Of a DNA stretch of 64,000 nucleotides, positions 1 to 64,000 are shown in pieces. Position 1 is the stretch's first letter, and every line of letters begins with the position of its first letter. Origin of the DNA: Tumebacillus sp. BK434 (GTDB lineage: Bacteria > Bacillota > Bacilli > Tumebacillales > Tumebacillaceae); NCBI RefSeq assembly GCF_004340785.1, contig NZ_SLXS01000004.1:310001-374000 (forward strand), written 5' to 3'. The position numbers and the translations under genes are program-made. Under the pieces are notes generated by a model. It was not told the origin of the DNA. It was given only the letters and a program-made list of their open reading frames with translations, and made no database searches.

Positions 1-422
1 AGCCGCGCTTCCGCAAAAACGCCGAATACTGGATGGCCGCCCTGCTCGGCTACCGCGTGGCGAACACTTGCAACTGGTCGGAAACGGCGATCGGCTATGA
101 GACCAAATACGGCGATGCGGCAGGCGACTTCTCCGTGCTCGGCGACCTCGTCAAGGCGGAAATCTACCTCGTCGCCAAGCACCTCGGCATGCCGGAGCAG
201 CTGGTGACGAAAGCGCCGAGCGCCGACCTGTGGGAAGGTCACACCGACGAAGCGGAGATCGGCATCACCTACAAGGACCTTGACACCTACCTCTGCACGG
301 GCGAAGGCGACGCAGAGACGATCGCCAAGATCGACCGGCTGTACAAGCTAAGCGCCCACAAGCGCAACACGATGCCGCTCGTGGCGCAACCGACATATCC
401 GGGCGAAGGAGGCGTGAACTGA
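1..422 (+). CDS. nadE: NAD+ synthase, C-terminal part (runs off the left edge)
   Basis: Only the C-terminal ~140 residues are present; the frame is open from base 3. The last step of NAD synthesis (amidation of deamido-NAD with ATP) fits the conserved blocks KYGDAAGDFSVLGDLVKAEI and PSADLWEGHTDEAEIGITY, which are hallmarks of NadE. The usual ATP-loop segment around GTGNxSE reads ANTCNWSE here, an unusual variant. The stop codon overlaps the next start (TGATG), so the two genes are probably co-transcribed. Identity is confident; ammonia versus glutamine dependence cannot be told because the N-terminus is missing. Confidence 0.88.
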   Translation, partial: PRFRKNAEYWMAALLGYRVANTCNWSETAIGYETKYGDAAGDFSVLGDLVKAEIYLVAKHLGMPEQLVTKAPSADLWEGHTDEAEIGITYKDLDTYLCTGEGDAETIAKIDRLYKLSAHKRNTMPLVAQPTYPGEGGVN

Positions 423-1303
423 TGCTGCCGACAATTGGCTGGATCGGCCTTGGCAACATGGGCCGACCGATGGTGACCAACCTGCTGAACGCAGGATATG
501 ACATCACCGTCTACAACCGCACGGCGTCTTCCGCCGCACCTTTTGTGGAGCAGGGCGCCAAGCTCGCCGACTCGCCGAAAGCGCTGGCCGAGCAGGTCGA
601 TGTCGTGATCACGATGGTCTCCGACTCGGCCGCGCTCGAAGCGGTGCTGGAAGGAGAAACGGGCCTGCTGCGCGGCGTCCGCGCCGGGCAGTCGGTGATC
701 GACATGAGCACGATCGCGCCGGAAGCGTCCCGCCAAGCGGCCGCCCGCTTGCAGGAACAAGGCGTCGGCTTCCTCGACGCGCCCGTCTCCGGCTCTGTCA
801 AACCGGCCACCGACGGCACGCTGGTCATCCTCGTCGGCGGCCCGTTCGAGCTGTATGAGCAGCACCTGCCGATCTTCGACGTGCTCGGCAAACGGTCGTT
901 TCACTTTGGCGACAACGGACAAGGCGCCAACGCCAAGCTCGTGATCAACATGCTGCTCGGCATCACGATGCAAGGCTTGTCCGAAGCGCTGGTGCTCGGC
1001 GCGAAAACGGGCCTCGACCGCGCGACCCTGCTCGAGATGGTCGGCGTCACCGCCTGTGCGTCGCCGATCATCGCCTTGAAAACTCCAAACATCATAGACG
1101 ACAACTTCGCAGCGGCGTTTGCGCTCAAGCACATGGAGAAGGACTTCGGCCTCGCGCTCGATGCAGCCCGGCAGGCGGAAGCGTCCCTCCCGGCGACGGC
1201 GGCGGCGCACCAGACGTTTCTGGCGGCGAAAGCGAATGGACACGGTGACGACGATATTGCAGCGATCCTCGTACAACTGGAAAAGATGAGCGGCCTGCGA
1301 TAA
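422..1303 (+). CDS. NAD(P)-dependent beta-hydroxyacid dehydrogenase (3-hydroxyisobutyrate dehydrogenase family)
   Basis: This 293-residue protein begins with a Rossmann dinucleotide fold (IGLGNMGRPM, residues ~7-16), followed by the family substrate motif DAPVSGS (~120) and the catalytic-lysine segment GANAKLVINM (~170). Members oxidise 3-hydroxyisobutyrate, tartronate semialdehyde or related acids, or reduce succinic semialdehyde; the substrate cannot be assigned from sequence alone. Length is normal for the family. It starts inside the stop of nadE and ends in a terminator, so it is the last gene of that unit. Confidence 0.85.
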   Translation: MLPTIGWIGLGNMGRPMVTNLLNAGYDITVYNRTASSAAPFVEQGAKLADSPKALAEQVDVVITMVSDSAALEAVLEGETGLLRGVRAGQSVIDMSTIAPEASRQAAARLQEQGVGFLDAPVSGSVKPATDGTLVILVGGPFELYEQHLPIFDVLGKRSFHFGDNGQGANAKLVINMLLGITMQGLSEALVLGAKTGLDRATLLEMVGVTACASPIIALKTPNIIDDNFAAAFALKHMEKDFGLALDAARQAEASLPATAAAHQTFLAAKANGHGDDDIAAILVQLEKMSGLR

Positions 1304-1317
1304 GGCCGCTTTTTTTC
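1290..1317 (+). terminator. Rho-independent terminator after the dehydrogenase
   Basis: Stem GCGGCCT (1290-1296) pairs with AGGCCGC (1303-1309) and is followed by seven T. The stop codon of the dehydrogenase lies inside the loop and stem. Confidence 0.88.
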
Positions 1318-1437
1318 GACAAGATGACAAAAAGATAACGTTTTAGTAACAAAATGGAAAACCACTAGCAGAATATTCGATAAATTTTATATAATCCAAA
1401 CAGGAAAGTAGTTCACCGCAATGGGGGAGATATCGTC

Positions 1438-2406
1438 ATGACAAAAAAAATCAACGAAGTGGCACAGAAAATCCGCACAGAGGTCGGCAAAGTGATCGTC
1501 GGCCAGGAAGAAACGCTCGATCTCTTGCTCGTCGGCCTGTTCTCGGGCGGCCACATGCTGCTCGAAGACGTGCCGGGCGTCGGCAAGACGGTGCTGGCCA
1601 AGGCGCTCGCCGCCAGCATCGGCTCCAAATTCACCCGCATTCAATGCACGCCCGACCTGTTGCCGTCCGATGTGGTCGGCACCACGGTGTTCAACCAGAA
1701 GACGGGCGAATTCGAATTCCGGGAAGGCCCGCTGTTCTCCCAGCTCGTGCTGGCCGATGAGATCAACCGCGCCATCCCGCGCACTCAGTCCGCACTGCTC
1801 GAAGCGATGGCCGAAGGGCAGATCACCTCGGACGGCGTTTCGCGCAAACTGGATCGGCCGTTTTTTGTGATCGCAACACAGAACCCGATCGAGTCGCACG
1901 GAACGTTCCCATTGCCGGAAGCACAGCTCGACCGCTTCCTGATGCGCATCTCGCTCGGCTATCCGACACACGAAGAAGAGCGCACGATCTTCCGCCTGTC
2001 GCGCCAAGAAGCCGCCCGCACGGCGATGGAAGCGGTCGTCACGCCGGAAGACGTGATCGAGGTGCAGGAGGAAGTCCGCCTCGTCAAGATGACCCAAGAG
2101 GTGGAAGATTACTTGATCTCGCTGATCCGCAAGACGCGCAACTGGGAGGGCATCGCCCTTGGCGTCTCCCCGCGCGGCCTGATCGCGCTCGGCGCGGCGG
2201 CACAGGCGCTTGCCGTCATCCGCGGCCGCGACTATGTGATCCCGGATGACATCAAATACCTCGCGCCGAAAGTGCTCGCGCATCGCCTCGTCCTCGATTC
2301 CTCGATGCGGATGAAGCAGAAGACTGCAAACGATGTGCTGAACGATATTTTGAACGACGCGACTGTGCCGGTCGAAGATGATGCAGCGCCGGCTGCGGCG
2401 AGATGA
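1438..2406 (+). CDS. MoxR-family AAA+ ATPase
   Basis: A 322-residue AAA+ ATPase of the MoxR group, which act as chaperones that help mature or insert metal cofactors in, or assemble, partner proteins, often with VWA proteins. Walker A is GVGKT (in EDVPGVGKTVLAKALA, ~40) and Walker B is LVLADEINRA (~105), with the AAA_lid domain towards the C-terminus. RBS GGGGGAG lies 8-10 bases before the ATG, and a TATAAT box at 1390-1395 may be its -10 element. It overlaps the DUF58 gene by 4 bases, the classic MoxR/DUF58/transglutaminase-like operon order. Confidence 0.92.
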   Translation: MTKKINEVAQKIRTEVGKVIVGQEETLDLLLVGLFSGGHMLLEDVPGVGKTVLAKALAASIGSKFTRIQCTPDLLPSDVVGTTVFNQKTGEFEFREGPLFSQLVLADEINRAIPRTQSALLEAMAEGQITSDGVSRKLDRPFFVIATQNPIESHGTFPLPEAQLDRFLMRISLGYPTHEEERTIFRLSRQEAARTAMEAVVTPEDVIEVQEEVRLVKMTQEVEDYLISLIRKTRNWEGIALGVSPRGLIALGAAAQALAVIRGRDYVIPDDIKYLAPKVLAHRLVLDSSMRMKQKTANDVLNDILNDATVPVEDDAAPAAAR

Positions 2407-3560
2407 GCGCGCTGATCTGGGTCGTCGCATTAGTGCTGGTCGTCTACGGCTACTCCAAACTGTGGGAGCGCTACACGGCCGGCAAGATCAAGCTGACGAT
2501 CCGCATCGACGACGCGATCATCTACGACGGGGAGGAGGTCGAAGTCTGGACGGTGCTGGAAAATACGTCCTGGCTGCCGATCCCCTGGTTGGAGCTGCTG
2601 ATGGGACTGCCCTCCGCCTTGCGCGTGATCGAAGGCGATCAGGAAAAGGAAGAGGTGGCCTACCGTACCTTCCTGCTCCCGAGACAGCGAGTCCAGCGCA
2701 TGCACAAGATCCGCGTCAAGCGCGGCATGCACCGCCTGAGCAAAGCGGAGATCCAATACGGTGACGGCATCGGGCTGAAAGGGATGTTCGAAGAGATTCA
2801 CATCTTCGGCCGCATCCTCGTCCGCCCGCGCATCGCCGACGATTTTGAAGTCAACCTGCGCCTGCAGGAGCTGGTCGGTGAACGCTCAGTCGTGCGCTGG
2901 TACCAGGAAGACGCTTCGCGGCTGATCGGCATCCGCTCCTACATGCAAGGCGACCCGTACAAAGCGATCCACTGGCGGGCGACCGCGCGGACAGGGGAGC
3001 TGATGGTCAAGCAGTTCGACACCACGTCGGAGACCGATTTTTACGTCGTGATGAACGTGCAGTTTTTCGCGACCTTCTGGTGGGGTACGATCCGCGAAGT
3101 GGTCGAGCAGCAGTGCCGCATCGCGGCCAAGCTGTTCCAGGACGCCGAAGCGCAGAGCTTCCCGTTTGGCCTCTACACCAACGCCTCCTGGTCGGGCGCC
3201 GGTTCGCTCAGCGTCCCGCTGCAAAACCTGCCCGGCCAGATGGATGCGATGCTCGCTGCGCTCGGCGACCTGTCCTACAAGCCGAACGCCCCGTTCGAAG
3301 ATGTGCTGCAGAGTCTGCGCGGACGCCTGCACAACCGCTCGACGCTGGTCGTGATCACCCCGTACTGGGATGCAAACATCGCGCTGGAGATCGAGATGCT
3401 GCGCGCCGAAGGGCATCAGCTGCTGCTGATCGCCTTGGACACGGTCGCCGACTCCCTGCACGGCCTCGCGCCGTCGATCCCGGTGCTGCCTTTGCACGTC
3501 GAGCACGCCAAAGTCGAGCAGTTGGCAGAGCTGGCTGACAGCGAGGAGGTGTCCGCATGA
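2403..3560 (+). CDS. DUF58 (VWA-like) membrane-anchored protein
   Basis: 385 residues. One hydrophobic segment at the N-terminus (~4-18) is followed by a beta-rich part and the DUF58 signature GDPYKAIHWRATARTGELM (~183-202). DUF58 proteins contain a von Willebrand A-like fold and are the usual partners of MoxR ATPases. The gene overlaps its neighbours on both sides by 4 bases (ATGA), so translation is probably coupled across the three-gene operon. The exact role in this organism is not known. Confidence 0.9.
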   Translation: MSALIWVVALVLVVYGYSKLWERYTAGKIKLTIRIDDAIIYDGEEVEVWTVLENTSWLPIPWLELLMGLPSALRVIEGDQEKEEVAYRTFLLPRQRVQRMHKIRVKRGMHRLSKAEIQYGDGIGLKGMFEEIHIFGRILVRPRIADDFEVNLRLQELVGERSVVRWYQEDASRLIGIRSYMQGDPYKAIHWRATARTGELMVKQFDTTSETDFYVVMNVQFFATFWWGTIREVVEQQCRIAAKLFQDAEAQSFPFGLYTNASWSGAGSLSVPLQNLPGQMDAMLAALGDLSYKPNAPFEDVLQSLRGRLHNRSTLVVITPYWDANIALEIEMLRAEGHQLLLIALDTVADSLHGLAPSIPVLPLHVEHAKVEQLAELADSEEVSA

Positions 3561-4840
3561 ACAAGCAATACCGCAAAGTGATCCTCTACGGGCTGGCCAG
3601 CCAGGCGCTGGCCGTCACGACGATGTTCACGATCCTGATCGGCCTGATCCCGACCGGCACCCACTATCTCCCGGCCTTCGCGGGCACGGCGGCGGCGCTG
3701 CTCCTGGTCGCCATGCTGATCTACCGCCGCAACGAGCTCGCCGAACGGCAGAAGTTCCTGATCGGAGGTGCGGTGACACTGGCGCTCGGCGTGGCGGCGA
3801 TGGTCTGGATCGACGCGTCGCAGCTGCTGGTGCCGTTGTTGATCTTCGGTGGCTTGGGCGTGTTCCTGCTCCTGCGGATGAGCCAGACGGTCGACGACAT
3901 GCGCTACATCCGCCAGTCGCTGCTCAGCCAATATAAGCTCGATCTGCAATTGATCGTCGGTTTTATCCTTTATACGGTATTCTTCGGGGAAGATACGTCC
4001 TGGCAGTCGAAAATGGTGCCCTTTTTCGTACTCTTCCTCTTCCTGCGCATGACGGCGTTATCTGTGGCTTCGCGCATGGAGCGCGGCGTCAAAGGTGCGA
4101 ACACCCGGATGGAAAAACTGCAAAACAATCTGCCCGTCTTCTTTATCGGCTTCATTCTGGTCGCTGGATGGATCATGAACACGCTGGGCGTGCCGGTCGT
4201 GCGCTGGCTGGTCGGCATCGTGCTTACCATCGTCGAGCCGATCTTCTACTACGTTGGCTACGTGGTCGAGTACCTGGTCAACCTGCTCAAAGCGTACGGC
4301 GACCCGGAAGGCACGAAGCAAAAGATCGAAGACATGAAAGAAGCGAACGGCGAACCGCCGCCGGAAGAATTCTTCTTCACCGACGACGGCTCGCACCTCT
4401 TCAACGAGACCACCTTGTTCGTCATGTCTGCGATCGGCCTGCTGATCCTGATCATTTACTTCCTGCGCCGCATGAAGCGCGCCCAACAGCTGCAGGCGGC
4501 GGTCGGCATCGTCGAGATGCGCGAGTTCATCCACACCGCCAAGCCGAAAAAAGGCCAAGCGGCAGCCGTTCTTGCCAGCGGGAACCTCACCCCGATGCGC
4601 AAAGCGTACCGCCGCTTCCTGCTCAGTATGAAAAAGGCAGGCTACACGCGCGGAACAGGCGAGACGGCCAGCGAATACATCGACAAGATCGCCACGGCCC
4701 AGCCGAACTTGCAGGCATCGATGCAGGAACTGACCGACTTCTACATGGAAGAGCGCTACGGCGCCCGCTCTGTCGACGACAAGCTCCCGCGCGCCGAAGC
4801 GCTCAGCCAAAAGCTGACGGACGGCGACAAAACGAAATAG
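3557..4840 (+). CDS. Multi-pass membrane protein with C-terminal DUF4129-like domain
   Basis: 427 residues with about five to six hydrophobic segments in the N-terminal half, a charged loop, a further membrane helix near residue 300, and a C-terminal cytoplasmic segment (~340-415, with FLLSMKKAGYTRGTGETASE) that matches the DUF4129 pattern. In related operons the third gene usually carries an extracellular transglutaminase-like domain before DUF4129. No Cys-His-Asp transglutaminase core is visible here, so this seems a reduced version. It ends the MoxR operon. Confidence 0.75.
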   Translation: MNKQYRKVILYGLASQALAVTTMFTILIGLIPTGTHYLPAFAGTAAALLLVAMLIYRRNELAERQKFLIGGAVTLALGVAAMVWIDASQLLVPLLIFGGLGVFLLLRMSQTVDDMRYIRQSLLSQYKLDLQLIVGFILYTVFFGEDTSWQSKMVPFFVLFLFLRMTALSVASRMERGVKGANTRMEKLQNNLPVFFIGFILVAGWIMNTLGVPVVRWLVGIVLTIVEPIFYYVGYVVEYLVNLLKAYGDPEGTKQKIEDMKEANGEPPPEEFFFTDDGSHLFNETTLFVMSAIGLLILIIYFLRRMKRAQQLQAAVGIVEMREFIHTAKPKKGQAAAVLASGNLTPMRKAYRRFLLSMKKAGYTRGTGETASEYIDKIATAQPNLQASMQELTDFYMEERYGARSVDDKLPRAEALSQKLTDGDKTK

Positions 4841-4872
4841 CAAGCCGGACATCAGCCAATCCCGCCTGCACG

Positions 4873-4904
4873 AAAAAGGCCTCGACTTCGGTCGAGGCCT
4901 TTCG
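4873..4904. terminator. Bidirectional-looking hairpin after the MoxR operon
   Basis: A perfect 12-bp stem AAAGGCCTCGAC / GTCGAGGCCTTT (4875-4886 and 4891-4902) closes on a TTCG tetraloop. The U tract is short (TTT), so termination may be partial. The downstream acetyltransferase starts only 14 bases later. Confidence 0.7.
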
Positions 4905-4916
4905 TATGCTGATACT

Positions 4917-5414
4917 ATGAATATGACGATTATCTCCACCCTCAGCCAACTTGCGCCGGAGCAGCAAGCGGAACTCGCCCATGTCATCAAAGAATCCTGG
5001 CGCAAGCTCTATATCAACCTCGGCACCTACACGGAAGCTTACGAAACGGACGAAAACTTCTGGGGACTCCCGATGATTCAAAAAGAGCTGACAGCAGGCA
5101 ACCGCTGGCTCGTCGCGCTGGAAGCGGGGCAGTGTATCGCCGCCGTCCTGCTCGAAGCGACAGACGACAGCCTCATGCTGCGCATGCTCGGCGTCCACCC
5201 CGACCACCAAGGAAGGAGCCTCGCCATCACGCTCATCGACCACGCCGGCGAGATCGCCCGCCGTGAACACTATCCCAAACTGACCCTGTTCACCTCCGGC
5301 TTGCTCACCGGGCTCGTCGCCTTCTACAAGCGCATCGGCTTCACCGAAACCCGCCGCGAACCGGTCAGCCGCTTCGGTCTGCAGTACGACCGCGTCTTCT
5401 TTGAAAAATATTGA
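4917..5414 (+). CDS. GNAT-family N-acetyltransferase
   Basis: 165 residues with the GNAT core: a beta strand AAVLLEATDDSLMLRMLGVH followed by the acetyl-CoA-binding turn HPDHQGRSLAITLIDHA (~97-113, Q/RxxGxG/A-like). The C-terminal FYKRIGFTETRRE is typical. The acceptor is unknown. There is no clear Shine-Dalgarno sequence in front of either ATG (4917 or 4923), and the preceding hairpin ends only 14 bases upstream; it may be translated from a leaderless or very short-leader transcript. Confidence 0.8.
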   Translation: MNMTIISTLSQLAPEQQAELAHVIKESWRKLYINLGTYTEAYETDENFWGLPMIQKELTAGNRWLVALEAGQCIAAVLLEATDDSLMLRMLGVHPDHQGRSLAITLIDHAGEIARREHYPKLTLFTSGLLTGLVAFYKRIGFTETRREPVSRFGLQYDRVFFEKY

Positions 5415-5538
5415 ACTCATCAGTCTAAAAGAATACTATAGAAGTACACGCAATACCCAGACAACTTTGACAAAGAGGGATGGCCAGATCGATCTGATCG
5501 CCGCCTGCTGTTGATCACACCCAAAAGGAGAGATCCTG

Positions 5539-6720
5539 ATGAAAACTGTGTACCTCGTCTCCGCCGTCCGCTCCGCCATCGCGTCGTTTGGCGGTTCCTT
5601 TAAAGACATGATGCCGTCCGACCTCGCCGCTCAGCTGTTGACCGCTGCGGTCGAGCGGGCCGGTATCGAAAAAGAGCTGGTCGAAGAAGTGATCCTCGGG
5701 CACTGCATCCAGCGCACCGACGAGCCGAACACGGCCCGCACCGCCGCGCTGAAAGCAGGCTTCCCGAACACCGTGCCGGGCTACACCATCCAGCGTCAAT
5801 GCGGCTCCGGCATGCAGGCGATTCTGTCCGGCCTGCAGCAGATCCAGACCGGCTATGCGGACATCGTGCTGGCCGGGGGCGTCGAAGTGATGTCCTCCTC
5901 GCCGTACGTGCTTAAGCAAAACCGCTGGGGTCAGCGCCTGCAGCACAGCACCGTCTATGACACCGTCTGGGAATGCCTGACCGACCCGCTTTCCGGTGAC
6001 ATGATGGGCCACACGGCGGAGAACCTTGCTGAAAAATACAACATCACCCGCGAAGAGCAAGACGCCCTCGCCCTCGAATCGCACCAGAAAGCATTGGCTG
6101 CCATCGAGTCCGGCCGTTTTGACCGAGAGATCGTCCCGGTGACCGTGCCGCTCGGCCGCGGCAAAACGGCAGAAGTTGCCCGCGACGAGCACCCGCGCGC
6201 CGACATCTCCGCCGACAAGCTCGCCAAGCTCCGCCCGTCCTTCAAGCCGGACGGCGGCAGCGTCACGGCCGGGAACGCATCCGGCCTCAACGACGGGGCC
6301 TGTGCGGTCATCCTGATGTCGGAAGAAAAAGTCCAAGCGCTCGGCGTCAAGCCGATCGCGAAGATCGTGGCCGGCGCTGTCGCCGGCGTCGAACCGGAAC
6401 TGATGGGCTACGGCCCGGTGCCGGCCGTTCACAAGTTGCTGAAGCAGACTGGCTTTAGCATTGACGACATCGACCTCTGGGAGATCAACGAAGCGTTTGC
6501 CGCCCAATACATCGCCGTCGAGCAACTGCTCGGTCTCGACCGCAGTCTCGTTAACGTCAACGGCTCCGGCATCTCACTCGGCCATCCGGTCGGCGCGACG
6601 GGCGCGCGCATCGTCACCACCCTCGCGCACGAACTGCACCATCAAGGCCGCACCCGCGGCATCGCCACACTCTGCATCGGCGGCGGCATGGGCCTCGCTT
6701 TGATGATCGAGCGGGTATAA
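5539..6720 (+). CDS. Acetyl-CoA C-acetyltransferase (thiolase)
   Basis: A 393-residue type II thiolase that condenses two acetyl-CoA (or cleaves 3-ketoacyl-CoA). The acylated cysteine is in QRQCGSGMQA (~88), the NEAFA motif is at ~317, the His of GHPVGATGAR at ~348 and the second cysteine in CIGGGMG at ~378. Length and motifs are those of AtoB/ThlA/PhaA-type enzymes. RBS AAAGGAGAG precedes the ATG by 8 bases. It stands alone, so whether it serves fatty-acid breakdown, polyhydroxyalkanoate or mevalonate-type synthesis is open. Confidence 0.92.
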   Translation: MKTVYLVSAVRSAIASFGGSFKDMMPSDLAAQLLTAAVERAGIEKELVEEVILGHCIQRTDEPNTARTAALKAGFPNTVPGYTIQRQCGSGMQAILSGLQQIQTGYADIVLAGGVEVMSSSPYVLKQNRWGQRLQHSTVYDTVWECLTDPLSGDMMGHTAENLAEKYNITREEQDALALESHQKALAAIESGRFDREIVPVTVPLGRGKTAEVARDEHPRADISADKLAKLRPSFKPDGGSVTAGNASGLNDGACAVILMSEEKVQALGVKPIAKIVAGAVAGVEPELMGYGPVPAVHKLLKQTGFSIDDIDLWEINEAFAAQYIAVEQLLGLDRSLVNVNGSGISLGHPVGATGARIVTTLAHELHHQGRTRGIATLCIGGGMGLALMIERV

Positions 6721-6768
6721 TCGTCACCTGGCGAGGCTCTGTGTTGCAGCAGATACAGCCGCTTGGTT

Positions 6769-7089
6769 TCAAAAGTTGGACGGACGCTCCTGTCCGTGTT
6801 CGTCTCTCTGCGTGGACAGCTCCTGCTGTTGCATGTGAATGAATTGTTCGATCATCGTCCGGTAGACCGCTTTGGTGATCCCGGGGTCCATGTCATAGGC
6901 GGCGGAGAGCTGCTGCACCCGTGCGAGGATCTCTTGGTTGCGGCTGGGCACGTTTGCTTCGGAAGCGTCTTTTTTAAACTTCATGGCCAGCCGGACATAG
7001 TGGCTGCGTTCTGCGAGCAGTCGCACCACTTGATCATCGATCCGATCGATGCAATCCCGGACTTCTTCGATGCTGACACAATCGAGCAT
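6769..7089 (-). CDS. Chorismate mutase, AroQ type II
   Basis: 106 residues forming an all-helical AroQ domain (IDRIDDQVVRLLAERSHYV, then KFKK and a C-terminal MIEQFIHMQQQEL). The sequence also resembles isochorismate-pyruvate lyase PchB, a close relative. Position decides for chorismate mutase: it begins one base after the stop of pheA and is read from the same T-box-controlled message, so it would convert chorismate to prephenate, the substrate of PheA. Its RBS (AAGAAAGGGG) lies within the last codons of pheA, so translation is probably coupled. Confidence 0.85.
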   Translation of the reverse strand: MLDCVSIEEVRDCIDRIDDQVVRLLAERSHYVRLAMKFKKDASEANVPSRNQEILARVQQLSAAYDMDPGITKAVYRTMIEQFIHMQQQELSTQRDEHGQERPSNF

Positions 7090-7090
7090 G

Positions 7091-7984
7091 TTATCGTGCC
7101 CCTTTCTTTACGGGTACTTGTGTTGCCTCCTGCCGATAAGCCGGATACGATCCAAAACAACGCACGGCACAGCCGAGCCGTTCAATTTCGGCAACGGCTG
7201 CCGCGAGCTCTTCATCGGAGGCGTACCGTTCGACGTCGAGGATAAAATAGTAACTCCCGAGCTCGTTTTTCGTCGGTCTGGATTCGATCTTGGTCAGGTT
7301 GAGCTGCCGCGACGCAAAGGCGGACAGCACCCGGTGCAGTGCGCCCGGGTAATCGGACTGCAGCCTGATCACATAAGTGGTCTTCGGCTGCTCCGCCTGC
7401 GGGAGTCGCAAGAGGGGCATGTCGGCCGTGCCAACGAGGACGAACCGGGTCTGATTGTGATCATGATCTTGGATATCTTCCCGCAAGAACTCCGCCCGGT
7501 ACAGGGTGCGGGCGAGGCGGGTACCGATCGCAGCCCACGGCTGGTCCGGCTGCGACATCATCGACTTCACGGCGGCTGCCGTACTGGAAGTGTATTCGAT
7601 CTCCGCATGGGGCAGATGCTGATGCAAGAACAATCGGCATTGCGCGACCGCTTGCGGGTGCGAATACACTTTTTTGATGTCGGGAAGCTCCCGGCGCGCT
7701 GCCGAGACCAGCTGCTGGGCGATCGGCAAAGTCAGTTCCGCTTTCAAGGTGAGGTCGACCTGATGGATCAGCCAGTCCATCGTCATCGTCACACTGCCCT
7801 CGATCGAATTCTCGATCGGGACGACCGCATAGTCCGCCCGGCCTTCCGACACGGCATCCAAAACGGTGGAAATTGCCGGATACGGATCGAAGCGGGCGGT
7901 TTGTCCGGCGAAAAAGTGATGGGCTGCCACCTCGGTAAAGGTGCCGGCCGGCCCCAGATAAGCTACGATCTGCTGCATGTTCAT
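7091..7984 (-). CDS. pheA: Prephenate dehydratase
   Basis: 297 residues. The N-terminal periplasmic-binding-like dehydratase domain starts YLGPAGTFTEVAA and includes the catalytic TRF motif in NQTRFVLVG (~177). The C-terminal ACT domain (~198-275, GALHRVLSAFASRQLNLTKI followed by ESRPTK) is the phenylalanine-sensing regulatory part. It decarboxylates and dehydrates prephenate to phenylpyruvate. It is a stand-alone dehydratase; the mutase is a separate downstream gene. Expression is probably controlled by the T-box leader upstream (8008-8479). Confidence 0.95.
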   Translation of the reverse strand: MNMQQIVAYLGPAGTFTEVAAHHFFAGQTARFDPYPAISTVLDAVSEGRADYAVVPIENSIEGSVTMTMDWLIHQVDLTLKAELTLPIAQQLVSAARRELPDIKKVYSHPQAVAQCRLFLHQHLPHAEIEYTSSTAAAVKSMMSQPDQPWAAIGTRLARTLYRAEFLREDIQDHDHNQTRFVLVGTADMPLLRLPQAEQPKTTYVIRLQSDYPGALHRVLSAFASRQLNLTKIESRPTKNELGSYYFILDVERYASDEELAAAVAEIERLGCAVRCFGSYPAYRQEATQVPVKKGAR

Positions 7985-8007
7985 ACGCTCCTCTCAACTT
8001 GCGTACA

Positions 8008-8160
8008 CAAAAATCCCTCGTCTGGCAACCGTGCGCACAGAAACATGCACAGGGCTGCTGAGACGAGGGATCGCGGTACCACTCAGCTTTTCCGCCTCCT
8101 CACGGAACGGCGGACTCAACAAGTCTGGAGACACAGGACGAAGCCCGGGCCGCGCAAACA
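8008..8160 (-). promoter_or_regulatory. Second (promoter-distal) T-box antiterminator/terminator module
   Basis: On the minus strand the T-box sequence GAGTGGTACCGCG lies at 8072-8084. It is followed by a terminator whose arms ATCCCTCGTCT (8061-8071) and AGACGAGGGAT (8013-8023) run into five T. About 40 bases before the T-box, the sequence closely matches the same part of the upstream element (GAGTCCGCC and GCTGAGTGGTACCGCG shared). Only ~150 bases separate it from the upstream terminator, too short for an ordinary Stem I, so this looks like a duplicated antiterminator module without its own specifier stem. Confidence 0.82.
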
Positions 8161-8162
8161 TC

Positions 8163-8479
8163 AAAAACGCCCCAACACCGAACTTCACACAGTAAGTTCG
8201 ATGCTGAGGCGACAGTTCGCGGTACCACTCAGCTGCTCCGGCTTTCTCGCGAAAGGCGGACTCATCCAGTCTCTAAGACTCGGTCGGGTAACGGTGACCA
8301 GCCGTCACTCTCTACTAGGCTCCCTGAGCATTCGCAGCTCCCTGAAAGCGGTTCAAAAGCAAAGCTCCGAGGCGAAATTTCGACGAAAGAGATCGTACCG
8401 CCCTCCCAGCCAAGGGGCGGCTCTCTGACACGAGAGCTCCAGTCTACAGGTCCTCATCAACGCTTGCTGTGTTTGATTA
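8163..8479 (-). promoter_or_regulatory. T-box riboswitch leader of pheA (complete element)
   Basis: The transcript would start near 8479. A long Stem I region (about 8460-8350) is followed by the T-box GAGTGGTACCGCG at 8218-8230 and an intrinsic terminator with arms 8194-8211 and 8168-8185, then five T (8163-8167). UUC (Phe) triplets occur on the minus strand at 8385-8387 and 8374-8376 in the 3' half of Stem I, either of which could be the specifier. Uncharged tRNA-Phe would stabilise the antiterminator and allow pheA transcription. The specifier was not proven by folding. Confidence 0.85.
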
Positions 8480-8485
8480 ATGAGA

Positions 8486-8514
8486 AGTATAGTGAGAAAG
8501 ATATGGGTTGTCAA
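8486..8514 (-). promoter_or_regulatory. Sigma-A promoter of the pheA T-box leader
   Basis: On the minus strand a perfect -35 TTGACA (8509-8514) and -10 TATACT (8486-8491) are 17 bases apart. The -35 box includes the TGA stop codon (8511-8513) of the upstream propeptide-like gene. Confidence 0.88.
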
Positions 8515-9242
8515 CTGCCTTTTTGCTTAAACTTGAGATTGTTGTATTTGTGCACCACATCGCCGCTCATCGCATCGACAAACACTTTCCACTCCGCCGG
8601 GACGGACATGTCGCGGATCGTCACCACATAGACCAGCGTCACCACATCAGGCTCCGGGTAGGGGAAGTAGAACAGCGCGGCGGTCGGTTTCCCGTCCTGC
8701 TGCTTCGGCTTGACGTCCGCAAGCGCCTTTTCAATCGCCGTGTCCGAGTTCAGCTGCGGCTGCTGAATCCGTTCCGTATTCTTGCTGAGATCGGGCGTAA
8801 ATTCCCCGTTCACCGAGCGCACGACCCCGTCCTTGTCGATGTGAACGATCAGTTCATCGCCCCAGACAGGAATGTTGTTGCAGATATGTGCGAGCCGCAC
8901 GTGCGTCATGCCCAGCTCGTCTTTCTGCACCTTGCGCAGGCGGAACGTCTTTTTCGCCGAATCAAAATGGTACAGGGCTTTCACCGTGTCCATAAACTTC
9001 AGCGCCTGTTCCATCGGTTCGCCTTTCAGAGGTTTGGACAGCTTGCCGGAGATGAAGCTCGGCGTCCCGTGCTGCTCATCCCAGCGGATCTGGATCGTGC
9101 CTCCGCTTTTCTCCGTCAAGTCCTGCAACTGCCGGTGTTCGCCTTTGCTCATCTTGTCCGGGTTCGCCGACGCGGTCAGAGGAGTGAGGACCACAGCCAG
9201 AGCCAGAGCCGCGCCAATCAATCGTTTCGCATTCATTGCCAT
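8511..9242 (-). CDS. Secreted FTP/PepSY-domain protein resembling a thermolysin propeptide without the protease
   Basis: 243 residues. A signal peptide (LIGAALALAVVLTPLTASA, cut near residue 26) is followed by an FTP-like part (~60-110) and a PepSY-like part (~125-230, ending WKVFVDAMSGDVVHKYN). This is the order found in the propeptide of M4 thermolysin-type proteases, but the protein stops where the HExxH peptidase domain would begin. It may be a free-standing protease inhibitor/chaperone or the remnant of a protease gene. RBS GGAGGG stands 11 bases before the first ATG. Confidence 0.75.
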   Translation of the reverse strand: MAMNAKRLIGAALALAVVLTPLTASANPDKMSKGEHRQLQDLTEKSGGTIQIRWDEQHGTPSFISGKLSKPLKGEPMEQALKFMDTVKALYHFDSAKKTFRLRKVQKDELGMTHVRLAHICNNIPVWGDELIVHIDKDGVVRSVNGEFTPDLSKNTERIQQPQLNSDTAIEKALADVKPKQQDGKPTAALFYFPYPEPDVVTLVYVVTIRDMSVPAEWKVFVDAMSGDVVHKYNNLKFKQKGS

Positions 9243-9355
9243 CTGTCAGCATTCCCTCCTTTGACTGATTCTGTCAGCTTTAGCGTACCCAGACAAAAGA
9301 GGGACTACGCACAAGCGTTGGGGGAAACCTACAGGTTGAAGGAGGGAGCCACGAA

Positions 9356-9880
9356 ATGGCAGACAAAGCAGTCTTTCTCGATCGCGACGGCGTGATCAAC
9401 GACCATGTGACCTACGTCAACACGCCCGAAGATCTGATCCTGTTTCCCGGCGTCGGCCAAGCGATCAAAAAGCTGAACGACGCGGGCTATAAAGTATTTG
9501 TCGTCACCAACCAAGGCGGTGTCGGCCTTGGCTTCATGAAAGAAGAACACCTGCGTGCCGTGCATGACAAAATGGAGCGCGAACTGAAGCAGGACGGCGC
9601 CATCCTCGACGAGATCGCCTACTGCCCGCACAAGCCGAAAGCGAACTGTGCGTGCCGCAAGCCCGAGCCGAAGATGATCCTCGACCTCGCCGAAAAATAC
9701 AACATCGACGTCAACAAAAGCTACATGGTCGGCGACCGCGACACCGACGTCCACGCCGGCCATAAAGCGGGCACCAAGACCATTTTTATCGGCGAGCCAT
9801 ACGCCAAGGCCGACTACAGCGTGTCTACGCTGGCCGAAGCGGCCGACCTGATCCTGAGCCAAGAGGAGGGGCGAGCATGA
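9356..9880 (+). CDS. HAD-IIIA phosphatase (heptose-bisphosphate phosphatase GmhB / HisB-N-like)
   Basis: 174 residues with HAD motif I FLDRDGVIND (~8-17), motif II threonine in VVTNQGGVG (~50), a Zn-binding loop with Cys and His (CPHKPKANCACRKPEP, ~90-105) and motif III/IV MVGDRDTDVHAG (~123). The Cys-rich loop is typical of GmhB and the HisB phosphatase domain. It hydrolyses a sugar or histidinol phosphate; the substrate is not certain. RBS AAGGAGGG is well placed. Its stop overlaps the start of the aspartase gene by 4 bases. Confidence 0.85.
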   Translation: MADKAVFLDRDGVINDHVTYVNTPEDLILFPGVGQAIKKLNDAGYKVFVVTNQGGVGLGFMKEEHLRAVHDKMERELKQDGAILDEIAYCPHKPKANCACRKPEPKMILDLAEKYNIDVNKSYMVGDRDTDVHAGHKAGTKTIFIGEPYAKADYSVSTLAEAADLILSQEEGRA

Positions 9881-11268
9881 GCGAACAGTTCCGCATCTCC
9901 CGCGATTCGCTCGGCGAAGTCAAAGTGCCGAGCGATGCTTACTACGGCCCCCAGACCGAGCGGGCCAAGCACAACTTCCCGATCTCCGGCCTGCGCCTGC
10001 CGCGCCGCTTCATCCGCGCCCAAGGCATCATCAAACTCTGCGCCGCCCGCGCCAACCGCGACGTCGGCGACCTCGACACCGAGATCGCCAACGCGATCAT
10101 CTCCGCGGCGCAGGAAGTGATCAACGGCGATTTCGACCGTGAATTTGTCGTCGACGTCTATCAGGCGGGGGCGGGGACGTCGCAAAACATGAACGCCAAC
10201 GAAGTCATCGCCTCCCGGGCGTCCGAACTGCTCGGCGGCGGGCGAGGGGACACGAGCAAAGTCCATCCCAACGACCATGTCAACATGGCCCAGTCCACCA
10301 ACGACACGATCCATGTGGCGATGAACATCGCGGCCATGGAAGGGATCTACCACGATCTGCTGCCTGTGCTCAAGCGGCTCGAAGCAGCGCTGACCCAGAA
10401 AGCGCAAGAGTTCGATCCGATCGTCAAATCGGGCCGCACCCACCTCCAAGACGCCGTCCCGATCCGCCTCGGCCAAGAGTTCGCCGGCTATGCCCAAGCG
10501 GTCGCCAACCGCCGCGTCCAGCTGGAGAAGACGGCCCGCGCCCTGCTTGAGATCGGCCTCGGCGGCAACGCGGTCGGCACCGGCATCAACGCCCACCCGG
10601 AGTATTCCGAAAGCGCGATCCGCTTCATCGGCGAAGAGACCGGTCTCGGCTTCGTCCCGCCGCACAACTACTTCACATTCGTCCAGAACCCGGAAGCGGC
10701 GATCCAAGTGAGCGGTTCGCTCCGTTCCTTGGCGATCACCGTCAACAAGATCGCCAACGACCTGCGCCTGCTCGCCTCCGGTCCGCGCACCGGCATCGCC
10801 GAGCTCAAACTGCCGCCCGTCCAGCCCGGCTCCTCGATCATGCCCGGCAAAGTCAACCCGGTGATGGCCGAGATGATGAACATGATCTGCCACCAGGTGA
10901 TCGGCTTTGACGCCTGCATCGCGTCGGCCGGGGGGCAGTCCCAGCTCGAGCTCAACGTGATGATGCCCGTCATGGCGTACAACCTGCTGCAGGCGATCCA
11001 CATCCTGGCCAACGGCATCTGCGCCTTCACCGAAAAATGTGTCACAGGCCTCGAAGCGGACGCCGAGCGCTGCCAGCACTACGCCGAGATGAGCACCGCC
11101 CTCGCCACCTCGCTCAACCCGCTCGTCGGCTACGACACAGCGGCAGACATCGCCAAAACCGCCTACAAAACCAACAAAACGGTCCGCGAGGTCGCCAAGG
11201 AACGGGGCATCTCCGAAGCCCATCTCCACGACCTCCTCGACATCCGCAAACTAACCGGCAACAACTGA
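9877..11268 (+). CDS. aspA: Aspartate ammonia-lyase (class II fumarase/aspartase superfamily)
   Basis: 463 residues with the superfamily loop GSSIMPGKVNP (~318-328) bearing the catalytic serine, and VHPNDHVNMAQSTND (~128-142). Several positions follow aspartase rather than fumarase C: YQAGAGTSQNMN instead of WQTGSGTQSNMN, NDLRLLASGPRTG instead of NDIRWLGSGPR, and KVNPV rather than KVNPT after the loop. It would deaminate aspartate to fumarate. Class II fumarase remains the alternative. It is translated from the same message as the HAD phosphatase and ends at a shared convergent terminator. Confidence 0.78.
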   Translation: MSEQFRISRDSLGEVKVPSDAYYGPQTERAKHNFPISGLRLPRRFIRAQGIIKLCAARANRDVGDLDTEIANAIISAAQEVINGDFDREFVVDVYQAGAGTSQNMNANEVIASRASELLGGGRGDTSKVHPNDHVNMAQSTNDTIHVAMNIAAMEGIYHDLLPVLKRLEAALTQKAQEFDPIVKSGRTHLQDAVPIRLGQEFAGYAQAVANRRVQLEKTARALLEIGLGGNAVGTGINAHPEYSESAIRFIGEETGLGFVPPHNYFTFVQNPEAAIQVSGSLRSLAITVNKIANDLRLLASGPRTGIAELKLPPVQPGSSIMPGKVNPVMAEMMNMICHQVIGFDACIASAGGQSQLELNVMMPVMAYNLLQAIHILANGICAFTEKCVTGLEADAERCQHYAEMSTALATSLNPLVGYDTAADIAKTAYKTNKTVREVAKERGISEAHLHDLLDIRKLTGNN

Positions 11269-11292
11269 TCTTGGCTGCCAGCAATCAAAAAA

Positions 11293-11321
11293 AAGAGCCT
11301 GTCCCATCGGGACAGGCTCTT
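11293..11321. terminator. Bidirectional terminator between aspA and proline dehydrogenase
   Basis: A 13-bp perfect stem (11293-11305 with 11309-11321; AAGAGCCTGTCCC) has a 3-base loop. A run of A on the left serves the minus-strand gene; the right flank has only TT. Confidence 0.85.
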
Positions 11322-11327
11322 CGCATT

Positions 11328-12266
11328 CTACTTCCTGAACATGTTCTTGATAATAAACAGCGCATTCGCCGGACGCTCCGCAATCCGTCGCGAGAAGTAC
11401 CCATACCAGTCATTCCCGTAAGGAACGTAGACCCGCATCGTATACCCTTCACGCACCAACTCGCGCTGCGTCTCCGGACGAACCCCGTACAGCATCTGGA
11501 ACTCAAACTGTTCGTTCGGAATGTTGTGCTGCTTCACAAACTCCTTCGTCCAGTTGATCACCATATCATCATGAGACGCCACCGCCGAATAGTGACCGGA
11601 CAGCAAATGCATCTCAATGATCTTCAGATAGTTCTTGTTCACATCGGCCATATCCGGATACGCCACCTTCGGCGACTCCAGGTAGGCGCCTTTGACCAGA
11701 CGCAAGTTCATCGAATCAAACTCCGTCTCCAGACGCTTCATGTCATCCACCGTGCGGTACAGGTATGCCTGGATGACCAGACCTACGTGCTTCCCGTACT
11801 CGCGCTTCAGCTCATCGAAGATCTCCATCGTCACATCAATATGCGCATAGTCCTCCATATCGATGCGGACAAAATTGTCCAGTTCACGCGCCTTGTCGAG
11901 GATCATGCGCATATGCTTCATGCACAGTTCCTTGCTCAAGTCCAGACCCAGCGATGTCATTTTCAGCGACATGTTCGAATCGACGCCGCTTTCATGGATC
12001 GCATCGAGCACGTCCAGACAAGCTTGAGTCGAAGCAAACGCTTCCCGTTCATCAAACACGAACTCGCCGAGATGGTCCAGTGTGACCACCAGCCCGTCCT
12101 TGTTCAACAGACGAACCTGTTCGATCGCTTCTTTTAACGTTTCACCGGCCACAAAGCGAGCTGCACCAAGACGCATGCCATATTTTTTAATGAACCCGCT
12201 GACCAGCTTGTTGCCGGCGACAGAGAGTACGATCTTGCGGCTCAATGACAATGAAATCGACCCCAC
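11328..12266 (-). CDS. Proline dehydrogenase (monofunctional, FAD-dependent)
   Basis: About 312 residues, the usual size of Gram-positive PutB/FadM-type enzymes. Conserved features are VTLDHLGEFV (beta1 region), the segment RIDMEDYAHIDVTM, LVIQAYLYRT, LRLVKGAYLES, AVASHDD and FQMLYGVRPE, and the C-terminal RVYVPYGNDWYGYFSRRIAERP which binds substrate. It oxidises proline to pyrroline-5-carboxylate, passed to the dehydrogenase at 12917-14470. The start is uncertain: GTG at 12266 lacks a clear RBS and a TTG about 15 or 21 bases further in may be used. A TATACT box (12311-12316 on the minus strand) lies upstream. Confidence 0.9.
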   Translation of the reverse strand: MGSISLSLSRKIVLSVAGNKLVSGFIKKYGMRLGAARFVAGETLKEAIEQVRLLNKDGLVVTLDHLGEFVFDEREAFASTQACLDVLDAIHESGVDSNMSLKMTSLGLDLSKELCMKHMRMILDKARELDNFVRIDMEDYAHIDVTMEIFDELKREYGKHVGLVIQAYLYRTVDDMKRLETEFDSMNLRLVKGAYLESPKVAYPDMADVNKNYLKIIEMHLLSGHYSAVASHDDMVINWTKEFVKQHNIPNEQFEFQMLYGVRPETQRELVREGYTMRVYVPYGNDWYGYFSRRIAERPANALFIIKNMFRK

Positions 12267-12456
12267 TTTTTCAAAAGGTTATAAACATTTCTAACCAATA
12301 GTTCTCAATTAGTATAGCACAAAATCCGAAACGTGAAGCAAGATTTGTCGAATCTGTGTCGAGCCCAATTTCACGGCGGGGAAGGGCAGTCAGGACACCT
12401 GTCACATATTGTGTAGATGTCCCGATACAACGCATCCGGAAGGGAGATCCGCCCTG

Positions 12457-12813
12457 ATGAGCCAACAAGATCGTCAACCACTGATCGGCCCGGTGATCAC
12501 CACGCCGCCCGGCGCGGTGCCGCCCGTGATCTTCGGCAACCCGCAGCTCGTCCCGCAACCGCTGCCATACCCGCTGCAGCCGGTCCCGTTTTCGCCCTAT
12601 TACGGAGTCCCATACCCGCGCCCTTTTCTTCATCTCCCGGTCGGACTTTACCACTATCCGCACCGGCAATACACCGCTCGCACGCAACACGTCAGATTTT
12701 TCCCAGCGCCGATCCCGCCTCTGTTTCCGCCCGTCTACGGCGTGTTTCCACCTTTGTTCCCGCCTGTGCCGCCGCCGATCTATCCCTACCCGCTGCTGCC
12801 TATCATCTTCTAA
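12457..12813 (+). CDS. Proline/tyrosine-rich small protein, possibly a spore or surface protein
   Basis: 118 residues with no domain I recognise. Proline and aromatic residues dominate, with repeats of PxxPxP character such as PQPLPYPLQPVPFSPYYGVP and a C-terminus rich in PP and YPYP. The start is chosen at the ATG preceded by GGAAGGGAG. Such composition is common in spore coat and exosporium proteins, which is the most likely role but is an inference. It lies between the two proline-catabolic genes and just before a hairpin that overlaps the next promoter. Confidence 0.6.
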   Translation: MSQQDRQPLIGPVITTPPGAVPPVIFGNPQLVPQPLPYPLQPVPFSPYYGVPYPRPFLHLPVGLYHYPHRQYTARTQHVRFFPAPIPPLFPPVYGVFPPLFPPVPPPIYPYPLLPIIF

Positions 12814-12824
12814 TCTGCATCAAC

Positions 12825-12869
12825 GGGGGAAAGCAAAAACTTGCTTCCCCCATTCAACTCCGATACAAT
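12825..12869 (+). promoter_or_regulatory. Hairpin plus sigma-A promoter for pyrroline-5-carboxylate dehydrogenase
   Basis: -35 TTGCTT (12841-12846) and -10 TACAAT (12864-12869) are 17 bases apart. The -35 box lies in the right arm of a hairpin (GGGGGAA at 12825 with TTCCCCC ending 12851), which may also end transcription of the preceding small gene. Confidence 0.65.
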
Positions 12870-12916
12870 TACTAATGGAATGAAACCACCAATACATACA
12901 TATGGGGGAATTGAAG

Positions 12917-14470
12917 ATGGGCGTTAACGTTTTCAAAAACGAACCATTTAGCGATTACAGCAATCCGGAGCGCAAGCGCTCGATGGAAGCTGCACTGGAT
13001 CTCGTCGCTTCCCAGCTGGGCCGCGACTACGATCTCGTGATCAACGGCAAGCGCATCTCCACTGAAGGCAAATCCGTTTCGATCAACCCGTCCAACAAAG
13101 ACCAAGTGATCGGCCGCGTCTCCAAAGCTGACCAGTCGCACGCGGAAGAAGCGATGCAGGCAGCTCTGACCACCTTCGAATGGTGGAAGGGCGTTCCGGC
13201 GAAAGAGCGCGCTCGCGTGCTGCTCCGCGCGTCGGCGATCATGCGCCGCCGCAAGGACGAGTTCTCCTCCTGGCTCGTGTACGAAGCAGGCAAGAACTGG
13301 GGCGAAGCGGATGCGGACACCGCAGAAGCGATCGACTTCCTCGAGTTCTACGCACGTGAAATGGTGCGCCTCTCCGAAGACCAGAACCTCACCCGCATGG
13401 AAGGCGAAGACAACGAGCTGACCTACATCCCGCTCGGCGTCGGTATCGTCATCCCGCCGTGGAACTTCCCGCTGGCGATCATGGCCGGCATGACCGCAGC
13501 AGCGATCGTCGCAGGCAACACCGTCGTGCTGAAGCCGGCGACTCCGACCCCGGTCATCGCTGCGAAATTCGTCGAGCTGCTTGAAGAAGCAGGTCTCCCG
13601 GCTGGCGTTGTCAACTACGTTCCGGGCTCCGGTGCGGTGATCGGCGACTACCTCGTCGATCATCCGAAGACCCGCTTCATCTCCTTCACCGGCTCCAAAG
13701 AAGTCGGCATCCGCATCTACGAGCGCGCTGCGAAAGTGCAAAAAGGCCAGATCTGGCTGAAGCGCGTCATCGCGGAAATGGGCGGCAAAGACGCACTGGT
13801 CGTCGACAAAGGCGTCAACGCGAAAGAAGCGGCACAAGCGATCGTCGCGTCCGCGTTTGGCTTCTCCGGTCAGAAGTGCTCCGCATGCTCCCGTGCGATC
13901 ATCCACGAAGAGATCTATGACGAAGTGCTGGGCCACGTTGTCGAAATGACCAAGCAGCTGACCGTCGGTCCGGCTCACGAGTACAACATCGGCCTCGGCC
14001 CGGTTGTTGACGAGTCCGCGTACAACAACATTCTCAACTACATCGAGATCGGCAAAGGCGAAGGCCGCCTGCTCGCCGGCGGCGGCAAAGCAGAAGGCAA
14101 CGGCTTCTTCATCGAGCCGACCGTCATCGCAGACGTTGACGGCCGCAACGGGCGTATCGCGCAAGAAGAGATCTTTGGCCCGGTGCTCGCTGTGATCAAG
14201 GCGAAAGACTTCGACGATGCGCTGGAAATCGCGAACTCCACCGAGTTCGGTCTGACCGGCGGCGTGTTCTCCAACGACCGCTTCAACCTGGCGAAAGCTC
14301 GCGAACACTTCCACGTCGGCAACCTGTACTTCAACCGCAAGATCACCGGCGCACTCGTTGGCGTGCAACCGTTCGGCGGTTTCAACATGTCCGGCACCGA
14401 CTCCAAAGCGGGCGGTTACGACTACCTGCTGCAATTCACCCAAGCAAAACTCGTGGTGGAGCGCTACTAA
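12917..14470 (+). CDS. L-glutamate gamma-semialdehyde (1-pyrroline-5-carboxylate) dehydrogenase
   Basis: 517 residues, the length of Gram-positive RocA/PruA enzymes. Aldehyde-dehydrogenase features: [10 protein letters not shown] (Asn of the oxyanion hole, ~178), [11 protein letters not shown] (NAD site), [11 protein letters not shown] (general-base Glu) and [14 protein letters not shown] with the nucleophilic cysteine (~322). It converts the semialdehyde made by proline dehydrogenase into glutamate. The start is the ATG preceded by GGGGGA; an earlier in-frame ATG at 12902 overlaps that RBS. A strong terminator follows. Confidence 0.93.
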
Positions 14471-14488
14471 TCGACATAAGTTCCTAAA

Positions 14489-14525
14489 AAACGGACACCC
14501 TGTAACTCTAAGGGTGTCCGTTTCT
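14489..14525 (+). terminator. Terminator after pyrroline-5-carboxylate dehydrogenase
   Basis: A 13-bp stem (14489-14501 with 14511-14523, core GGACACCCT/AGGGTGTCC) with a 9-base loop and a short T run. Confidence 0.83.
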
Positions 14526-14526
14526 G

Positions 14527-14575
14527 TTGTGACACAATTCCTTCATTTGATTCTCCCAGATACTTGCGCTAGAAT
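14527..14575 (+). promoter_or_regulatory. Promoter of the hemEHY operon with adjacent palindrome
   Basis: -35 TTGATT (14547-14552) and -10 TAGAAT (14570-14575) have a 17-base spacer. A perfect 11-base palindrome TTGTGACACAA (14527-14537) ends 9 bases upstream of the -35 box and could bind a regulator; which one is not known. Confidence 0.65.
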
Positions 14576-14641
14576 GACAATGACCAAATTATGCTGTTTC
14601 TTTATTCCTATACATATCTCTGATGAAACTGGGTGACGACA

Positions 14642-15685
14642 ATGACCTATAATGATACCTTTCTGCGAGCGATTCGCAACGAGAAAGTCGACCATGTGCC
14701 GGTCTGGTACATGCGCCAAGCGGGCCGCTACCAAGCGTCCTACCGCAAGATCAAAGAAAAACACTCCCTGATGCAGATCTGTGAGATCCCGGACCTCTGC
14801 GCCGAAGTGACGATCTCCCCGGTGCGCGACCACAACGTCGACGCGGCGATCCTGTACTCCGACATCATGATCCCGGTCAAGCCGATGGGCGTCGATGTGG
14901 ACATCGTCGCAGGCGTCGGACCGGTGATCGACAACCCGATCCGCGAACTGGCCGACGTGCAGGCGCTCCGCCCGATCCAGCCGGAAGAAGACCTGCCGAA
15001 AACGATGGAGACGATCCGCATTCTGCGGAACGAACTGAAAGTTCCCTTGATCGGTTTCGCAGGCGCGCCGTTCACTCTCGCGTCCTACATGGTCGAAGGT
15101 CGTCCGTCCCGCGAATACCACAAGACCAAGCGCATGATGTACGCTGCGCCGGACGTGTGGTTCGCCCTGATGGACAAGCTCGGCGACATGGTCATCACCT
15201 ACATGAAAGGGCAAGTGGCAGCGGGCGTACAAGCGATCCAGATCTTCGACTCCTGGATCGGCGCTCTGTCGCCGCGCGACTACGAATACTACGTGTTCCC
15301 GACCATGAAGCGCATCTTCGAAGGCCTGCGCGACGTGCCCGTGCCGAAAATTTACTTCGGCGTCAACACCGGCCATCTGCTCAAGCTGTGGAAAGAGCTG
15401 CCGATCGACGTCGTCGGCGTCGACTGGCGTGTGCCGCTGAACGTGGCGAGCGAGCGCGTCGGCGACAAATTCGCCCTGCAAGGCAACCTCGACCCGGTCT
15501 ACCTGCTGGCGCCGTTCGAAGTGCTGCAGGAAGAAGTCAAGCGCATCATCGACCTCGGCCTCCAGCATGGCGGCGGCTACGTCTTCAACCTCGGCCACGG
15601 CCTGTTCCCGGAAGTGCCGGAGGATGTCGTGACCAGACTGACCGCGTTTATCCATGAATACTCGGCAGGGAGGCTGCGCGGATGA
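14642..15685 (+). CDS. hemE: Uroporphyrinogen decarboxylase
   Basis: 347 residues. The N-terminal substrate motif PVWYMRQAGRY (~20-30) and the second signature GFAGAPFTLASYMVEG (~140-155) identify HemE, which removes four carboxyl groups from uroporphyrinogen III to give coproporphyrinogen III. The ATG at 14642 is preferred, with GGGTG upstream; a GTG at 14633 is possible. First gene of a hemE-hemH-hemY operon as in Bacillus, overlapping hemH by 4 bases. Confidence 0.96.
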   Translation: MTYNDTFLRAIRNEKVDHVPVWYMRQAGRYQASYRKIKEKHSLMQICEIPDLCAEVTISPVRDHNVDAAILYSDIMIPVKPMGVDVDIVAGVGPVIDNPIRELADVQALRPIQPEEDLPKTMETIRILRNELKVPLIGFAGAPFTLASYMVEGRPSREYHKTKRMMYAAPDVWFALMDKLGDMVITYMKGQVAAGVQAIQIFDSWIGALSPRDYEYYVFPTMKRIFEGLRDVPVPKIYFGVNTGHLLKLWKELPIDVVGVDWRVPLNVASERVGDKFALQGNLDPVYLLAPFEVLQEEVKRIIDLGLQHGGGYVFNLGHGLFPEVPEDVVTRLTAFIHEYSAGRLRG

Positions 15686-16617
15686 GCAAGCAGGTGATCG
15701 GGATCTTGGCGATGGCGTACGGTACTCCGTCCTCCGTCGCTGAGATCGAACCGTACTACACCCACATCCGCCGCGGACGCAAGCCGGAGCCGCACCAGCT
15801 CCAAGAGCTGATCGAGCGCTACGAAGCGATCGGCGGACTTTCGCCGCTCAACGAGATCACAGCGGCACAGGCGCAAGGCCTTGAACGAACGTTGAACGAA
15901 ATGAACCCGGACGCCGAATACCGCGTCTACACCGGCATGAAGCACGCGCATCCGTTTATTGAGGAGACCGTGCAGAAGATGGTGCAGGACGGCATCGAGC
16001 AAGCGGTCGGCGTCGTCTGGGCGCCGCACTACTCCACGATGAGCATCGGCACCTACATCAAAAGCGCCGAAGAAGCCCGTGAAAAATGGGGTGGACCTGC
16101 GCAGATCGGCTATGTGGAAAGCTGGCACCTCCAGCCGCTCTTCCTCGATTCCACCGCACAGCGCGTCGCCGCCGCCCTCGCCGAATTTTCGGCCGACGAG
16201 CGCCCGACCGTGCCGGTCGTCTTCACGGCGCATTCGCTGCCCGAGCGCATTTTGCAGATGGGCGACCCGTACCCGCAGCAGATCGAGGAGACCGGTCGCG
16301 CTGTGACCGAGCAGATCGGGCACAGCAACTGGTTCACCGGCTGGCAAAGTGCCGGACGCACGCCGGAGCCATGGCTGGGACCGGACATCCTCGACGTGAT
16401 TCGCGACCAGCATGCCCAAGGCGTGCGTTCGATCATCGTTTGCCCGGTCGGCTTTGTTTCCGACCACCTCGAAGTGCAATATGACATCGATATAGAAGCC
16501 AAACAACTGGCTGACGAACTCGGCATGAAGCTTGTCCGCGTGGCGAGCCCCAACGACGAACCGCTCTTCCTGAAAGCGGTTGCGACCGCCGTGCTCGAAC
16601 AAGTCAAAAAGGGATGA
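15682..16617 (+). CDS. hemH: Ferrochelatase / coproporphyrin ferrochelatase
   Basis: 311 residues. Family motifs include LAMAYGTPSSVAEIEPYYTH at the N-terminus, the conserved SAEEAR segment, FTAHSLPERI with the metal-binding histidine (~180) and ICPVGFVSDHLEVQYDIDIE with the catalytic Glu (~255-270). In Gram-positive bacteria with HemEHY it inserts iron into coproporphyrin III. It overlaps both neighbours by 4 bases, so the operon is translationally coupled. Confidence 0.95.
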   Translation: MSKQVIGILAMAYGTPSSVAEIEPYYTHIRRGRKPEPHQLQELIERYEAIGGLSPLNEITAAQAQGLERTLNEMNPDAEYRVYTGMKHAHPFIEETVQKMVQDGIEQAVGVVWAPHYSTMSIGTYIKSAEEAREKWGGPAQIGYVESWHLQPLFLDSTAQRVAAALAEFSADERPTVPVVFTAHSLPERILQMGDPYPQQIEETGRAVTEQIGHSNWFTGWQSAGRTPEPWLGPDILDVIRDQHAQGVRSIIVCPVGFVSDHLEVQYDIDIEAKQLADELGMKLVRVASPNDEPLFLKAVATAVLEQVKKG

Positions 16618-18083
16618 ATGGGATGGAACAACAACAGGTGAAAACGGCCGTAATCATCGGCGGCGGCATCACCGGGATGAGCACCGCCTACTACCTTGAA
16701 CAAAAAGCGCGTGAACAGGGCATCGACCTGCAGATCTACCTGCTCGAAGCGGACGACAAGCTCGGCGGCAAAGTGCAGACGGTGCGCCGCGACGGATTCG
16801 TCATCGAAGCGGGCCCGGATTCCTTCCTGGCCCGCAAGACGGCAGCCGTCACGCTCTGCCGCGAGCTCGGCATCGACGGGGAACTGGTCGGCACCAACCC
16901 GAACGCGCGCAAAACCTACATCCTGCATCAAGGCAAGCTGCACCGCATTCCACAGGGCCTGAATATCGGCGTACCGACCCAGTTCATGCCGTTTGCGACC
17001 ACGACCCTGCTGTCCTGGGGCGGCAAGCTGCGCGCCGGCCTCGATCTGATCAAGCCGAAGAGCACTCATCAAGGCGACCAGTCGCTCGGCGCTTTCCTCG
17101 AGCGCCGTCTTGGCACCGAAGTGGTCGACCGCCTCGCCGAGCCGCTTTTGGCGGGCATCTATGCGGGTGATCTGCGCAAGCTCTCGATGCGGGCGACCTT
17201 CCCGCAGTACGAGACCTTAGAGCAGAAATACGGCTCGCTGATCCGCGGTATGCTCGCCCAGGCTCAAGAAGCCAAGGCAGCCCAAGCGAACACCGCGCAA
17301 AAACCGGAACTGGGAGCGCGCCCGTTGCCGAACTCCGTCTTCCTCACCTTCCGCACCGGTCTGGCCCGCCTGATCGAAAGCCTCGAAGCGGCCTACAAGC
17401 GCACCGAAGTGCGCAAGAGCACCCGCGTCGAGAAGCTGGAAGAGCAGGAAGGCGGCGGCTACACCGTGCGCTTGCAGGACGGCAACACTCTCGATGCGGA
17501 CGCGGTGATCATCACCACGCCGAACTACGAAGCGGCGAACATCCTGCCTGCTTCGTTCTCGCCGAAGACGCAGCTCAACCAAGTTCCGTACGTCTCGGTG
17601 GCGACCGTCGTGTTTGCCTTTGACAAAGGCGTGATCGATTTCCCGCTCGACGCCAGCGGCTTCGTCGTGCCGAAGAAAGAAGGCATCACGATCACGGCGG
17701 CGACGTGGACGTCGAGCAAATGGCTGCACACCGCCGAAGACGGCAAAGTGCTGATGCGCTTTTACGTCGGGCGCGGCGGCGACGAAGCGATCGTCGAAGA
17801 GCCGGATGAAGAGATCATCCGCCGCGTGCGCAAAGATCTGCAAGCCACGATGGGCGTGACGGCCGAACCGGCGTTCTCCATCGTCTCGCGCTGGAAGCGC
17901 TCCATGCCGCAGTACACCGTCGGCCACCTCGATCGCGTCAAGACCTTCACCGATCAAGCCGAGCGTGAACTGCCGGGCGTGTTCTTCGCTGGAGCAGGCT
18001 TTACCGGCCTCGGCATCCCGGACTGCATCGGGCAGGGGGTCGCCATGGCAGACAAAGTGATTTCCAACCTGAAAAAGGGCTGA
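16614..18083 (+). CDS. hemY: Coproporphyrinogen III / protoporphyrinogen oxidase (FAD)
   Basis: 489 residues. The N-terminal FAD-binding motif is VIIGGGITGMSTAYYLE (~13-29), followed by LEADDKLGGKVQT and the conserved AGPDSFLARK. The C-terminus closes the FAD site with GVFFAGAGFTGLGIPDCIGQG (consecutive parts ~455-475). It oxidises the porphyrinogen produced after HemE; in this bacterial group the coproporphyrin-dependent route is expected. Two starts are possible (16614 or 16623). A terminator overlaps the stop codon. Confidence 0.94.
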   Translation: MNGMEQQQVKTAVIIGGGITGMSTAYYLEQKAREQGIDLQIYLLEADDKLGGKVQTVRRDGFVIEAGPDSFLARKTAAVTLCRELGIDGELVGTNPNARKTYILHQGKLHRIPQGLNIGVPTQFMPFATTTLLSWGGKLRAGLDLIKPKSTHQGDQSLGAFLERRLGTEVVDRLAEPLLAGIYAGDLRKLSMRATFPQYETLEQKYGSLIRGMLAQAQEAKAAQANTAQKPELGARPLPNSVFLTFRTGLARLIESLEAAYKRTEVRKSTRVEKLEEQEGGGYTVRLQDGNTLDADAVIITTPNYEAANILPASFSPKTQLNQVPYVSVATVVFAFDKGVIDFPLDASGFVVPKKEGITITAATWTSSKWLHTAEDGKVLMRFYVGRGGDEAIVEEPDEEIIRRVRKDLQATMGVTAEPAFSIVSRWKRSMPQYTVGHLDRVKTFTDQAERELPGVFFAGAGFTGLGIPDCIGQGVAMADKVISNLKKG

Positions 18084-18100
18084 GCCATCAGCCCTTTTTT
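18073..18100 (+). terminator. Terminator of the hemEHY operon
   Basis: Stem AAAAGGGCTGA (18073-18083) pairs with TCAGCCCTTTT (18088-18098) and continues into TT. The hemY stop codon is part of the left arm. Confidence 0.9.
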
Positions 18101-18272
18101 GCATATTCAAGGGACAAAATACAAATCTTATCAGGGAGAGCAGCAACAGGGGCAACGTTCACAAAATGGTAGCCAATCATTCACCTATTTTTCAGAAAAT
18201 TCCGCTTGTTTTTTGCGGAGAATTCTGTATAATCAGTAATAACATTTAAGATATGAAAGGAAGGGAATCAAC

Positions 18273-18437
18273 ATGTCTCAACATCACGAACAATGTGTCT
18301 TGTGCCAAGCCGAAACGGATTACGAGCCGGAAACGCCGTCCTACCAGCGCCGCAACTACATCGACACCGCAGGCCAGCTGTGTGCGGAGTGCTACGAAGA
18401 GATCGCGCAGAACAAAGAGTGGCACAACCTGCTGTAA
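18273..18437 (+). CDS. Small double-CxxC (zinc-ribbon-like) protein
   Basis: 54 residues with two CxxC pairs, CVLC (residues 8-11) and CAEC near residue 40, spaced as in a zinc ribbon. The remainder is hydrophilic and acidic. RBS AAGGAAGGG is 6-8 bases before the ATG and a strong hairpin follows the stop. No function is recognised; metal binding is the likely property. It is not part of the hem operon because a terminator separates them. Confidence 0.72.
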   Translation: MSQHHEQCVLCQAETDYEPETPSYQRRNYIDTAGQLCAECYEEIAQNKEWHNLL

Positions 18438-18462
18438 GTTGACGACGAGCGGACCGAACAGC

Positions 18463-18500
18463 CAAAAGACCTCCCATGCAGATGCAGGGGAGGTCTTTTG
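18463..18500. terminator. Bidirectional terminator
   Basis: Stem CAAAAGACCTCCC (18463-18475) pairs with GGGAGGTCTTTTG (18488-18500) around a 12-base loop. It serves the small CxxC gene on the plus strand and the small membrane peptide on the minus strand. Confidence 0.85.
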
Positions 18501-18514
18501 CAGGTTGGCAGGTG

Positions 18515-18619
18515 TTAGCAACCAGTGGAAGCCCCATATTCCGGAACGAGCAGGAAGAACAGAACAAAGATGATCAGAAACACCACTGCCCAACGGGTGT
18601 AGGTACCGAAAGTGCCCAT
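18515..18619 (-). CDS. Tiny single-span membrane peptide, YjcZ-like
   Basis: 34 residues: a short Gly/Thr-rich start (MGTFGTYTRW), a strongly hydrophobic helix (VVFLIIFVLFFLLVP) and a short tail ending in cysteine. GAGGAGG stands 6-8 bases before the ATG. The plan resembles the YjcZ/sporulation family of tiny membrane peptides, but the match is by general shape only. It ends at the hairpin 18463-18500. Confidence 0.6.
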   Translation of the reverse strand: MGTFGTYTRWAVVFLIIFVLFFLLVPEYGASTGC

Positions 18620-18707
18620 GACGACACCTCCTCACCGGGGGAAGTTTGTCCGAACCCCCTACTACTAGGAGATGCAAGCACGTCCCATTCGGTGCGTTAC
18701 CAGTTGT

Positions 18708-19505
18708 CTATTTTTGCCGGTACAGCTCCGGGCGGCGGTCTTCAAAGATCGGGATCCGGCTGCGAATCTCCGGCACGACGCCAAGGTCGATCGTCACATG
18801 GTGGATGCCTTCCGTCTCATCCGCTTCGAGCAGGATTTCGCCCCACGGGTCGATCACCATCGAATGGCCGAAGAACTCCGTGTCCCCAGTGCGGCCGACG
18901 CGGTTGCAGGAGACGACAAACATCTGATTCTCGATCGCGCGGGCGATCTGCAGATGGCGCCAATGGTTCAGGCGCGGATGCGGCCATTCCGCCGGAATGA
19001 ACACCACCTGCGCCCCGGACAGCGACAGCGTGCGGGACAGCTCCGGGAAGCGCAGGTCGTAGCAGATCATCGACCCGATCTCCACCCCGTCCAGCGCAAA
19101 GCGGCCCACCCCATCACCCGCCTGCAGATATTTTTCCTCATCCATCAAGCGGAACAGGTGCATCTTCGAGTAGTCCCCGACGACAGCCCCGGTGCGATCA
19201 AACAGGTACGTCGTGTTGTACACCTCGCCCCCGCGCACGTCCGCGACGGAGCCTGCGAGGATGTTCACACCGTGCTTGGCAGCCAGCCCGCCGATCACCT
19301 CACGCGTCTTGGCGCCGTCCTGGTCGGCGATGTCGCGGATGTTCTCCAGCGAGTAGGCCGTGTTCCACATCTCCGGCAGCACGATCAGGTCGGTGCCGTG
19401 TGCGGCTGCCTTTTCAATCCATTCGGACGCCTTGGCAAAGTTGGCTTCCGGCTGCCCCAGCGCGATGTCCATCTGCAGCAGGGCGATACGTACAGCTTGT
19501 TTCAT
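18708..19505 (-). CDS. Carbon-nitrogen hydrolase (nitrilase superfamily, omega-amidase-like)
   Basis: 265 residues from the ATG preceded by CGGAGGA. The Glu-Lys-Cys catalytic triad is visible: Glu in LIVLPEMWNTAYS (~45), Lys in YSKMHLF (~113) and Cys in GSMICYDLRFPEL (~147). This branch includes omega-amidases and MtnU/YafV-type enzymes that hydrolyse alpha-ketoglutaramate or similar amides. A longer frame up to 19586 is open but lacks an RBS. Confidence 0.88.
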   Translation of the reverse strand: MKQAVRIALLQMDIALGQPEANFAKASEWIEKAAAHGTDLIVLPEMWNTAYSLENIRDIADQDGAKTREVIGGLAAKHGVNILAGSVADVRGGEVYNTTYLFDRTGAVVGDYSKMHLFRLMDEEKYLQAGDGVGRFALDGVEIGSMICYDLRFPELSRTLSLSGAQVVFIPAEWPHPRLNHWRHLQIARAIENQMFVVSCNRVGRTGDTEFFGHSMVIDPWGEILLEADETEGIHHVTIDLGVVPEIRSRIPIFEDRRPELYRQK

Positions 19506-19567
19506 ATCTGGATTCCTCCGCTCAACGAAAAAATGGTCACAGTGCTTATAGAGTAGCACGAAGCCAA

Positions 19568-19602
19568 GAAAAAACCCACCCTCCAATCGTGGAGGGCGGG
19601 TC
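19568..19602 (-). terminator. Terminator of the SLH gene
   Basis: On the minus strand the stem ACCCGCCCTCC / GGAGGGTGGGT has a 5-6 base loop and runs into six T (plus strand 19569-19602). Confidence 0.86.
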
Positions 19603-19609
19603 TTGGTGC

Positions 19610-20722
19610 TTAGTTGAGGCCAGTTTCAGTGGTGTCGTCCGCCTGAGCTGCCGCCGCAGCAACGGTGAAGTCCTTCGTGAACTCCACCCCGAGCACTTCG
19701 CGGGTCGCAGCGTCTACAAACGCCACCTTCAGCGTGTAGTCGCCAGCGTTTGCCATCGTCGTCTTGAAGTTGGTGGTGATGCCATCTTCGCTCTCCAGAC
19801 CGATCTCAGCCGGCTTGAAGCCTGCTTCCGGGCCGAAGAACGCCACGCCGTTTGCGTCGGTGGTAAAGGACAGCCATCCCAGTTCGGTCTGGTACGAGAC
19901 CGTCTGGTTGGCAACAGGAGTTCCATCTTTGCCGACGAGGGTTGCACGGTAGCGCAGCGCCATCTCTTCAGGAACGTTAATAGTTGCAGCCGAAACGGTG
20001 AACTGCGCTTCCTTGCCAGCGGTGATGTTCTCAAAACCACCAAAGCCGATGTTCACAAACGTGCTGTGCTGCACAAATTCCATCGTCGTCTTGTAGAGCA
20101 TCTGCGCACCCATCTCACGAGTCGTCGCCGTCTTCGGCTCAAAGTTGCCGGTGCCGGTGCCAAACGCGATGCCCATCTCTTGCGCCAGCGCCACATAGCC
20201 TTTTGCCCAATCCGAGATCTTGCCCGCGTCTTTAAAGTCCGGGGTTGCTTGCGGATCGACGAATTCGTTCAATCCGAACATGTTCATGATCGCTACGATC
20301 GCCTGCTCACGAGTCATCGTCTGGCCGACACCAAACACGTCCTGGCCTTTCGAGTTCTTGCCGACGCCGCTCATGATCTTCTCATCATAAGCCGTTTGCA
20401 CGAAGTTGTAGTACCATTCCGTTTGCTTGGTGTTGTCGGCGAACACCATGTTTCTCTTCGCCGCGGTATTCGGCGCGTGTGCCTTCACCAGCATCGTCGC
20501 GAACTGCTCGCGGGTCATTTTCTTGGTCGGAGCGAATTCCGTATCCGACACGCCCATCAGGATCTCATATTCATTCAGGAACAGGATCGCTTCCTGCGCA
20601 TAGCTGTTCGAGATATCTTTGAATGCAGTGCTTCCTGCAGCAGATACCGGATTCACCAGCGTACCAATCAAGGCAGCAGTCGCAGCTGCGGATGTCAAAA
20701 GCTTGAAGCGGTTCTTTGCCAT
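19610..20722 (-). CDS. SLH-domain surface protein with a C-terminal beta-sandwich part
   Basis: 370 residues. A signal peptide (cut near ASA/AAG, residue ~29) is followed by three S-layer-homology repeats (~33-90, ~95-155, ~160-215, with motifs such as PTKKMTREQFATMLVKA and QTMTREQAIVAIMNMFG), which bind pyruvylated secondary cell-wall polymer. The C-terminal ~140 residues look like an Ig-like domain (DGTPVANQTVSYQTELGWLS). A GAGGGGAG lies 13 bases before the chosen ATG. It is probably a cell-surface structural or adhesive protein. Confidence 0.87.
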   Translation of the reverse strand: MAKNRFKLLTSAAATAALIGTLVNPVSAAGSTAFKDISNSYAQEAILFLNEYEILMGVSDTEFAPTKKMTREQFATMLVKAHAPNTAAKRNMVFADNTKQTEWYYNFVQTAYDEKIMSGVGKNSKGQDVFGVGQTMTREQAIVAIMNMFGLNEFVDPQATPDFKDAGKISDWAKGYVALAQEMGIAFGTGTGNFEPKTATTREMGAQMLYKTTMEFVQHSTFVNIGFGGFENITAGKEAQFTVSAATINVPEEMALRYRATLVGKDGTPVANQTVSYQTELGWLSFTTDANGVAFFGPEAGFKPAEIGLESEDGITTNFKTTMANAGDYTLKVAFVDAATREVLGVEFTKDFTVAAAAAQADDTTETGLN

Positions 20723-20884
20723 TGTAGGTGGTTGTCTCCCCTCGGGAAATAAGTAAAGTTTTATGCCAATCAACATCTTAGCAATTGATGCCAATGGTGT
20801 AAATGGTGCAGACCGCCTAAGATACTGGCAAGGCGGGTAGTATTTGGCACTGGGGGAAGAGTAAGGGAAAAGGAGGGATTCCCT

Positions 20885-21601
20885 GTGAGCCTCGAAATGC
20901 TCTACCGGCCCATCACGGCGTTTGTCGCCTTGCTTCTCCTGTCCCGACTGCTCGGCAAGAAGCAGATCCGGCAGATCACCGCCTTCAACTACATCTCCAG
21001 CATCGCCTTCGGTGCCAGCGCTGCCTACGTCGCGTTTAACCCGCTGGTTAAGTTCCACTACGCCCTCATCACCATGTTCATCTGGGGAGGTCTTTCCTAC
21101 GGTACGGAAATGCTGGCCCAAAAGTCCCGCAAGATCCGCCTGCTCCTTGAAGGCGAGCCGACCGTGGTGATAAAAGAAGGTAAGATTTTGGAGAAGTCCT
21201 TGCGTAAAGAAAAGATGAACGTAGAGGAGTTGACTATGCTCCTCCGCCAAGAACACATCTTTTCGCTAACAGAGGTCGACTACGCCATCCTGGAGCCCGA
21301 CGGCCAGCTCAGCATTTTGAAAAAGACCAACCACCTGCCCGCCTCCAAACACGACATCGTAACCGGCCGCGCCAATCCCGCGCCTTTTGGTGTGCAGGTC
21401 GTATCGGATGGGCAGTTGCTGACCCATAACCTAGAGACGATCAAGAGAGATGAAAAGTGGCTGGAGCAGCAGTTGCAGCAGCAAGGCATCCCGACGTACA
21501 AGGCGGTGTTCTATGCGGAAGCGCAAGAGGATGGAGGGCTGTATGTGGATCGGAAGAAAGATCAGCCTTATAAGGGGGGAGAGGAGAAAAGCCAAACTTG
21601 A
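20885..21601 (+). CDS. DUF421 (YetF/YcaP-type) membrane protein
   Basis: 238 residues with a GTG start after AAAGGAGGG. About three membrane helices at the N-terminus (LEMLYRPITAFVALLLLSRL; YISSIAFGASAAYVAF; YALITMFIWGGLSYG) are followed by the conserved cytoplasmic domain with GEPTVVIKEGKILEKSLRKE and LEPDGQLSILKK. YetF-like proteins are abundant in spore formers and function is poorly defined. A strong terminator follows. Confidence 0.88.
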   Translation: MSLEMLYRPITAFVALLLLSRLLGKKQIRQITAFNYISSIAFGASAAYVAFNPLVKFHYALITMFIWGGLSYGTEMLAQKSRKIRLLLEGEPTVVIKEGKILEKSLRKEKMNVEELTMLLRQEHIFSLTEVDYAILEPDGQLSILKKTNHLPASKHDIVTGRANPAPFGVQVVSDGQLLTHNLETIKRDEKWLEQQLQQQGIPTYKAVFYAEAQEDGGLYVDRKKDQPYKGGEEKSQT

Positions 21602-21638
21602 CGCGAGGGGCGTGAAGTTTGGCTTTTGGTTTTTTTTG
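21587..21638. terminator. Terminator after the DUF421 gene
   Basis: A 13-bp perfect stem AAAAGCCAAACTT / AAGTTTGGCTTTT (21587-21599 and 21615-21627) with a 15-base loop is followed by GG and a run of T. Confidence 0.88.
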
Positions 21639-21664
21639 ATGGGGTGCATAGTCGCTGCAAGCGT

Positions 21665-22324
21665 TTACTTCCCGAGTGCGGCGATCCGATCTGACTCATA
21701 GATGTTCGCCCCGCTTTGTCCAGTCTGCGCCACCTCGATCATCGCAGCCGCCACTGTGCGCCCGTGAATGGGCTTGTATTTGGCTGGAATCAGCGGTTTG
21801 AGCGCTATCGATACCACCGCCCCGAACTGCTCACCCAGACGGAACTCCTTGCGTTCTCCGAGCAGCAGCGAAGGGCGGAAGATGTGCAGCGAAGGGAGGT
21901 CAAGGGCGCGGATGTCGTTCTCCACCTGGCCTTTGACTTGGTTGTAGAAAATAGAAGACTTCGCGTTTGAACCCATCGCCGTGATGATGAGGAATTTGTC
22001 TACACCGTGCTCCTTGGCGAGACGTGCCAGCTCAAGCGGGTAGGTGTAGTCGACCTTGCGGAACGCTTCTTTCGTCTTGGCGACCTTGATCGTGGTGCCG
22101 AGGCAGCAGAAGAGATCGTTGACGTTGAAGTGTTCGCTGTAAGCCGAGAGATTGTCGAAATCGACCACGACCTGCTCCAACTTCGCATGCGAGTGGGGCA
22201 GGGGCTTGCGGACGAAGATGGTTACGTTGGAGTATGTATCGTTGCTCAGGAGCTGGGTCAGCACATGACCACCTACAAGGCCGCTGGCACCGATGAGGAG
22301 GGCAGATTTTTTTGTTGATGTCAT
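21665..22324 (-). CDS. NAD(P)H-binding oxidoreductase (atypical SDR, HTATIP2/YwnB-like)
   Basis: 219 residues. The Rossmann motif ALLIGASGLVGGHVLTQLL (~8-26) is followed by YTYPLELARLAKEHGVDKFL and ITAMGSNAKSSIFYNQVKG, matching the atypical short-chain dehydrogenases that bind NADPH but often act in signalling or assembly. The active Tyr/Lys pair of classic SDRs appears as YNQVKG. Function is unknown. It lies 12 bases downstream of the DUF6602 gene on the same strand, at the edge where base composition changes. Confidence 0.82.
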   Translation of the reverse strand: MTSTKKSALLIGASGLVGGHVLTQLLSNDTYSNVTIFVRKPLPHSHAKLEQVVVDFDNLSAYSEHFNVNDLFCCLGTTIKVAKTKEAFRKVDYTYPLELARLAKEHGVDKFLIITAMGSNAKSSIFYNQVKGQVENDIRALDLPSLHIFRPSLLLGERKEFRLGEQFGAVVSIALKPLIPAKYKPIHGRTVAAAMIEVAQTGQSGANIYESDRIAALGK

Positions 22325-22336
22325 CTCTTTATCACC

Positions 22337-23128
22337 TCAGAGTAGACTTCTTTTCAAGAACTTTCTTGATTCTTTCTCATCAGGATACCAAAGTCTTCCT
22401 GAAACCTTACTATCCATTGTGTTTAGTAGGTTAGATACGAAGAAGTTAAACGATTTTTCTTCAGTATTGTAGATACCGAACTCAGGATGACGTTGATTTT
22501 TCCAGTGGAGGCCGTACAACTGTTGGTTTATACAGAAAGAAGACAGAGAGTATTTGCGTAAGAACATTTCTTTTGAAACTGTAGAACGGCTGTTTAGTTC
22601 TTCGAACTTTCTTATGTAGAACTCTGATATTCGAGTAACGATATGCTCACTAACACCGTGCATACTTTTTGTTTCAATATCTTTATAGTCGTATGCAAAA
22701 ATTGCTGTGTATACATCATTAGTATCATCGTTCAGTATAGTTTGGGCAGAGTACAGATTTTCAAATGCACTTTCTCTTTGAGTCTTGTAGTAAATGTCTG
22801 TCTTTACTTCGATCACAGCTTTGACATAATGTCGAGGTACGATTACAAATTCGGAAGACCTAAAAATTACTGGCGATGCATTGTCATAAATCAAAATATC
22901 GATTTGTTTACTCGAAGAATTTCCTGAGTCGTCGATAATAAAGCCTGAGCCAATCTCGTATTTACTAGGTAAAAACTTCCGCAAGGTTTCACGCAGAATT
23001 GCCTCTTTGTGTGACCCATCCGACGCCCAATGCGTTTCTCCAATTAAGTTTCGAACCCTATTCTTCGTTGTGTTTAATTCTTCAGCAAAACTTCTGAAAT
23101 AATTGGGGAGATCCCTTACTATAGACAT
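22337..23128 (-). CDS. DUF6602-type protein (nuclease-like fold, accessory island)
   Basis: 263 residues resembling DUF6602 proteins found in restriction and defence neighbourhoods. The pattern GSGFIIDDSGNSSSKQIDIL and YVKAVIEVKTD (D-x-n-E-x-K) looks like a PD-(D/E)xK nuclease core: Asp in QIDIL (~76) and E-V-K in VIEVKT (~110). Codon use is clearly more A+T-rich than the flanking core genes. Its ATG directly follows the TAA of the upstream membrane-hydrolase gene (no intervening base), so the two are translationally coupled. The biological role is not known. Confidence 0.65.
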   Translation of the reverse strand: MSIVRDLPNYFRSFAEELNTTKNRVRNLIGETHWASDGSHKEAILRETLRKFLPSKYEIGSGFIIDDSGNSSSKQIDILIYDNASPVIFRSSEFVIVPRHYVKAVIEVKTDIYYKTQRESAFENLYSAQTILNDDTNDVYTAIFAYDYKDIETKSMHGVSEHIVTRISEFYIRKFEELNSRSTVSKEMFLRKYSLSSFCINQQLYGLHWKNQRHPEFGIYNTEEKSFNFFVSNLLNTMDSKVSGRLWYPDEKESRKFLKRSLL

Positions 23129-24013
23129 TTATTTTGCCCCTTTGGTATTTTTCTCGATAGATTCGAAAAGAAAAGATTGCCCATTCCGATAAAAACGAGG
23201 GTCGTAAATCCCCAAATGCTTTTCATCGTCAACGATTACAACAAAAGGAGACCATTGATGTAGCGTTTTAGCAGCAGGATTTTTCTTAAACAGTTCATCT
23301 AAGTTCGATTTTGTCGATGACTGAAGTGTATATACCAACTTGGGTTCACTCCATAATGTTGCATCCAAAATCTCAACCACATCCCCGCGTTTCCCAATCA
23401 CCTGATAGTTCCACGGTACGAACTCAGCCGATAACGCCACCTGCTCATACGGATCATCCACGGACTGATAGATCGCGTACCCTTGTACGGACTGGATGAG
23501 GATGTGCGCAGCGATCAGGCACCAAACCCCTTTGAAGACTTTATGCGGCGCGATATGCTTCCGAACTCGCGAGAAGATAAACCCACCGAGAATGAATGCC
23601 CAGATCGTCAGGTCAATGATCGGGATCGTCCCAAAGGTCAGTCGTGCCTGTGAGAAGGGCTCAAAGTATCCAGTTCCCCAAGCATTAAATATGTCTGATG
23701 TGTCGTGTATGAAGACTGCTAGTAGCCCTAGGAAGAAGATTCTTTTGTCCTTGGTACGCCATACTAGGAAGCAGATCAAGGACAAGAGCAGAGCCCAAAT
23801 CGGCACCATGAAAATAGAGTGTGTGATACCACGATGCCACATTTGATACATGCCTTGTGTATCCCATAATTGCGAGATGACATCAATGTCGGGGATTTGG
23901 CTGCCGACGAGGGAGGTGAATAGGAGAGAACGCTTTAATTCCTTAGACATTTCGATTTTGTTTACAGAGCGATACATAATGACGCCGAATAAGGTATGGG
24001 TGATTGTATCCAT
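23129..24013 (-). CDS. Membrane-bound metal-dependent hydrolase (YdjM/DUF457 family)
   Basis: 294 residues. The start MDTITHTLFGVIMYRS carries the first family histidine; SQIPDIDVISQLW and WHRGITHSIFMVPIWALL carry the metal-binding Asp and His residues. About four membrane helices follow, then an extracytoplasmic C-terminal domain (~170-294). Family members are linked to LexA-controlled, DNA-damage or membrane roles in some bacteria, but the substrate is unknown. The ATG is preceded by AGAGAGGT. It lies directly upstream of the DUF6602 gene and diverges from the NUDIX gene across 140 bases. Confidence 0.8.
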   Translation of the reverse strand: MDTITHTLFGVIMYRSVNKIEMSKELKRSLLFTSLVGSQIPDIDVISQLWDTQGMYQMWHRGITHSIFMVPIWALLLSLICFLVWRTKDKRIFFLGLLAVFIHDTSDIFNAWGTGYFEPFSQARLTFGTIPIIDLTIWAFILGGFIFSRVRKHIAPHKVFKGVWCLIAAHILIQSVQGYAIYQSVDDPYEQVALSAEFVPWNYQVIGKRGDVVEILDATLWSEPKLVYTLQSSTKSNLDELFKKNPAAKTLHQWSPFVVIVDDEKHLGIYDPRFYRNGQSFLFESIEKNTKGAK

Positions 24014-24153
24014 AATTACCTCTCTTAACCAAAGTATTTTTAGTTTAGCAAAGAACTCAATGAAATGGGAGTCGCATCGGATTGGAAAAGAGAAAGTGTT
24101 TATGCTACAAATGATAGTGATGAAAAATATGAAGTACGGGAGGAAGTAGCTGT

Positions 24154-24552
24154 ATGAAAAAAGTGGATGTAGTTGGTGCCATAATTGTGAATGAAAAAAA
24201 AGAAGTGCTGTGCGCACTTCGTTCTCAAAATATGTCTTTACCGGGTCTTTGGGAATTTCCTGGTGGGAAAATTGAAGAGGGGGAAGATCCCAAGGACTCC
24301 TTGGTTAGAGAGATCAAAGAAGAGTTAGATTGCGAGATTGAGGTCGGTGATCTTGTAGTTGACGCAACACATGAGTATCCAACCGTTGTGGTGCGCCTCA
24401 TCACATACTTTGCAACAATTGTGCATGGGGAACCGAAAGCCAGTGAGCATGAAAAACTCACTTGGCTTTCAAAAAGTGAACTGAGTTCTCTTAACTGGGC
24501 CCCCGCTGATTTGCCGACTCTTGATCGTTTGGTCAATGAAGATTTATTGTAG
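24154..24552 (+). CDS. NUDIX (MutT-like) nucleoside triphosphate pyrophosphohydrolase
   Basis: 132 residues with a complete Nudix box, GGKIEEGEDPKDSLVREIKE followed by EL (~36-57), and the MutT-type start VVGAIIVNEKKEVLCALRS and LWEFPGGK. Members hydrolyse oxidised or other (deoxy)nucleoside triphosphates to monophosphates. RBS GGGAGGAAG is before the ATG. It is convergent with the 1063-residue helicase, with only 5 bases between the two stop codons. From memory, small MutT-type enzymes recur next to DUF3427 helicases, which suggests that they work together. Confidence 0.9.
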   Translation: MKKVDVVGAIIVNEKKEVLCALRSQNMSLPGLWEFPGGKIEEGEDPKDSLVREIKEELDCEIEVGDLVVDATHEYPTVVVRLITYFATIVHGEPKASEHEKLTWLSKSELSSLNWAPADLPTLDRLVNEDLL

Positions 24553-24557
24553 ATCAA

Positions 24558-27500
24558 TTATCGAATCAAATCGTTGAAAATCTCATCTGGTACCTGTGAT
24601 TGAAGTCGCCACTTGATATTCATCGGTTTGTCACCATGACTACTGACATAGTCCATCTCACCAAGATACATAAAGGGAAGAGTCATACCATGCATTTTTG
24701 CGAACTTACGTACAAAAAGATGTATGTGTATGCCTCTTTCTTTATTGTGAATGTAATTTTGTCCAACTTTAGATTTATGGGTAGTCTTAGGCTGACTTTG
24801 CCAATGGAAGTTCTGTTGATCGATAAAGTAATCCTCATAATTAAGATGATCTGCAGTTCCTTCATCCTTAATTAGAGTTACAAAGAGAAGATAATTATTA
24901 CCCACCTGTCTAACGCCTTCACGCCATGAACTTTTTGTAACCGTGACTTGAAACAGGAACATTAGATCACTACGAGTGTAGTTTTGATGGAGCATGATGC
25001 CATTCTGGTTACTAAGAGTTAGCTCTGGGCGGTGAGTTCGTCTAAACTCAGTAAGCCCGAAATTAAATCGTTCCCTGATATATTTCCCGTTCCTTTCTGA
25101 ATCCATTGCGTGCTTGATTGGCTCTTCAAGGCTGAACGTATCATTCAACACACGACCGAACGACCACTTGAATTTGGATTGTTCCTCAGACAATCTTTCC
25201 ATCGCCCGAACAACATATGGTTTATGTTGTTCAGCGGTAACAGGGACTCGGAAACGACGCTGTAATTCAGTAAGCACTTGAGGCACTTGTACTTCTTCGT
25301 GTTGAAACGCGAGTTCCAAAATGATGAATTCATACGGCCACTTTAACGGAAACATCCTTTCGAGACGCTGAATGATCTGAAGCGCCAAATGATCTTCCAG
25401 CAAAGCGGAGTCGAACTCATTTAGATCCTTCATACGTTTCTTAGTCTCCACCCATGAACCGAACCTTCTTACAAAATAGAAAAGGCTAGGTGCTTGCTCG
25501 TTGTAGAGAAAATCCACTAGTTCTGGGGAACGACCGAGTTCTTTTCTAAATTGAAAGTACAAGTCGGTCAGCAATTGGATGTTATTCATACGTACTTGAT
25601 CTAGTTTTTCAAGAATTTGTTGACGAGATATTTCTTCAAGATCCACGTAACACCCCTCCGGAAGTTCAGAGAACTCGTTCTCTACTGCCTTACGTAAGGA
25701 TTCACGATCAAAAGCTCTGTGGTTTGTTTGTCCTGACAATGCTAGTGGAACAACAAAAGATTTCTTGTAGTTACCAATAAAGTCTAAAACAGTAACGTAT
25801 TCTTTGCCGTCGATTTTTCTTAGTCCACGTCCTAACTGTTGAATAAAAATAGTTGCAGACTCCGTAGGGCGTAGGAAGAGAAGTACGTTGAGTTTTGGAA
25901 TATCAATGCCTTCGTTAAAGATATCAACGGTGAAAATGATCTGCAGTGGGTCATGGTCGTCTTCCAATCGCGCGATGATTTTCTGGCGCGCTTTGGGGTC
26001 ATCATTCCCGGTTAAGCAGGCTGCGTGATAGCCAATTTTATTGAATTCGTCTGTCATGAACTTTGCATGGTCAACATTTGCACAAAAGCCCAGTGCAACA
26101 AGTCGGTCCCCATCGTACCCGAATTTCTCGATCATATCTTTAATGTACTCTACACGTTCGTTTGTCTTAAGAGCATGGACGAGAGAGGCTTCTTCAAAAA
26201 AGCCATTCTGTTGCTCGATCTCGTTATAATCTATGGTTGGGTCATTCAGTCCAAAATAATGAAAGGGAGCAAGAAGTTCATTCTCTAAGGCTTGATGTAG
26301 ACGTATCTCGTAGACGACATTAAAGTCACACAATGCTAGCACATCTCGGCCATCCATGCGTTCGGGTGTTGCAGTCAATCCGAGTAAAAACATCGGTTGG
26401 AAGTGATCAAGTACCTTCCGATATGTTTCGGCCTGTGCATGGTGAAACTCGTCCACGATGATGTAGTCGAAATGGTCGTGGGGAAATTGGGCCAATGTCT
26501 CAGCGCGATGCATGGTCTGAACCGTGCTGAATAAGAACGGTTTCTGAAGATTCTTTTCAGTTCCTGTAAGTTTACCGAAAAGATCATATGAACCGTAAAC
26601 TTCCGCAAAGGTCTCTTGGGCATTCATTAAAAGCTCGTCGCGATGAGCGAGAAATAACATGCGTTTTGCCTGAAATTGATGAACATCAAACGCGGACAAA
26701 TACGTTTTCCCTGTGCCGGTAGCGGCAATGACAACGCCTTTGTCATTTCCGTCTTTTCGCGTGTTTTGGAGTGCTGCTAGGGCTTTTTGTTGCATCAGAT
26801 TAGGCTCAATTTTACGATGGAGTTGTTCACCATATTGGGCGGATGGTTCAGCGACAAGTGGTGTTTCGAAAGGTTTAAATTTTTCTCTTCGAGATGAGGC
26901 AATTTTTCCAGCTTCATATTGAATCTTGTAGCTTTCTAAAAGTGATGGTGTAACAGGAATGGCACGGGGGTCATTCCACATTTCTTCGAAGACTTTGGAT
27001 GCTTTTGAATATATCGGAATATGTGGAAGGTCAGGGAGTTTAACATTCCATTCATATCCGTCCACAAAAGCAGCGCGCGAAATATTGGAGGAGCCAATGA
27101 TTCCTGTGCTTAAGTCTGAGTTGCGACTAAACAAATACGCTTTTGTGTGAAAAGATTTATGCCCAGAATCGAAAATCTTGACTTCGACATTCTCTAATTC
27201 GAGAAGTCGTTCAAGGGCTTTTGGCTCTGTATAGTTAAGGTACGTTGAGGTTAAGACACGAATCGGTTTCTTGTTTGCGAGAAGCTGGTCAAATGGTCGC
27301 AAGAGCAATTGCAAACCTTTCCATCGAATAAAACTGACCATAAGATCGGCACGATCGGTGGACTGCAGTTCAAATTTTATAGTTTTGTATAAGTTTCGCT
27401 TCCCGACTCCATAGTTTGTAATCAGCTGCGAAGTTGTGAGGAACATATCTGAGTAGTCTGGAATAAAGCGGTCTTCATTACTATAATGGATCGATTGCAG

Positions 27501-27749
27501 CGGCAGGTCGTATTCTGTTACAGATTCATTAAGTTGCTGTTTAAGAGTGGTGACTAACTGAAACATTTGATCGTAGTTAGAGTCTTCGGCTAGTTTATAG
27601 AGGCGTTGACCGATCTCGGTTGAGATCTGTTGAATCAGAGCATCAGCATATGCTTTGGGGTGTAGAGGATTCGATTTATTATTCTCAGGATAAGATTTTC
27701 CTTTTTGTTTCAATTCTTCGAATAGCCCAGAGTTATCGTAAACGGTCAT
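24558..27749 (-). CDS. PLD-nuclease / DEAD-DEAH helicase / DUF3427 fusion, probable defence protein
   Basis: 1063 residues. The N-terminal third has a phospholipase-D-like nuclease signature: HTKAYLF (HxK, ~200) and GSSNISRAAF. A superfamily 2 helicase follows: Walker A AATGTGKT (~340), DEFH box IIVDEFHHA (~437), motif III GLTATPERM (~458) and motif VI QQLGRGLR (~640). The C-terminal ~270 residues fit DUF3427. This layout (HKD nuclease plus SSL2-like helicase) is typical of mobile defence islands and is thought to act on foreign DNA. Base composition is A+T-rich. RBS AGAGGAGAG is placed well and a TATAAT box lies at 27785-27790 on the minus strand. Confidence 0.88.
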   Translation of the reverse strand: MTVYDNSGLFEELKQKGKSYPENNKSNPLHPKAYADALIQQISTEIGQRLYKLAEDSNYDQMFQLVTTLKQQLNESVTEYDLPLQSIHYSNEDRFIPDYSDMFLTTSQLITNYGVGKRNLYKTIKFELQSTDRADLMVSFIRWKGLQLLLRPFDQLLANKKPIRVLTSTYLNYTEPKALERLLELENVEVKIFDSGHKSFHTKAYLFSRNSDLSTGIIGSSNISRAAFVDGYEWNVKLPDLPHIPIYSKASKVFEEMWNDPRAIPVTPSLLESYKIQYEAGKIASSRREKFKPFETPLVAEPSAQYGEQLHRKIEPNLMQQKALAALQNTRKDGNDKGVVIAATGTGKTYLSAFDVHQFQAKRMLFLAHRDELLMNAQETFAEVYGSYDLFGKLTGTEKNLQKPFLFSTVQTMHRAETLAQFPHDHFDYIIVDEFHHAQAETYRKVLDHFQPMFLLGLTATPERMDGRDVLALCDFNVVYEIRLHQALENELLAPFHYFGLNDPTIDYNEIEQQNGFFEEASLVHALKTNERVEYIKDMIEKFGYDGDRLVALGFCANVDHAKFMTDEFNKIGYHAACLTGNDDPKARQKIIARLEDDHDPLQIIFTVDIFNEGIDIPKLNVLLFLRPTESATIFIQQLGRGLRKIDGKEYVTVLDFIGNYKKSFVVPLALSGQTNHRAFDRESLRKAVENEFSELPEGCYVDLEEISRQQILEKLDQVRMNNIQLLTDLYFQFRKELGRSPELVDFLYNEQAPSLFYFVRRFGSWVETKKRMKDLNEFDSALLEDHLALQIIQRLERMFPLKWPYEFIILELAFQHEEVQVPQVLTELQRRFRVPVTAEQHKPYVVRAMERLSEEQSKFKWSFGRVLNDTFSLEEPIKHAMDSERNGKYIRERFNFGLTEFRRTHRPELTLSNQNGIMLHQNYTRSDLMFLFQVTVTKSSWREGVRQVGNNYLLFVTLIKDEGTADHLNYEDYFIDQQNFHWQSQPKTTHKSKVGQNYIHNKERGIHIHLFVRKFAKMHGMTLPFMYLGEMDYVSSHGDKPMNIKWRLQSQVPDEIFNDLIR

Positions 27750-27956
27750 GTGTGAGTACTCTCCTCTTGCTCTGTGTAGACAAAATTATAACAGCAGCTC
27801 TCTATAGATTAACTTTACGAAGAACTACTCTCAATACCCTTTTTGTCATTCTAAGATCAAAGAGGTTTTATTTGCGTATTTGCAATCTTATTTATTTCAT
27901 AGCAAATCAAAATATGGTATCTTTGACTGTGTATATTTTTGTTAGGAGGGGTGCGC

Positions 27957-29267
27957 ATGGAAGAAATCAAGGTCGAATCATTAGGAGAGAAGATCCGTCG
28001 TCTTCGATTAGAAAAAGGTATGAGTCAATCGGATGTTGCTGATGGTTTTGTGACAATATCAATGATCAGCCAACTCGAACGCGACAAGAATACCGCTTCT
28101 GTAGAGCTGCTTACCCATATAGCAAAAAAGTTACAGGTGCCGCTCCACGTGTTAGTTCAAGATGAAATTGATCAGATGGAGGTTGTGAATCGCCATAAGT
28201 TAGCAAAGGTTTATTTGGAGATAGGGGAATCTATCGAGGCTGAAAAGTTGTTGATCGTTTTACATCAAGAGCCCGGTATTTCACAAGTGGACTCAATCGA
28301 TATTACCATCGACTTAGCAGAAAGCCTGCACCAGCAAACGAAATATGATGACACGATGGAATTATTATTGCCATTGATTACTCATTTGGAGAGTGTCAAT
28401 TACGATAACGTACATACTTTAGCATTAATCAGAAAACGAATCGGAAACGTCCATCTACAGAAGCAGGAGCTTACCCCAGCTTACTATAACTATCAGAAAG
28501 CTTTCGATTTAACATTCCAGTTCGCAATTTTTGACCAGTTAGCTGCGCAAATCTCCTTCAATCTTGGGAAAGTTTTGCGCATGAAAGGATTGCATCAACA
28601 ATCTCTTTTTTATTTTGAGAAAGCCGGTGACTACTATTTACGGTCGCAAGACATTAGACATTTAGCAGATACAATGTTTGTACAAGCAAAAGCGTATAAT
28701 ACGGCACACCAGCATAAGCGAGCTTCCGAACTTTTTAGTGATGCATACCATTTATATAAGTTTCTAAATCTATCCTCCCTATCTATGCAGGTGCAACATA
28801 ACATTGCGGTCCTTGTAACGCTCAAAGAAGACACGGAGAAAGCATTAGCTCATTTGTGTGAGTGTGCAAACTTTTATTTTACTGAGGGGGATTACAGGAA
28901 TTACGTACTAGCAATATCTAAAATCGCAGAGATTGAGTTTACAAACGATTTGGAGAAAGCGAAGGACTTGTTAGATCAAGCGACCGAGCAGATCAATCAA
29001 AATTCACTCCAAAGGACTGTTGAAGAAGCCTCTTTATTACGCACTTGGGCGAAGTTTTATTCTATCAAGGGCAACGATGCGAAGTGCATTGAATATGCAT
29101 TAAAATCGGCCGAATTATTTGGTATAATTGGGGTAATTATTGAAGAGATTGAATCGCTTGACATTGTAGGGGACGTTTATCATCGTCTGGGGAATTTCGA
29201 AGCGGCATATAAAGTGGAACGAAGACGGAATTTGCTTTACAAAGATTTGCACGACCGGGGGAGATGA
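27957..29267 (+). CDS. XRE-HTH/TPR transcriptional regulator of RRNPP (peptide-sensing) type
   Basis: 436 residues. An N-terminal XRE helix-turn-helix (GEKIRRLRLEKGMSQSDVAD, then ISQLERDKNTASVELLTHIA) spans ~10-65. The rest is helical and arranged as about eight or nine TPR-like repeats (for example YYNYQKAFDLTFQFAIFDQL and SLFYFEKAGDYYLRSQDIRH). This plan is that of PlcR, NprR and Rap-type receptors that bind re-imported signalling peptides. The start is the ATG after AGGAGGGG. The gene for a 39-residue exported peptide begins 6 bases after its stop, and both end at one terminator. Confidence 0.88.
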   Translation: MEEIKVESLGEKIRRLRLEKGMSQSDVADGFVTISMISQLERDKNTASVELLTHIAKKLQVPLHVLVQDEIDQMEVVNRHKLAKVYLEIGESIEAEKLLIVLHQEPGISQVDSIDITIDLAESLHQQTKYDDTMELLLPLITHLESVNYDNVHTLALIRKRIGNVHLQKQELTPAYYNYQKAFDLTFQFAIFDQLAAQISFNLGKVLRMKGLHQQSLFYFEKAGDYYLRSQDIRHLADTMFVQAKAYNTAHQHKRASELFSDAYHLYKFLNLSSLSMQVQHNIAVLVTLKEDTEKALAHLCECANFYFTEGDYRNYVLAISKIAEIEFTNDLEKAKDLLDQATEQINQNSLQRTVEEASLLRTWAKFYSIKGNDAKCIEYALKSAELFGIIGVIIEEIESLDIVGDVYHRLGNFEAAYKVERRRNLLYKDLHDRGR

Positions 29268-29273
29268 TAAGAA

Positions 29274-29393
29274 ATGAAAAAGTTGATACTTGCTTGTCTG
29301 TTAGTTGGAGTTTTGTTTATAGGTGTGGATCATTCTATAACGAACGCTGCTGAGGTACTCCCTGAACCGGGTCCACATATCATAGCAAAATGA
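29274..29393 (+). CDS. Putative exported signalling (Phr/PapR-like) peptide precursor
   Basis: 39 residues, too short for most gene finders. A KK-start and hydrophobic core (KKLILACLLVGVLFIG) form a Sec signal peptide, with a likely cleavage after ITNAA, leaving the C-terminal EVLPEPGPHIIAK. The gene follows the RRNPP-type regulator by 6 bases and is closed by a perfect terminator 6 bases after its stop, the standard layout of receptor-pheromone cassettes. The mature signal would be a part of the C-terminal 13 residues. The peptide is not one I recognise. Confidence 0.75.
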   Translation: MKKLILACLLVGVLFIGVDHSITNAAEVLPEPGPHIIAK

Positions 29394-29399
29394 TTTTAG

Positions 29400-29428
29400 C
29401 CGTAGCACAAAGTGCTACGGGTTTTTTA
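29400..29428 (+). terminator. Terminator of the regulator-peptide unit
   Basis: A perfect 9-bp stem CCGTAGCAC (29400-29408) / GTGCTACGG (29412-29420) with a 3-base loop is followed by GTTTTTTATT. Confidence 0.93.
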
Positions 29429-29549
29429 TTCCCCAGGAACTGCTTTTTTAGTAGTGTAATCCTCATAGGGATATTGACTAACAACTATGGAATGTTGGCG
29501 AAATTTGATAGTCCGTTGAATATGAACTGTCGATTCGAATTCAGTATAA

Positions 29550-29717
29550 ATAATTATTCAGGTTCCAGAACCGAATCCGGAGATTGACTCCTACATCTGG
29601 CCCACATTATCTTGGGCATCCTATGTAAATGGTGGCACGAAAATTATTGCTAAGTTACAGTTGAAAGAGAGTGGAGGTCCACTCTCTTTCATATTTCTTA
29701 TTAGGGGGGATTTTTGA
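29550..29717 (+). pseudogene. Possible fragment of a relative of the signalling peptide gene
   Basis: An open frame without start codon or RBS reads VPEPNPEIDSYIWP and, further on, GGTKIIAKLQ. The peptide gene upstream has LPEPGP and IIAK in the same order, so both ends of the mature peptide seem to recur here, separated by ~20 extra residues. This suggests a decayed paralogue or the longer ancestral form. Between the terminator at 29428 and this frame nothing else is seen. Confidence 0.35.
29663..29690 (+). terminator. Hairpin between the peptide cassette and the lipoprotein gene
   Basis: A 13-base inverted repeat (29663-29675 and 29678-29690, GAAAGAGAGTGGA / TCCACTCTCTTTC) is followed by an AT-rich stretch. 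It looks like a terminator although no intact gene ends just before it. Confidence 0.65.
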
Positions 29718-30154
29718 TGCTAATGAGAATTAATTTTGTTCTGGCAATTGCACTTGCAGCTTTGTTGTTTGGATGTAGCGATCCTTCACCTCTCAAATCG
29801 GACCTTGAAGTCGCAATAAATCAAACATTTGGTATGCAATTCGACTATCTCGATCATGTCCAAGTTTTTAAAGTCGGGAACAACACTTTGGAGTCCCTTG
29901 CAGATATTAAGGGAGAGAATGTCCGTGGTATCATATTGACTCTTTCTAAAGCGAAATTGTCTGTGGAAGAGCCACTCCCCAAAACTTTCCCGTATAAAAT
30001 TGTTCTATCTACCTCACCTGAAGGATTGGAATACAATAAAAAGCAAACCACGGCCGATCTTCTAGTCTATCAGGAAGGAGAGGTAACTCATATTTCTTAC
30101 AACAACAGACATTACGTTTTGAAAGAGGATCTATCTTCTTATGGGATTGAATAA
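29717..30154 (+). CDS. Putative lipoprotein of unknown function
   Basis: 145 residues. A short signal peptide ends in a lipobox, LLFGC, at residues ~16-20, so the mature protein would be lipid-anchored on the outer face of the membrane. The remainder shows no family I recognise; it begins SDPSPLKSDLEVAINQTFGM. RBS AGGGGGGA lies 7 bases before the ATG. It is followed by a small membrane protein, perhaps in the same unit. The region remains A+T-rich. Confidence 0.72.
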   Translation: MLMRINFVLAIALAALLFGCSDPSPLKSDLEVAINQTFGMQFDYLDHVQVFKVGNNTLESLADIKGENVRGIILTLSKAKLSVEEPLPKTFPYKIVLSTSPEGLEYNKKQTTADLLVYQEGEVTHISYNNRHYVLKEDLSSYGIE

Positions 30155-30195
30155 CATCAAAGTTTTAAGGCTCATTCCGCTGGCAGGAGGTGTAA

Positions 30196-30459
30196 ATGAA
30201 ACATTCATTGATACTTTGGTCAGTCGTTTCCTTGGCCTATACAGTCCTCGCCGTGTTTCTCGGGATTACCCTAAAAGAAGAAATGATGATGCTTCTCTGG
30301 CTCTATCTGGTAATCGGGATTCCAATATTGATTGCTGCTTTGATACTGGTTGTACTCTATTTTACCGCTTCCCGTAAGGCGTTCTGGACGGTTTTTGGTC
30401 TCTTCGTCCTGTTTGGGGCGGGGATTATTGGATACGAGCTAATAACAGTTCCAAAGTAG
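30196..30459 (+). CDS. Small three-helix membrane protein of unknown function
   Basis: 87 residues with three hydrophobic segments (LILWSVVSLAYTVLAVFLGI; LLWLYLVIGIPILIAALILV; FWTVFGLFVLFGAGIIGYEL). RBS GGCAGGAGGTG is 6 bases before the ATG. It sits 41 bases after the lipoprotein gene and ends before a bidirectional terminator. No family assigned. Confidence 0.72.
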   Translation: MKHSLILWSVVSLAYTVLAVFLGITLKEEMMMLLWLYLVIGIPILIAALILVVLYFTASRKAFWTVFGLFVLFGAGIIGYELITVPK

Positions 30460-30465
30460 AAAATG

Positions 30466-30504
30466 AAAAGACTGAGTTCGTAGTAAACGAACTCAGTCTT
30501 TTTT
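30466..30504. terminator. Bidirectional terminator at the end of the accessory region
   Basis: A 15-bp perfect stem AAAAGACTGAGTTCG / CGAACTCAGTCTTTT (30466-30480 and 30488-30502) has a 7-base loop and T runs on both strands. The stop codon of the convergent CobW gene lies in the right arm. Confidence 0.92.
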
Positions 30505-31482
30505 GCATTCTTGGAGTTGCTCAATAATCCCAGCCTCATCCAAATCCTTCCCAATAAACACCGCAAACGCCCTTCCATTCCCATCGACATCCACAATAGC
30601 CGACATCGGTGCCCCAGGCTCGTAATGGAACTCGTGCAGCATGCCGTGCTCGGCGTCTTTATAGAACCCTTTTGCACGCAAGACGTTGTCCGGCAGAGCT
30701 CGCAAGAAATCGAAGAACTTCTCCTTATCCACCGCACCCTCAAACTCATAAGTAAACGTCTGCAAGTTCCCAAAGCTCGTCCGCTCGCGGGTCGTCGCCT
30801 TCACTTGCCCCACAGTGCGGCGGGAAATGCCTTTGGGCTTGGCAGAGGGCTTCTCTTTTGGCGTGGTTCGCACTCCCAGCAGTTCCACTGCATCTACCTC
30901 GCCCTTATACACCTGCAGCAGCGGCGCATCCCCGTTCAACTCCTGCAGCACCTTCTGCAACGCCTCCCAGTGCTCGGGCTTCACCAGATCGGTTTTGGAC
31001 ACCAGAATCGCATCGGCGTACTGCACCTGCTGGATCATCGTCCGCTCGTTCGCATCGAGTGAATCCGGAGAGAGATCCAGGGGGAAGCGTTTCGCGCTTA
31101 CGAGGGTGTAGATCCCTGCAAGGTGCATAAGATCGGCCAACTCTGGCTCCACCAGCGCTTCCACGAGGTCGACAGGAGAGGCTACCCCGGTGGTCTCAAG
31201 GAAGATCACGTTGGGCTTGTACTGCACGACCATCTGCTGCAGGGTGATTGACAGGCTGCCGCGCAGGGTGCAGCAGACGCAGCCTTCGAGCAGATCCATC
31301 ACGGGGACGGCGGAATTTTGCAGGAGAAGGGTGTCGACGCTTTCCGAGCCGAATTCGTTCATCAGCACGGCGGGGGTGCGTCCCTCTGCTTTGATGTGGC
31401 GAAGCAGGGTTTTCAAAAGGGTGGTTTTGCCGGCGCCGAGGTAGCCGGTCAGTATGTAAACGGGAATCGAAGTTGTGGTCAT
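30493..31482 (-). CDS. CobW/P47K-family G3E GTPase (metal chaperone)
   Basis: 329 residues. Walker A is GYLGAGKTTLL (~12-22), the metal-binding CxCC motif is GCVCCTLRG (~66-74), ETTGVASP is the switch region and SKTDLVKP replaces NKxD as the base-specificity motif. A C-terminal CobW_C domain (~235-325) is present. COG0523 GTPases deliver zinc or other metals to client enzymes. No Zur operator was seen in the 230-base upstream gap (31483-31713), where no gene is seen either. Confidence 0.9.
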   Translation of the reverse strand: MTTTSIPVYILTGYLGAGKTTLLKTLLRHIKAEGRTPAVLMNEFGSESVDTLLLQNSAVPVMDLLEGCVCCTLRGSLSITLQQMVVQYKPNVIFLETTGVASPVDLVEALVEPELADLMHLAGIYTLVSAKRFPLDLSPDSLDANERTMIQQVQYADAILVSKTDLVKPEHWEALQKVLQELNGDAPLLQVYKGEVDAVELLGVRTTPKEKPSAKPKGISRRTVGQVKATTRERTSFGNLQTFTYEFEGAVDKEKFFDFLRALPDNVLRAKGFYKDAEHGMLHEFHYEPGAPMSAIVDVDGNGRAFAVFIGKDLDEAGIIEQLQECKKD

Positions 31483-31713
31483 CTTCCTATCTCCTTCCGT
31501 TCTTGCAAGTACTTCTAGTCTACCGTGGGGATGTGGTAGGAAGCAAATCGAATGAGAGCTTTAGCAGGTTACAGGTGTAGCTTCAACCGCCAATAATCGA
31601 AGTGGTGTCGGAAATCAACAAATCTACTGTTCATTTTGTTTAGTCATAGGCTCGGGATAAAGGGAATAGGATGTAACAGAATGATAGATTGGGCAGAAGG
31701 GAAGAGCGGGTAC

Positions 31714-32070
31714 ATGATCCTGACAGTAGACGGGCTGGAAGTGTTGGAGAGCGGGTCGCTGCATGCACTGCATGAAGAAACCGTTGTGTTTGAGTTTGAC
31801 GATGGGGACGGAGCTTTGACTGTACGATTTACGTTTCAGGATAAACGCAATTGCGAGCGGGAGGTGGAGCTTGAAGAAATCAATGAGTGGGAAGTACTGC
31901 TGACGTTTGTGAATTTTGACGAGCCGAACGGGATCTCGAATCAGAAGAAGCTGCTTGAGGTCGGGGAGTATCGCGGGCGGAGTCTGTATTTGCGGTATTT
32001 TGTGATCGGGTCGAGGGATACGGAGAATATGCTGGTGCATTACACGTGGTTTTTGGGGCCGAAGGTGTGA
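31714..32070 (+). CDS. Conserved hypothetical protein, possibly DUF6864
   Basis: 118 residues, mainly beta strand by composition, starting MILTVDGLEVLESGSLHAL and containing VVFEFDDGDGALTVRFTFQD. The pattern resembles DUF6864 proteins, a family without known function. The start at 31714 is preferred (AGAAGGGA upstream); an in-frame ATG at 31681 is possible. A terminator follows directly after the stop. Confidence 0.6.
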   Translation: MILTVDGLEVLESGSLHALHEETVVFEFDDGDGALTVRFTFQDKRNCEREVELEEINEWEVLLTFVNFDEPNGISNQKKLLEVGEYRGRSLYLRYFVIGSRDTENMLVHYTWFLGPKV

Positions 32071-32099
32071 GCCGGTTGGGGAGAACCCGGCTTTTTTTT
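32071..32099 (+). terminator. Terminator after the DUF6864-like gene
   Basis: GCCGG (32071-32075) pairs with CCGGC (32087-32091) with further partial pairing, followed by eight T. The next ~200 bases (to 32295) hold no gene that I can support. Confidence 0.8.
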
Positions 32100-32295
32100 G
32101 CTATCTCGTGCGCTATTGGAAGATGCAAGCATTGTTTGTACGAATGTGGACGCGGTATTCGAATAATGCCGGCTGAACTCGGATTTGGTAATCTTCTCTG
32201 TCTCAAAGAGAACCAACGTCGGACGAAATTGATGGTGTGCGGAAACTTTATGGTACACTCTATTAAACTCTGTTGTTATGGAGGGAAGACATTAC

Positions 32296-33009
32296 ATGAT
32301 TTCTAAGGCGACAAAAATCGGCGCTGGTATTTTACTGGCTGGAGCAATTGGACTTACGGTCTTTATGTCTGGCCAGGATGAAGGCGTAATTGTAAAGGTA
32401 AAAGAGATCGTGAGTCCTCTTTCGAGTGACTTTGAGTTTGTTAAGGAAACGCAATACCCCATTGCTGCGGGATCTGCTAGCATGGAAACGTTTGATACAT
32501 TGGAAAGTATGTATGAGCGGGCTGTTATAGTTGCGGAAGTGAAAATTAAAGACCAGGAGACAATCTATACTTCGGAAAATCCGCCGTCAGTTCTTACTTG
32601 GTCGGAAGCAGACATCAAGACTCTTTACAAAGGGGATACAAGCCTGAAAACGGTTAAGATTTCGGAAACCGGAGGAGTCATTGATATGTCAAAATCGAAG
32701 GGGAACGAAATGCGATCCGATGGGAAGCCACGAGCGTCGGAACCTTTTGTGGAAAGCACAATTGAAGGGTCTCCGGTGATGAAAAAAGGAAATCGGTACA
32801 TTGTGTTCCTGAAAGATGGTTACCCCGGTGACCCCTATACGATTGTCGGTACTGTTCAAGGGAAATTTCGTATTGAAGATGTGAGCAATAAAGGTGTTGT
32901 GACGATTGCTCCCGATCGATTTGCGAAGCATATGGACTTGTTTTGGCTGCAACGTAAGTTTGCAGGGAAAGAGAAGATAGAAATTGATAAGGTTTTGAAA
33001 AGTTTGTAG
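32296..33009 (+). CDS. Exported or membrane-anchored protein of unknown function
   Basis: 237 residues from the ATG 10 bases after GGAGGG. An N-terminal hydrophobic helix (IGAGILLAGAIGLTVFM) would anchor or export it. The outer part contains ERAVIVAEVKIKDQETIYTS and MKKGNRYIVFLKDGYPGDPY, a beta-rich pattern seen in many Bacillus hypothetical exported proteins. No domain name can be given with confidence. Base composition is intermediate. A strong hairpin follows. Confidence 0.7.
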   Translation: MISKATKIGAGILLAGAIGLTVFMSGQDEGVIVKVKEIVSPLSSDFEFVKETQYPIAAGSASMETFDTLESMYERAVIVAEVKIKDQETIYTSENPPSVLTWSEADIKTLYKGDTSLKTVKISETGGVIDMSKSKGNEMRSDGKPRASEPFVESTIEGSPVMKKGNRYIVFLKDGYPGDPYTIVGTVQGKFRIEDVSNKGVVTIAPDRFAKHMDLFWLQRKFAGKEKIEIDKVLKSL

Positions 33010-33017
33010 GCAGACGG

Positions 33018-33056
33018 AAAAAGGGCCGACTTCGGTGAGAAGTCGGCTCTTTTTAT
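33018..33056. terminator. Bidirectional terminator
   Basis: AAAAAGGGCCGACTTC (33018-33033) pairs with GAAGTCGGCTCTTTTT (33039-33054). It separates convergent genes. Confidence 0.88.
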
Positions 33057-33068
33057 GTCGGATTCAAC

Positions 33069-33509
33069 TTACGCCTCTACAATCTTCACAGACTTCATCT
33101 TATCGCCTTGCGCGATGCCATCGATGAACTCTTCACCGGAGATGATCTGACCAAACACGGTGTGGTTGCCGTCCAGGTGAGCGGTGGTCTTGCGGTCATG
33201 CACGATGAAGAACTGGGAACCGCCGGTGTTGCGGCCAGCGTGAGCCATGGACAGCGCGCCGCGCTGGTGCTGGTGCGGGTTGTCGATTACTTCGCACTTG
33301 ATGGTATAGCCCGGACCGCCGGTGCCGGTGCCTTGCGGGCAGCCGCCTTGAGCGACGAAGCCCGGGATGACGCGGTGGAACTTGAGGCCGTCGTAGAAGC
33401 CTTCGTTCGCCAGCTTTTCAAAGTTGGCTACGGTGCCCGGTGCATGGGTGTCAAACATTTCGAATTCCATGACGCCGCCGCGCTCGAGTTCGATGATTGC
33501 TTTTTTCAT
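33069..33509 (-). CDS. ppiB: Peptidyl-prolyl cis-trans isomerase (cyclophilin)
   Basis: 146 residues, a compact cytoplasmic cyclophilin. Typical motifs are [20 protein letters not shown] with the catalytic Arg (~43-62), [19 protein letters not shown] (~83-101) and [15 protein letters not shown] (~110-124). The chosen ATG is preceded by GAAAGGCAG. The open frame extends further upstream to 33953 but without signals and over a promoter region, so that extension is not used. Confidence 0.93.
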
Positions 33510-33711
33510 TATGTAGTCACTGCCTTTCGTTATGTGCTTGCTGCTTACTTCCCCATTATACACGAAAAGGCGCGTTGCCAAAAAGAGGAGCGGTTTTTCG
33601 AGCAGGGGGTCTGTCGAAATAAGTCGAAAGTAGGAGACAGAAACACGGCCCGATCTGCGAACTTTGTACATGTGCACGGGGAGACAGGGAGAAAGCAAGC
33701 AGGAGGAGATC

Positions 33712-34683
33712 ATGAAGAAAATCATCAAAGCATTGCCTTTGCTGGCGCTGGCAGCCATCGCTTTTCTGGCGCTGCCACAGACCTCGGAGGCGGCAAATGG
33801 AAACCCATTCAGTGATATTGACAACTCGTATGCCAAGAATGAAATTCTTTCGATGTACAGCAACCACATCATCCAAGGCTTTACGGACGGCACGTTCCGA
33901 CCGAAACAGCAGGTGACGCGGGCTGAGTTTGCGGCGATGCTGATCAACGCCAAGAAGCTGCCTCTGACAGACCCTTATAAAGGAGTGTTTCGCGACGTCC
34001 CGCGGGGAGAATGGTACACCACCTACGCGGAACTATCCTATCGGCTGGGCGTCACGAGTGGAACGGCCGACGGCGTGTTCCAACCTAATAAACCGTTGAG
34101 CCGGGAAGAGATGATCAAAATGACGGTCAGCGCCCTCGGCAAGGAATCGGAGACGGCGCGCAAGATGAGCTACACCGCCTATTCCCGCGCCGTCGCCGGT
34201 TACAGCGATCGCGGGAGCATCTCGTCCTGGGCGGTGAAAGCGGTGGCTTATGCGACCGACGCCGGGCTGATTCACGGCTCGGGCGGCAAAGTGGAGGCGA
34301 AGCGCTATGCCACGCGCGAGGAAGTGGCGACGTTCCTCTACCATTCGATCGTGCAGCGGCCGAAGCCGGGGAATGTGTTTAACATCTCGTCGCGCGGCGG
34401 GATGGGGCTGAACTACCACACGAAAAAAGCGACAGAAGCAACCGCCTACACGTACTCGGGCAACCCGGCGTACACGGGCATCATGCCGCGCGTCGGCATG
34501 GTCGCCGTCGACCCGGCACAGATTGCGCTCGGCTCGCATCTGTATATTCCAGGCTACGGCTACGGGATCGCAGGCGACACGGGCGGCGCGATTAAGAATC
34601 TGCGAGTCGATCTGTTCCATCCGGATTATTACTCGGCTACCCTGTTTGGACGCAAGGCGATGGATGTCTATATTTTGGACTAG
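33712..34683 (+). CDS. SLH-domain cell-wall protein with C-terminal 3D domain
   Basis: 323 residues. A signal peptide (cut near SEAA, ~28) is followed by three SLH repeats (~32-85, ~90-150, ~155-210; for example [20 protein letters not shown]). The C-terminal ~85 residues form a 3D domain of the MltA/RpfB double-psi barrel kind, with three Asp: [20 protein letters not shown] and VDLFHP. Such domains occur in lytic transglycosylase-like germination and wall-turnover proteins. RBS GCAGGAGGAG is 5 bases before the ATG. Confidence 0.88.
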
Positions 34684-34813
34684 CCTTAAACTCCACAATT
34701 ACAAAGAGATTACAAATTGTTTACAGAAGATGCGAATTGAGGAAATATTCTCAACGCATCTTTTTTATTGTGCTATATTGGAATTAATTGGTGCTATAGG
34801 GAGTTGATCTCAT

Positions 34814-35893
34814 ATGATCATTCGTTTTGTCAAAGGATGTATGCTCGTCGTCTGCGTGCTTGCAGGCATCTGGCTCGTCAGCAACTTGGGCTATGCGATC
34901 GACGCGGTCGCGCATGACAGGGTGCAGGTCACGCTGATGCCGGGAGCAACAGCGGAAGAGATCGTGGCCCGCTATCCGGGTTTGACGCTGATCCAGAAGG
35001 AGCCGGGCCTGATCGTCGGCTATCCGGAGGCGGAGGAACGGGAGTACAAGCGGCTGTTGAGCATGGACAGGCAGATCGATCTGACGCTGGCCGTGCCGAA
35101 GTTTCCGAGCTTTGATTGGGAACGGTATGGGATGGCCCTCAAGGGCTCCTTGGATACCTACTCGCAAGGCAAACTGGGGGAGATCACGTTCCAGACGGAG
35201 ATCTATCCGCGCAATGAACCGCTGGAGAAGCATCTGGGCGCAATGGTGAAGCGGACGTTTTCGTACTTGATCCCGGCGTTTGTGCTGGCGGTTGCCGGAG
35301 GTCTGTTGATCGTGCTGCTCGCGGTGCTGCTGCCGCGGCTGGGCAAGGTGTTGGATGTGCTAAATCGCTTGCTGCTGTCGCTGCCCGATTTTTTCTTGAT
35401 CGTGATGATCCAGTATGCGGCGGTGATGATCGACAAGAAGGCGGGGAAAACGCTGATCGTGGCCCTGCAATTTCAGGATCGGACGCCGTTTTTGATCCCG
35501 CTGCTCGGCATCGCGATGCTGCCGGGGGCGATCCTGTATGGGACGCTGCGGCTGGCCTTCGCTCGCGAGTGGCAGGAGGCGTATGTGCGGACCGCCTACG
35601 CCAAAGGGTTGACCCGCCCAATGGTCGTCCTGTCGCATCTGTTGCGCAATACGTGGGAGGATCTGCTGGCCGTGCTGCCGCGCATGGTCCTGGTCGCGGT
35701 GACGTCGATGGTGGCGGCAGAAGTGATCACCTGGACGTTTGGCTTAGGCGGCTACGCGTTTGCGCAAGGGGTGGTCTCGGTGTCGTCGCTGCCGGTAACG
35801 TGTGCGATTCTGGCGGTATTTACGCTGGTGACGAACGGTCTGATCGCTTGGGTGCGCCACCGTCGGGCTGTGGCTTTTAAGGAGGGGAAGTAG
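34814..35893 (+). CDS. ABC transporter permease, OppB/DppB type
   Basis: 359 residues. The first helix is followed by an extracytoplasmic loop of ~120 residues and then about five membrane helices, as in OppB-type permeases of peptide/nickel importers. The EAA loop that contacts the ATPase is EWQEAYVRTAYAKGLTRP (~252-269). No ATP-binding subunit or solute-binding protein is encoded nearby. RBS GGGAGTTGA precedes the ATG. Its 3' end is duplicated just downstream (see 35847-35992). Confidence 0.82.
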   Translation: MIIRFVKGCMLVVCVLAGIWLVSNLGYAIDAVAHDRVQVTLMPGATAEEIVARYPGLTLIQKEPGLIVGYPEAEEREYKRLLSMDRQIDLTLAVPKFPSFDWERYGMALKGSLDTYSQGKLGEITFQTEIYPRNEPLEKHLGAMVKRTFSYLIPAFVLAVAGGLLIVLLAVLLPRLGKVLDVLNRLLLSLPDFFLIVMIQYAAVMIDKKAGKTLIVALQFQDRTPFLIPLLGIAMLPGAILYGTLRLAFAREWQEAYVRTAYAKGLTRPMVVLSHLLRNTWEDLLAVLPRMVLVAVTSMVAAEVITWTFGLGGYAFAQGVVSVSSLPVTCAILAVFTLVTNGLIAWVRHRRAVAFKEGK

Positions 35894-35992
35894 CATGGTG
35901 CAGAACGGGATGCGGGTCACTTGGGTGCGCCACCGCCGGGCTTTTGCCCTAAAGGAGGGGAAGTAGCATGACGTTGAAAGGGATGCGGTTTC
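35847..35992. repeat. 73-bp tandem duplication across the permease gene junction
   Basis: Two direct copies with a period of 73 bases (35847-35919 and 35920-35992). Each contains CTTGGGTGCGCCACCG, a segment ending AAGGAGGGGAAGTAGCATG, and GGATGCGG after it. A copy therefore holds the last codons of the first permease, an RBS, a start codon and the first codons of the second permease. The copies have diverged at several positions. Confidence 0.9.
35895..35966 (+). CDS. Micro-ORF (23 codons) created by the tandem duplication
   Basis: ATG at 35895 with a full RBS (AAGGAGGGG) encodes 23 residues: the start mimics the beginning of the downstream permease (MxxxGMR) and the end, WVRHRRAFALKEGK, mimics the last residues of the upstream permease (WVRHRRAVAFKEGK). 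It stops one base before the ATG of the second permease (TAG-C-ATG), so it could couple translation. A separate function is unlikely. Confidence 0.55.
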   Translation: MVQNGMRVTWVRHRRAFALKEGK

Positions 35993-37443
35993 AATATGGA
36001 TTGGCTTGGACGCTGCTGCTTCTGCTCGTGGTGGTGACGCTGTTTGGCAGCTATCTGATGCCGAGCGCGATCGGGGAAAGCGACAAGATTCAACTGGCGG
36101 AACAGGTGATCGACGGCAAAAAGCAGCTGGTCGCGCCTCCGTTCGCCCCGAGCGGTGAACACTGGTTGGGGACGGATCATCGCGGGTATGACATGCTGAG
36201 CCTGCTGTTGAACGGTGCGAAATATTCGATCGGATTCGGCTTGCTGGTGACGGCGGCGCGCTTTTTGCTCGCGGTGCCGCTCGGACTGTACAGCGGAGCG
36301 ACGGGCCGGCTGCGCGGCGTGGTGCGGGTGCTGCAGATCGTGACGACTTCGGTGCCGGCGGTGTTGATCTTGTTCACGGCGCTGTATCAGCTGGCCGGGA
36401 TGCTGTACATCAACATGGGTCTGTTGCCGAACGACCCGCGCGTGCAGTTTTTTGAACTCGCGGTGTTCATCATGCTGGTCGGGGCGGGCGTGTTTCCGCT
36501 GGCCGATCAGTTTGCTGACCGGGCGAAATTTTTCAGCGACAAGGAATTTATCAGCGCTTCCCGCACGCTGGGGGCGTCGACGAGCCGGATCGTCTGGCGG
36601 CATCTGGTGCCGCATCTGCGGCCGGAGTTGCTGTACGGGTTCGTGACGGAACTGGTACAGGTGATGTTTTTGATCGGGCAGTTGGCGGTGCTCAGCGTGT
36701 TTGTCGGCGGAAGCGAACCGTTTCATCTGGGCGAGAAGACGCATATCGACTTCATCTTGTTGTCGACGACCGGTGAATGGGGTGCGCTGATCGCATATGG
36801 CATCAAGTATATTAACAGCTATCAATGGCTGGTGGCAGCACCTTGTGCGTTTCTGGCCGTATCGGTGCTGATCCTTTCGTTTTTTGCACACACGTTGCAG
36901 CAGCGGCTGGAGCACCCGGGTTTCTATCGTCAACAAAAGAAGGTGTGGCGGAACAAACGGGCGGTCGCAGCGGCCGGTGTTGTGGTCGCAGGCTGTCTGG
37001 TGCTGGTACTGCTGGCACCGAACAAAGCGCCGGAAGCGGCGGCTGCGAACGGCGAATTTGGCGCAAGCGCGGTCGATCAGGTGATCACCGGGGCGAACAA
37101 GCAGAGCTTGGCCAGCACGCCGGTCAAAGCGGGCGAGTTTATGAAGTATTTGGAGCAGAATCGATGGGACTATGCACAAGCGGCGTTCTTCGCGACTCCT
37201 TCGAACAAGCCGCCTCAGCCGTTTGATCGCTGGGTGGAGGCGCTGGCTTCCGGGAAGTACAAGTTTCTGAAAGCGGAGCGGATGTTCAAACGGGCGAACG
37301 GACAGGTCGGCTATGAGGTCGAACTGCAGGTTCAGAATCCGGAGGGCCAAGTGGAGATCTGGGTGCTGGAGATGCTCGGGAGCGAGCGGATTCAGTCGGG
37401 CAAAGGAGGTCCTGGTGAATCGGTGCCGATCGTGCTTCGATAA
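35968..37443 (+). CDS. ABC transporter permease, OppC type, with extra C-terminal extracytoplasmic domain
   Basis: 491 residues. The first ~300 residues match OppC/DppC permeases: an N-terminal helix, the loop HWLGTDHRGYDMLSLLLNGA, and the EAA loop EFISASRTLGASTSRIVWRH (~191-210). After a further helix (AVAAAGVVVAGCLVLVLLAP, ~331-350) comes a ~140-residue tail absent from standard OppC, which looks like an NTF2/DUF4878-type small beta-alpha domain (WDYAQAAFFATPSNKPPQPF, YKFLKAERMFKRANGQVGYE). Pairs with the OppB-type gene upstream. Confidence 0.8.
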   Translation: MTLKGMRFQYGLAWTLLLLLVVVTLFGSYLMPSAIGESDKIQLAEQVIDGKKQLVAPPFAPSGEHWLGTDHRGYDMLSLLLNGAKYSIGFGLLVTAARFLLAVPLGLYSGATGRLRGVVRVLQIVTTSVPAVLILFTALYQLAGMLYINMGLLPNDPRVQFFELAVFIMLVGAGVFPLADQFADRAKFFSDKEFISASRTLGASTSRIVWRHLVPHLRPELLYGFVTELVQVMFLIGQLAVLSVFVGGSEPFHLGEKTHIDFILLSTTGEWGALIAYGIKYINSYQWLVAAPCAFLAVSVLILSFFAHTLQQRLEHPGFYRQQKKVWRNKRAVAAAGVVVAGCLVLVLLAPNKAPEAAAANGEFGASAVDQVITGANKQSLASTPVKAGEFMKYLEQNRWDYAQAAFFATPSNKPPQPFDRWVEALASGKYKFLKAERMFKRANGQVGYEVELQVQNPEGQVEIWVLEMLGSERIQSGKGGPGESVPIVLR

Positions 37444-37453
37444 GAAGACAGAA

Positions 37454-37482
37454 GAAAAAGCAGCCTGCGGGCTGCTTTTTTA
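37454..37482. terminator. Bidirectional terminator after the permease pair
   Basis: AAAAGCAGCC pairs with GGCTGCTTTT around TGCG, with T and A runs on both sides. Confidence 0.9.
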
Positions 37483-38433
37483 GTCGCCGAGATGCTGCTG
37501 GAAAAAGGACACGACGCGGTCCATATAGGTCACCGGGTCGAGCTCCCAAGTGCCGACGTGTTTGGCCGGTTCGACCGACCAGAGTTCGGGCTGGTTGGGA
37601 GCCAGCGCGGTGATCAGCTTGTCGGAATGGGCGCGGTCGATCGCGTCGTCTTTGCCGCCGTGGATGAAGAGGATCGGGCGGGTGGTCAGCAGCTGGGCCG
37701 CTTTCAGCGGGGAGACTTCGGACGGGTCGTGGCCGATCAGCCACGGCAGTTCCCAGAGGATCAGGCTGGTGAACGGGAAGTCGGGCAGGTGCGACCAGTG
37801 CGGCATGTTTTCTTTGAGGTACGGGCGCAGGTCGGAGAATGGGCTGTCGGCGATCAGCGCTTTGACATCGGGCAGGTCGGCCGCGGCGAGCAGGGCGGTC
37901 GAGGCACCCATCGAGAAGCCGAGCAAGCCAATGCCGTTGGTGCCGTAGCCTTGTTCCTGCGCATAGTGGACGGCGGCGATCAGGTCTTCTTTTTCATTCA
38001 AGCCGACGGTGGTCAGGTCGCCGCCGGAAAGTCCGTGGTTGCGGAAGTCGAACATCAGCACGGAGAATCCGTTTTCGGTCAGGGCTTTGGCGGTCGGCAG
38101 CGACGGTTTGTCGGCAACGCGGTTGCCAGAGTAGCCGTGGGCGAAGACGATCAGGCGGTCGGTCTGACCGTTCGCAGCGGGCAGGAACCAGCCTTTGAGC
38201 GGGGTGCCATCGGCGGAGGTGAACTCGATGTCTCCGTAGGTCACGCCGATGTCTTGCGGCGTCACTTCGATCGGACGGCGGTCGGGATGCGTCAGGCTCC
38301 AGGTGACATAGCCGGAGAGCAGAGGCAGCAAAAGGAATAAAATAAGGACGATGGTCAAACTCACGCGCAGCCAGTTCCGTTTGCGGCGGACGCGATAGGC
38401 GGGCGGAATGGTGCTCAGCAAGGGCATGCTCAT
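37480..38433 (-). CDS. Membrane-anchored alpha/beta hydrolase
   Basis: 317 residues. One N-terminal membrane helix (VSLTIVLILFLLLPLLSGYV, ~26-45) is followed by an alpha/beta-hydrolase domain with oxyanion segment FAHGYSGNR (~98), nucleophile elbow GFSMGAS (~174), Asp in HGGKDDAID (~265) and His in AKHVGTWE (~290). It resembles the YqkD/FrsA-like serine hydrolases of Bacilli facing outside the membrane. The substrate is not known. Confidence 0.87.
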   Translation of the reverse strand: MSMPLLSTIPPAYRVRRKRNWLRVSLTIVLILFLLLPLLSGYVTWSLTHPDRRPIEVTPQDIGVTYGDIEFTSADGTPLKGWFLPAANGQTDRLIVFAHGYSGNRVADKPSLPTAKALTENGFSVLMFDFRNHGLSGGDLTTVGLNEKEDLIAAVHYAQEQGYGTNGIGLLGFSMGASTALLAAADLPDVKALIADSPFSDLRPYLKENMPHWSHLPDFPFTSLILWELPWLIGHDPSEVSPLKAAQLLTTRPILFIHGGKDDAIDRAHSDKLITALAPNQPELWSVEPAKHVGTWELDPVTYMDRVVSFFQQHLGD

Positions 38434-38554
38434 CTTTTCAACTTCTTTCTGTTAGAATCGTGTATCTACTTCGCTCAGAGTGGCAGAATCCCTTTTTTAC
38501 TGGTAAACTGGAAGGTGTTAGGCTTGAAACCAGAGAGAAATGAGGTCCGATACC

Positions 38555-38860
38555 ATGGCAGATACGGTGAAAGTCACCATTCACTTGGAAGAAACGAATG
38601 AAACGGTAACGATGGAAGTTGCGAAAGGCGCGAACCTGCTGGAAGAGTGCAAGAAGCGCCACATCGAGATGGAATGGGGCTGCATGAACGCAGAATGCGG
38701 TCAATGCTCCGTGAAGATCCTGAAAGGCGAAGAGCACCTCAACGACCCGACCGAGGAAGAGATCGACTTCCTGCTGTTCCGCATCGATGACGGCCATCGT
38801 CTGGGCTGCCAAGTAGAGTGCAACGGCGATCTGGAAGTGGATCACCCGGCACGCGACTAA
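38555..38860 (+). CDS. 2Fe-2S ferredoxin
   Basis: 101 residues with the plant-type cluster pattern CMNAECGQC (C-x4-C-x2-C, ~48-56) and a fourth cysteine in HRLGCQVE (~88). The N-terminal strands and NLLEECKKRHIEMEWGC are typical. It transfers electrons between unspecified partners. The ATG at 38555 is preferred to 38540 because GAGGTCCGA lies just upstream of it. Confidence 0.88.
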   Translation: MADTVKVTIHLEETNETVTMEVAKGANLLEECKKRHIEMEWGCMNAECGQCSVKILKGEEHLNDPTEEEIDFLLFRIDDGHRLGCQVECNGDLEVDHPARD

Positions 38861-38881
38861 TACATACAGGTTGAGGAGGAG

Positions 38882-38908
38882 AACCGCACCGGCACCGGGG
38901 CGGTTTTT
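38882..38908 (+). terminator. Terminator after the ferredoxin gene
   Basis: AACCGC pairs with GCGGTT over a GC-rich loop, followed by five T. Confidence 0.7.
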
Positions 38909-38932
38909 CTGTGAGAAAGGGAGGACTGGGAG

Positions 38933-39349
38933 ATGCTGTATCGGTATCAGAACAAGATGGGCTGGCTGCTTTTGGTGTTGACGCTGCCGGTGCTGTACAT
39001 GATCTTCGCACAGCAGACGATTCAGGAAGCGGTCGTGTTGGCGCTGCTCTATGTGCTGCTGCTCGGGCTTTTGTTTATGCGGCATTTTGTGCTGAAGGGG
39101 GTGCGCGTTGCCGAGGAGGGACTGGTCGTGGAGCGCAGACTGTTGCCTTCGAAGGTGTACCCGTGGCAGGGGATGACGGTGGTGTATCACCCGAAGGAGC
39201 GGCGTTTGGCAGAAGGCCTGGAGATCCAGCAAGGGGACGAGCGAGGGCAGTTTCTCGCGCTGACCCATGTGGCCGATACGGATCAATTGCGCGCGGAGCT
39301 GGAAGAGCGGCTCGGGAGCCGGTACCGCCATGGCAAAAGTGACGTGTGA
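38933..39349 (+). CDS. Small membrane protein with cytoplasmic PH-like tail
   Basis: 138 residues with two membrane helices at the start (WLLLVLTLPVLYMIFA; AVVLALLYVLLLGLLFM) and a hydrophilic C-terminal part (VRVAEEGLVVERRLLPSKVY, then YPWQGM) that resembles bacterial PH-like domains. RBS GGGAGGACTGGGAG is present. It overlaps the next gene by 20 bases. Function unknown. Confidence 0.7.
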   Translation: MLYRYQNKMGWLLLVLTLPVLYMIFAQQTIQEAVVLALLYVLLLGLLFMRHFVLKGVRVAEEGLVVERRLLPSKVYPWQGMTVVYHPKERRLAEGLEIQQGDERGQFLALTHVADTDQLRAELEERLGSRYRHGKSDV

Positions 39350-39794
39350 GGTGGAGATCAACGCTCCTGTGGAAGCGGTGTGGCGGGTGATGCAGGACCC
39401 GACACGGCGCGGGGAGTGGGATTTTCGGATCACGGGCGGACGGTTCACCAAGGACGGCTTGCCGACGAAAGGCGCGCAGTTTGTGACGGCCGGGCGGCTG
39501 GTGCTGCCCTACTCGTTTGAGATGGAGTATCTGGCGGTGACCCCGTGCCGGCAGACGGTGGTCAAACTGATCAAGGCGCATGGTGTGCCGGTGGCAGCCG
39601 GGGCCGGGTCGTGGACGTATTTGCGCGATGGTGAAGGCACGGTGGTGCGGACGGCGTTTCGGTTTGAGCTGAAGCAGCCGTGGCGCTTTTTGTTCGATCC
39701 GTGGCTGATGCAGCCGGTGATGCTGCTGGTCACGAAGTGGTCGCTGTGGAAATTGAAGAGATTGATGGAGTCGAAAAAAGTCCCTTTGGCGTAG
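39330..39794 (+). CDS. SRPBCC (START-like) family protein
   Basis: 154 residues. The start KVTCEVEINAPVEAVWRVM, then DPTRRGEWDFRI, is the classic beginning of a polyketide-cyclase/SRPBCC ligand-binding fold, and the long C-terminal helix with MLLVTKWSLWKLKRLME completes it. Such proteins bind hydrophobic ligands. It overlaps the preceding membrane-protein gene, so the two are probably co-translated. The ligand is unknown. Confidence 0.78.
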   Translation: MAKVTCEVEINAPVEAVWRVMQDPTRRGEWDFRITGGRFTKDGLPTKGAQFVTAGRLVLPYSFEMEYLAVTPCRQTVVKLIKAHGVPVAAGAGSWTYLRDGEGTVVRTAFRFELKQPWRFLFDPWLMQPVMLLVTKWSLWKLKRLMESKKVPLA

Positions 39795-39812
39795 ACGTCG
39801 CGGGGCTTTTTG
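39777..39812 (+). terminator. Terminator after the SRPBCC gene
   Basis: AAAAGTCCC (39777 onward) pairs with GGGGCTTTTT ending near 39811; the stop codon is in the loop. Confidence 0.7.
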
Positions 39813-39874
39813 TCGTTTGCAGGGGGGGAAGTACGCGGGCGCTCTTTTTTTCATAGACTGCCAGAAAGGGGGCG

Positions 39875-41065
39875 ATGAATGTGAAGAAGGACGAAAAAGG
39901 GTTTTCGACGCGAAGCATTCACCCGGACGGTGTGGAGAAGGATGTGTATGGTGCGCTGGTGCCGCCGCTCTATCTGAGCTCGACGTTCGTGTTTCCGTCG
40001 GCGGAGGCGGGCGGGGCGCGTTTTGCCGGGGAGGAGCCGGGGATGATCTATTCGCGGATCGCCAATCCGACGGTGCAGGCGCTGGAGACTGCGGTGGCCG
40101 GGCTTGAGGGCGGGGAGGCGGGGCTTGCCTTCGGGTCGGGGATGGGGGCGATTTCGGCGGTGCTCCTCGCGCTGGTGGAGTCGGGGGATCATGTGCTCTG
40201 TTCGGATGGGCTGTACGGGTGTACGTATGGCTTTTTGTCGCTGCTGAAGCGGAAGTTCAAGGTGGATTTCTCGCTGGCAGACTTGGCGGATGAAGAGGCG
40301 GTGCGCCGGGCGATGCGTCCGGAGACGAAGGTGGTGTATGTGGAGACGCCGATCAATCCGACGATGAAGCTGGTCGACTTGGAGATGGTGGCGCGGGTGG
40401 CGCATGAGCAGGGGGCGCAGGTGGTGGTGGACAATACGTTTCTGACGCCGTACTTGCAGCGTCCGCTGGCGCACGGGTGTGATGTGGTGGTGCATTCGGC
40501 GACGAAGTATCTGGGCGGTCACGGGGATCTGATCGCCGGGGTCGCGGTGGGGCGGAAGGCATTTTTGGATGAGGTGCGAATGTCGACGCTGAAGGACATC
40601 GGGGCGGTACTGTCGCCGATGGATGCCTGGCTGATCTTGCGGGGGCTGAAAACGCTGCCTTTGCGGATGGAGCGGCATTGTGAGAATGCACAGCAGGTGG
40701 CGGCGTTTTTGCAAGGGCATCCGAAGGTGAAGCGGGTGAGGTTCCCCGGGCTGGACGATTTCCCGCAGCAGGAGCTGGCGGCGAAGCAGATGACGGGGCC
40801 GGGCGGGATGATCTCGTTTGAAGTGGAGTCGCTGGAGGCGGGGCGAACGGTGATGGACCATGTTCAAGTAGCAAAGTTGGCGGTCAGTCTCGGCGAGACG
40901 ACGACGCTGATCCAGCACCCGGCGACGATGACCCACTCGGTGATCCCGGCCGAGGTCAGACAGCAGGAGATGGGGATCGCCGATGGGCTGATCCGCTTGT
41001 CGGTGGGGCTCGAGGATGTCGCGGATGTGATTCGTGATTTGGAGCAGGCGCTTGAGAAGATTTAG
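39875..41065 (+). CDS. PLP-dependent Cys/Met metabolism enzyme, methionine gamma-lyase-like
   Basis: 396 residues. PLP lysine is in HSATKYLGGHGDL (~210); the phosphate-binding SGMGAIS (~88) and the active-site tyrosine YSRIANPT (~56) are present. The cysteine in LYGCTYGFL (~115) is the residue typical of methionine gamma-lyases, which cleave methionine to methanethiol, 2-oxobutyrate and ammonia. Cystathionine gamma-lyase or synthase activity is the alternative. RBS GAAAGGGGG is 6 bases upstream. Confidence 0.87.
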   Translation: MNVKKDEKGFSTRSIHPDGVEKDVYGALVPPLYLSSTFVFPSAEAGGARFAGEEPGMIYSRIANPTVQALETAVAGLEGGEAGLAFGSGMGAISAVLLALVESGDHVLCSDGLYGCTYGFLSLLKRKFKVDFSLADLADEEAVRRAMRPETKVVYVETPINPTMKLVDLEMVARVAHEQGAQVVVDNTFLTPYLQRPLAHGCDVVVHSATKYLGGHGDLIAGVAVGRKAFLDEVRMSTLKDIGAVLSPMDAWLILRGLKTLPLRMERHCENAQQVAAFLQGHPKVKRVRFPGLDDFPQQELAAKQMTGPGGMISFEVESLEAGRTVMDHVQVAKLAVSLGETTTLIQHPATMTHSVIPAEVRQQEMGIADGLIRLSVGLEDVADVIRDLEQALEKI

Positions 41066-41129
41066 GGCTGGTGCTGGAGCGACTGAAGGAGGACGCTTGT
41101 TTGGATCGGATGGATCTTCTTAGGTAAGG

Positions 41130-41158
41130 AAAGCCGGTGCTGAGAGCGCTGGCTTTTT
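41130..41158 (+). terminator. Terminator after the methionine gamma-lyase-like gene
   Basis: AAAGCCGGTGCT pairs (with G-T pairs) with AGCGCTGGCTTT and is followed by T residues. The stretch to 41241 holds no other gene. Confidence 0.75.
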
Positions 41159-41241
41159 GATTTTGGGATGCGACTTGGATTTGACAAGCTTGTGGAGTTT
41201 GATTACCATATAAAGGCTAATTGAAAGGGGGATGTGCTGAG

Positions 41242-41793
41242 ATGGTGACTTTGCGACCTGTGGAATTGCGGGATGTGGATGCGCTGTATGGGTTTCGGAT
41301 GGATGAGGAAGTGATGTTCTGGGCGTCTGGCGGGTTCGGGGTGGCGATGCATGCGCGCGTGGAGATCGAGGAGATGGTGAAGTCGCAGAAGGCTTCGGGG
41401 TCGTCGCGCGTGTTTGTGATCGAGGCGGAAAAGGACGGGAAGCAGGTCGTCATTGGGCAGATCTCGTTTCGGGACTTTAACCGCATCAACCGCAATGTGA
41501 CGATCGGGATGTTTATCGGCGATCGCGCCTTTTGGGGCAAGGGCTACGGAACGGACGCGCTGGAACAGTTTATCCGCATGCTGTTCACCCGCTACGGGGC
41601 GCACCGGATCTCGATGGACACGTTTGCCGACAACAAACGCGCCATTCGCTGCTATGAAAAATGCGGCTTTGCGGTGGAAGGCGTGCGCCGGGACGCGATG
41701 TGGACGATGAACGGACACCGCGATCAGGTGATGATGGGCTTGCTGAGCGCGGATTGGCTGAAAAAGCAAGGGGATATGCCATATTATTTGTAA
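41242..41793 (+). CDS. GNAT-family acetyltransferase, RimJ/RimL type
   Basis: 183 residues with VTLRPVELRDVDALYGFR at the start, the acetyl-CoA loop GMFIGDRAFWGKGYGTDAL (~93-111) and the RimL-type end NKRAIRCYEKCGFAVEGVRR. Members acetylate ribosomal proteins, polyamines or small molecules; the acceptor is unknown. The ATG at 41242 is preferred, with GAAAGGGGG upstream. Confidence 0.87.
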   Translation: MVTLRPVELRDVDALYGFRMDEEVMFWASGGFGVAMHARVEIEEMVKSQKASGSSRVFVIEAEKDGKQVVIGQISFRDFNRINRNVTIGMFIGDRAFWGKGYGTDALEQFIRMLFTRYGAHRISMDTFADNKRAIRCYEKCGFAVEGVRRDAMWTMNGHRDQVMMGLLSADWLKKQGDMPYYL

Positions 41794-41802
41794 GCGAAAC
41801 GG

Positions 41803-41976
41803 ATGACGACAGGTGTGCTGATCGGGGCGTTGTACAACCAGATCTACTGGCTGCTCGGCGTGCTGATCATCGGCAGTATCGGCATCGGGCTGATGCTGCC
41901 CTGCCTGGACGTTGCTGGCAATCAAGCCGAAAGCGAATTCGCCGCTCGGTCTGATGTCGGACGGTCGCAAAAATAA
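41803..41976 (+). pseudogene. Fragment of an MFS drug-transporter gene
   Basis: A 57-codon open frame without an RBS reads YNQIYWLLGVLIIGSIGIGL then MLPCLDV. The GIGLMLPCLD motif is typical of a helix in major-facilitator drug exporters, but the sequence breaks off into unrelated residues. It is probably a remnant of a deleted transporter gene. Confidence 0.45.
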
Positions 41977-42017
41977 AATAATGCTACAGCGCAAGGTGCG
42001 CAGTTGAGAAACAGAAG

Positions 42018-42061
42018 GCCGAATCCACGACTTTTGCGGTAAAAGAGTCGTGGATTCGGCC
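42018..42061. terminator. Long hairpin downstream of fabH
   Basis: A 15-bp or longer stem (GGCCGAATCCACGACT with AGTCGTGGATTCGGCC) between 42018 and 42061. U tracts are weak, but position after fabH (minus strand) suggests a terminator. Confidence 0.75.
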
Positions 42062-42095
42062 ATTATATTTATGTGCTTTTATCTTTTATATCGAA

Positions 42096-43037
42096 CTAAA
42101 ACTGGAGCAGCGCCGAGCCCCAGACCAGACCGCCGCCAAATGCGGTCAGCAGCAGGGTGTCGCCGCGCTTGATGCGGCCGTCCTGCCGGGCGAGGTCGAA
42201 GGCGATCGGGATGGTGGCGGAGGAGTTGTTGCCGAGGTATTTTATGGTGGAGATGACTTTTTCGTTGGGCACTTCGCAGTGCTCGGCGACCGCATCGATG
42301 ATGCGCTGGTTGGCTTGGTGCGGGATCAGCCAGTCGATGTCGGCGATGGTCTTTCCGGTTGCTTCCAGCGTTTGTTTGGTCGTCTCGGTCATGGCGGTGA
42401 CGGCCAGCTTGAAGATCTTGCGCCCGTCCATTTTGATCGACCCGCCGCGCTCTTGGTACAAGGAGAAGTAGTGCTCGCCGTTGGCATGTGTCGCGGTGTG
42501 CAGAATGCCGGGATGGGACGGGTCGGCCGTCTGTGAAACGACAAAGGCGCCCGCGCCGTCTGAAAAGAGGATGCAGGTCGTGCGGTCGGTATAGTCGGTG
42601 ATGCGGGACAGGTTGTCGGCGCCAACGACGAGGATGTGCCGGCATTTGCCTGAGCGGATGAACGCATCGGCCGTCTCCAGCGCGGAGAGGAAGCCGACAC
42701 AGGTCACGTGCAAGTCGACGGCGGAGATCGCCCGGCAGCCTAAGCGGTGCTGGAGCTGGCAGGCCACCGAAGGAAAGGGATGGTCGGGCGTTTCGGTGCC
42801 GACGAGGATCATGTCGAGGTCTTCGGCGGTCAGGCCGGCATCTGCCAGCGCCCGCTGTGCGGCGAGAAACGCGAGGTCCGAAGTATACTGGTCAGGCGCA
42901 GCGATGCTGCGCGCAGAGATGCCGGTGCGGGTGACGATCCAGTCGTCGCTCGTCTCGACCATCTGCTCGAGGTCGTGGTTGGTCAACCGTCCTTCGGGGA
43001 TATAGGAGCCGACGCCTGCGATTCTGGTTTTATACAT
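42096..43037 (-). CDS. fabH: Beta-ketoacyl-ACP synthase III
   Basis: 313 residues with the Cys-His-Asn triad of KAS III: Cys in HVTCVGFLSA (~111), His in IPHQANQRI (~240) and Asn in YLGNNSSATIP (~270). The start TRIAGVGSYIPEGRLTNHDL is typical. It condenses acetyl-CoA (or branched acyl-CoA) with malonyl-ACP to start fatty acid synthesis. The context of the catalytic Cys departs from the usual AACAGF. It stands alone, away from a fab cluster, and has a FapR-like operator upstream (43089-43105). Confidence 0.92.
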   Translation of the reverse strand: MYKTRIAGVGSYIPEGRLTNHDLEQMVETSDDWIVTRTGISARSIAAPDQYTSDLAFLAAQRALADAGLTAEDLDMILVGTETPDHPFPSVACQLQHRLGCRAISAVDLHVTCVGFLSALETADAFIRSGKCRHILVVGADNLSRITDYTDRTTCILFSDGAGAFVVSQTADPSHPGILHTATHANGEHYFSLYQERGGSIKMDGRKIFKLAVTAMTETTKQTLEATGKTIADIDWLIPHQANQRIIDAVAEHCEVPNEKVISTIKYLGNNSSATIPIAFDLARQDGRIKRGDTLLLTAFGGGLVWGSALLQF

Positions 43038-43088
43038 AGGAGATCACCTCATTGGCGAGATTTTGTACCCTCATTATATCACTTGTTA

Positions 43089-43105
43089 TTAGCACCTAGT
43101 AATAA
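43089..43105. promoter_or_regulatory. FapR-like operator between fabH and the ABC exporter
   Basis: TTAGCACCTAGTAATAA differs in two positions from the FapR palindrome as I remember it (TTAGTACC-TAGTACTAA type). It lies 52 bases before the fabH start and 40 bases before the ABC exporter start on the other strand, where it could control both. Confidence 0.6.
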
Positions 43106-43144
43106 GTTTTTTGTTATAAGATGGTGGTATTGGAGGTACAGGTC

Positions 43145-44950
43145 ATGGGACGTTTTTATACGAACTACGATTGGGGACAAAACGGCAAGAAGCCGGAGTT
43201 GAAAAAAGAGTCGCTGGTGCGGATCTACCGGTATTTTCTGCCCTATTGGAAACTGCTTGCCGGCGTGGTGTTCTGCATCTTGGCGGCGGCGGGGCTGGGG
43301 TTGCTGCAGCCTTTGCTGATCAAATGGATCGTCGACACGGCGATTCCGGACGGCAACCTGTCGATGCTGAACATCCTCGCCGTGGCGATGGTGCTGGCGG
43401 CGATGCTGCAAGGTCTGATCGGCGTGATGCAGACCTATCTGAACTCGCGGATCGGCCAAGGCGTGATGTTCGACATTCGCAATCAGATGTATCGCCATCT
43501 GCATCAGATGTCGATCCGCTTTTTCACCTCGACGAAGACGGGCGACATCATGTCGCGGGTGAACAACGACGTCAACGGGCTGCAGCAAGTGGTGACCGAT
43601 ACGATCGCGCAGTCGCTGAACAATGTGCTGATCTCGGTGACCACGTTGGTCACGATGTTTTGGCTCGACTGGCGCTTGGCGCTGGTCTCGATCTTGCTGT
43701 TGCCGCTGTTCATTCTGCCGACGCGGCGGGTAGGCAAGCTGAACTATAATGCGAAAAAAGAGACGCAGAAGCGGATGGGCGACATGTCGTCCCTGATGCA
43801 GGAGACGCTGTCCGTCTCCGGGGCGCTGCTGGTGAAAGCGTTTGTGCGGCAGGAGGACGAGCTGCGCAAGTTCGAAGGGATCAACAAAGAGCTGATGCGG
43901 CTGCAGATCAGGCAGAGCATGATCGGGCGTTGGTTCTTCATGTTTGTGTCGATCATCTCGACGGCGGGACCTGCGATCATCTATTGGTACGGCGGGCATC
44001 TGGTGATCGATCAGGACATCACGATCGGCACGGTGATCGCGTTTACGGCGTTTTTGAACCGCTTGTACGGACCGGTGGCGGCGCTGGCGAACATTCAAGT
44101 CAACATCTTGGGATCGGTGGCGCTGTTTGAGCGTCTGTTTGAGTATCTGGATCTGCCGATTGAGATCAAGGAGAAGCCGCATGCGCTGAAGCTGCAGGAT
44201 GTGCAGGGGCGGGTGGCGTTTGAACATGTGACGTTCCGCTATCAGGCGGAGCGGGACGTGCTGCGCGACCTGTCGTTCGTCATCGAGCCGGGGCAGGTGG
44301 TAGCGCTGGTCGGGCCGAGCGGTTCGGGCAAGACGACCGTATCGAGCCTGATCCCGCGTCTGTACGACCCGACGGAGGGGCGCGTGCTGCTCGACGGGCA
44401 TGATCTGCGCGATCTGGAGCTGAAGACGATCGGCGAGCAGATCGGCATGGTCACACAGGAGACGTTTTTGTTCCATGCCTCGATCCGCGACAACCTGCGC
44501 TACGGGCGGCCGGATGCCAGCGATGAGGAAGTGGTCGCGGCGGCGAAGGCGGCGTACATCCACAACCTGATCGTCTCGCTCCCTGAGGGCTATGACACGA
44601 TCGTCGGCGAGCGCGGGCACAAGCTGTCCGGCGGGGAGAAGCAGCGGATGGCGATCGCCCGGGTCATTTTGAAGGCACCGAAGATTCTGATCCTCGACGA
44701 AGCGACGTCGGCGCTCGACTCGCATTCGGAGCATGAGATTCAGCAGGCGCTGGAAGAGCTGATGAGCCAAAAGTCCCGCACTTCGCTGGTCATCGCGCAC
44801 CGCCTGTCGACGATTCTGGCAGCCGATCAGATTTTGGTGCTGGAAGACGGGCGGCTGGTGGAAGCGGGACGGCATGAGCAGCTGTTGGTGCAGGGCGGAC
44901 TGTATGCGAGCTTGTACCGCCAGCAATTTGAGGGCGACAGCGAATTGTGA
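43145..44950 (+). CDS. ABC exporter, fused membrane and ATPase domains (MsbA/YknU-like)
   Basis: 601 residues from the ATG after TGGAGGT. Six membrane helices (~35-320, first YWKLLAGVVFCILAAAGLGL) are followed by an ATPase domain with Walker A VGPSGSGKTT (~390), signature KLSGGEKQRMAIAR (~498) and Walker B ILILDEATSALD (~519). The homodimer or heterodimer probably exports lipids, drugs or peptides. It diverges from fabH across a FapR-like site, which suggests, but does not prove, a link with membrane lipid. Confidence 0.93.
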   Translation: MGRFYTNYDWGQNGKKPELKKESLVRIYRYFLPYWKLLAGVVFCILAAAGLGLLQPLLIKWIVDTAIPDGNLSMLNILAVAMVLAAMLQGLIGVMQTYLNSRIGQGVMFDIRNQMYRHLHQMSIRFFTSTKTGDIMSRVNNDVNGLQQVVTDTIAQSLNNVLISVTTLVTMFWLDWRLALVSILLLPLFILPTRRVGKLNYNAKKETQKRMGDMSSLMQETLSVSGALLVKAFVRQEDELRKFEGINKELMRLQIRQSMIGRWFFMFVSIISTAGPAIIYWYGGHLVIDQDITIGTVIAFTAFLNRLYGPVAALANIQVNILGSVALFERLFEYLDLPIEIKEKPHALKLQDVQGRVAFEHVTFRYQAERDVLRDLSFVIEPGQVVALVGPSGSGKTTVSSLIPRLYDPTEGRVLLDGHDLRDLELKTIGEQIGMVTQETFLFHASIRDNLRYGRPDASDEEVVAAAKAAYIHNLIVSLPEGYDTIVGERGHKLSGGEKQRMAIARVILKAPKILILDEATSALDSHSEHEIQQALEELMSQKSRTSLVIAHRLSTILAADQILVLEDGRLVEAGRHEQLLVQGGLYASLYRQQFEGDSEL

Positions 44951-44998
44951 TACGCTGAAAGGAAAGACGAGGCAAGTGTGGCAAGGAGTGAGACGAGG

Positions 44999-45682
44999 AT
45001 GAATTCGAAAGACAGCAAGGACCGCGTGCCGCCGGGGCAGACGTTGACCGAGAAGTGGCCGGTGCTGCACGCCGGGACGGTGCCGCAGATCGATTTGGAT
45101 ACGTGGGAGTTTCGCATTTTTGGTCTTGTGGAAGAGGAGAAGGTGCTGAACTGGGACGAGTTGAACGCACTGCCGGCGTACCGCTCGAAGTCGGATATCC
45201 ACTGTGTGACGACCTGGTCGCGCTTGGATAACACGTGGGACGGCGTGTCGTTTCGCGATGTGATGCACCTGGTCAAAGTGCAGCCGGAAGCGAAGTTTGT
45301 GGTGATCCATGCGGAGGAAGGCTGGACGACCAACCTCCCGCTGACCGACCTGCTGATGGACGATGTGCTGTTCGCTCATTCCCATGACGGGGAGCCGCTG
45401 ACGCCGAATCATGGCTGGCCGCTGCGGCTGGTCGTGCCGCATCTGTACTTCTGGAAGAGCGCGAAATGGGTGCGCGGGATCGAATTCGTCGCTGAGGATG
45501 TACCGGGCTTCTGGGAGGAGCGCGGCTATCATCTCTATGCCGATCCGTGGCTGGAACAGCGGTACCGCGATGATCCGGAGTGGGAAGACGGCGAGAAAAA
45601 TACGGATGAGTATTACGAGCAGGTCGCGCGCCGGATTCGTCTGCATGAGCAGAAGAAGGCGCAGGATGGGAAAACTCAATAA
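44999..45682 (+). CDS. Molybdopterin-dependent oxidoreductase, sulfite-oxidase-like (YuiH type)
   Basis: 227 residues containing a single oxidoreductase molybdopterin domain. The Mo-ligating cysteine is in SDIHCVTTWSRLDNTW (~66). NHGWPLRLVVPHLYFWKSAK is the conserved cofactor region. There is no Tat signal, so it should be cytoplasmic, like B. subtilis YuiH. The start is the ATG after AAGGAG; a GTG at 44978 is possible. The electron partner is unknown. Confidence 0.85.
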   Translation: MNSKDSKDRVPPGQTLTEKWPVLHAGTVPQIDLDTWEFRIFGLVEEEKVLNWDELNALPAYRSKSDIHCVTTWSRLDNTWDGVSFRDVMHLVKVQPEAKFVVIHAEEGWTTNLPLTDLLMDDVLFAHSHDGEPLTPNHGWPLRLVVPHLYFWKSAKWVRGIEFVAEDVPGFWEERGYHLYADPWLEQRYRDDPEWEDGEKNTDEYYEQVARRIRLHEQKKAQDGKTQ

Positions 45683-45689
45683 GCTCCAG

Positions 45690-45728
45690 TAAAAAAGGCT
45701 CTGTCGGAAGGTGACAGGGTCTTTTTTG
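45690..45728 (+). terminator. Terminator after the molybdoenzyme gene
   Basis: AAAAAAGGCTCTGTC pairs with GACAGGGTCTTTTTT around a short loop. Confidence 0.88.
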
Positions 45729-45778
45729 TTTTGGGCACCCTAGAAAAGGCAATCAACACAGGAGGAGGGCAGGCAGCA

Positions 45779-45934
45779 GTGAAATTCAAACAAAAAGCCG
45801 GGCTCAGTCTGGTCATCGGGGTAGTGGCGATTGCTGTCCTGCTGATCGTCTTGAAAACATTCGGAACGGGCGTTGTCGACGTCGTCGGATTTGGTCTTTT
45901 GATCGGTCTGTCGTTTGGTGCTTTGTACAAATAA
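45779..45934 (+). CDS. Small two-helix membrane protein
   Basis: 51 residues starting with GTG, 13 bases after AGGAGGAG. Two hydrophobic helices (LSLVIGVVAIAVLLIVL; VVDVVGFGLLIGLSFGALY) are preceded by a basic start (KFKQKAG). No family recognised. It is flanked on both sides by hairpins that share the same core sequence. Confidence 0.6.
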   Translation: MKFKQKAGLSLVIGVVAIAVLLIVLKTFGTGVVDVVGFGLLIGLSFGALYK

Positions 45935-45962
45935 GACCCTGTCGGATGACAGGGTCTTATTG
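45931..45962. terminator. Bidirectional terminator between the small membrane gene and tatA
   Basis: A perfect 14-bp stem AATAAGACCCTGTC / GACAGGGTCTTATT (45931-45944 and 45949-45962) with a 4-base loop. Its core is the same as in the terminator at 45690-45728. Confidence 0.88.
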
Positions 45963-45965
45963 CGG

Positions 45966-46157
45966 TTACGCGAGCTTTTCTTTTTTCTCCTTGTCGTCGT
46001 CATCGCCGCCGCCGACGAGACCGCGGGTGGCCGTTTTGAACTCGGAGAGCGTTTTGCCGAACGCGCGGCCGAGCTCGGGGAGTTTGGACGGGCCGAAGAC
46101 GATCAGGGCGAGGACGATGATCAAAATCAGGCCGGGGATGCCGATGTTGGTGAGCAT
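45966..46157 (-). CDS. tatA: Twin-arginine translocase subunit TatA
   Basis: 63 residues: an N-terminal membrane helix ([20 protein letters not shown]) with the Tat[18 protein letters not shown] hinge and amphipathic helix, and a charged C-terminus ([12 protein letters not shown]). TatA forms the pore through which folded Tat substrates pass. It follows, by 14 bases, the gene of a Tat-exported PhoX-like protein. No tatC is in the window, so it must rely on TatC encoded elsewhere. Confidence 0.93.
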
Positions 46158-46171
46158 ATGGGATCAGCCTC

Positions 46172-47845
46172 CTACAGTTTGAATCCGGTGATCGCGACGA
46201 CCGCCGGGCGTGGCTGGGAGTCGCCTTTGCGGTGCGGCCACATCGAGGTCGGCTTGTTGACCTCTTTGGTCTGCTCGCCCGGATGCTGTACCGACAGGAA
46301 CAGGGTGGTCTCATCGGGCGTGAAGGACGGGCCGGTCAGTTCCGATTCGACCGGAGCGGAGGCGAACTGCATCGCTTCGCCTGCATTTTTGCCGACGGTC
46401 GGGATGACATAGAGACCGTTGTTGCCGAAGTGGGTGTGCACGCCTTTGTTCAGCGAGGAGCCGGAGATGTCGGTGACCGTCCAGAGGTTGCCGTTGCTGT
46501 CGAAAGTCAGGTTGTCCGGCGCCGAGAAGCCGGATTGACGGCCGCCCGCTGCGAAGATCTCGAAGTCGAATTCCAGCGCGCCGAGGTCGTTATCCTTCTC
46601 GAAGAAGCGCGTGATGTGACCGTGGATGTTGCCATGGTTGTCGTTGTTGGTGTGGGCGATGAAGATCGTGTTGTCGAACGGCGAGATCTCCACGTCCTCC
46701 GGGCGGTCGGTCGGAGTCCCGCCGAGGATCAGGGCTGCTTCGCTGGCGTAGACGAGCACGTCCGCTTGGGTTTGGAACTGCGCTTTGAGCTGGTCGGCCG
46801 TTTTGGAGATCAGCGACGGCACTTTGAAGCCTTGTGTGTTCAGCGCTTTTTGCACGGCGTCGAGGGTCAGCGCGACCCAGGCGCCTTTTTTGAAGTTGGC
46901 CGCGTAGAGGGTGCCGTCTTCGAGCAGCGCGGAGTTGGCTTTGTCTTTGGACGCGTCGAACTTGCCTTTGGAGATGTATTTGTAGACGCAGGCGTCTTTT
47001 TCATCATCGCCCATGTAGACGACAACGCGGCCGTCGGCAGCGAGGCCCATCGCGGAGTTCTCGTGGTGGAAGCGGCCGAGCGCGGTGTGCTTGCGGACCG
47101 CCCATTGCGGATTGAACGGGTCGACTTCGATCACCCAGCCGTAGTGAGTCGGGTTGAGCTTGGCCGCTTCGGCGGTGCTTTCGAAGTTCTCTTCACAGGA
47201 GAGCACGGTGTGCCAGAGCGTGACGCCGCCGGAGCAGTTGGCGAACGTGCCTTGCACGGTGGAGGCACCGCCGACCGCTTTCGCCCCCTTGGCCGGGCCG
47301 GTCAGCTGGAACGGGGTGAGACCGGTGATGCGGCGGGCATATTGGGAGTTCTTGTCCATTTTCCAAGCGCCGTCGCCATCGCGGTAGACTTCGATGATCG
47401 ATCCGCCTTGGTTGTAGAGCAGCTTTTTGAGTTGGTCGGCACTGTAGCCGCCTTGGCCAGCCGGGCCTTCGACCCAGATCGGATTGGTGTATTCATGGTT
47501 GACCCAGAGCAGGCCTTTGTCAGAATTGCGGCCGTTGATCGGGAAGAACGCGGTGTAGTCGTTGTTGTAGCCGAACGTGTCGCCGGCCGCGTTGATCACA
47601 TCGCCGTATGCGGCGACGACTGTATATTGGAAGCCTTTCGGGAGGAGCAGTTTATCTTCGGTGGAGTGTTGGATCGGATTGAAATAGCCGGATACTTTAT
47701 TCGTCTTAAATCCAAACAGATGGTCGGCCGTCGCCGCCTGCGCTTTTTGCCCGGTCAATACGCCAAGGCCGGAAGACGCCGCAGCCAGCGCCACGGTGCC
47801 GGTGCCGAGATAGGATAAAAATTTACGACGGTTCATGTTTTCCAT
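46172..47845 (-). CDS. PhoX-family (DUF839) protein with Tat signal, probable alkaline phosphatase
   Basis: 557 residues from the ATG after GGAGGG. The N-terminal MNRRKFLSYLG and hydrophobic stretch with GTVALAAASSGLGVL is a twin-arginine signal. The body matches PhoX/DUF839: LLWVNHEYTNP, GRFHHENSAMGLAADGRVVV, VYMGDDEKDACVYKY, DNLTFDSNGNLW and SVQHPGEQT near the end. PhoX enzymes are iron-calcium phosphatases outside the cell. tatA lies directly downstream, so substrate and transporter subunit are made together. Confidence 0.9.
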   Translation of the reverse strand: MENMNRRKFLSYLGTGTVALAAASSGLGVLTGQKAQAATADHLFGFKTNKVSGYFNPIQHSTEDKLLLPKGFQYTVVAAYGDVINAAGDTFGYNNDYTAFFPINGRNSDKGLLWVNHEYTNPIWVEGPAGQGGYSADQLKKLLYNQGGSIIEVYRDGDGAWKMDKNSQYARRITGLTPFQLTGPAKGAKAVGGASTVQGTFANCSGGVTLWHTVLSCEENFESTAEAAKLNPTHYGWVIEVDPFNPQWAVRKHTALGRFHHENSAMGLAADGRVVVYMGDDEKDACVYKYISKGKFDASKDKANSALLEDGTLYAANFKKGAWVALTLDAVQKALNTQGFKVPSLISKTADQLKAQFQTQADVLVYASEAALILGGTPTDRPEDVEISPFDNTIFIAHTNNDNHGNIHGHITRFFEKDNDLGALEFDFEIFAAGGRQSGFSAPDNLTFDSNGNLWTVTDISGSSLNKGVHTHFGNNGLYVIPTVGKNAGEAMQFASAPVESELTGPSFTPDETTLFLSVQHPGEQTKEVNKPTSMWPHRKGDSQPRPAVVAITGFKL

Positions 47846-48082
47846 GTAAGTCCATCCCTCCAAAGTTTTGTCTCTTCTAGCGTAAGGGAAAAGCAGGCAG
47901 GCGTTTTGGAGGGCGGGTATACGTCTTGTAAAAAAGGGTTGGGAGATTGTGAAGATTGGCAAAATGAGTGGCTGGGAGGTGGGTTGGGGGGGATTGGGGT
48001 TGCCAGAACCAGTTGAAGCAAAAGCAGCGTATGTAAAATTTTTTTATACAAGAAGCTGTAGGGGGGAATGATATTAGAACAC

Positions 48083-48112
48083 TTGGAAATCATTTTCCTG
48101 TTAGGCTATTAT
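48083..48112 (+). promoter_or_regulatory. Possible promoter of the RHS gene, within a 360-base gap
   Basis: -35 TTGGAA (48083-48088) and -10 TATTAT (48107-48112) are 18 bases apart, 95 bases before the chosen start. The gap 47846-48206 otherwise contains the PhoX leader, a G-rich stretch near 47970-47998 and no gene that I can support. Confidence 0.5.
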
Positions 48113-48206
48113 CTCCTGTATTCCCAAAATGCGTTCGTTTAATCTTCACAATTATTTCGATATGCTTGTGAAGGTTTTTCAAACAATGTTTGGGAAGGAG
48201 ATTTTT

Positions 48207-51200
48207 GTGAATATAATTTACAAATTTCGATTGATTCGCTATGTCCTCATTCCTCTTCTTACTCTTGCACTTGTTCTGGCACCGATGGCGCCTTACTCGG
48301 TGTTGAGTCTGTTTACTGGTACCGACACTGCAGAAGCAGCCATACCGAAAGAACTGCCGAAGAAAAAGTTCCCCGACCGCCCGACTAAAGGGCAGAAGGT
48401 GGAAATCCCCGAATGGCGTTCTGCCAATTCTAAACATTTCCTCAAAGATGACGGCTACTTCGAAGTTGAAGTTAGCAAAAACAGCATGTTCTATCAAGAC
48501 AAAGGCACGAAAAAGTGGCTGGACATCGACAACTCGCTTGTCCTGTCTAACAAAAAAGGCTTCGGATACAAAAACAAAGCCAACCGTTTTGATGCACAGT
48601 TCGCAGGCGGCGCCAACACGGGCTCGATCATGCAACTGAACTTGGAAAATGCCTCCATGGAGCTGCTTCCGCTCGGAATCGGCAATGGGGCGGGTGTAGT
48701 GAAAGATAACATGATCACCTACACCAACGCGTTTCAACAAACCGACCTTGTCTATACGGTTGAGTCGGACGTGGTCAAAGAAGAACTCGTTCTGAAAAAA
48801 GCAGACGCTCCCTCTGTTTATCTGTTTGAGCTGAAGCTGAACAACTTGAAATATGTTGCAAAAGAAGATGGCTCGATCGAAATCCAATATGCGGACACTT
48901 CGAAGTTTGCATTTGAGTTCCCTAAGCCGTTTATGTTTGAAAGCGGCGATTTGCCGCAAAGTGACAATGTAAAAGAACATTCTGACAGCGTGACGCAAAC
49001 GATTCGCCAACAAGGCGACAAACTGCTGCTTGAACTGAAAGCGGATCAGGCGTGGCTGCAAGCGCCAGAGCGCGAGTTCCCAGTCGTGATCGACCCGACG
49101 GCCGACATGACGATGATGGACGAGACTCGCATCTCCGACACGTTCGCTTCCCGCAATAACCCGACTATCGCGTACAACACTGCATCGCACATGTATGTCG
49201 GTAACACGACCTCCTATGGCGAGACGCAATCCTACATCCTTTTCCCGCTGCCAGGCTTGCCGGACGGGTCGCGCGTGACGGATGCAAAGATGAAGCTGTA
49301 TAACTACCTGACGAAGACCACGACAACCAACGTCGATGTTTACGAAGTGACCTCCGGCTGGTGGCCGGCCTCTGCGATCACGTGGAACACGCGCCCGTCC
49401 GTAGGGCAAAAGGTGACCACGAAAGGCATTGCTGCTGCGGGCTGGAGCGAATTTAACATCACGTCCGCTGTGAAAAAATGGTACGAAGGCAAATTAGACA
49501 ACTGGGGGCTCCAACTGACGGCAGGGACGCAGGAAAACGTAGGCTTTACGGCTAACGACAACACCAGCGCTGCGTACCGTCCGGTCTTGACGATGGAGTA
49601 CTGGGTCGACCCTGAAGGGACGAACCATTTCTGGGAGTATACAGAAGACGGAGTCAGTCCGTTCAAAGGAAATTTGTATTTGAGTGAGACGGATGTCTCG
49701 ATTCCAGGGCGTGGTGTGGTTGTGTCGCTCAACAGAAGCTATAACAGTCGTCAAACGACAGAGAAGGGCATGTTCGGACCAAACTGGCTGTCCGATCTTG
49801 ATATGCGTGTCTGGGAGTTGTTTGGCTCTGTTGCGTTCCTTGATAATACCGGGACTCGTCATGTGTTTAACCGCTCGCACAGTCCTGAGGACTCCTATGT
49901 ACCACCCGCAGGTGTTTCACTTGCGTTAAATCGCGGCAATGAGTACTGGGAAATTTCTACCCCGGATAACATTGTGTATTACTTTGATCGTACCTACAAG
50001 ATGTTGCGAAAGATCACCGACTCGAATCGGCAGACAACAACGTACACGTATAATTCGAATGATTCCAACTGGACTATGTTAACAATCAAAGATGCGTCCG
50101 GTCGATTGACAACTGTTCAACGAACTGGTGGTAAGGTTAGTACAGTGACCGAACCGAGCGGACGGAAAACAACTTACGGCTATGACAGCACCCAAGGTGG
50201 GGCATTAGCCTCTGTTACATTGTCCGATGCTGCGGGCACACAGACGATAACTACTCGCTATACGTATGACCAAGGCCAGGCAGATACGACCAACCGTCGA
50301 CTAAAGTCGATCACAGATCCAAACGGCAACAGTACAGTGTTTACGTATGATATTTACGATCGACTTACAGAGGTATCAAAAAAGATTAACGGTGTTGATG
50401 TCGTAAAGACATATACCTATGACACCTCCGTTACTCCCCGAATTGTAACCGCCAAATTTAAAAAATGCGGCACGACCAATAATGATCCCAATTATTGCGC
50501 TGAGACCCGTTATCACGTGAATGACAACGGTAACTTGACGAAGAAGGAAGTTATTATTAGCGGTACAGAACGAGCTACGACCGTTTACACTTGGTCGACA
50601 AACAACTGGCTTGTTGAGATGAAGGCACCTAACCATTTGAAAGTTGATGAAGAAACGAAACACACGACTCGAATGACCTATACGGAAAGCGGACAACCGC
50701 AAAAGATAACAACGCCGGACGGCAAAGAGACGCTTTTTAATTATGATACGAGCAACAATTTAATCAATTACAAAGACCCGATGAACAGCGTCAACGGGAT
50801 TTCGTACGATAGCAACAACAATCCCCTCGACTCTACTGACAGTGTAGGCAATACGGTGATGCGGGGTTATGACAGTTATGGAAACCTGACTTCAATCACT
50901 GCTCCGTTGAGTCTTGCGGAGAACTATGTCTCAAACAGTGGTTTTGAACATGATAGAGGTTCCGACACGGTTCCGTATGATTGGTCATTCCCTGTATTGC
51001 AGGCGGGCGAAGTGATTGAAGTGGACAGGTCCACTAAATTAGGTGGATACAAGTCCTTGCATTTGAAGGCAGTAGGTACGGATGGAGCATACAGTTTCAT
51101 GAAATATCCAATCCCGGTCTCATCGAAGATGACGTACAGTATCAGTGGCGGTATCAAGGCGGGGGTGAACACAGCGGCTGAACTGCGGGTCACTTTTAAA

Positions 51201-54200
51201 AACGGTGCCACCGTATTGTCCAAACAAACGGGTCTCCTGTATACCAAGGCTGAAGGAACTGCTGGTGAATGGATGAAAAAATCCACCTTACTTGAAGCGC
51301 CGGAAGGGGCAACGACTGCTGAGCTTGAAGTGTTTGCAAAAGAAAATAGTGGCGGTGTTGGTGAGGCGTGGTTTGACAACTTGATCTTTGAGGGCGGAAC
51401 GGGGCGTACGGACAACATTCTTAATGTCAACTCCGGCTTCGATCATGATTTTGACAAAACGAATCTGGCCGACGGGTGGTATCCGTATGTTACGAATCCG
51501 CCGGGCATCTCGATTTACTACGCGGATAAGATACAAGGGATCGCTTCTGAAAAGATCAACGGCGACCCGGCGGTTGAGAAATACGTGGAGCAAAATCTGA
51601 TCATGCTGGGTAGCAAAGGCACCAAACTCAATTTGAGCGGCTGGTCAAAACAGGTTGGTGCGGCTGCTTCGACAGGCGCTTGGGAAATGCAGCTCGTGTT
51701 TTACAAACCTGATATTTACAGCGAACCGGCAAAGGTTTCGATTCCGTTTACAAAGACGGTCAGCGGATGGCAACAAAGATCCCAGGTGGTCGTAGCCCCT
51801 GTTGATTTTACTCATGTAGGTATCAAATTGATTTTCAGCAAGATGCCGAACGGCTCTTATGCTTTGTTTGACGAGGTGAAGTTGAGCAAACTGAATACTA
51901 CTTCCTCGACGATCTCGCAGTATAACTATATCGGCAACACTTCCTTTGAGTATGATTATGATAACACGGGTCTACCGGATGGCTGGTATGTCAGCGTGCC
52001 GCCTGAAAAAGAGTCGTTACGCAGAGACTTTGAGAAACAGGTGCGAATGGTCGGAGTGTCGGAGGGCGACGTCTATACCGGGGAGAAAGCGTTGGAAGTA
52101 ACGGCGAAAACGGGCGATGTCATGGAGTTGAAACTCAATGATGAGGAAGTTCCGACAAACGGTAACCCGTACACAGTAGTCGGCTATATCAAAACGGCGA
52201 ATCTTACTTCAGAAGCCACTATTTTCATAAAAGGCTACGACAGCAACGGAAATGATCTTGGCGGGATCGTAGAGACGACTCCGATAACCGGAACCTCGAA
52301 CTGGAAGCGCGTCAGTCTGGTCGTCTACCCGGAGTCCTTTACCGGCGGTATTCCGCAATCCCCCAAAGCGGCAATGATCAAGGTGGGCTTGCGGGTAAAA
52401 TCGGGCTCTGGCAAAGCTTATTTTGACAATGTGCGTTTGCAGGAAGGGAAGTTCGCAACCGAATTCAATTACAATGGCAACTATCCTTGGAATATGGTCG
52501 ACCCGCTCGATAACCGAACTGACTTTGAAGTCGATCAAAACAACGGGCAGGTTAAGTCGGTATTGAATCCGATGAATCATCGTTTCTCGTACAACTATGA
52601 TGTTACGGGACGCATCAAAACGTACACTTTCCCGTACCAAGGGCAACTTGGAAATGCCAAAGTGAACAAAACGTTTAGCTACGAATATGACGCAAACGGA
52701 AACTTGAAGTCGATCACTGACCCGAACGGTGAAAAACCGATCGAGTTCACTTTCAGTGAGTTGAATACTATCAAATCGTACACTGAAAAAGTATCCCAGA
52801 GTGGGACTACCAACCGCAATACGTGGGTGTATCAGTCGGATGAAGTGGGCCGTATGTCATTGATCCAAACTCCTGACGGAAGATTTAACGATTTAGATTT
52901 TGACATGGCTGGGCGAGTCAAGAGTTTGACGGTTGGCGATTACCATTCTATCAATCCTCTCACGTATCAATTTACGTACGACTTTAATGGCAACTTGACA
53001 AGCTATGGCGATGACACAGGGAAAACCACTTTGTCATATGACAACATGAATCGGGTGACCAAAGTTGCCGAACCGACGGCATCCTCTTATGTTGCGAACA
53101 GCTTCGATGATGCAGGACGCCGTTCCAAGGCTGTTGTACACCATAAGGACGGAAGTGAATGGACCACCGAGTATCTCTATGACAGCACCGGCAAACCGAA
53201 AGGTTTGAAGGATGGCGGTCATGAATCATGGTTCCTGTTTGACGAATCCGGAAAGAAAAGAAAGGTGTATCACAGTAACAGTACAGTTTCTTATTATGAA
53301 CGAGATTTTGCAGGACGTCTCACTGAAATCGTCATGGAACAGTATGGTGCACCGCTTTATAAAGTCAATTATCAGTATGACAAATTAGGTCAGGTGACCA
53401 ATGTCAAACAAGATGAAAACGGTGCTATTAAGTCGGTTGATTATGTCTATGATTCGGAAGGGCAACTGCTGCAAGAGACCCATTCCGATCAACAGACGAT
53501 TGGGTATGCCTATGATGTGTTAGGCAACCGTACCAAGATGACCGTCAACGGGGCGGAGACTAATTACGTTTACAATGCTGAGAAGAATCGTCTGGTGCAG
53601 GCTGGGGACAAGCTGTACCAATATGACAAGGACGGTAACGTGATCAATGACGGCACGTTTGAGTATCGGTGGAACGCGCTAAATAAAATTTCTTTGGCAA
53701 AAGAGTTGAAAACGGACAATACCACTCTCTTCTATTACGATGCGTTTGGCCGTCTTACTGAAATCTCGTATCAAGATGGTTCGAGAGATGAGTTCCACTA
53801 TGATGGAGACTTGGTGGCTTATTATAAGAAATTTGACAGCAGCGGTACACCGGTCGATACGTTCCGATTCACGTATGATCAGGATGACCGTCCAGTGTTT
53901 ATCACGTTTAAAGGCAACCAATACTGGTACCACTATGACAAAAATGGCAATGTGATGTTCCTCACGGATGCTTCCGGTAAAAAAGTGGCCGAGTATAAGT
54001 ACACCGATGCATGGGGGAACCATGAGGTGTCACTGGACAACAGTGTGAACATCGGAAAGTTAAACCCGTACCGCTATGCAGGTTACTGGTATAATAGTAC
54101 GATCAAGAAATATGATCTGAAAGCTCGCATGTATGATCCGGTAATTGGGCGATTCCTTTCAAAGGATCCAGTGACAGTACGCGTGGGAGATCAGCATGGA

Positions 54201-54827
54201 TTAAACAGTTTTGCTTATGCGGAAAACAATCCGGTTGCTTTTGTTGACCCGAGCGGTCTCATCAGTTGCCCGGCAGACGAAATTGCGGCATGCAGCAATG
54301 TTTCTTCCAGTGAAAAACGGTATGTCGCTCCCAGCACCAATACTTCATCTAATTCTACTTCATGGGGAGCTGTAGCAACCAATTTGGGGAGCAAAGTAAC
54401 CCCAGCGGTTGGTGCAGGGTGGGCGGCTGCGAAAGATGAATCGTTGAAAAAGACGAAGACTTGGGCATATAAGAGTATGGACTTTGCAATGAGCAAAAGG
54501 CAGTATATCCCCAAAAATGTCGTGAAAAAAGCGGTAGGCGCCGTTTCCGGCACAGGGATTGGTTTAGGGATTGGACTAGACTATCTGTTTGCTGCAGATA
54601 AGGCTAATTTCAATTTTCTTGACAGTGTGATCAACAATGTGGCGGTAGCTGGGATCTCAATGGTCGTGGCGGCTACGGTATTCACGTTCCTAACTCCAGT
54701 TGCCGCAGCGGTTGCTGCCGGAGTCGTCGTTGCTGTCGCCTATACGGCCGTCACCACATACAATCCGAACTTGACTTTCTCTAATGGTGCACGAAAGGTA
54801 ATGGGGACGTTCGGTGTTACGTGGTAA
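48207..54827 (+). CDS. Giant secreted RHS/YD-repeat protein with variable C-terminal domain (polymorphic-toxin-like)
   Basis: 2206 residues, using the GTG start after AAGGAG (an ATG at 48129 lacks an RBS). Order: signal peptide (~1-45); unassigned part; DNRLRE-type domain (~300-465, YILFPLPGLPDGSRVTDAKM); DUF6531-like entry (~475-560, SIPGRGVVVSLNRSYNSR); first YD-repeat block (~590-900); three carbohydrate-binding-like modules each starting N-x-GF/SFE-H/Y-D (~905-1425); second YD block (~1425-1960); RHS core end with ARMYDPVIGRFLSKDPV and NPVAFVDPSGL (~1970-2018); then ~188 residues of unknown, partly very hydrophobic sequence. A small membrane protein follows, as expected of an immunity gene. 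Confidence 0.88.
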   Translation: MNIIYKFRLIRYVLIPLLTLALVLAPMAPYSVLSLFTGTDTAEAAIPKELPKKKFPDRPTKGQKVEIPEWRSANSKHFLKDDGYFEVEVSKNSMFYQDKGTKKWLDIDNSLVLSNKKGFGYKNKANRFDAQFAGGANTGSIMQLNLENASMELLPLGIGNGAGVVKDNMITYTNAFQQTDLVYTVESDVVKEELVLKKADAPSVYLFELKLNNLKYVAKEDGSIEIQYADTSKFAFEFPKPFMFESGDLPQSDNVKEHSDSVTQTIRQQGDKLLLELKADQAWLQAPEREFPVVIDPTADMTMMDETRISDTFASRNNPTIAYNTASHMYVGNTTSYGETQSYILFPLPGLPDGSRVTDAKMKLYNYLTKTTTTNVDVYEVTSGWWPASAITWNTRPSVGQKVTTKGIAAAGWSEFNITSAVKKWYEGKLDNWGLQLTAGTQENVGFTANDNTSAAYRPVLTMEYWVDPEGTNHFWEYTEDGVSPFKGNLYLSETDVSIPGRGVVVSLNRSYNSRQTTEKGMFGPNWLSDLDMRVWELFGSVAFLDNTGTRHVFNRSHSPEDSYVPPAGVSLALNRGNEYWEISTPDNIVYYFDRTYKMLRKITDSNRQTTTYTYNSNDSNWTMLTIKDASGRLTTVQRTGGKVSTVTEPSGRKTTYGYDSTQGGALASVTLSDAAGTQTITTRYTYDQGQADTTNRRLKSITDPNGNSTVFTYDIYDRLTEVSKKINGVDVVKTYTYDTSVTPRIVTAKFKKCGTTNNDPNYCAETRYHVNDNGNLTKKEVIISGTERATTVYTWSTNNWLVEMKAPNHLKVDEETKHTTRMTYTESGQPQKITTPDGKETLFNYDTSNNLINYKDPMNSVNGISYDSNNNPLDSTDSVGNTVMRGYDSYGNLTSITAPLSLAENYVSNSGFEHDRGSDTVPYDWSFPVLQAGEVIEVDRSTKLGGYKSLHLKAVGTDGAYSFMKYPIPVSSKMTYSISGGIKAGVNTAAELRVTFKNGATVLSKQTGLLYTKAEGTAGEWMKKSTLLEAPEGATTAELEVFAKENSGGVGEAWFDNLIFEGGTGRTDNILNVNSGFDHDFDKTNLADGWYPYVTNPPGISIYYADKIQGIASEKINGDPAVEKYVEQNLIMLGSKGTKLNLSGWSKQVGAAASTGAWEMQLVFYKPDIYSEPAKVSIPFTKTVSGWQQRSQVVVAPVDFTHVGIKLIFSKMPNGSYALFDEVKLSKLNTTSSTISQYNYIGNTSFEYDYDNTGLPDGWYVSVPPEKESLRRDFEKQVRMVGVSEGDVYTGEKALEVTAKTGDVMELKLNDEEVPTNGNPYTVVGYIKTANLTSEATIFIKGYDSNGNDLGGIVETTPITGTSNWKRVSLVVYPESFTGGIPQSPKAAMIKVGLRVKSGSGKAYFDNVRLQEGKFATEFNYNGNYPWNMVDPLDNRTDFEVDQNNGQVKSVLNPMNHRFSYNYDVTGRIKTYTFPYQGQLGNAKVNKTFSYEYDANGNLKSITDPNGEKPIEFTFSELNTIKSYTEKVSQSGTTNRNTWVYQSDEVGRMSLIQTPDGRFNDLDFDMAGRVKSLTVGDYHSINPLTYQFTYDFNGNLTSYGDDTGKTTLSYDNMNRVTKVAEPTASSYVANSFDDAGRRSKAVVHHKDGSEWTTEYLYDSTGKPKGLKDGGHESWFLFDESGKKRKVYHSNSTVSYYERDFAGRLTEIVMEQYGAPLYKVNYQYDKLGQVTNVKQDENGAIKSVDYVYDSEGQLLQETHSDQQTIGYAYDVLGNRTKMTVNGAETNYVYNAEKNRLVQAGDKLYQYDKDGNVINDGTFEYRWNALNKISLAKELKTDNTTLFYYDAFGRLTEISYQDGSRDEFHYDGDLVAYYKKFDSSGTPVDTFRFTYDQDDRPVFITFKGNQYWYHYDKNGNVMFLTDASGKKVAEYKYTDAWGNHEVSLDNSVNIGKLNPYRYAGYWYNSTIKKYDLKARMYDPVIGRFLSKDPVTVRVGDQHGLNSFAYAENNPVAFVDPSGLISCPADEIAACSNVSSSEKRYVAPSTNTSSNSTSWGAVATNLGSKVTPAVGAGWAAAKDESLKKTKTWAYKSMDFAMSKRQYIPKNVVKKAVGAVSGTGIGLGIGLDYLFAADKANFNFLDSVINNVAVAGISMVVAATVFTFLTPVAAAVAAGVVVAVAYTAVTTYNPNLTFSNGARKVMGTFGVTW

Positions 54828-54856
54828 GGGGAAGGCAGAAGGGAGGAAAGTAACGA

Positions 54857-55231
54857 ATGCTGGTTGCGTCTATTATCATTGGTACCTGCGTCCTTTGTGG
54901 AGGATATGTCCTCTATCAGGCGATCAAGGGTGAGTCACGTTATTACTTGTTAAGCTCTTCGTCCATTCTGATGTTCTTCGGATTGGCGGCAACGTTAGTG
55001 CTGATGTATCTTGAGTTCCCGAGAGAAGTGATAAAGACTGTATTAGTTGGATCGTTTATCCTGTTTGGAATACTTTTTACAAGTGGGTACATCGTTCTTT
55101 ATCTAAAATCTTCACCCTCTCAACGAGTTGATGTGCGAGCGAGACTTTGGTACGCACTGAAAATACTGCTCACGTTTACAGGTTTGATTCTCGCGATTAT
55201 CTTGTTGGGTCAACTGTTTAATCTACGATAA
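54857..55231 (+). CDS. Four-helix membrane protein, candidate immunity protein
   Basis: 124 residues with four hydrophobic helices (LVASIIIGTCVLCGGYVLY; SSILMFFGLAATLVLMYL; VLVGSFILFGILFTSGYIVL; ILLTFTGLILAIILLGQLF) and short loops. RBS GGGAGG is 10 bases before the ATG. It begins 29 bases after the RHS gene and the pair ends at a terminator. An immunity role is inferred from position and from the hydrophobic nature of the RHS C-terminal domain; no family is recognised. Confidence 0.7.
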   Translation: MLVASIIIGTCVLCGGYVLYQAIKGESRYYLLSSSSILMFFGLAATLVLMYLEFPREVIKTVLVGSFILFGILFTSGYIVLYLKSSPSQRVDVRARLWYALKILLTFTGLILAIILLGQLFNLR

Positions 55232-55270
55232 AAAAACCGCCTGTCCCTTCTCAGGGCAGGCGGTTTTGCT
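55231..55270. terminator. Bidirectional terminator after the RHS unit
   Basis: AAAACCGCCTG (55233-55245 region) pairs with CAGGCGGTTTT (ending 55267), with A and T runs on both flanks. Confidence 0.9.
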
Positions 55271-55285
55271 TTTATCACACTGCTC

Positions 55286-55378
55286 TTACAGCAGGCTGTA
55301 GGTGATCGAATAGAGGAGCGAGACTAGCATTGCGATCGCGAGGACGAGGGAGATGGTGCGGACGAGCTTTTGGTTCAT
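55286..55378 (-). CDS. Prli42-like stressosome-associated membrane peptide
   Basis: 30 residues: basic start MNQKLVRT, a membrane helix (ISLVLAIAMLVSLLYSI) and a short tail. Size, basic start and helix match Prli42, the tiny protein that anchors the stressosome to the membrane in Listeria and is widespread in Bacilli. RBS AAAGGAG is 11 bases before the ATG. Recognition is by general pattern because the protein is so short. Confidence 0.7.
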   Translation of the reverse strand: MNQKLVRTISLVLAIAMLVSLLYSITYSLL

Positions 55379-55457
55379 CGGGAATCTACTCCTTTCAAAG
55401 ACTGTCGTTGCTAGTATAACATGAGAGAGAATACGGGGAAAAGAACGGAGGAAGATC

Positions 55458-56132
55458 ATGGCAGACGCAACGGGCAGTGTGGAATTTTGGAACGGGCATG
55501 CGGAGGAATGGGAAGCCGGGACGGAACGGGATTGGGAGCAAGGGCCGCGGCGGGCGGTGCTGGAGTTTTTCTGCCGGATGGTGCCAGAGACAGGGCGTGT
55601 GCTGGACGTGGGCTGCGCGACGGGGGTCAGCACGCGGCGGCTCTTGGAACGGGGCTATGCGGCAGTCGGCGTGGAGCAGTCGCCCGCGATGGCGGAACTG
55701 GCGCGTGGGCGCGGGGTGGAGTGCTGTGTGAGCGAATGCGACCCGCTGCCGTTCGCCGATGATTCGTTTGACGCGGTGTTCGCCTGCACGTCGCTGGAGT
55801 GGTCGGCCAATCCGGCCGGCATCGTCCGCGAGATGGCGCGCGTGGTCAAGCCGGGCGGCATTATCGTTGCCGTGACGCTGGGCCCGTACACGCGGCCGCG
55901 GCAGTCGGCATTCCGGCGGCTGTATGGCGAGGCGGTGCCGCATAACATGCTGATGCCGTGGGAGCTGTCGCGCCTGCTGGAGGAAGCGGGGCTGGCGATC
56001 CAGACGCAGGAAGGCTGGTACCCGCCGCAAGTGCCTCCTCTGGCGGTGGAACTGCTCGCGGCGAACTGGGTGCTGCAGGCGTCGGTAGCGATGCTGTATG
56101 GATTTGCCGCGCACAAGCCGGTAACTGAATAA
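55458..56132 (+). CDS. SAM-dependent class I methyltransferase
   Basis: 224 residues. Motif I is VLDVGCATGVSTR (~48-60), motif II is near VGVEQSPAMAELARG and motif III is PLPFADDSFDAVFACTSLEW (~96-115), followed by EMARVVKPGGIIVAVTLGP. This is the Methyltransf_11/UbiE-like group; the substrate is not known. RBS GGAGGAAG precedes the ATG. Confidence 0.88.
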   Translation: MADATGSVEFWNGHAEEWEAGTERDWEQGPRRAVLEFFCRMVPETGRVLDVGCATGVSTRRLLERGYAAVGVEQSPAMAELARGRGVECCVSECDPLPFADDSFDAVFACTSLEWSANPAGIVREMARVVKPGGIIVAVTLGPYTRPRQSAFRRLYGEAVPHNMLMPWELSRLLEEAGLAIQTQEGWYPPQVPPLAVELLAANWVLQASVAMLYGFAAHKPVTE

Positions 56133-56142
56133 AAACGGGAAA

Positions 56143-56174
56143 AAGCGGCCTGCCGGTGACTCGGCAGGCCGCTT
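56143..56174. terminator. Bidirectional terminator
   Basis: A perfect 12-bp stem AAGCGGCCTGCC / GGCAGGCCGCTT (56143-56154 and 56163-56174) between convergent genes. Confidence 0.85.
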
Positions 56175-56186
56175 GGTATGTGTGGC

Positions 56187-56501
56187 TTAAAGTACGCGCA
56201 CGATGTTTTGGATCGGGAGCAGAAACTTGCCCCATTCGTTGCAGATCTGCAAGCTTCGCGTATCCGGCTTGTAGGCGACGACGCGGCCTTCCACGGTGTG
56301 CTCGCCGTCCGACTCGCCGACGACAAATCGCAGCGCTTTGCGGTGCATCATCGCTTCCTGAACCCGAATTTCGATCTCCTCCTGCATGTCTTCGGTCATG
56401 ACCGGCGCCGAGTACGGCTGCGTCTCCCGTTCCAACAGACGGGTGCGGTGTTCAGGCAGAATCATGCGGTGACCTTCCCAAAGCTTGTTTCCACGGTTCA
56501 T
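56187..56501 (-). CDS. YolD-like protein under apparent SOS control
   Basis: 104 residues. NRGNKLWEGHRMILPEHRTR at the start and GRVVAYKPDTRSLQI near the end fit the YolD-like family, whose members in Bacillus are encoded next to Y-family DNA polymerases (UvrX/YqjW) and are DNA-damage induced. No polymerase gene is adjacent here. The ATG at 56501 has GGGAG 12 bases upstream. A LexA-box overlaps the transcription start region (56562-56605). Confidence 0.75.
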   Translation of the reverse strand: MNRGNKLWEGHRMILPEHRTRLLERETQPYSAPVMTEDMQEEIEIRVQEAMMHRKALRFVVGESDGEHTVEGRVVAYKPDTRSLQICNEWGKFLLPIQNIVRVL

Positions 56502-56561
56502 ACGATTCGATCGCTCCCTATACATAAAGTGTGACTGCGGACGAGTACAATATTACGATAA

Positions 56562-56605
56562 CGAACATTTGTTCTCATTATACGCGATCTCTGTACAGAA
56601 AACAA
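56562..56605 (-). promoter_or_regulatory. Promoter with LexA (SOS) box for the YolD-like gene
   Basis: On the minus strand -35 TTGTTT (56600-56605) and -10 TATAAT (56577-56582) are 17 bases apart. Immediately downstream lies AGAACAAATGTTCG (56562-56575), a GAAC-N4-GTTC palindrome matching the Gram-positive LexA/DinR box. Confidence 0.82.
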
Positions 56606-56708
56606 TTCCCTGCCGCACGTCAACGAGAAGAGTATATTGTCGAAAGCTGCCATTCATGAGACTATAGGGACATAAGTCCTAATTTTTATGAGTGGGGATG
56701 ATATCGTC

Positions 56709-57380
56709 ATGTTTTTGGCAGATGCGTTCTATGACCGGAAGATTACGTGCCCGCTATGTACTCATGTCTATACCACGAAAAAAGTCCTATCCAAACACGT
56801 AAAAACCCAAAAGGTGGAAGGTGACTTCTACGCGATCTATAGAGATGTGAATCCAAATTACTATGCGGTCAATGTCTGCGGCCAGTGCGGATATGCGTTT
56901 CTGGACAAGACAAAACCGAAGATTACGGCGTATAAGCGCGAACGTTACCGCCAGCATGTTGTTTCGCGCTGGGTCCCCCGCGAGTACGGCAGCCTGCGCT
57001 CGATCATGGAAGCTGTGGTCTCGTTTAAGCTCGCCGTGTTCTGCGCGCAGTTCATGGACGAGCCGGAGCGCACCGTCGGCGGCCTCTGCCTGCAGGTGGC
57101 GTGGCTGTACCGGGAGCTGGGGGAACACGGGCAGGAAGAGCGCTTTTTGCGCGATGCGCTCGATTTTTACACCTATGCGTATGAAAATGACCGCACGATC
57201 GACACCGACGGGCGGATGACCTATCTGCTCGGCGAACTGCACCGCCGCATGGGCGAGCAGAAGGAAGCGATCCAATATTTTAATCAGGTGATCAGCGACA
57301 AACAGGCGCTGCCGAAGTACGTGCGCATGGCGCGCGAACAGTGGTCCCTGATGCGCGAAATGCAGCAGATGTCGGGTTGA
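56709..57380 (+). CDS. DUF2225 protein
   Basis: 223 residues (ATG after GGGGATG; an earlier ATG at 56688 lacks an RBS). Two cysteine pairs, CPLC (~13) and CGQC (~58), form a probable zinc site in the N-terminal half, matching DUF2225. The C-terminal half is helical and TPR-like (TYLLGELHRRMGEQKEAIQY). Function is unknown; the family is common in spore formers. Confidence 0.87.
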   Translation: MFLADAFYDRKITCPLCTHVYTTKKVLSKHVKTQKVEGDFYAIYRDVNPNYYAVNVCGQCGYAFLDKTKPKITAYKRERYRQHVVSRWVPREYGSLRSIMEAVVSFKLAVFCAQFMDEPERTVGGLCLQVAWLYRELGEHGQEERFLRDALDFYTYAYENDRTIDTDGRMTYLLGELHRRMGEQKEAIQYFNQVISDKQALPKYVRMAREQWSLMREMQQMSG

Positions 57381-57427
57381 GCCCCGGCCCCTTTTTCCAC
57401 TATAATGCAGGCAGGGAGGTGACGGCT

Positions 57428-58309
57428 GTGGCCACCGTGCTGTGCGGGACGTGTGCGTGGGGCGACCATGAAGATTTTTATCCGAAACGGGTCAAGCCAA
57501 ATGAACGGCTGGAATACTATGCGCGGTATTTTCCGCTGGTCGAAGTGGATTCCAGCTTTTACGCCATTCCCAATCCGAAGTATGTGGAGCGCTGGGCTGC
57601 GACGACCGGGCCCGGCTTTACGTTTAATATGAAAGCGTTTAAGGGCATGACCGGCCACGAGCGGTCGCGGGGGCCGAAGGAGCGGGCGGAGCTGTTTCCG
57701 CAGTTTCGGCAGGCGATCCAGCCGATGGTGGAGTCGGGGAAGCTCGGGGCGCTGCTGTTTCAATTGCCGCCGTGGTTCGTGCTGAATCGGGAACATGTCG
57801 ATTATCTGCGCGTCTGCCGGGATTATTTCCACGACCTGACCCTGGCGGTGGAGTTTCGCCACCGCTCGTGGTTCGAAGGCGAGATGCGGGCGAAGACGCT
57901 GCAGTTTCTGCGCGGCGAAGAGATCGTCAACACGATCGTCGATGAGCCGCAGATCGGCGACGCTTCGATCCCGGCGGTGGCAGAAGTGACAGAACCGTCG
58001 CTTGCGCTCTTGCGCTTTCACGGACGCAACGAGGAGACCTGGTACATCAAAGACGCCAAGCATGCCGGCGAGCGGTTTCGCTACCACTACCGGCAGGAGG
58101 AGCTGGCGGAGTGGGTGCCGAAGATTCAGCAGCTGTCCGGGCAGGCGCAGCGCGTGCACGTGCTGATGAACAACAACTTTTCCAACTATGCGGTGCAAAA
58201 TGCGTTTGATATGATGGAACTGCTCGGGCAGCCGGTGAAGCGGGCGCCGCTCATCACCGACCAGCTCGATCTGTTTTCACTGGAAGCGAAAGGCGGGATG
58301 CTTGAATGA
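57428..58309 (+). CDS. DUF72 family protein
   Basis: 293 residues starting with GTG after GGGAGGTGA. The start VLCGTCAWGDHEDFYPKRVK, EVDSSFYAIP, FNMKAFKGMTGH and LAVEFRHRSWF are the conserved blocks of DUF72, a TIM-barrel family related to xylose-isomerase-like enzymes with no settled function. NNNFSNYAVQNA near the end is also typical. It overlaps the next small gene by 4 bases. Confidence 0.9.
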   Translation: MATVLCGTCAWGDHEDFYPKRVKPNERLEYYARYFPLVEVDSSFYAIPNPKYVERWAATTGPGFTFNMKAFKGMTGHERSRGPKERAELFPQFRQAIQPMVESGKLGALLFQLPPWFVLNREHVDYLRVCRDYFHDLTLAVEFRHRSWFEGEMRAKTLQFLRGEEIVNTIVDEPQIGDASIPAVAEVTEPSLALLRFHGRNEETWYIKDAKHAGERFRYHYRQEELAEWVPKIQQLSGQAQRVHVLMNNNFSNYAVQNAFDMMELLGQPVKRAPLITDQLDLFSLEAKGGMLE

Positions 58310-58560
58310 GACCGATCAGCGTACAAGTGCGCGGGCTGTTGGGACGCGAGGAGATCGAACGCTACAACGACCTGTGGGAAATCGGCAAGTTTCTGGAAGG
58401 GCAAGGCCGTTTTGATCTGGCGCGCAAGATTCAGCGCGAGATCGACCTGCTCGCCGAACCGGCGGTGGAAAAGCTGATGCGCTATGAAAACCGCACCGGA
58501 CAGGCACCCGTCGTGGCCGCCCCTGTCATCATCGACAACCGGAAAAAAGACGAGTCTTGA
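58306..58560 (+). CDS. Small hydrophilic protein of unknown function
   Basis: 84 residues, mostly helical (REEIERYNDLWEIGKFLEGQ, RKIQREIDLLAEPAVEKLMR). It overlaps the DUF72 gene by 4 bases (ATGA), so it is co-translated with it. No family is recognised; it might be a partner of the DUF72 protein. Confidence 0.68.
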   Translation: MRPISVQVRGLLGREEIERYNDLWEIGKFLEGQGRFDLARKIQREIDLLAEPAVEKLMRYENRTGQAPVVAAPVIIDNRKKDES

Positions 58561-58586
58561 GCGGTGCAAAATGGGGGTGGGAAGCC

Positions 58587-58616
58587 TTGACATCGTGTCG
58601 GCCCCATGCCTATAAT
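58587..58616 (+). promoter_or_regulatory. Promoter upstream of the Rrf2-isc genes
   Basis: -35 TTGACA (58587-58592) and -10 TATAAT (58611-58616) are both consensus, with an 18-base spacer. The leader to the regulator start is ~130 bases and contains a terminator-like hairpin and an IscR-like site. Confidence 0.8.
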
Positions 58617-58630
58617 AATGTTGATCAAAT

Positions 58631-58670
58631 CAATCAGGATTATCGCTCGACGAAGTCCTGATTTGTTTTT
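58631..58670 (+). terminator. Terminator/attenuator-like hairpin in the Rrf2-isc leader
   Basis: CAATCAGGATT (58631-58641) can pair with AGTCCTGATTTG (58654-58665), followed by five T. As it lies downstream of a consensus promoter and before the first gene, it may act as an attenuator; otherwise it ends upstream transcripts. Confidence 0.6.
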
Positions 58671-58676
58671 GCACAT

Positions 58677-58701
58677 ATTCCTGACCTAAACAGTCAAGAT
58701 T
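58677..58701 (+). promoter_or_regulatory. IscR/Rrf2-type operator
   Basis: ATTCCTGAC-N7-GTCAAGATT is an imperfect palindrome with the GAC-N7-GTC core of type 1 IscR sites. It lies ~50 bases before the start of an Rrf2 regulator with cluster-type cysteines, so autoregulation is likely. Confidence 0.6.
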
Positions 58702-58751
58702 ACAGAGGGTATGCGTAAGCGGATATCTGCTTGTCTAAGGAGGTGCGTACA

Positions 58752-59204
58752 TTGAAGCTTTCTTCGCGCGGTCACTACGGCTTGATGGCCATGACCTACC
58801 TCGCGCAAAAAGCGGACGGAGGTCCTACGCCGATTAAGCAGATCGCTTCTGCCGAAGAGATTCCAGAGCAGTATCTGGAGCAGATCTTCGTAGAACTTCG
58901 CAAGGCGGGGCTTGTCACCAGTGTACGCGGTGCCCGCGGAGGTTACCGGCTGGGCCGGGCCCCCGAGGAGATCAACGTCGGCCAGGTCGTAAAAGTGCTG
59001 GAAGGCGAAATTGCGCCGGTTGAGTGTCTGCACTCCTCCGAGGAGGACGCAGAGCTTTGCTGCTCGAAGACCGAGTATTGCACGACCAAGGTCGTCTGGG
59101 AGAAATTGCGAGATACGATGGTTGCCGTGCTGGACGACATCACGCTCTATGATATCGTCACAGGCAGCGCCAAACTCTATACGCAGAAGCAATCTGCCGA
59201 GTAA
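58752..59204 (+). CDS. Rrf2-family regulator, IscR-like
   Basis: 150 residues with a TTG start 7 bases after AAGGAGGTG. The winged helix begins KLSSRGHYGLMAMTYLAQKA, and VRGARGGYRLGR is the wing. The C-terminal part contains ECLHSSEEDAELCCSKTEYC, four cysteines spaced like the Fe-S ligands of IscR. CymR (cysteine regulator) is the alternative, but CymR lacks such cysteines. The gene sits just upstream of iscS and iscU, consistent with Fe-S-status control. Confidence 0.87.
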   Translation: MKLSSRGHYGLMAMTYLAQKADGGPTPIKQIASAEEIPEQYLEQIFVELRKAGLVTSVRGARGGYRLGRAPEEINVGQVVKVLEGEIAPVECLHSSEEDAELCCSKTEYCTTKVVWEKLRDTMVAVLDDITLYDIVTGSAKLYTQKQSAE

Positions 59205-59252
59205 GAGAAACAGCAACCACAGTCACACATAGTCGTGAAGGAGATGACAGTT

Positions 59253-60437
59253 TTGCGTAAAGTCTATCTGGACCATGCGGCGACCACTCCGGTCCGCCAA
59301 GAAGTACTCGATGCGATGATGCATGTCTACAAAGAGGTATACGGCAACCCGTCGTCCATCCACCAATTTGGACGCCCGGCGCGCAAACTGATGGAAGAAG
59401 CGCGCGAGAAGGTAGCCAAGGCGATCAACGCCGACCCGAAAGAGATCGTCTTCACCGGTTCCGGCACCGAAGCTGACAACCTGGCGATCGTTGGCGGCGC
59501 GCGTGCGAACAAGAAAAAAGGCAACCACCTGATCACCTCCGTCGTCGAGCACCATGCTGTGTTGGATGCGTTCAAGGCGCTGGAGAAGGAAGGCTTCGAG
59601 GTCACCTATCTGCCGGTGGACGCGGAAGGCCGCGTGTCGGTAGAAGATTTCAAGAACGCGCTGCGCGATGACACCGTGCTGGTGTCGATCATGCACGGCA
59701 ACAACGAAGTCGGCACGATCATGCCGGTGGAAGAGATCGGCGCGATCTGCCGTGAGCGCAAGATCCTGTTCCACACCGACGCCGTGCAAACGGTCGGCAA
59801 GATCCCGGTTGACGTCAAGGCGATCAACTGCGACTTCCTCGCCCTGTCCGGCCACAAGATCTACGGTCCGAAAGGCATCGGCGTGCTGTACATGCGCCGC
59901 GGCGTTCGCACCCAGCCGCTGTACTACGGTGGCGGTCAAGAGCGCAAACTGCGCCCGGGCACCGAAAACGTAGCGAACATCGTCGCTCTGTCTGTCGCGA
60001 TCGAGCTGGCTGTTGCTGAGATGGCAGAAGAGTCTGCTCGCCTGTCCGTCCTGCGCGACAAGCTGATCGACGGCATCCTGAACAACATCGAAGAGACGCG
60101 CCTGAACGGTCCGCGCGAAGGCCGTCTGCCGCATAACGTCAACGTTTCGATCGAGTACATCGAAGGGGAAGCGCTCCTGCTCTCCTGCGACATGAAGGGC
60201 TTCGCAGCTTCTTCCGGTTCTGCTTGCACCTCCGGCTCGCTCGATCCGTCGCACGTGCTGATGGCGATGGGTCTGACCCACACCACCGCACACGGTTCGC
60301 TGCGCCTGTCCCTGGGCAAGTCGACCACGGAAGAAGATATCGATTATGTGATCGAGCAGCTCAAGCCGATCGCAGACCGCCTGCGCGCGATGTCGCCGGT
60401 GTGGGAGCGTTTCCAAAAGGGTCTGCCGATCACGTAA
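59253..60437 (+). CDS. iscS: Cysteine desulfurase (IscS/NifS)
   Basis: 394 residues from a TTG start 9 bases after AAGGAG (GTG and ATG codons just upstream overlap or lie too close to that RBS). KVYLDHAATTPVRQEV starts the fold; PLP lysine is in LALSGHKIYGPKGIG (~199); the active-site loop cysteine is in SSGSACTSGSLDPSHVL (~320). It takes sulfur from cysteine for Fe-S cluster and tRNA thiolation. iscU follows by 40 bases. Confidence 0.95.
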   Translation: MRKVYLDHAATTPVRQEVLDAMMHVYKEVYGNPSSIHQFGRPARKLMEEAREKVAKAINADPKEIVFTGSGTEADNLAIVGGARANKKKGNHLITSVVEHHAVLDAFKALEKEGFEVTYLPVDAEGRVSVEDFKNALRDDTVLVSIMHGNNEVGTIMPVEEIGAICRERKILFHTDAVQTVGKIPVDVKAINCDFLALSGHKIYGPKGIGVLYMRRGVRTQPLYYGGGQERKLRPGTENVANIVALSVAIELAVAEMAEESARLSVLRDKLIDGILNNIEETRLNGPREGRLPHNVNVSIEYIEGEALLLSCDMKGFAASSGSACTSGSLDPSHVLMAMGLTHTTAHGSLRLSLGKSTTEEDIDYVIEQLKPIADRLRAMSPVWERFQKGLPIT

Positions 60438-60477
60438 CACCCGCTTTTCAAAACCAATCCTGAGGAGGAATTCTACT

Positions 60478-60900
60478 ATGTACAGCGATAAAGTAATCGA
60501 CCATTTCACCAACCCGCGCAACGTAGGTGAAATCGAAGACGCATCCGGTGTTGGCGAAGTCGGCAACATGAAGTGCGGGGACATCATGAAGATGTACCTG
60601 AAGATCGACGATGCAACCAACATGATCGAAGATGTAACATTTAAGACGTTCGGCTGCGGCGCGGCGATCGCAACTTCGTCGATGTCCACCGAAATGATCA
60701 AGGGCAAGACCATCTCCGAAGCGCTGGACCTGACCAACCGTGCGATCGCAGACGCACTGGACGGCCTGCCGCCGGTGAAAATGCACTGTTCGGTACTGGC
60801 AGAGGAAGCGCTGAAAGCAGCTCTGCTCGACTACCAAAAGAAATCCGGCAAGAACCTCGGCCTGAACGAAGAAGACTTCGAAGACTGGGACGAAGAGTAA
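60478..60900 (+). CDS. iscU: Fe-S cluster scaffold protein, IscU/NifU-N type
   Basis: 140 residues with three cluster cysteines: MKCGDIM (~31, with the Asp after Gly), FGCGAAIATSS (~56) and MHCSVLAEEAL (~101). The start YSDKVIDHFTNPRNVGEIED is typical. It assembles clusters with sulfur from IscS. RBS GAGGAGG is present and a terminator follows. Confidence 0.95.
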   Translation: MYSDKVIDHFTNPRNVGEIEDASGVGEVGNMKCGDIMKMYLKIDDATNMIEDVTFKTFGCGAAIATSSMSTEMIKGKTISEALDLTNRAIADALDGLPPVKMHCSVLAEEALKAALLDYQKKSGKNLGLNEEDFEDWDEE

Positions 60901-60909
60901 GATCGCACA

Positions 60910-60942
60910 TGACTCCCTCCAACAAGTATTGGAGGGAGTTTT
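60910..60942 (+). terminator. Terminator of the isc unit
   Basis: ACTCCCTCCAA pairs with TTGGAGGGAGT, followed by six T. Confidence 0.92.
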
Positions 60943-60961
60943 TTAAAGGGAGGTGTCCAGG

Positions 60962-61327
60962 ATGTCTGATGACCTGAAGAATGAGGAGAAGTGGGTCAAT
61001 CCGCTGTTGCCGGACGGCAAGAAGGAGTATGTGGTTGACCTGCAGATCACACCGATCGACGAGGATCACTGGACGCTGAAGCTGTCGACCGACCAGATTC
61101 AGCAGATCCACACAGCGCTGCAGCACTCGATCATCGAGAACCAGCGCGAGATGTCCAAACTCAAACGTCAAGCCCAGCGCTGGTCTGAGACCGGCACCGA
61201 ACTGGAAAAGCTCGGCGTTGGTAAGAACAAGCATCTGTACAAGGCGACCAAGAAGGAGAACGAGAAGCTGGAGAAATTGAAAAACGAGCTGACCGACTTC
61301 CTCTTCGCGCAAAAGCGGATGCTGTAG
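60962..61327 (+). CDS. Hypothetical coiled-coil protein
   Basis: 121 residues from the ATG after GGGAGGTG. The first half is beta-like (EYVVDLQITPIDEDHWTLKL), the second half is charged and helical (EKLEKLKNELTDFLFAQKRM) and could form a coiled coil. No family is recognised. It lies between two terminators, so it is a single-gene unit. Confidence 0.7.
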   Translation: MSDDLKNEEKWVNPLLPDGKKEYVVDLQITPIDEDHWTLKLSTDQIQQIHTALQHSIIENQREMSKLKRQAQRWSETGTELEKLGVGKNKHLYKATKKENEKLEKLKNELTDFLFAQKRML

Positions 61328-61381
61328 TCGATGGCGCGATGGCCCGGAGCCAGCGCGCCACCCTGTGTTCGTGGAATCGAC

Positions 61382-61438
61382 AGAATCCCCCTGACAAAAG
61401 CTACCGATGAGGTAGTGTGCGTGAGGGGGATTTTTGTG
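61382..61438. terminator. Terminator between the coiled-coil gene and corA
   Basis: AATCCCCC (61383-61390) pairs with GGGGGATT (61424-61432 region) with a longer internal stem and a following T run. Confidence 0.75.
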
Positions 61439-61451
61439 TTGCTCTGAGTGC

Positions 61452-62402
61452 TCAGTCGAACCAGCCTTTGCTGCGGAAGAACAGGAACAGGCCGACCCCG
61501 ATGCCGAGCATCGTGATGATCATGATCATGAACCCATTTTGCTCATGCAGACCTGGCATGAAGTCGAAGTTCATCCCGTAGATGCCGGTCAGCAGCGTCA
61601 GCGGCATGAAGATCGTCGTGATCGCCGTCAGGATCATCATCACCGAGTTCATTCGGTTCGAAGAAAGCGACATATACGAGTCGCGAATGTCGGCCGTCAG
61701 CTCGCGGTTGGAATCGATCATCTCGGCCAGCTTGAGCAGGTGGTCGTAGATGTCGCTGAAATACACGCGCTGCGGACGTAAGGACTCCAACTGCTCCGCA
61801 TTTAAGACCCGGTACAGCAGATCCCGCGTCGGCACGATCGTCCGGCGCAGCGCCAGCAGGTCGGTGCGGATCTCGAAGACCTGATCCATCAGCGAGCGGG
61901 TCGACTGTTGGCGCGTCTTGTCCTCCAGCACGTCGAGCTGATCTTCCAGCTGCTGCACGGCGGGGAAGTAGTTGTCCACAATGGTATCGATGATCAGATA
62001 GGAGATGAAATTCGGCCCGCGCTGATGCGTCTTCTCGTCGGTCTGCACCCGGGCCCAGACCGTTTCCACTTCGCGCAGGTTGGTCATATGAAACGAGACG
62101 AGAAAGTTTGGCCCGACAAACAGGTCGATCTCTTCCGAATTGAGCGTCATCTGATTCAAGGCGTGCAGCACAAAGAAGTGATAATCGTCAAAATGGTCGA
62201 TCTTCGGTCGCTGCAAAAAATGAAAACAGTCTTCCACCGCCAGCGGGTGGAACTGGAAATGGTCGCGCAGCAGCAGCCCTTCGCTTTGGGTCGGCGTGGA
62301 AAAATCGACCCAGTACCAGGCGAGGTCCGCGCGGTGCAGATCTTGCAGGGTCAGGTTGTTCAGCAGCTCGTGCTGCTTGGTTACGGCTACGATCCGAATC
62401 AT
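61452..62402 (-). CDS. corA: CorA-type magnesium/cobalt transporter
   Basis: 316 residues. A cytoplasmic N-terminal domain (~1-245) is followed by two C-terminal helices; the first ends with the GMN motif in GIYGMNFDFMPGL (~283) and the second ends FFRSKGWFD, basic as usual. It forms a pentameric channel for Mg2+ (or Co2+, Ni2+). It is separated by a terminator from the reductase gene on the same strand. Confidence 0.94.
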   Translation of the reverse strand: MIRIVAVTKQHELLNNLTLQDLHRADLAWYWVDFSTPTQSEGLLLRDHFQFHPLAVEDCFHFLQRPKIDHFDDYHFFVLHALNQMTLNSEEIDLFVGPNFLVSFHMTNLREVETVWARVQTDEKTHQRGPNFISYLIIDTIVDNYFPAVQQLEDQLDVLEDKTRQQSTRSLMDQVFEIRTDLLALRRTIVPTRDLLYRVLNAEQLESLRPQRVYFSDIYDHLLKLAEMIDSNRELTADIRDSYMSLSSNRMNSVMMILTAITTIFMPLTLLTGIYGMNFDFMPGLHEQNGFMIMIITMLGIGVGLFLFFRSKGWFD

Positions 62403-62427
62403 GTGCTCACCTCGGTGTTATTGTAAC

Positions 62428-62462
62428 AAAAAAACGGCCGCTCCGCAGGGAGGGCCGTTTTC
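62428..62462 (-). terminator. Terminator after the nitrite/sulfite reductase gene
   Basis: On the minus strand AACGGCC pairs with GGCCGTT, followed by seven T. Confidence 0.88.
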
Positions 62463-62479
62463 AGCAGGGAAGGGCGGGC

Positions 62480-64000
62480 TTAGACTGCTGCTGCCGCTTC
62501 CAGATAAGCTTTCAATTCTTCATCGGCCACGCGGCCTGCGAATTCGCGGAACGATTCGCCTGCCAGACGGTGCTCGGTGTAGTAGCGCACGATGTTTTCG
62601 ATCGTGTACTGCACTTGATCGCCCGGGACTTTCAGGGCGACTTTGCGGTTGAACGTCGCGCCTGCGCCCAAGCCGCCGCCGATCGAGACGTCAAAGGCGT
62701 CGACCATCTTGCCGTCGCGGCGCACGAGCGCGCCGGCGAGGCCGATGTCGGCGATCGCCTGCTGGCCGCACTGGTTGGGGCAGCCGTTGACGTGCAGGCG
62801 GATCGGCGCGCCAAAGTCCGGGAAGGTCGCGTCGAGGTATTCGGCGATGCCTTTCATGCGCACTTTGGTTTCGACGAGCGCCAGGTTGCAGAACTCGTTG
62901 CCGGTGCAGGAGACCGCATGGCCGACAAACGCTGGCGGAGTTGCCGTGAACTGCGCGAGGATCGGCTCTTGCAGCAGCGCGTCCACGTTGGCATCCGGCA
63001 CGTTCGGAATGATGATGTTTTGCGTGTTGGTGGTGCGCAGGTCGCCATTGCCGTATTGCTTCGCCACGCGGGCGAACTCGAGCAGGATGTCGGCGGTGAT
63101 GCGGCCGACCGGCAGCGACAGGCCGACGAAGTTCAGGCCGTCCTGCTTCTGCTTGTGCACCCCGTAGAGGTATGCGCCGTTCCAGTCTTCCTGCACGCGC
63201 TGGCCACCGCGGGTGTAGGTCTTGCCAAGCGTTGCTTCCAGCTCGTCGCAGAATTTTTCTGCGCCCCAGTCGGCGACGAGGAACTTGATGCGGGCATGGT
63301 TGCGCTTCTCGCGATAGCCGTGCTCGCGGTAGACTTTCACCACGCCTTCGATCACTTCAAGCGCTTCTTCCTGGCGCACGAAGATGTTCAGGTTCTGCGC
63401 CATGTGCGGCTTGGCAGACAGGCCGCCGCCGACGAGGATGTGGTAGCCGACTTCATCGCCGAGGCGTGCCGGCACCAGCGCGAGGTCGTTGATCTCCGGG
63501 TGGCCGAGGTCGCGCGGGTCGGCTGCGATCGAGATTTTGAACTTGCGCGGCAGGTTGGAGTATTCCTTGTTGCTGAGGAACTTCTGCTCCACCGCCCACA
63601 CGAGGTCGCGCACGTCAAACAGCTCTTTCGCATCAAGACCGGCCACCGGGGAGGAGATGACGTTGCGCACGACATCGCCGCACGCCTGGATCGGCGACAT
63701 GCCCACTGCGGCCAGACGGTCGAAGATCTCCGGCATGTCTTGGATCTGCAGCCAATGATACTGAATCGCCTGCCGGGTGGTCACATCGACGAGGCCGCGG
63801 CCGAACTTGTTGCCGAGCTCCGCCACGACGACCGCCTGTTCATAGGTCAGCATGCCGCCCGGAATTTTCACGCGCATCATGAAGTACGGATCGGTCTTCG
63901 GCTTTTGCTGATAGATGCCATACCATTTAAAACGGATAAAATCGCCCGGATCGATCGCTTCGAACCCTTCTTTGGCGTAGCGGTGAATATCGTGAAGGAC
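62480..64000 (-). CDS. Sirohaem-dependent nitrite/sulfite reductase (N-terminus beyond the window)
   Basis: 507 residues are present and the frame is open to the right edge (first visible residues VLHDIHRYAKEGFEAIDPGD). The 4Fe-4S/sirohaem cysteines are in SCTGNEFCNLA and NGCPNQCGQ (C-x5-C and C-x3-C). Two ferredoxin-like half-domains are visible (MMRVKIPGGMLTYEQA; VSLPVGRITADILLEFAR). It reduces nitrite to ammonia or sulfite to sulfide with six electrons from ferredoxin; sequence alone does not decide which. Confidence 0.9.
   Translation of the reverse strand, partial: VLHDIHRYAKEGFEAIDPGDFIRFKWYGIYQQKPKTDPYFMMRVKIPGGMLTYEQAVVVAELGNKFGRGLVDVTTRQAIQYHWLQIQDMPEIFDRLAAVGMSPIQACGDVVRNVISSPVAGLDAKELFDVRDLVWAVEQKFLSNKEYSNLPRKFKISIAADPRDLGHPEINDLALVPARLGDEVGYHILVGGGLSAKPHMAQNLNIFVRQEEALEVIEGVVKVYREHGYREKRNHARIKFLVADWGAEKFCDELEATLGKTYTRGGQRVQEDWNGAYLYGVHKQKQDGLNFVGLSLPVGRITADILLEFARVAKQYGNGDLRTTNTQNIIIPNVPDANVDALLQEPILAQFTATPPAFVGHAVSCTGNEFCNLALVETKVRMKGIAEYLDATFPDFGAPIRLHVNGCPNQCGQQAIADIGLAGALVRRDGKMVDAFDVSIGGGLGAGATFNRKVALKVPGDQVQYTIENIVRYYTEHRLAGESFREFAGRVADEELKAYLEAAAAV

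Follow-up and report, generated by a model that had tools for sequence, protein, structure and literature searches.

Does the XRE-HTH/TPR regulator gene of the soil bacterium Tumebacillus sp. BK434 form a receptor-pheromone pair with the small exported open reading frame (ORF) directly behind it, and does its location next to a restriction gene bear on what such a pair controls? The window, i.e., the whole stretch of DNA that was analyzed, comprises 64,000 nucleotides (contig NZ_SLXS01000004.1, positions 310,001 to 374,000, forward strand), and coordinates without a locus name are positions in it. Loci are numbered with the prefix L and genomes with the prefix G, the genome of BK434 being G000. 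The cassette and its upstream region contain the following features:

27750 to 27956, no strand assigned, divergent intergenic region common to the restriction gene and the receptor gene, with the promoter and ribosome-binding site of the latter
27957 to 29267, plus strand, RRNPP-type receptor gene (436 aa) with an N-terminal XRE HTH and nine TPR helix pairs
29274 to 29393, plus strand, propeptide gene (39 aa) with a Sec-type signal and the tail EVLPEPGPHIIAK, starting 6 bases past the receptor stop
29400 to 29420, plus strand, intrinsic terminator with a perfect 9-bp stem and a T tail

The receptor ORF begins with ATG at 27957, has AGGAGG at 27944-27949 and a stop codon ending at 29267. A previous reading of the letters alone (the sequence-only reading) had named it an XRE-HTH/TPR regulator, which is borne out by profile matches to HTH_3 (E 1.2e-9) and TPR_12 (E 4.1e-15) and by an AlphaFold2 model (pLDDT 91.2) with a five-helix HTH followed by 18 helices, i.e., nine TPR pairs. 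The solved structure closest to this model was that of a Rap with its pheromone (8rsv, Z 28.8), and NprR matched in its apo form (5dbk, Z 28.2 over 344 residues) and as NprR-NprX (4gpk, Z 27.1), while the alignment of PlcR (Z 20.6) was limited to residues 6-286. Generic eukaryotic TPR proteins came within about two Z units of Rap and NprR (LGN up to 27.3), and the top matches in a viral fold library were mostly giant-virus TPR or other repeat proteins. In its modeled fold the protein resembles RRNPP receptors, although generic TPR proteins reach almost equal scores, and it has the C-terminal TPR domain, the N-terminal HTH and the resemblance to a solved RRNPP receptor by which such receptors are recognized. 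NprR was absent from its PDB matches at E ≤ 1 in a single-sequence search and from the 60 of 105 matches listed in a further search, and no plasmid relatives were found at 1e-5.

The 39-codon ORF 6 bases behind the regulator, its Sec signal and the perfect terminator that follows had all been proposed before, and each of them held up. The signal was classed as Sec-type from its charge and hydrophobicity and from the ribosome site, without a signal-peptide program (no SignalP). The propeptide matched NCBIfam Phr_nterm (17.4 bits, under the cut-off of 25) and AimP_fam (15 bits, under the cut-off of 35) only weakly. Upstream of the receptor gene, an extended -10 element (TG-G-TATCTT) is found at 27915-27923, and visual inspection revealed elements resembling it in front of several related receptor genes; beyond these, no operator motif was found in 27750-27956 or upstream of the related receptors. 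An RNA element was rejected, as none of three weak Rfam matches in 27300-31000 came close to the gathering score. Further downstream, a 13-bp inverted repeat with a T-rich tail (29662-29691), which is a terminator or attenuator, immediately precedes a lipoprotein-like ORF (29714-30154).

A small ORF behind a gene could arise by chance. Among the receptors scoring at least 150 bits, including that of the window, 26 of 28 are followed by an exported ORF of 30-90 aa that starts -10 to +30 nt from the stop, compared to 27 of 1400 shuffled controls. In the window's clade, which consists of 40 receptors (≥370 aa) from seven genomes of two genera, an exported ORF starting at -40 to +30 follows every receptor (40/40). 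A chance ORF is therefore rejected, and the absence of a small exported ORF behind orthologous regulators, which would have refuted the sequence-only reading, was not observed. Control genes also passed in 14 of 122 cases, 13 of which belong to a second receptor family (F2, described below) and one of which is a TPR fragment (L074). The receptor tree was built from 109 ORFs with a length of 370 aa or more (50 labeled with a peptide, 51 without and 8 not judged) and omits 28 of the 137 receptor ORFs as short or weak; among the truncated receptors of at least 200 bits that were omitted, 4 of 6 have a small ORF. The peptide label of L112, which is outside the window's clade in the tree, looks spurious.

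Conservation of the pair in all 40 members of the clade also speaks against the possibility that the small exported ORF does not encode the ligand of the receptor but a secreted antimicrobial or some small protein unrelated to it, with the regulator answering something else. The tails are rich in proline and glycine, 38 of the 40 fit the loose pattern [PGD]-x(0,2)-P-[LMHFKV] (without a chance control), and several contain a DPG motif. Tandem propeptides with two to five repeats are found within the clade (L003, L146 and L147) and outside it (L011 and L095), and repeated pheromone units in propeptides are known from RRNPP systems, as far as the accessible part of the source goes (PMC11343458). 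Three to five tandem copies of the presumed pheromone unit were noticed in L095, L011, L063, L146 and L147.

The tails co-diverge with the TPR domain of the receptor more than with its HTH domain. With the pairs of two shorter receptors excluded (38 of 40 remaining), tail distance correlated with TPR distance (r 0.52; 0.41 when partialled on HTH, p 0.00025), while the correlation with HTH distance, given TPR, was -0.04; with equal numbers of columns, the values were 0.325 (0.22-0.41) for tail-TPR and 0.079 for tail-HTH. The receptor blocks most strongly correlated with the tail are 224-295 and 404-439. Caution is needed in that the TPR columns evolve faster (mean distance 0.69 versus 0.52 for HTH). 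The signal half of the propeptide also tracks the TPR domain, though more weakly (r 0.32; 0.18 at equal columns given HTH), so part of the tail-TPR correlation reflects shared descent. When the receptor was folded by AlphaFold tethered to its propeptide, the tail was left unplaced (pLDDT 37-41), and the mature peptide is unknown. These last points leave some room for an ORF unrelated to the receptor, to which we nevertheless assign only a very slight probability, given the 40/40 conservation and a tail that follows the TPR rather than the HTH domain. Placement of the tail in the TPR groove is supported by the co-divergence, but binding has not been shown. We are highly confident that the two genes encode a receptor and its pheromone, in the absence of expression, binding or phenotype data.

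The proposed resemblance to PlcR-PapR and NprR-NprX needs to be divided: the nine-TPR architecture corresponds to that of NprR and Rap, whereas PlcR is a five-TPR receptor. NprR-NprX of the Bacillus cereus group shares the HTH and nine TPR pairs but has only ~13% identity to the window receptor. Its NprX peptide differs from the window peptide. Rap-Phr systems share the nine-TPR fold and have propeptides with repeated pheromone units, but Rap lost its HTH DNA-binding domain, according to the portion of the source at hand (PMC12700828). A similar organization is found in AloR-AloP of Paenibacillus polymyxa, in which an HTH-TPR receptor is followed by a short exported propeptide and a genome has many paralogous pairs, with some receptors lacking a peptide; unlike the cassettes described here, AloR-AloP was reported essentially only from Paenibacillaceae, and the available text of that paper mentions no association with defense loci (PMC7425212). 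Thus, the suggestion of a new quorum-sensing cassette stands for the receptor-peptide pair and its lineage but not for its kind, which was already known from Paenibacillus: the window cassette is a new lineage of a known RRNPP kind. The RRNPP_detector survey, in its accessible part, names Alicyclobacillaceae among the families with candidates beside biosynthetic clusters, so an earlier inclusion of the window's lineage is possible (PMC10075063). No paper on RRNPP together with Tumebacillus was found in the open-access collection searched.

The AimR-AimP arbitrium system and RRNPP_detector subfamily 08 also deserve comparison. AimR matched the receptor model over nearly its full length (Z 22.5), the propeptide signal sequence weakly resembles those of AimP and Phr, and peptides with a DPG motif, as in several tails here, are described in the available parts of two sources (PMC12700828, PMC10075063). 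Together with the location of the cassette among defense genes, the AimR match and the weak resemblance of the signal sequence could indicate that it senses infection or an incoming mobile element instead of host density, with the peptide released mainly during phage attack. AimR, however, is phage-borne, whereas the window receptor is chromosomal and the cassette occupies one site in 7/7 genomes of the family, and the phage records searched gave only six matches to the receptor, all of HTH length. Arbitrium-like sensing is therefore improbable in our judgment.

Of 398 genomes sampled across the class, 13 matched the receptor profile at 1e-50, and 12 of these 13 belong to the order of BK434. 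Receptor matches number 31 in the genome of BK434 and 31 and 62 in two congeners; 15 receptor-peptide pairs are found in BK434 (10 of the first family and 5 of F2, with peptide starts at -40 to +30) and 30 in G002 (24 and 6, respectively, excluding the TPR fragment with a peptide). A comparable number, 27 pairs, was reported for Paenibacillus terrae in the text accessible to us (PMC7425212). F2 is a second HTH receptor type of ~395 aa with degenerate repeats and its own exported peptide (with tails such as PPEPAGII), exemplified by L087:19-1207, L027, L102 and L211:14054-15229. Neither PDB sequences nor plasmids gave a match to it. F2 is distinct from the first family yet not wholly unrelated to it, as some members scored 20-25 bits against the profile of that family. 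Tandem F2-type receptor genes were also observed in the genome of BK434 (G000:C1:218202-223709), and no peptide ORF accompanies those among them that were read (L121-L124) by the criteria used.

In addition to the peptide-bearing receptors, the tree contains a clade B of 27 HTH-TPR regulators without a peptide, 26 of which adjoin a peptide-bearing receptor: 10 stand beside members of the window's clade and 16 beside F2 receptors (e.g., L008, with a minus-strand A and a plus-strand B, and L087). These regulators may act as second receptors or as output regulators. No clade B partner directly adjoins any member of the window's subclade of seven.

What the pair controls may be approached through its location, whose defense genes had escaped the sequence-only reading. 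The genes surrounding the cassette in the window are:

21665 to 22324, minus strand, left hotspot flank, oxidoreductase-like (same-site homologues in L211, 57%, L233, 76%, and L235, 56%)
22337 to 23128, minus strand, PD-(D/E)XK, NucC-like nuclease gene (PADLOC PD_DExK 91 bits; NucC-type 78 and 62 bits)
24154 to 24552, plus strand, NUDIX-type gene (PADLOC PDC-S07 173 bits)
24558 to 27749, minus strand, type IV methyl-directed restriction enzyme (mREase_IV), divergent neighbor of the receptor gene (PADLOC 466 bits, E 4e-140)
30493 to 31482, minus strand, right hotspot flank (same-site homologues in L167, 84%, and L170, 92%)
33069 to 34683, no strand assigned, right-flank marker genes (homologues in L167, L170, L211 and L229-L231)

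From its sequence we take the gene at 30493-31482 to encode a CobW-type GTPase, and the markers presumably encode a peptidyl-prolyl isomerase-like protein (minus strand) and an SLH-type protein (plus strand). The PADLOC match of the NUDIX-type gene was set aside as evidence for defense, since PDC-S07 also matched 2 of 147 control proteins.

The flank genes of the hotspot in the window were also found around this site in the remaining six genomes of the family, although only the right flank was examined in G002, and a receptor-peptide cassette is present at the site in all seven, beside differing cargo. The site receptor is of the window's type in G000, G001 and G002, while G003, G004, G005 and G006 have an F2 receptor, each with an exported peptide, and a clade-B-like regulator (assigned by score and not placed in the tree). 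The cargo is mREase_IV in G000 and G006, PDC-M33 in G001, type II restriction in G002, and DNA methyltransferase-like and other genes in G003-G005, where it was judged by eye from BLAST to the site loci and without PADLOC. The receptors of G001 and G002 are 50% identical, compared to 84-92% for the flanking cobW, so the receptors change faster than the site. At 1e-30, the mREase_IV model matched in only two of the seven genomes; the second mREase_IV (L211 of G006) has 635 identical residues versus the window's 1063, retains the NUDIX-type gene beside it in another genus (103 of 132 residues identical) and adjoins a cassette of the F2 plus clade-B-like type. The site is a defense hotspot that holds a receptor-peptide cassette. 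The seven occurrences are not seven independent events, because ancestry is common within each genus.

Defense genes were also found beside related cassettes elsewhere. Within the window's subclade, PADLOC identified PDC-M33A/B/C and Helicase_II at L167, a type II restriction enzyme at L170, Cas10 and Csx1 at L169, and Cas10d, Cas11d and Cas3d at L172; L168, with weak SIR2 and HNH matches only, and L171, which contains only the end of the I-D array, were not scored as positive. At L172, the type I-D cas operon is followed after ~82 bp by the receptor, the peptide and an array in which an 18-mer is present in 87 copies; at L169, the type III cas genes are followed after ~170 bp by the receptor, the peptide and an array with 24 copies. 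The large CRISPR array downstream of the type I-D cas operon extends over L172:11092-17499 and L171:52-3199, and another receptor locus is located ~6 kb beyond the distal end of the array. The cassette starts ~118 bp past Cas5a (type I-A) at L177 and ~110 bp past DpdA at L178; at both loci a hairpin with T's, recognized by eye, stands between the defense operon and the receptor, which are thus probably not part of one transcript. Among the other same-genus loci, at least 7 of 14 had a PADLOC match at E ≤ 1e-30, including PDC-M48B (L173), PDC-M26A (L174 and L175), LmuA of Lamassu with LmuB slightly further out (L180) and AriB with AriA of PARIS (L181). Seventeen further loci, all from the other genus except L228 (G002), contributed PDC-M26A (L218 and L226), SspE/Orf5-like and DndA-like matches (L221), a type III methyltransferase (L223) and further strong MTase_II and REase_II matches without locus assignment.

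Viewed from the defense genes, two of the three Cas3 loci accepted in the family have a clade-A receptor directly downstream, and at the third (L210) the receptor is of the F2 type, lies ~7 kb beyond Cas3 and lacks a peptide by the criteria used. One of two Cas10 loci detected by one type III model has a receptor; no receptor was found within the 20 kb examined at the type III cas locus L209 (G001). Seven other Cas3 matches (48-62 bits, one per genome, in frames of 724-987 aa) were set aside as probable housekeeping helicases because Bacillus subtilis matches too, while the type I-D gene of G002, which scored only 58 bits by that Cas3 model, was retained for its Cas3d score.

Compared to random loci, this association is only modestly enriched. 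At least 12 of the 21 same-genus loci had a PADLOC match at E ≤ 1e-30 versus at most 4 of 19 random loci (p 0.022, one-sided Fisher), and with all loci included the numbers were at least 16 of 38 versus at most 4 of 19 (p 0.10), leaving at most 22 of 38 loci without such a match. The counts for cassette loci are lower bounds, resting on the first 25 families listed per batch. The 21 loci omit the clade members L045, L058, L059 and L062, include a truncated receptor without a peptide (L186) and do not contain L067, which was counted as L228 among the 17 further loci. Of the 20 random loci, L199 had no ORF in the size range; the remaining 19 yielded at most 4 of 147 proteins at E ≤ 1e-30, one of which is presumably MutY-like, and location within a variable island is not controlled for by these loci.

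Hitchhiking of the cassette in a variable island is not excluded. The pair may be a genuine RRNPP pair that regulates itself or distant genes, such as sporulation genes or other cassettes, and its presence in the hotspot may reflect no more than that both are part of the rapidly changing fraction of the genome. The modest enrichment and the many related cassettes without a strong PADLOC neighbor are what such a pair would lead one to expect, and Alo13 of Paenibacillus was found to regulate spo0E and other alo genes, as reported in the accessible text (PMC7425212). Mere co-residence accounts less well, however, for a cassette at the same site in 7/7 genomes despite differing receptor family and cargo, for an mREase_IV/NUDIX block whose partner cassette is A-type in the window and F2-type in G006, or for a defense gene as the immediate neighbor in L169, L172, L177 and L178. 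We consider regulation of only itself or distant genes rather unlikely, though a serious alternative.

Our favored interpretation, which we hold to be probable without being certain, is that of an RRNPP-type quorum-sensing cassette that is self-contained and has its place in a defense hotspot, for which no expression, binding or phenotype data exist. The 39-aa propeptide would be exported by Sec and cleaved near the junction of ...NAA and EVLPEPGPHIIAK, and a short pheromone with a PGP core, derived from the tail, would accumulate with cell density. Re-entry may proceed through an oligopeptide permease, for which the genome of BK434 encodes eight PF00496 peptide-binding proteins as candidate components. 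Inside the cell, the pheromone is predicted to bind the concave face of the nine-TPR domain, in line with the tail-TPR co-divergence, and to alter binding of the HTH dimer at 27750-27956, which could switch both the operon of the cassette and the type IV restriction gene transcribed divergently from it; this last step is inferred from position, and the sign of regulation is unknown. Density-dependent control of defense is the most likely output on positional grounds, while for control of the adjacent defense genes by the cassette, also inferred from position and without expression data, the chances seem to us about even.

Quorum control of immunity is known from AHL systems, where the signal is an AHL and the regulators are encoded outside the defense locus. 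Density-dependent control of CRISPR-Cas adaptive immunity by quorum sensing is documented in the available part of an earlier study, from which the present case differs in that a peptide-receptor pair is encoded beside the defense genes (PMC5179492). The nearest idea found is the prediction, taken from the accessible text, that phage Rap-Phr systems lower host defenses (PMC8027211). Among the open-access titles and abstract beginnings listed for RRNPP or quorum sensing together with CRISPR or defense, none concerned peptide-receptor pairs inside defense loci (non-PMC preprints, most subscription papers, figures and supplements being outside this scope), nor do the available portions of two reviews from 2026 refer to any (PMC13220807, PMC13246641).

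Extended to the family as a whole, the observations are compatible with defense-associated quorum sensing based on two receptor lineages, of which one is often accompanied by a partner regulator of its own. Their cassettes, fixed at a defense hotspot and also occurring beside CRISPR and other defense loci, would switch immune systems, themselves interchangeable, according to population density, and pheromone type and cargo would change together; we offer this only tentatively, as a possibility that falls somewhat short of an even chance. The peptide-receptor pairs described here are encoded beside defense genes, at L169 and L172 between the cas genes and the array. If the link is functional, it would allow direct tests of how bacteria restrict the cost of immunity to crowded conditions, might account in part for the 15 to 30 candidate pheromone pairs in a single genome, and would make synthetic peptides a handle on the switching of defense systems.
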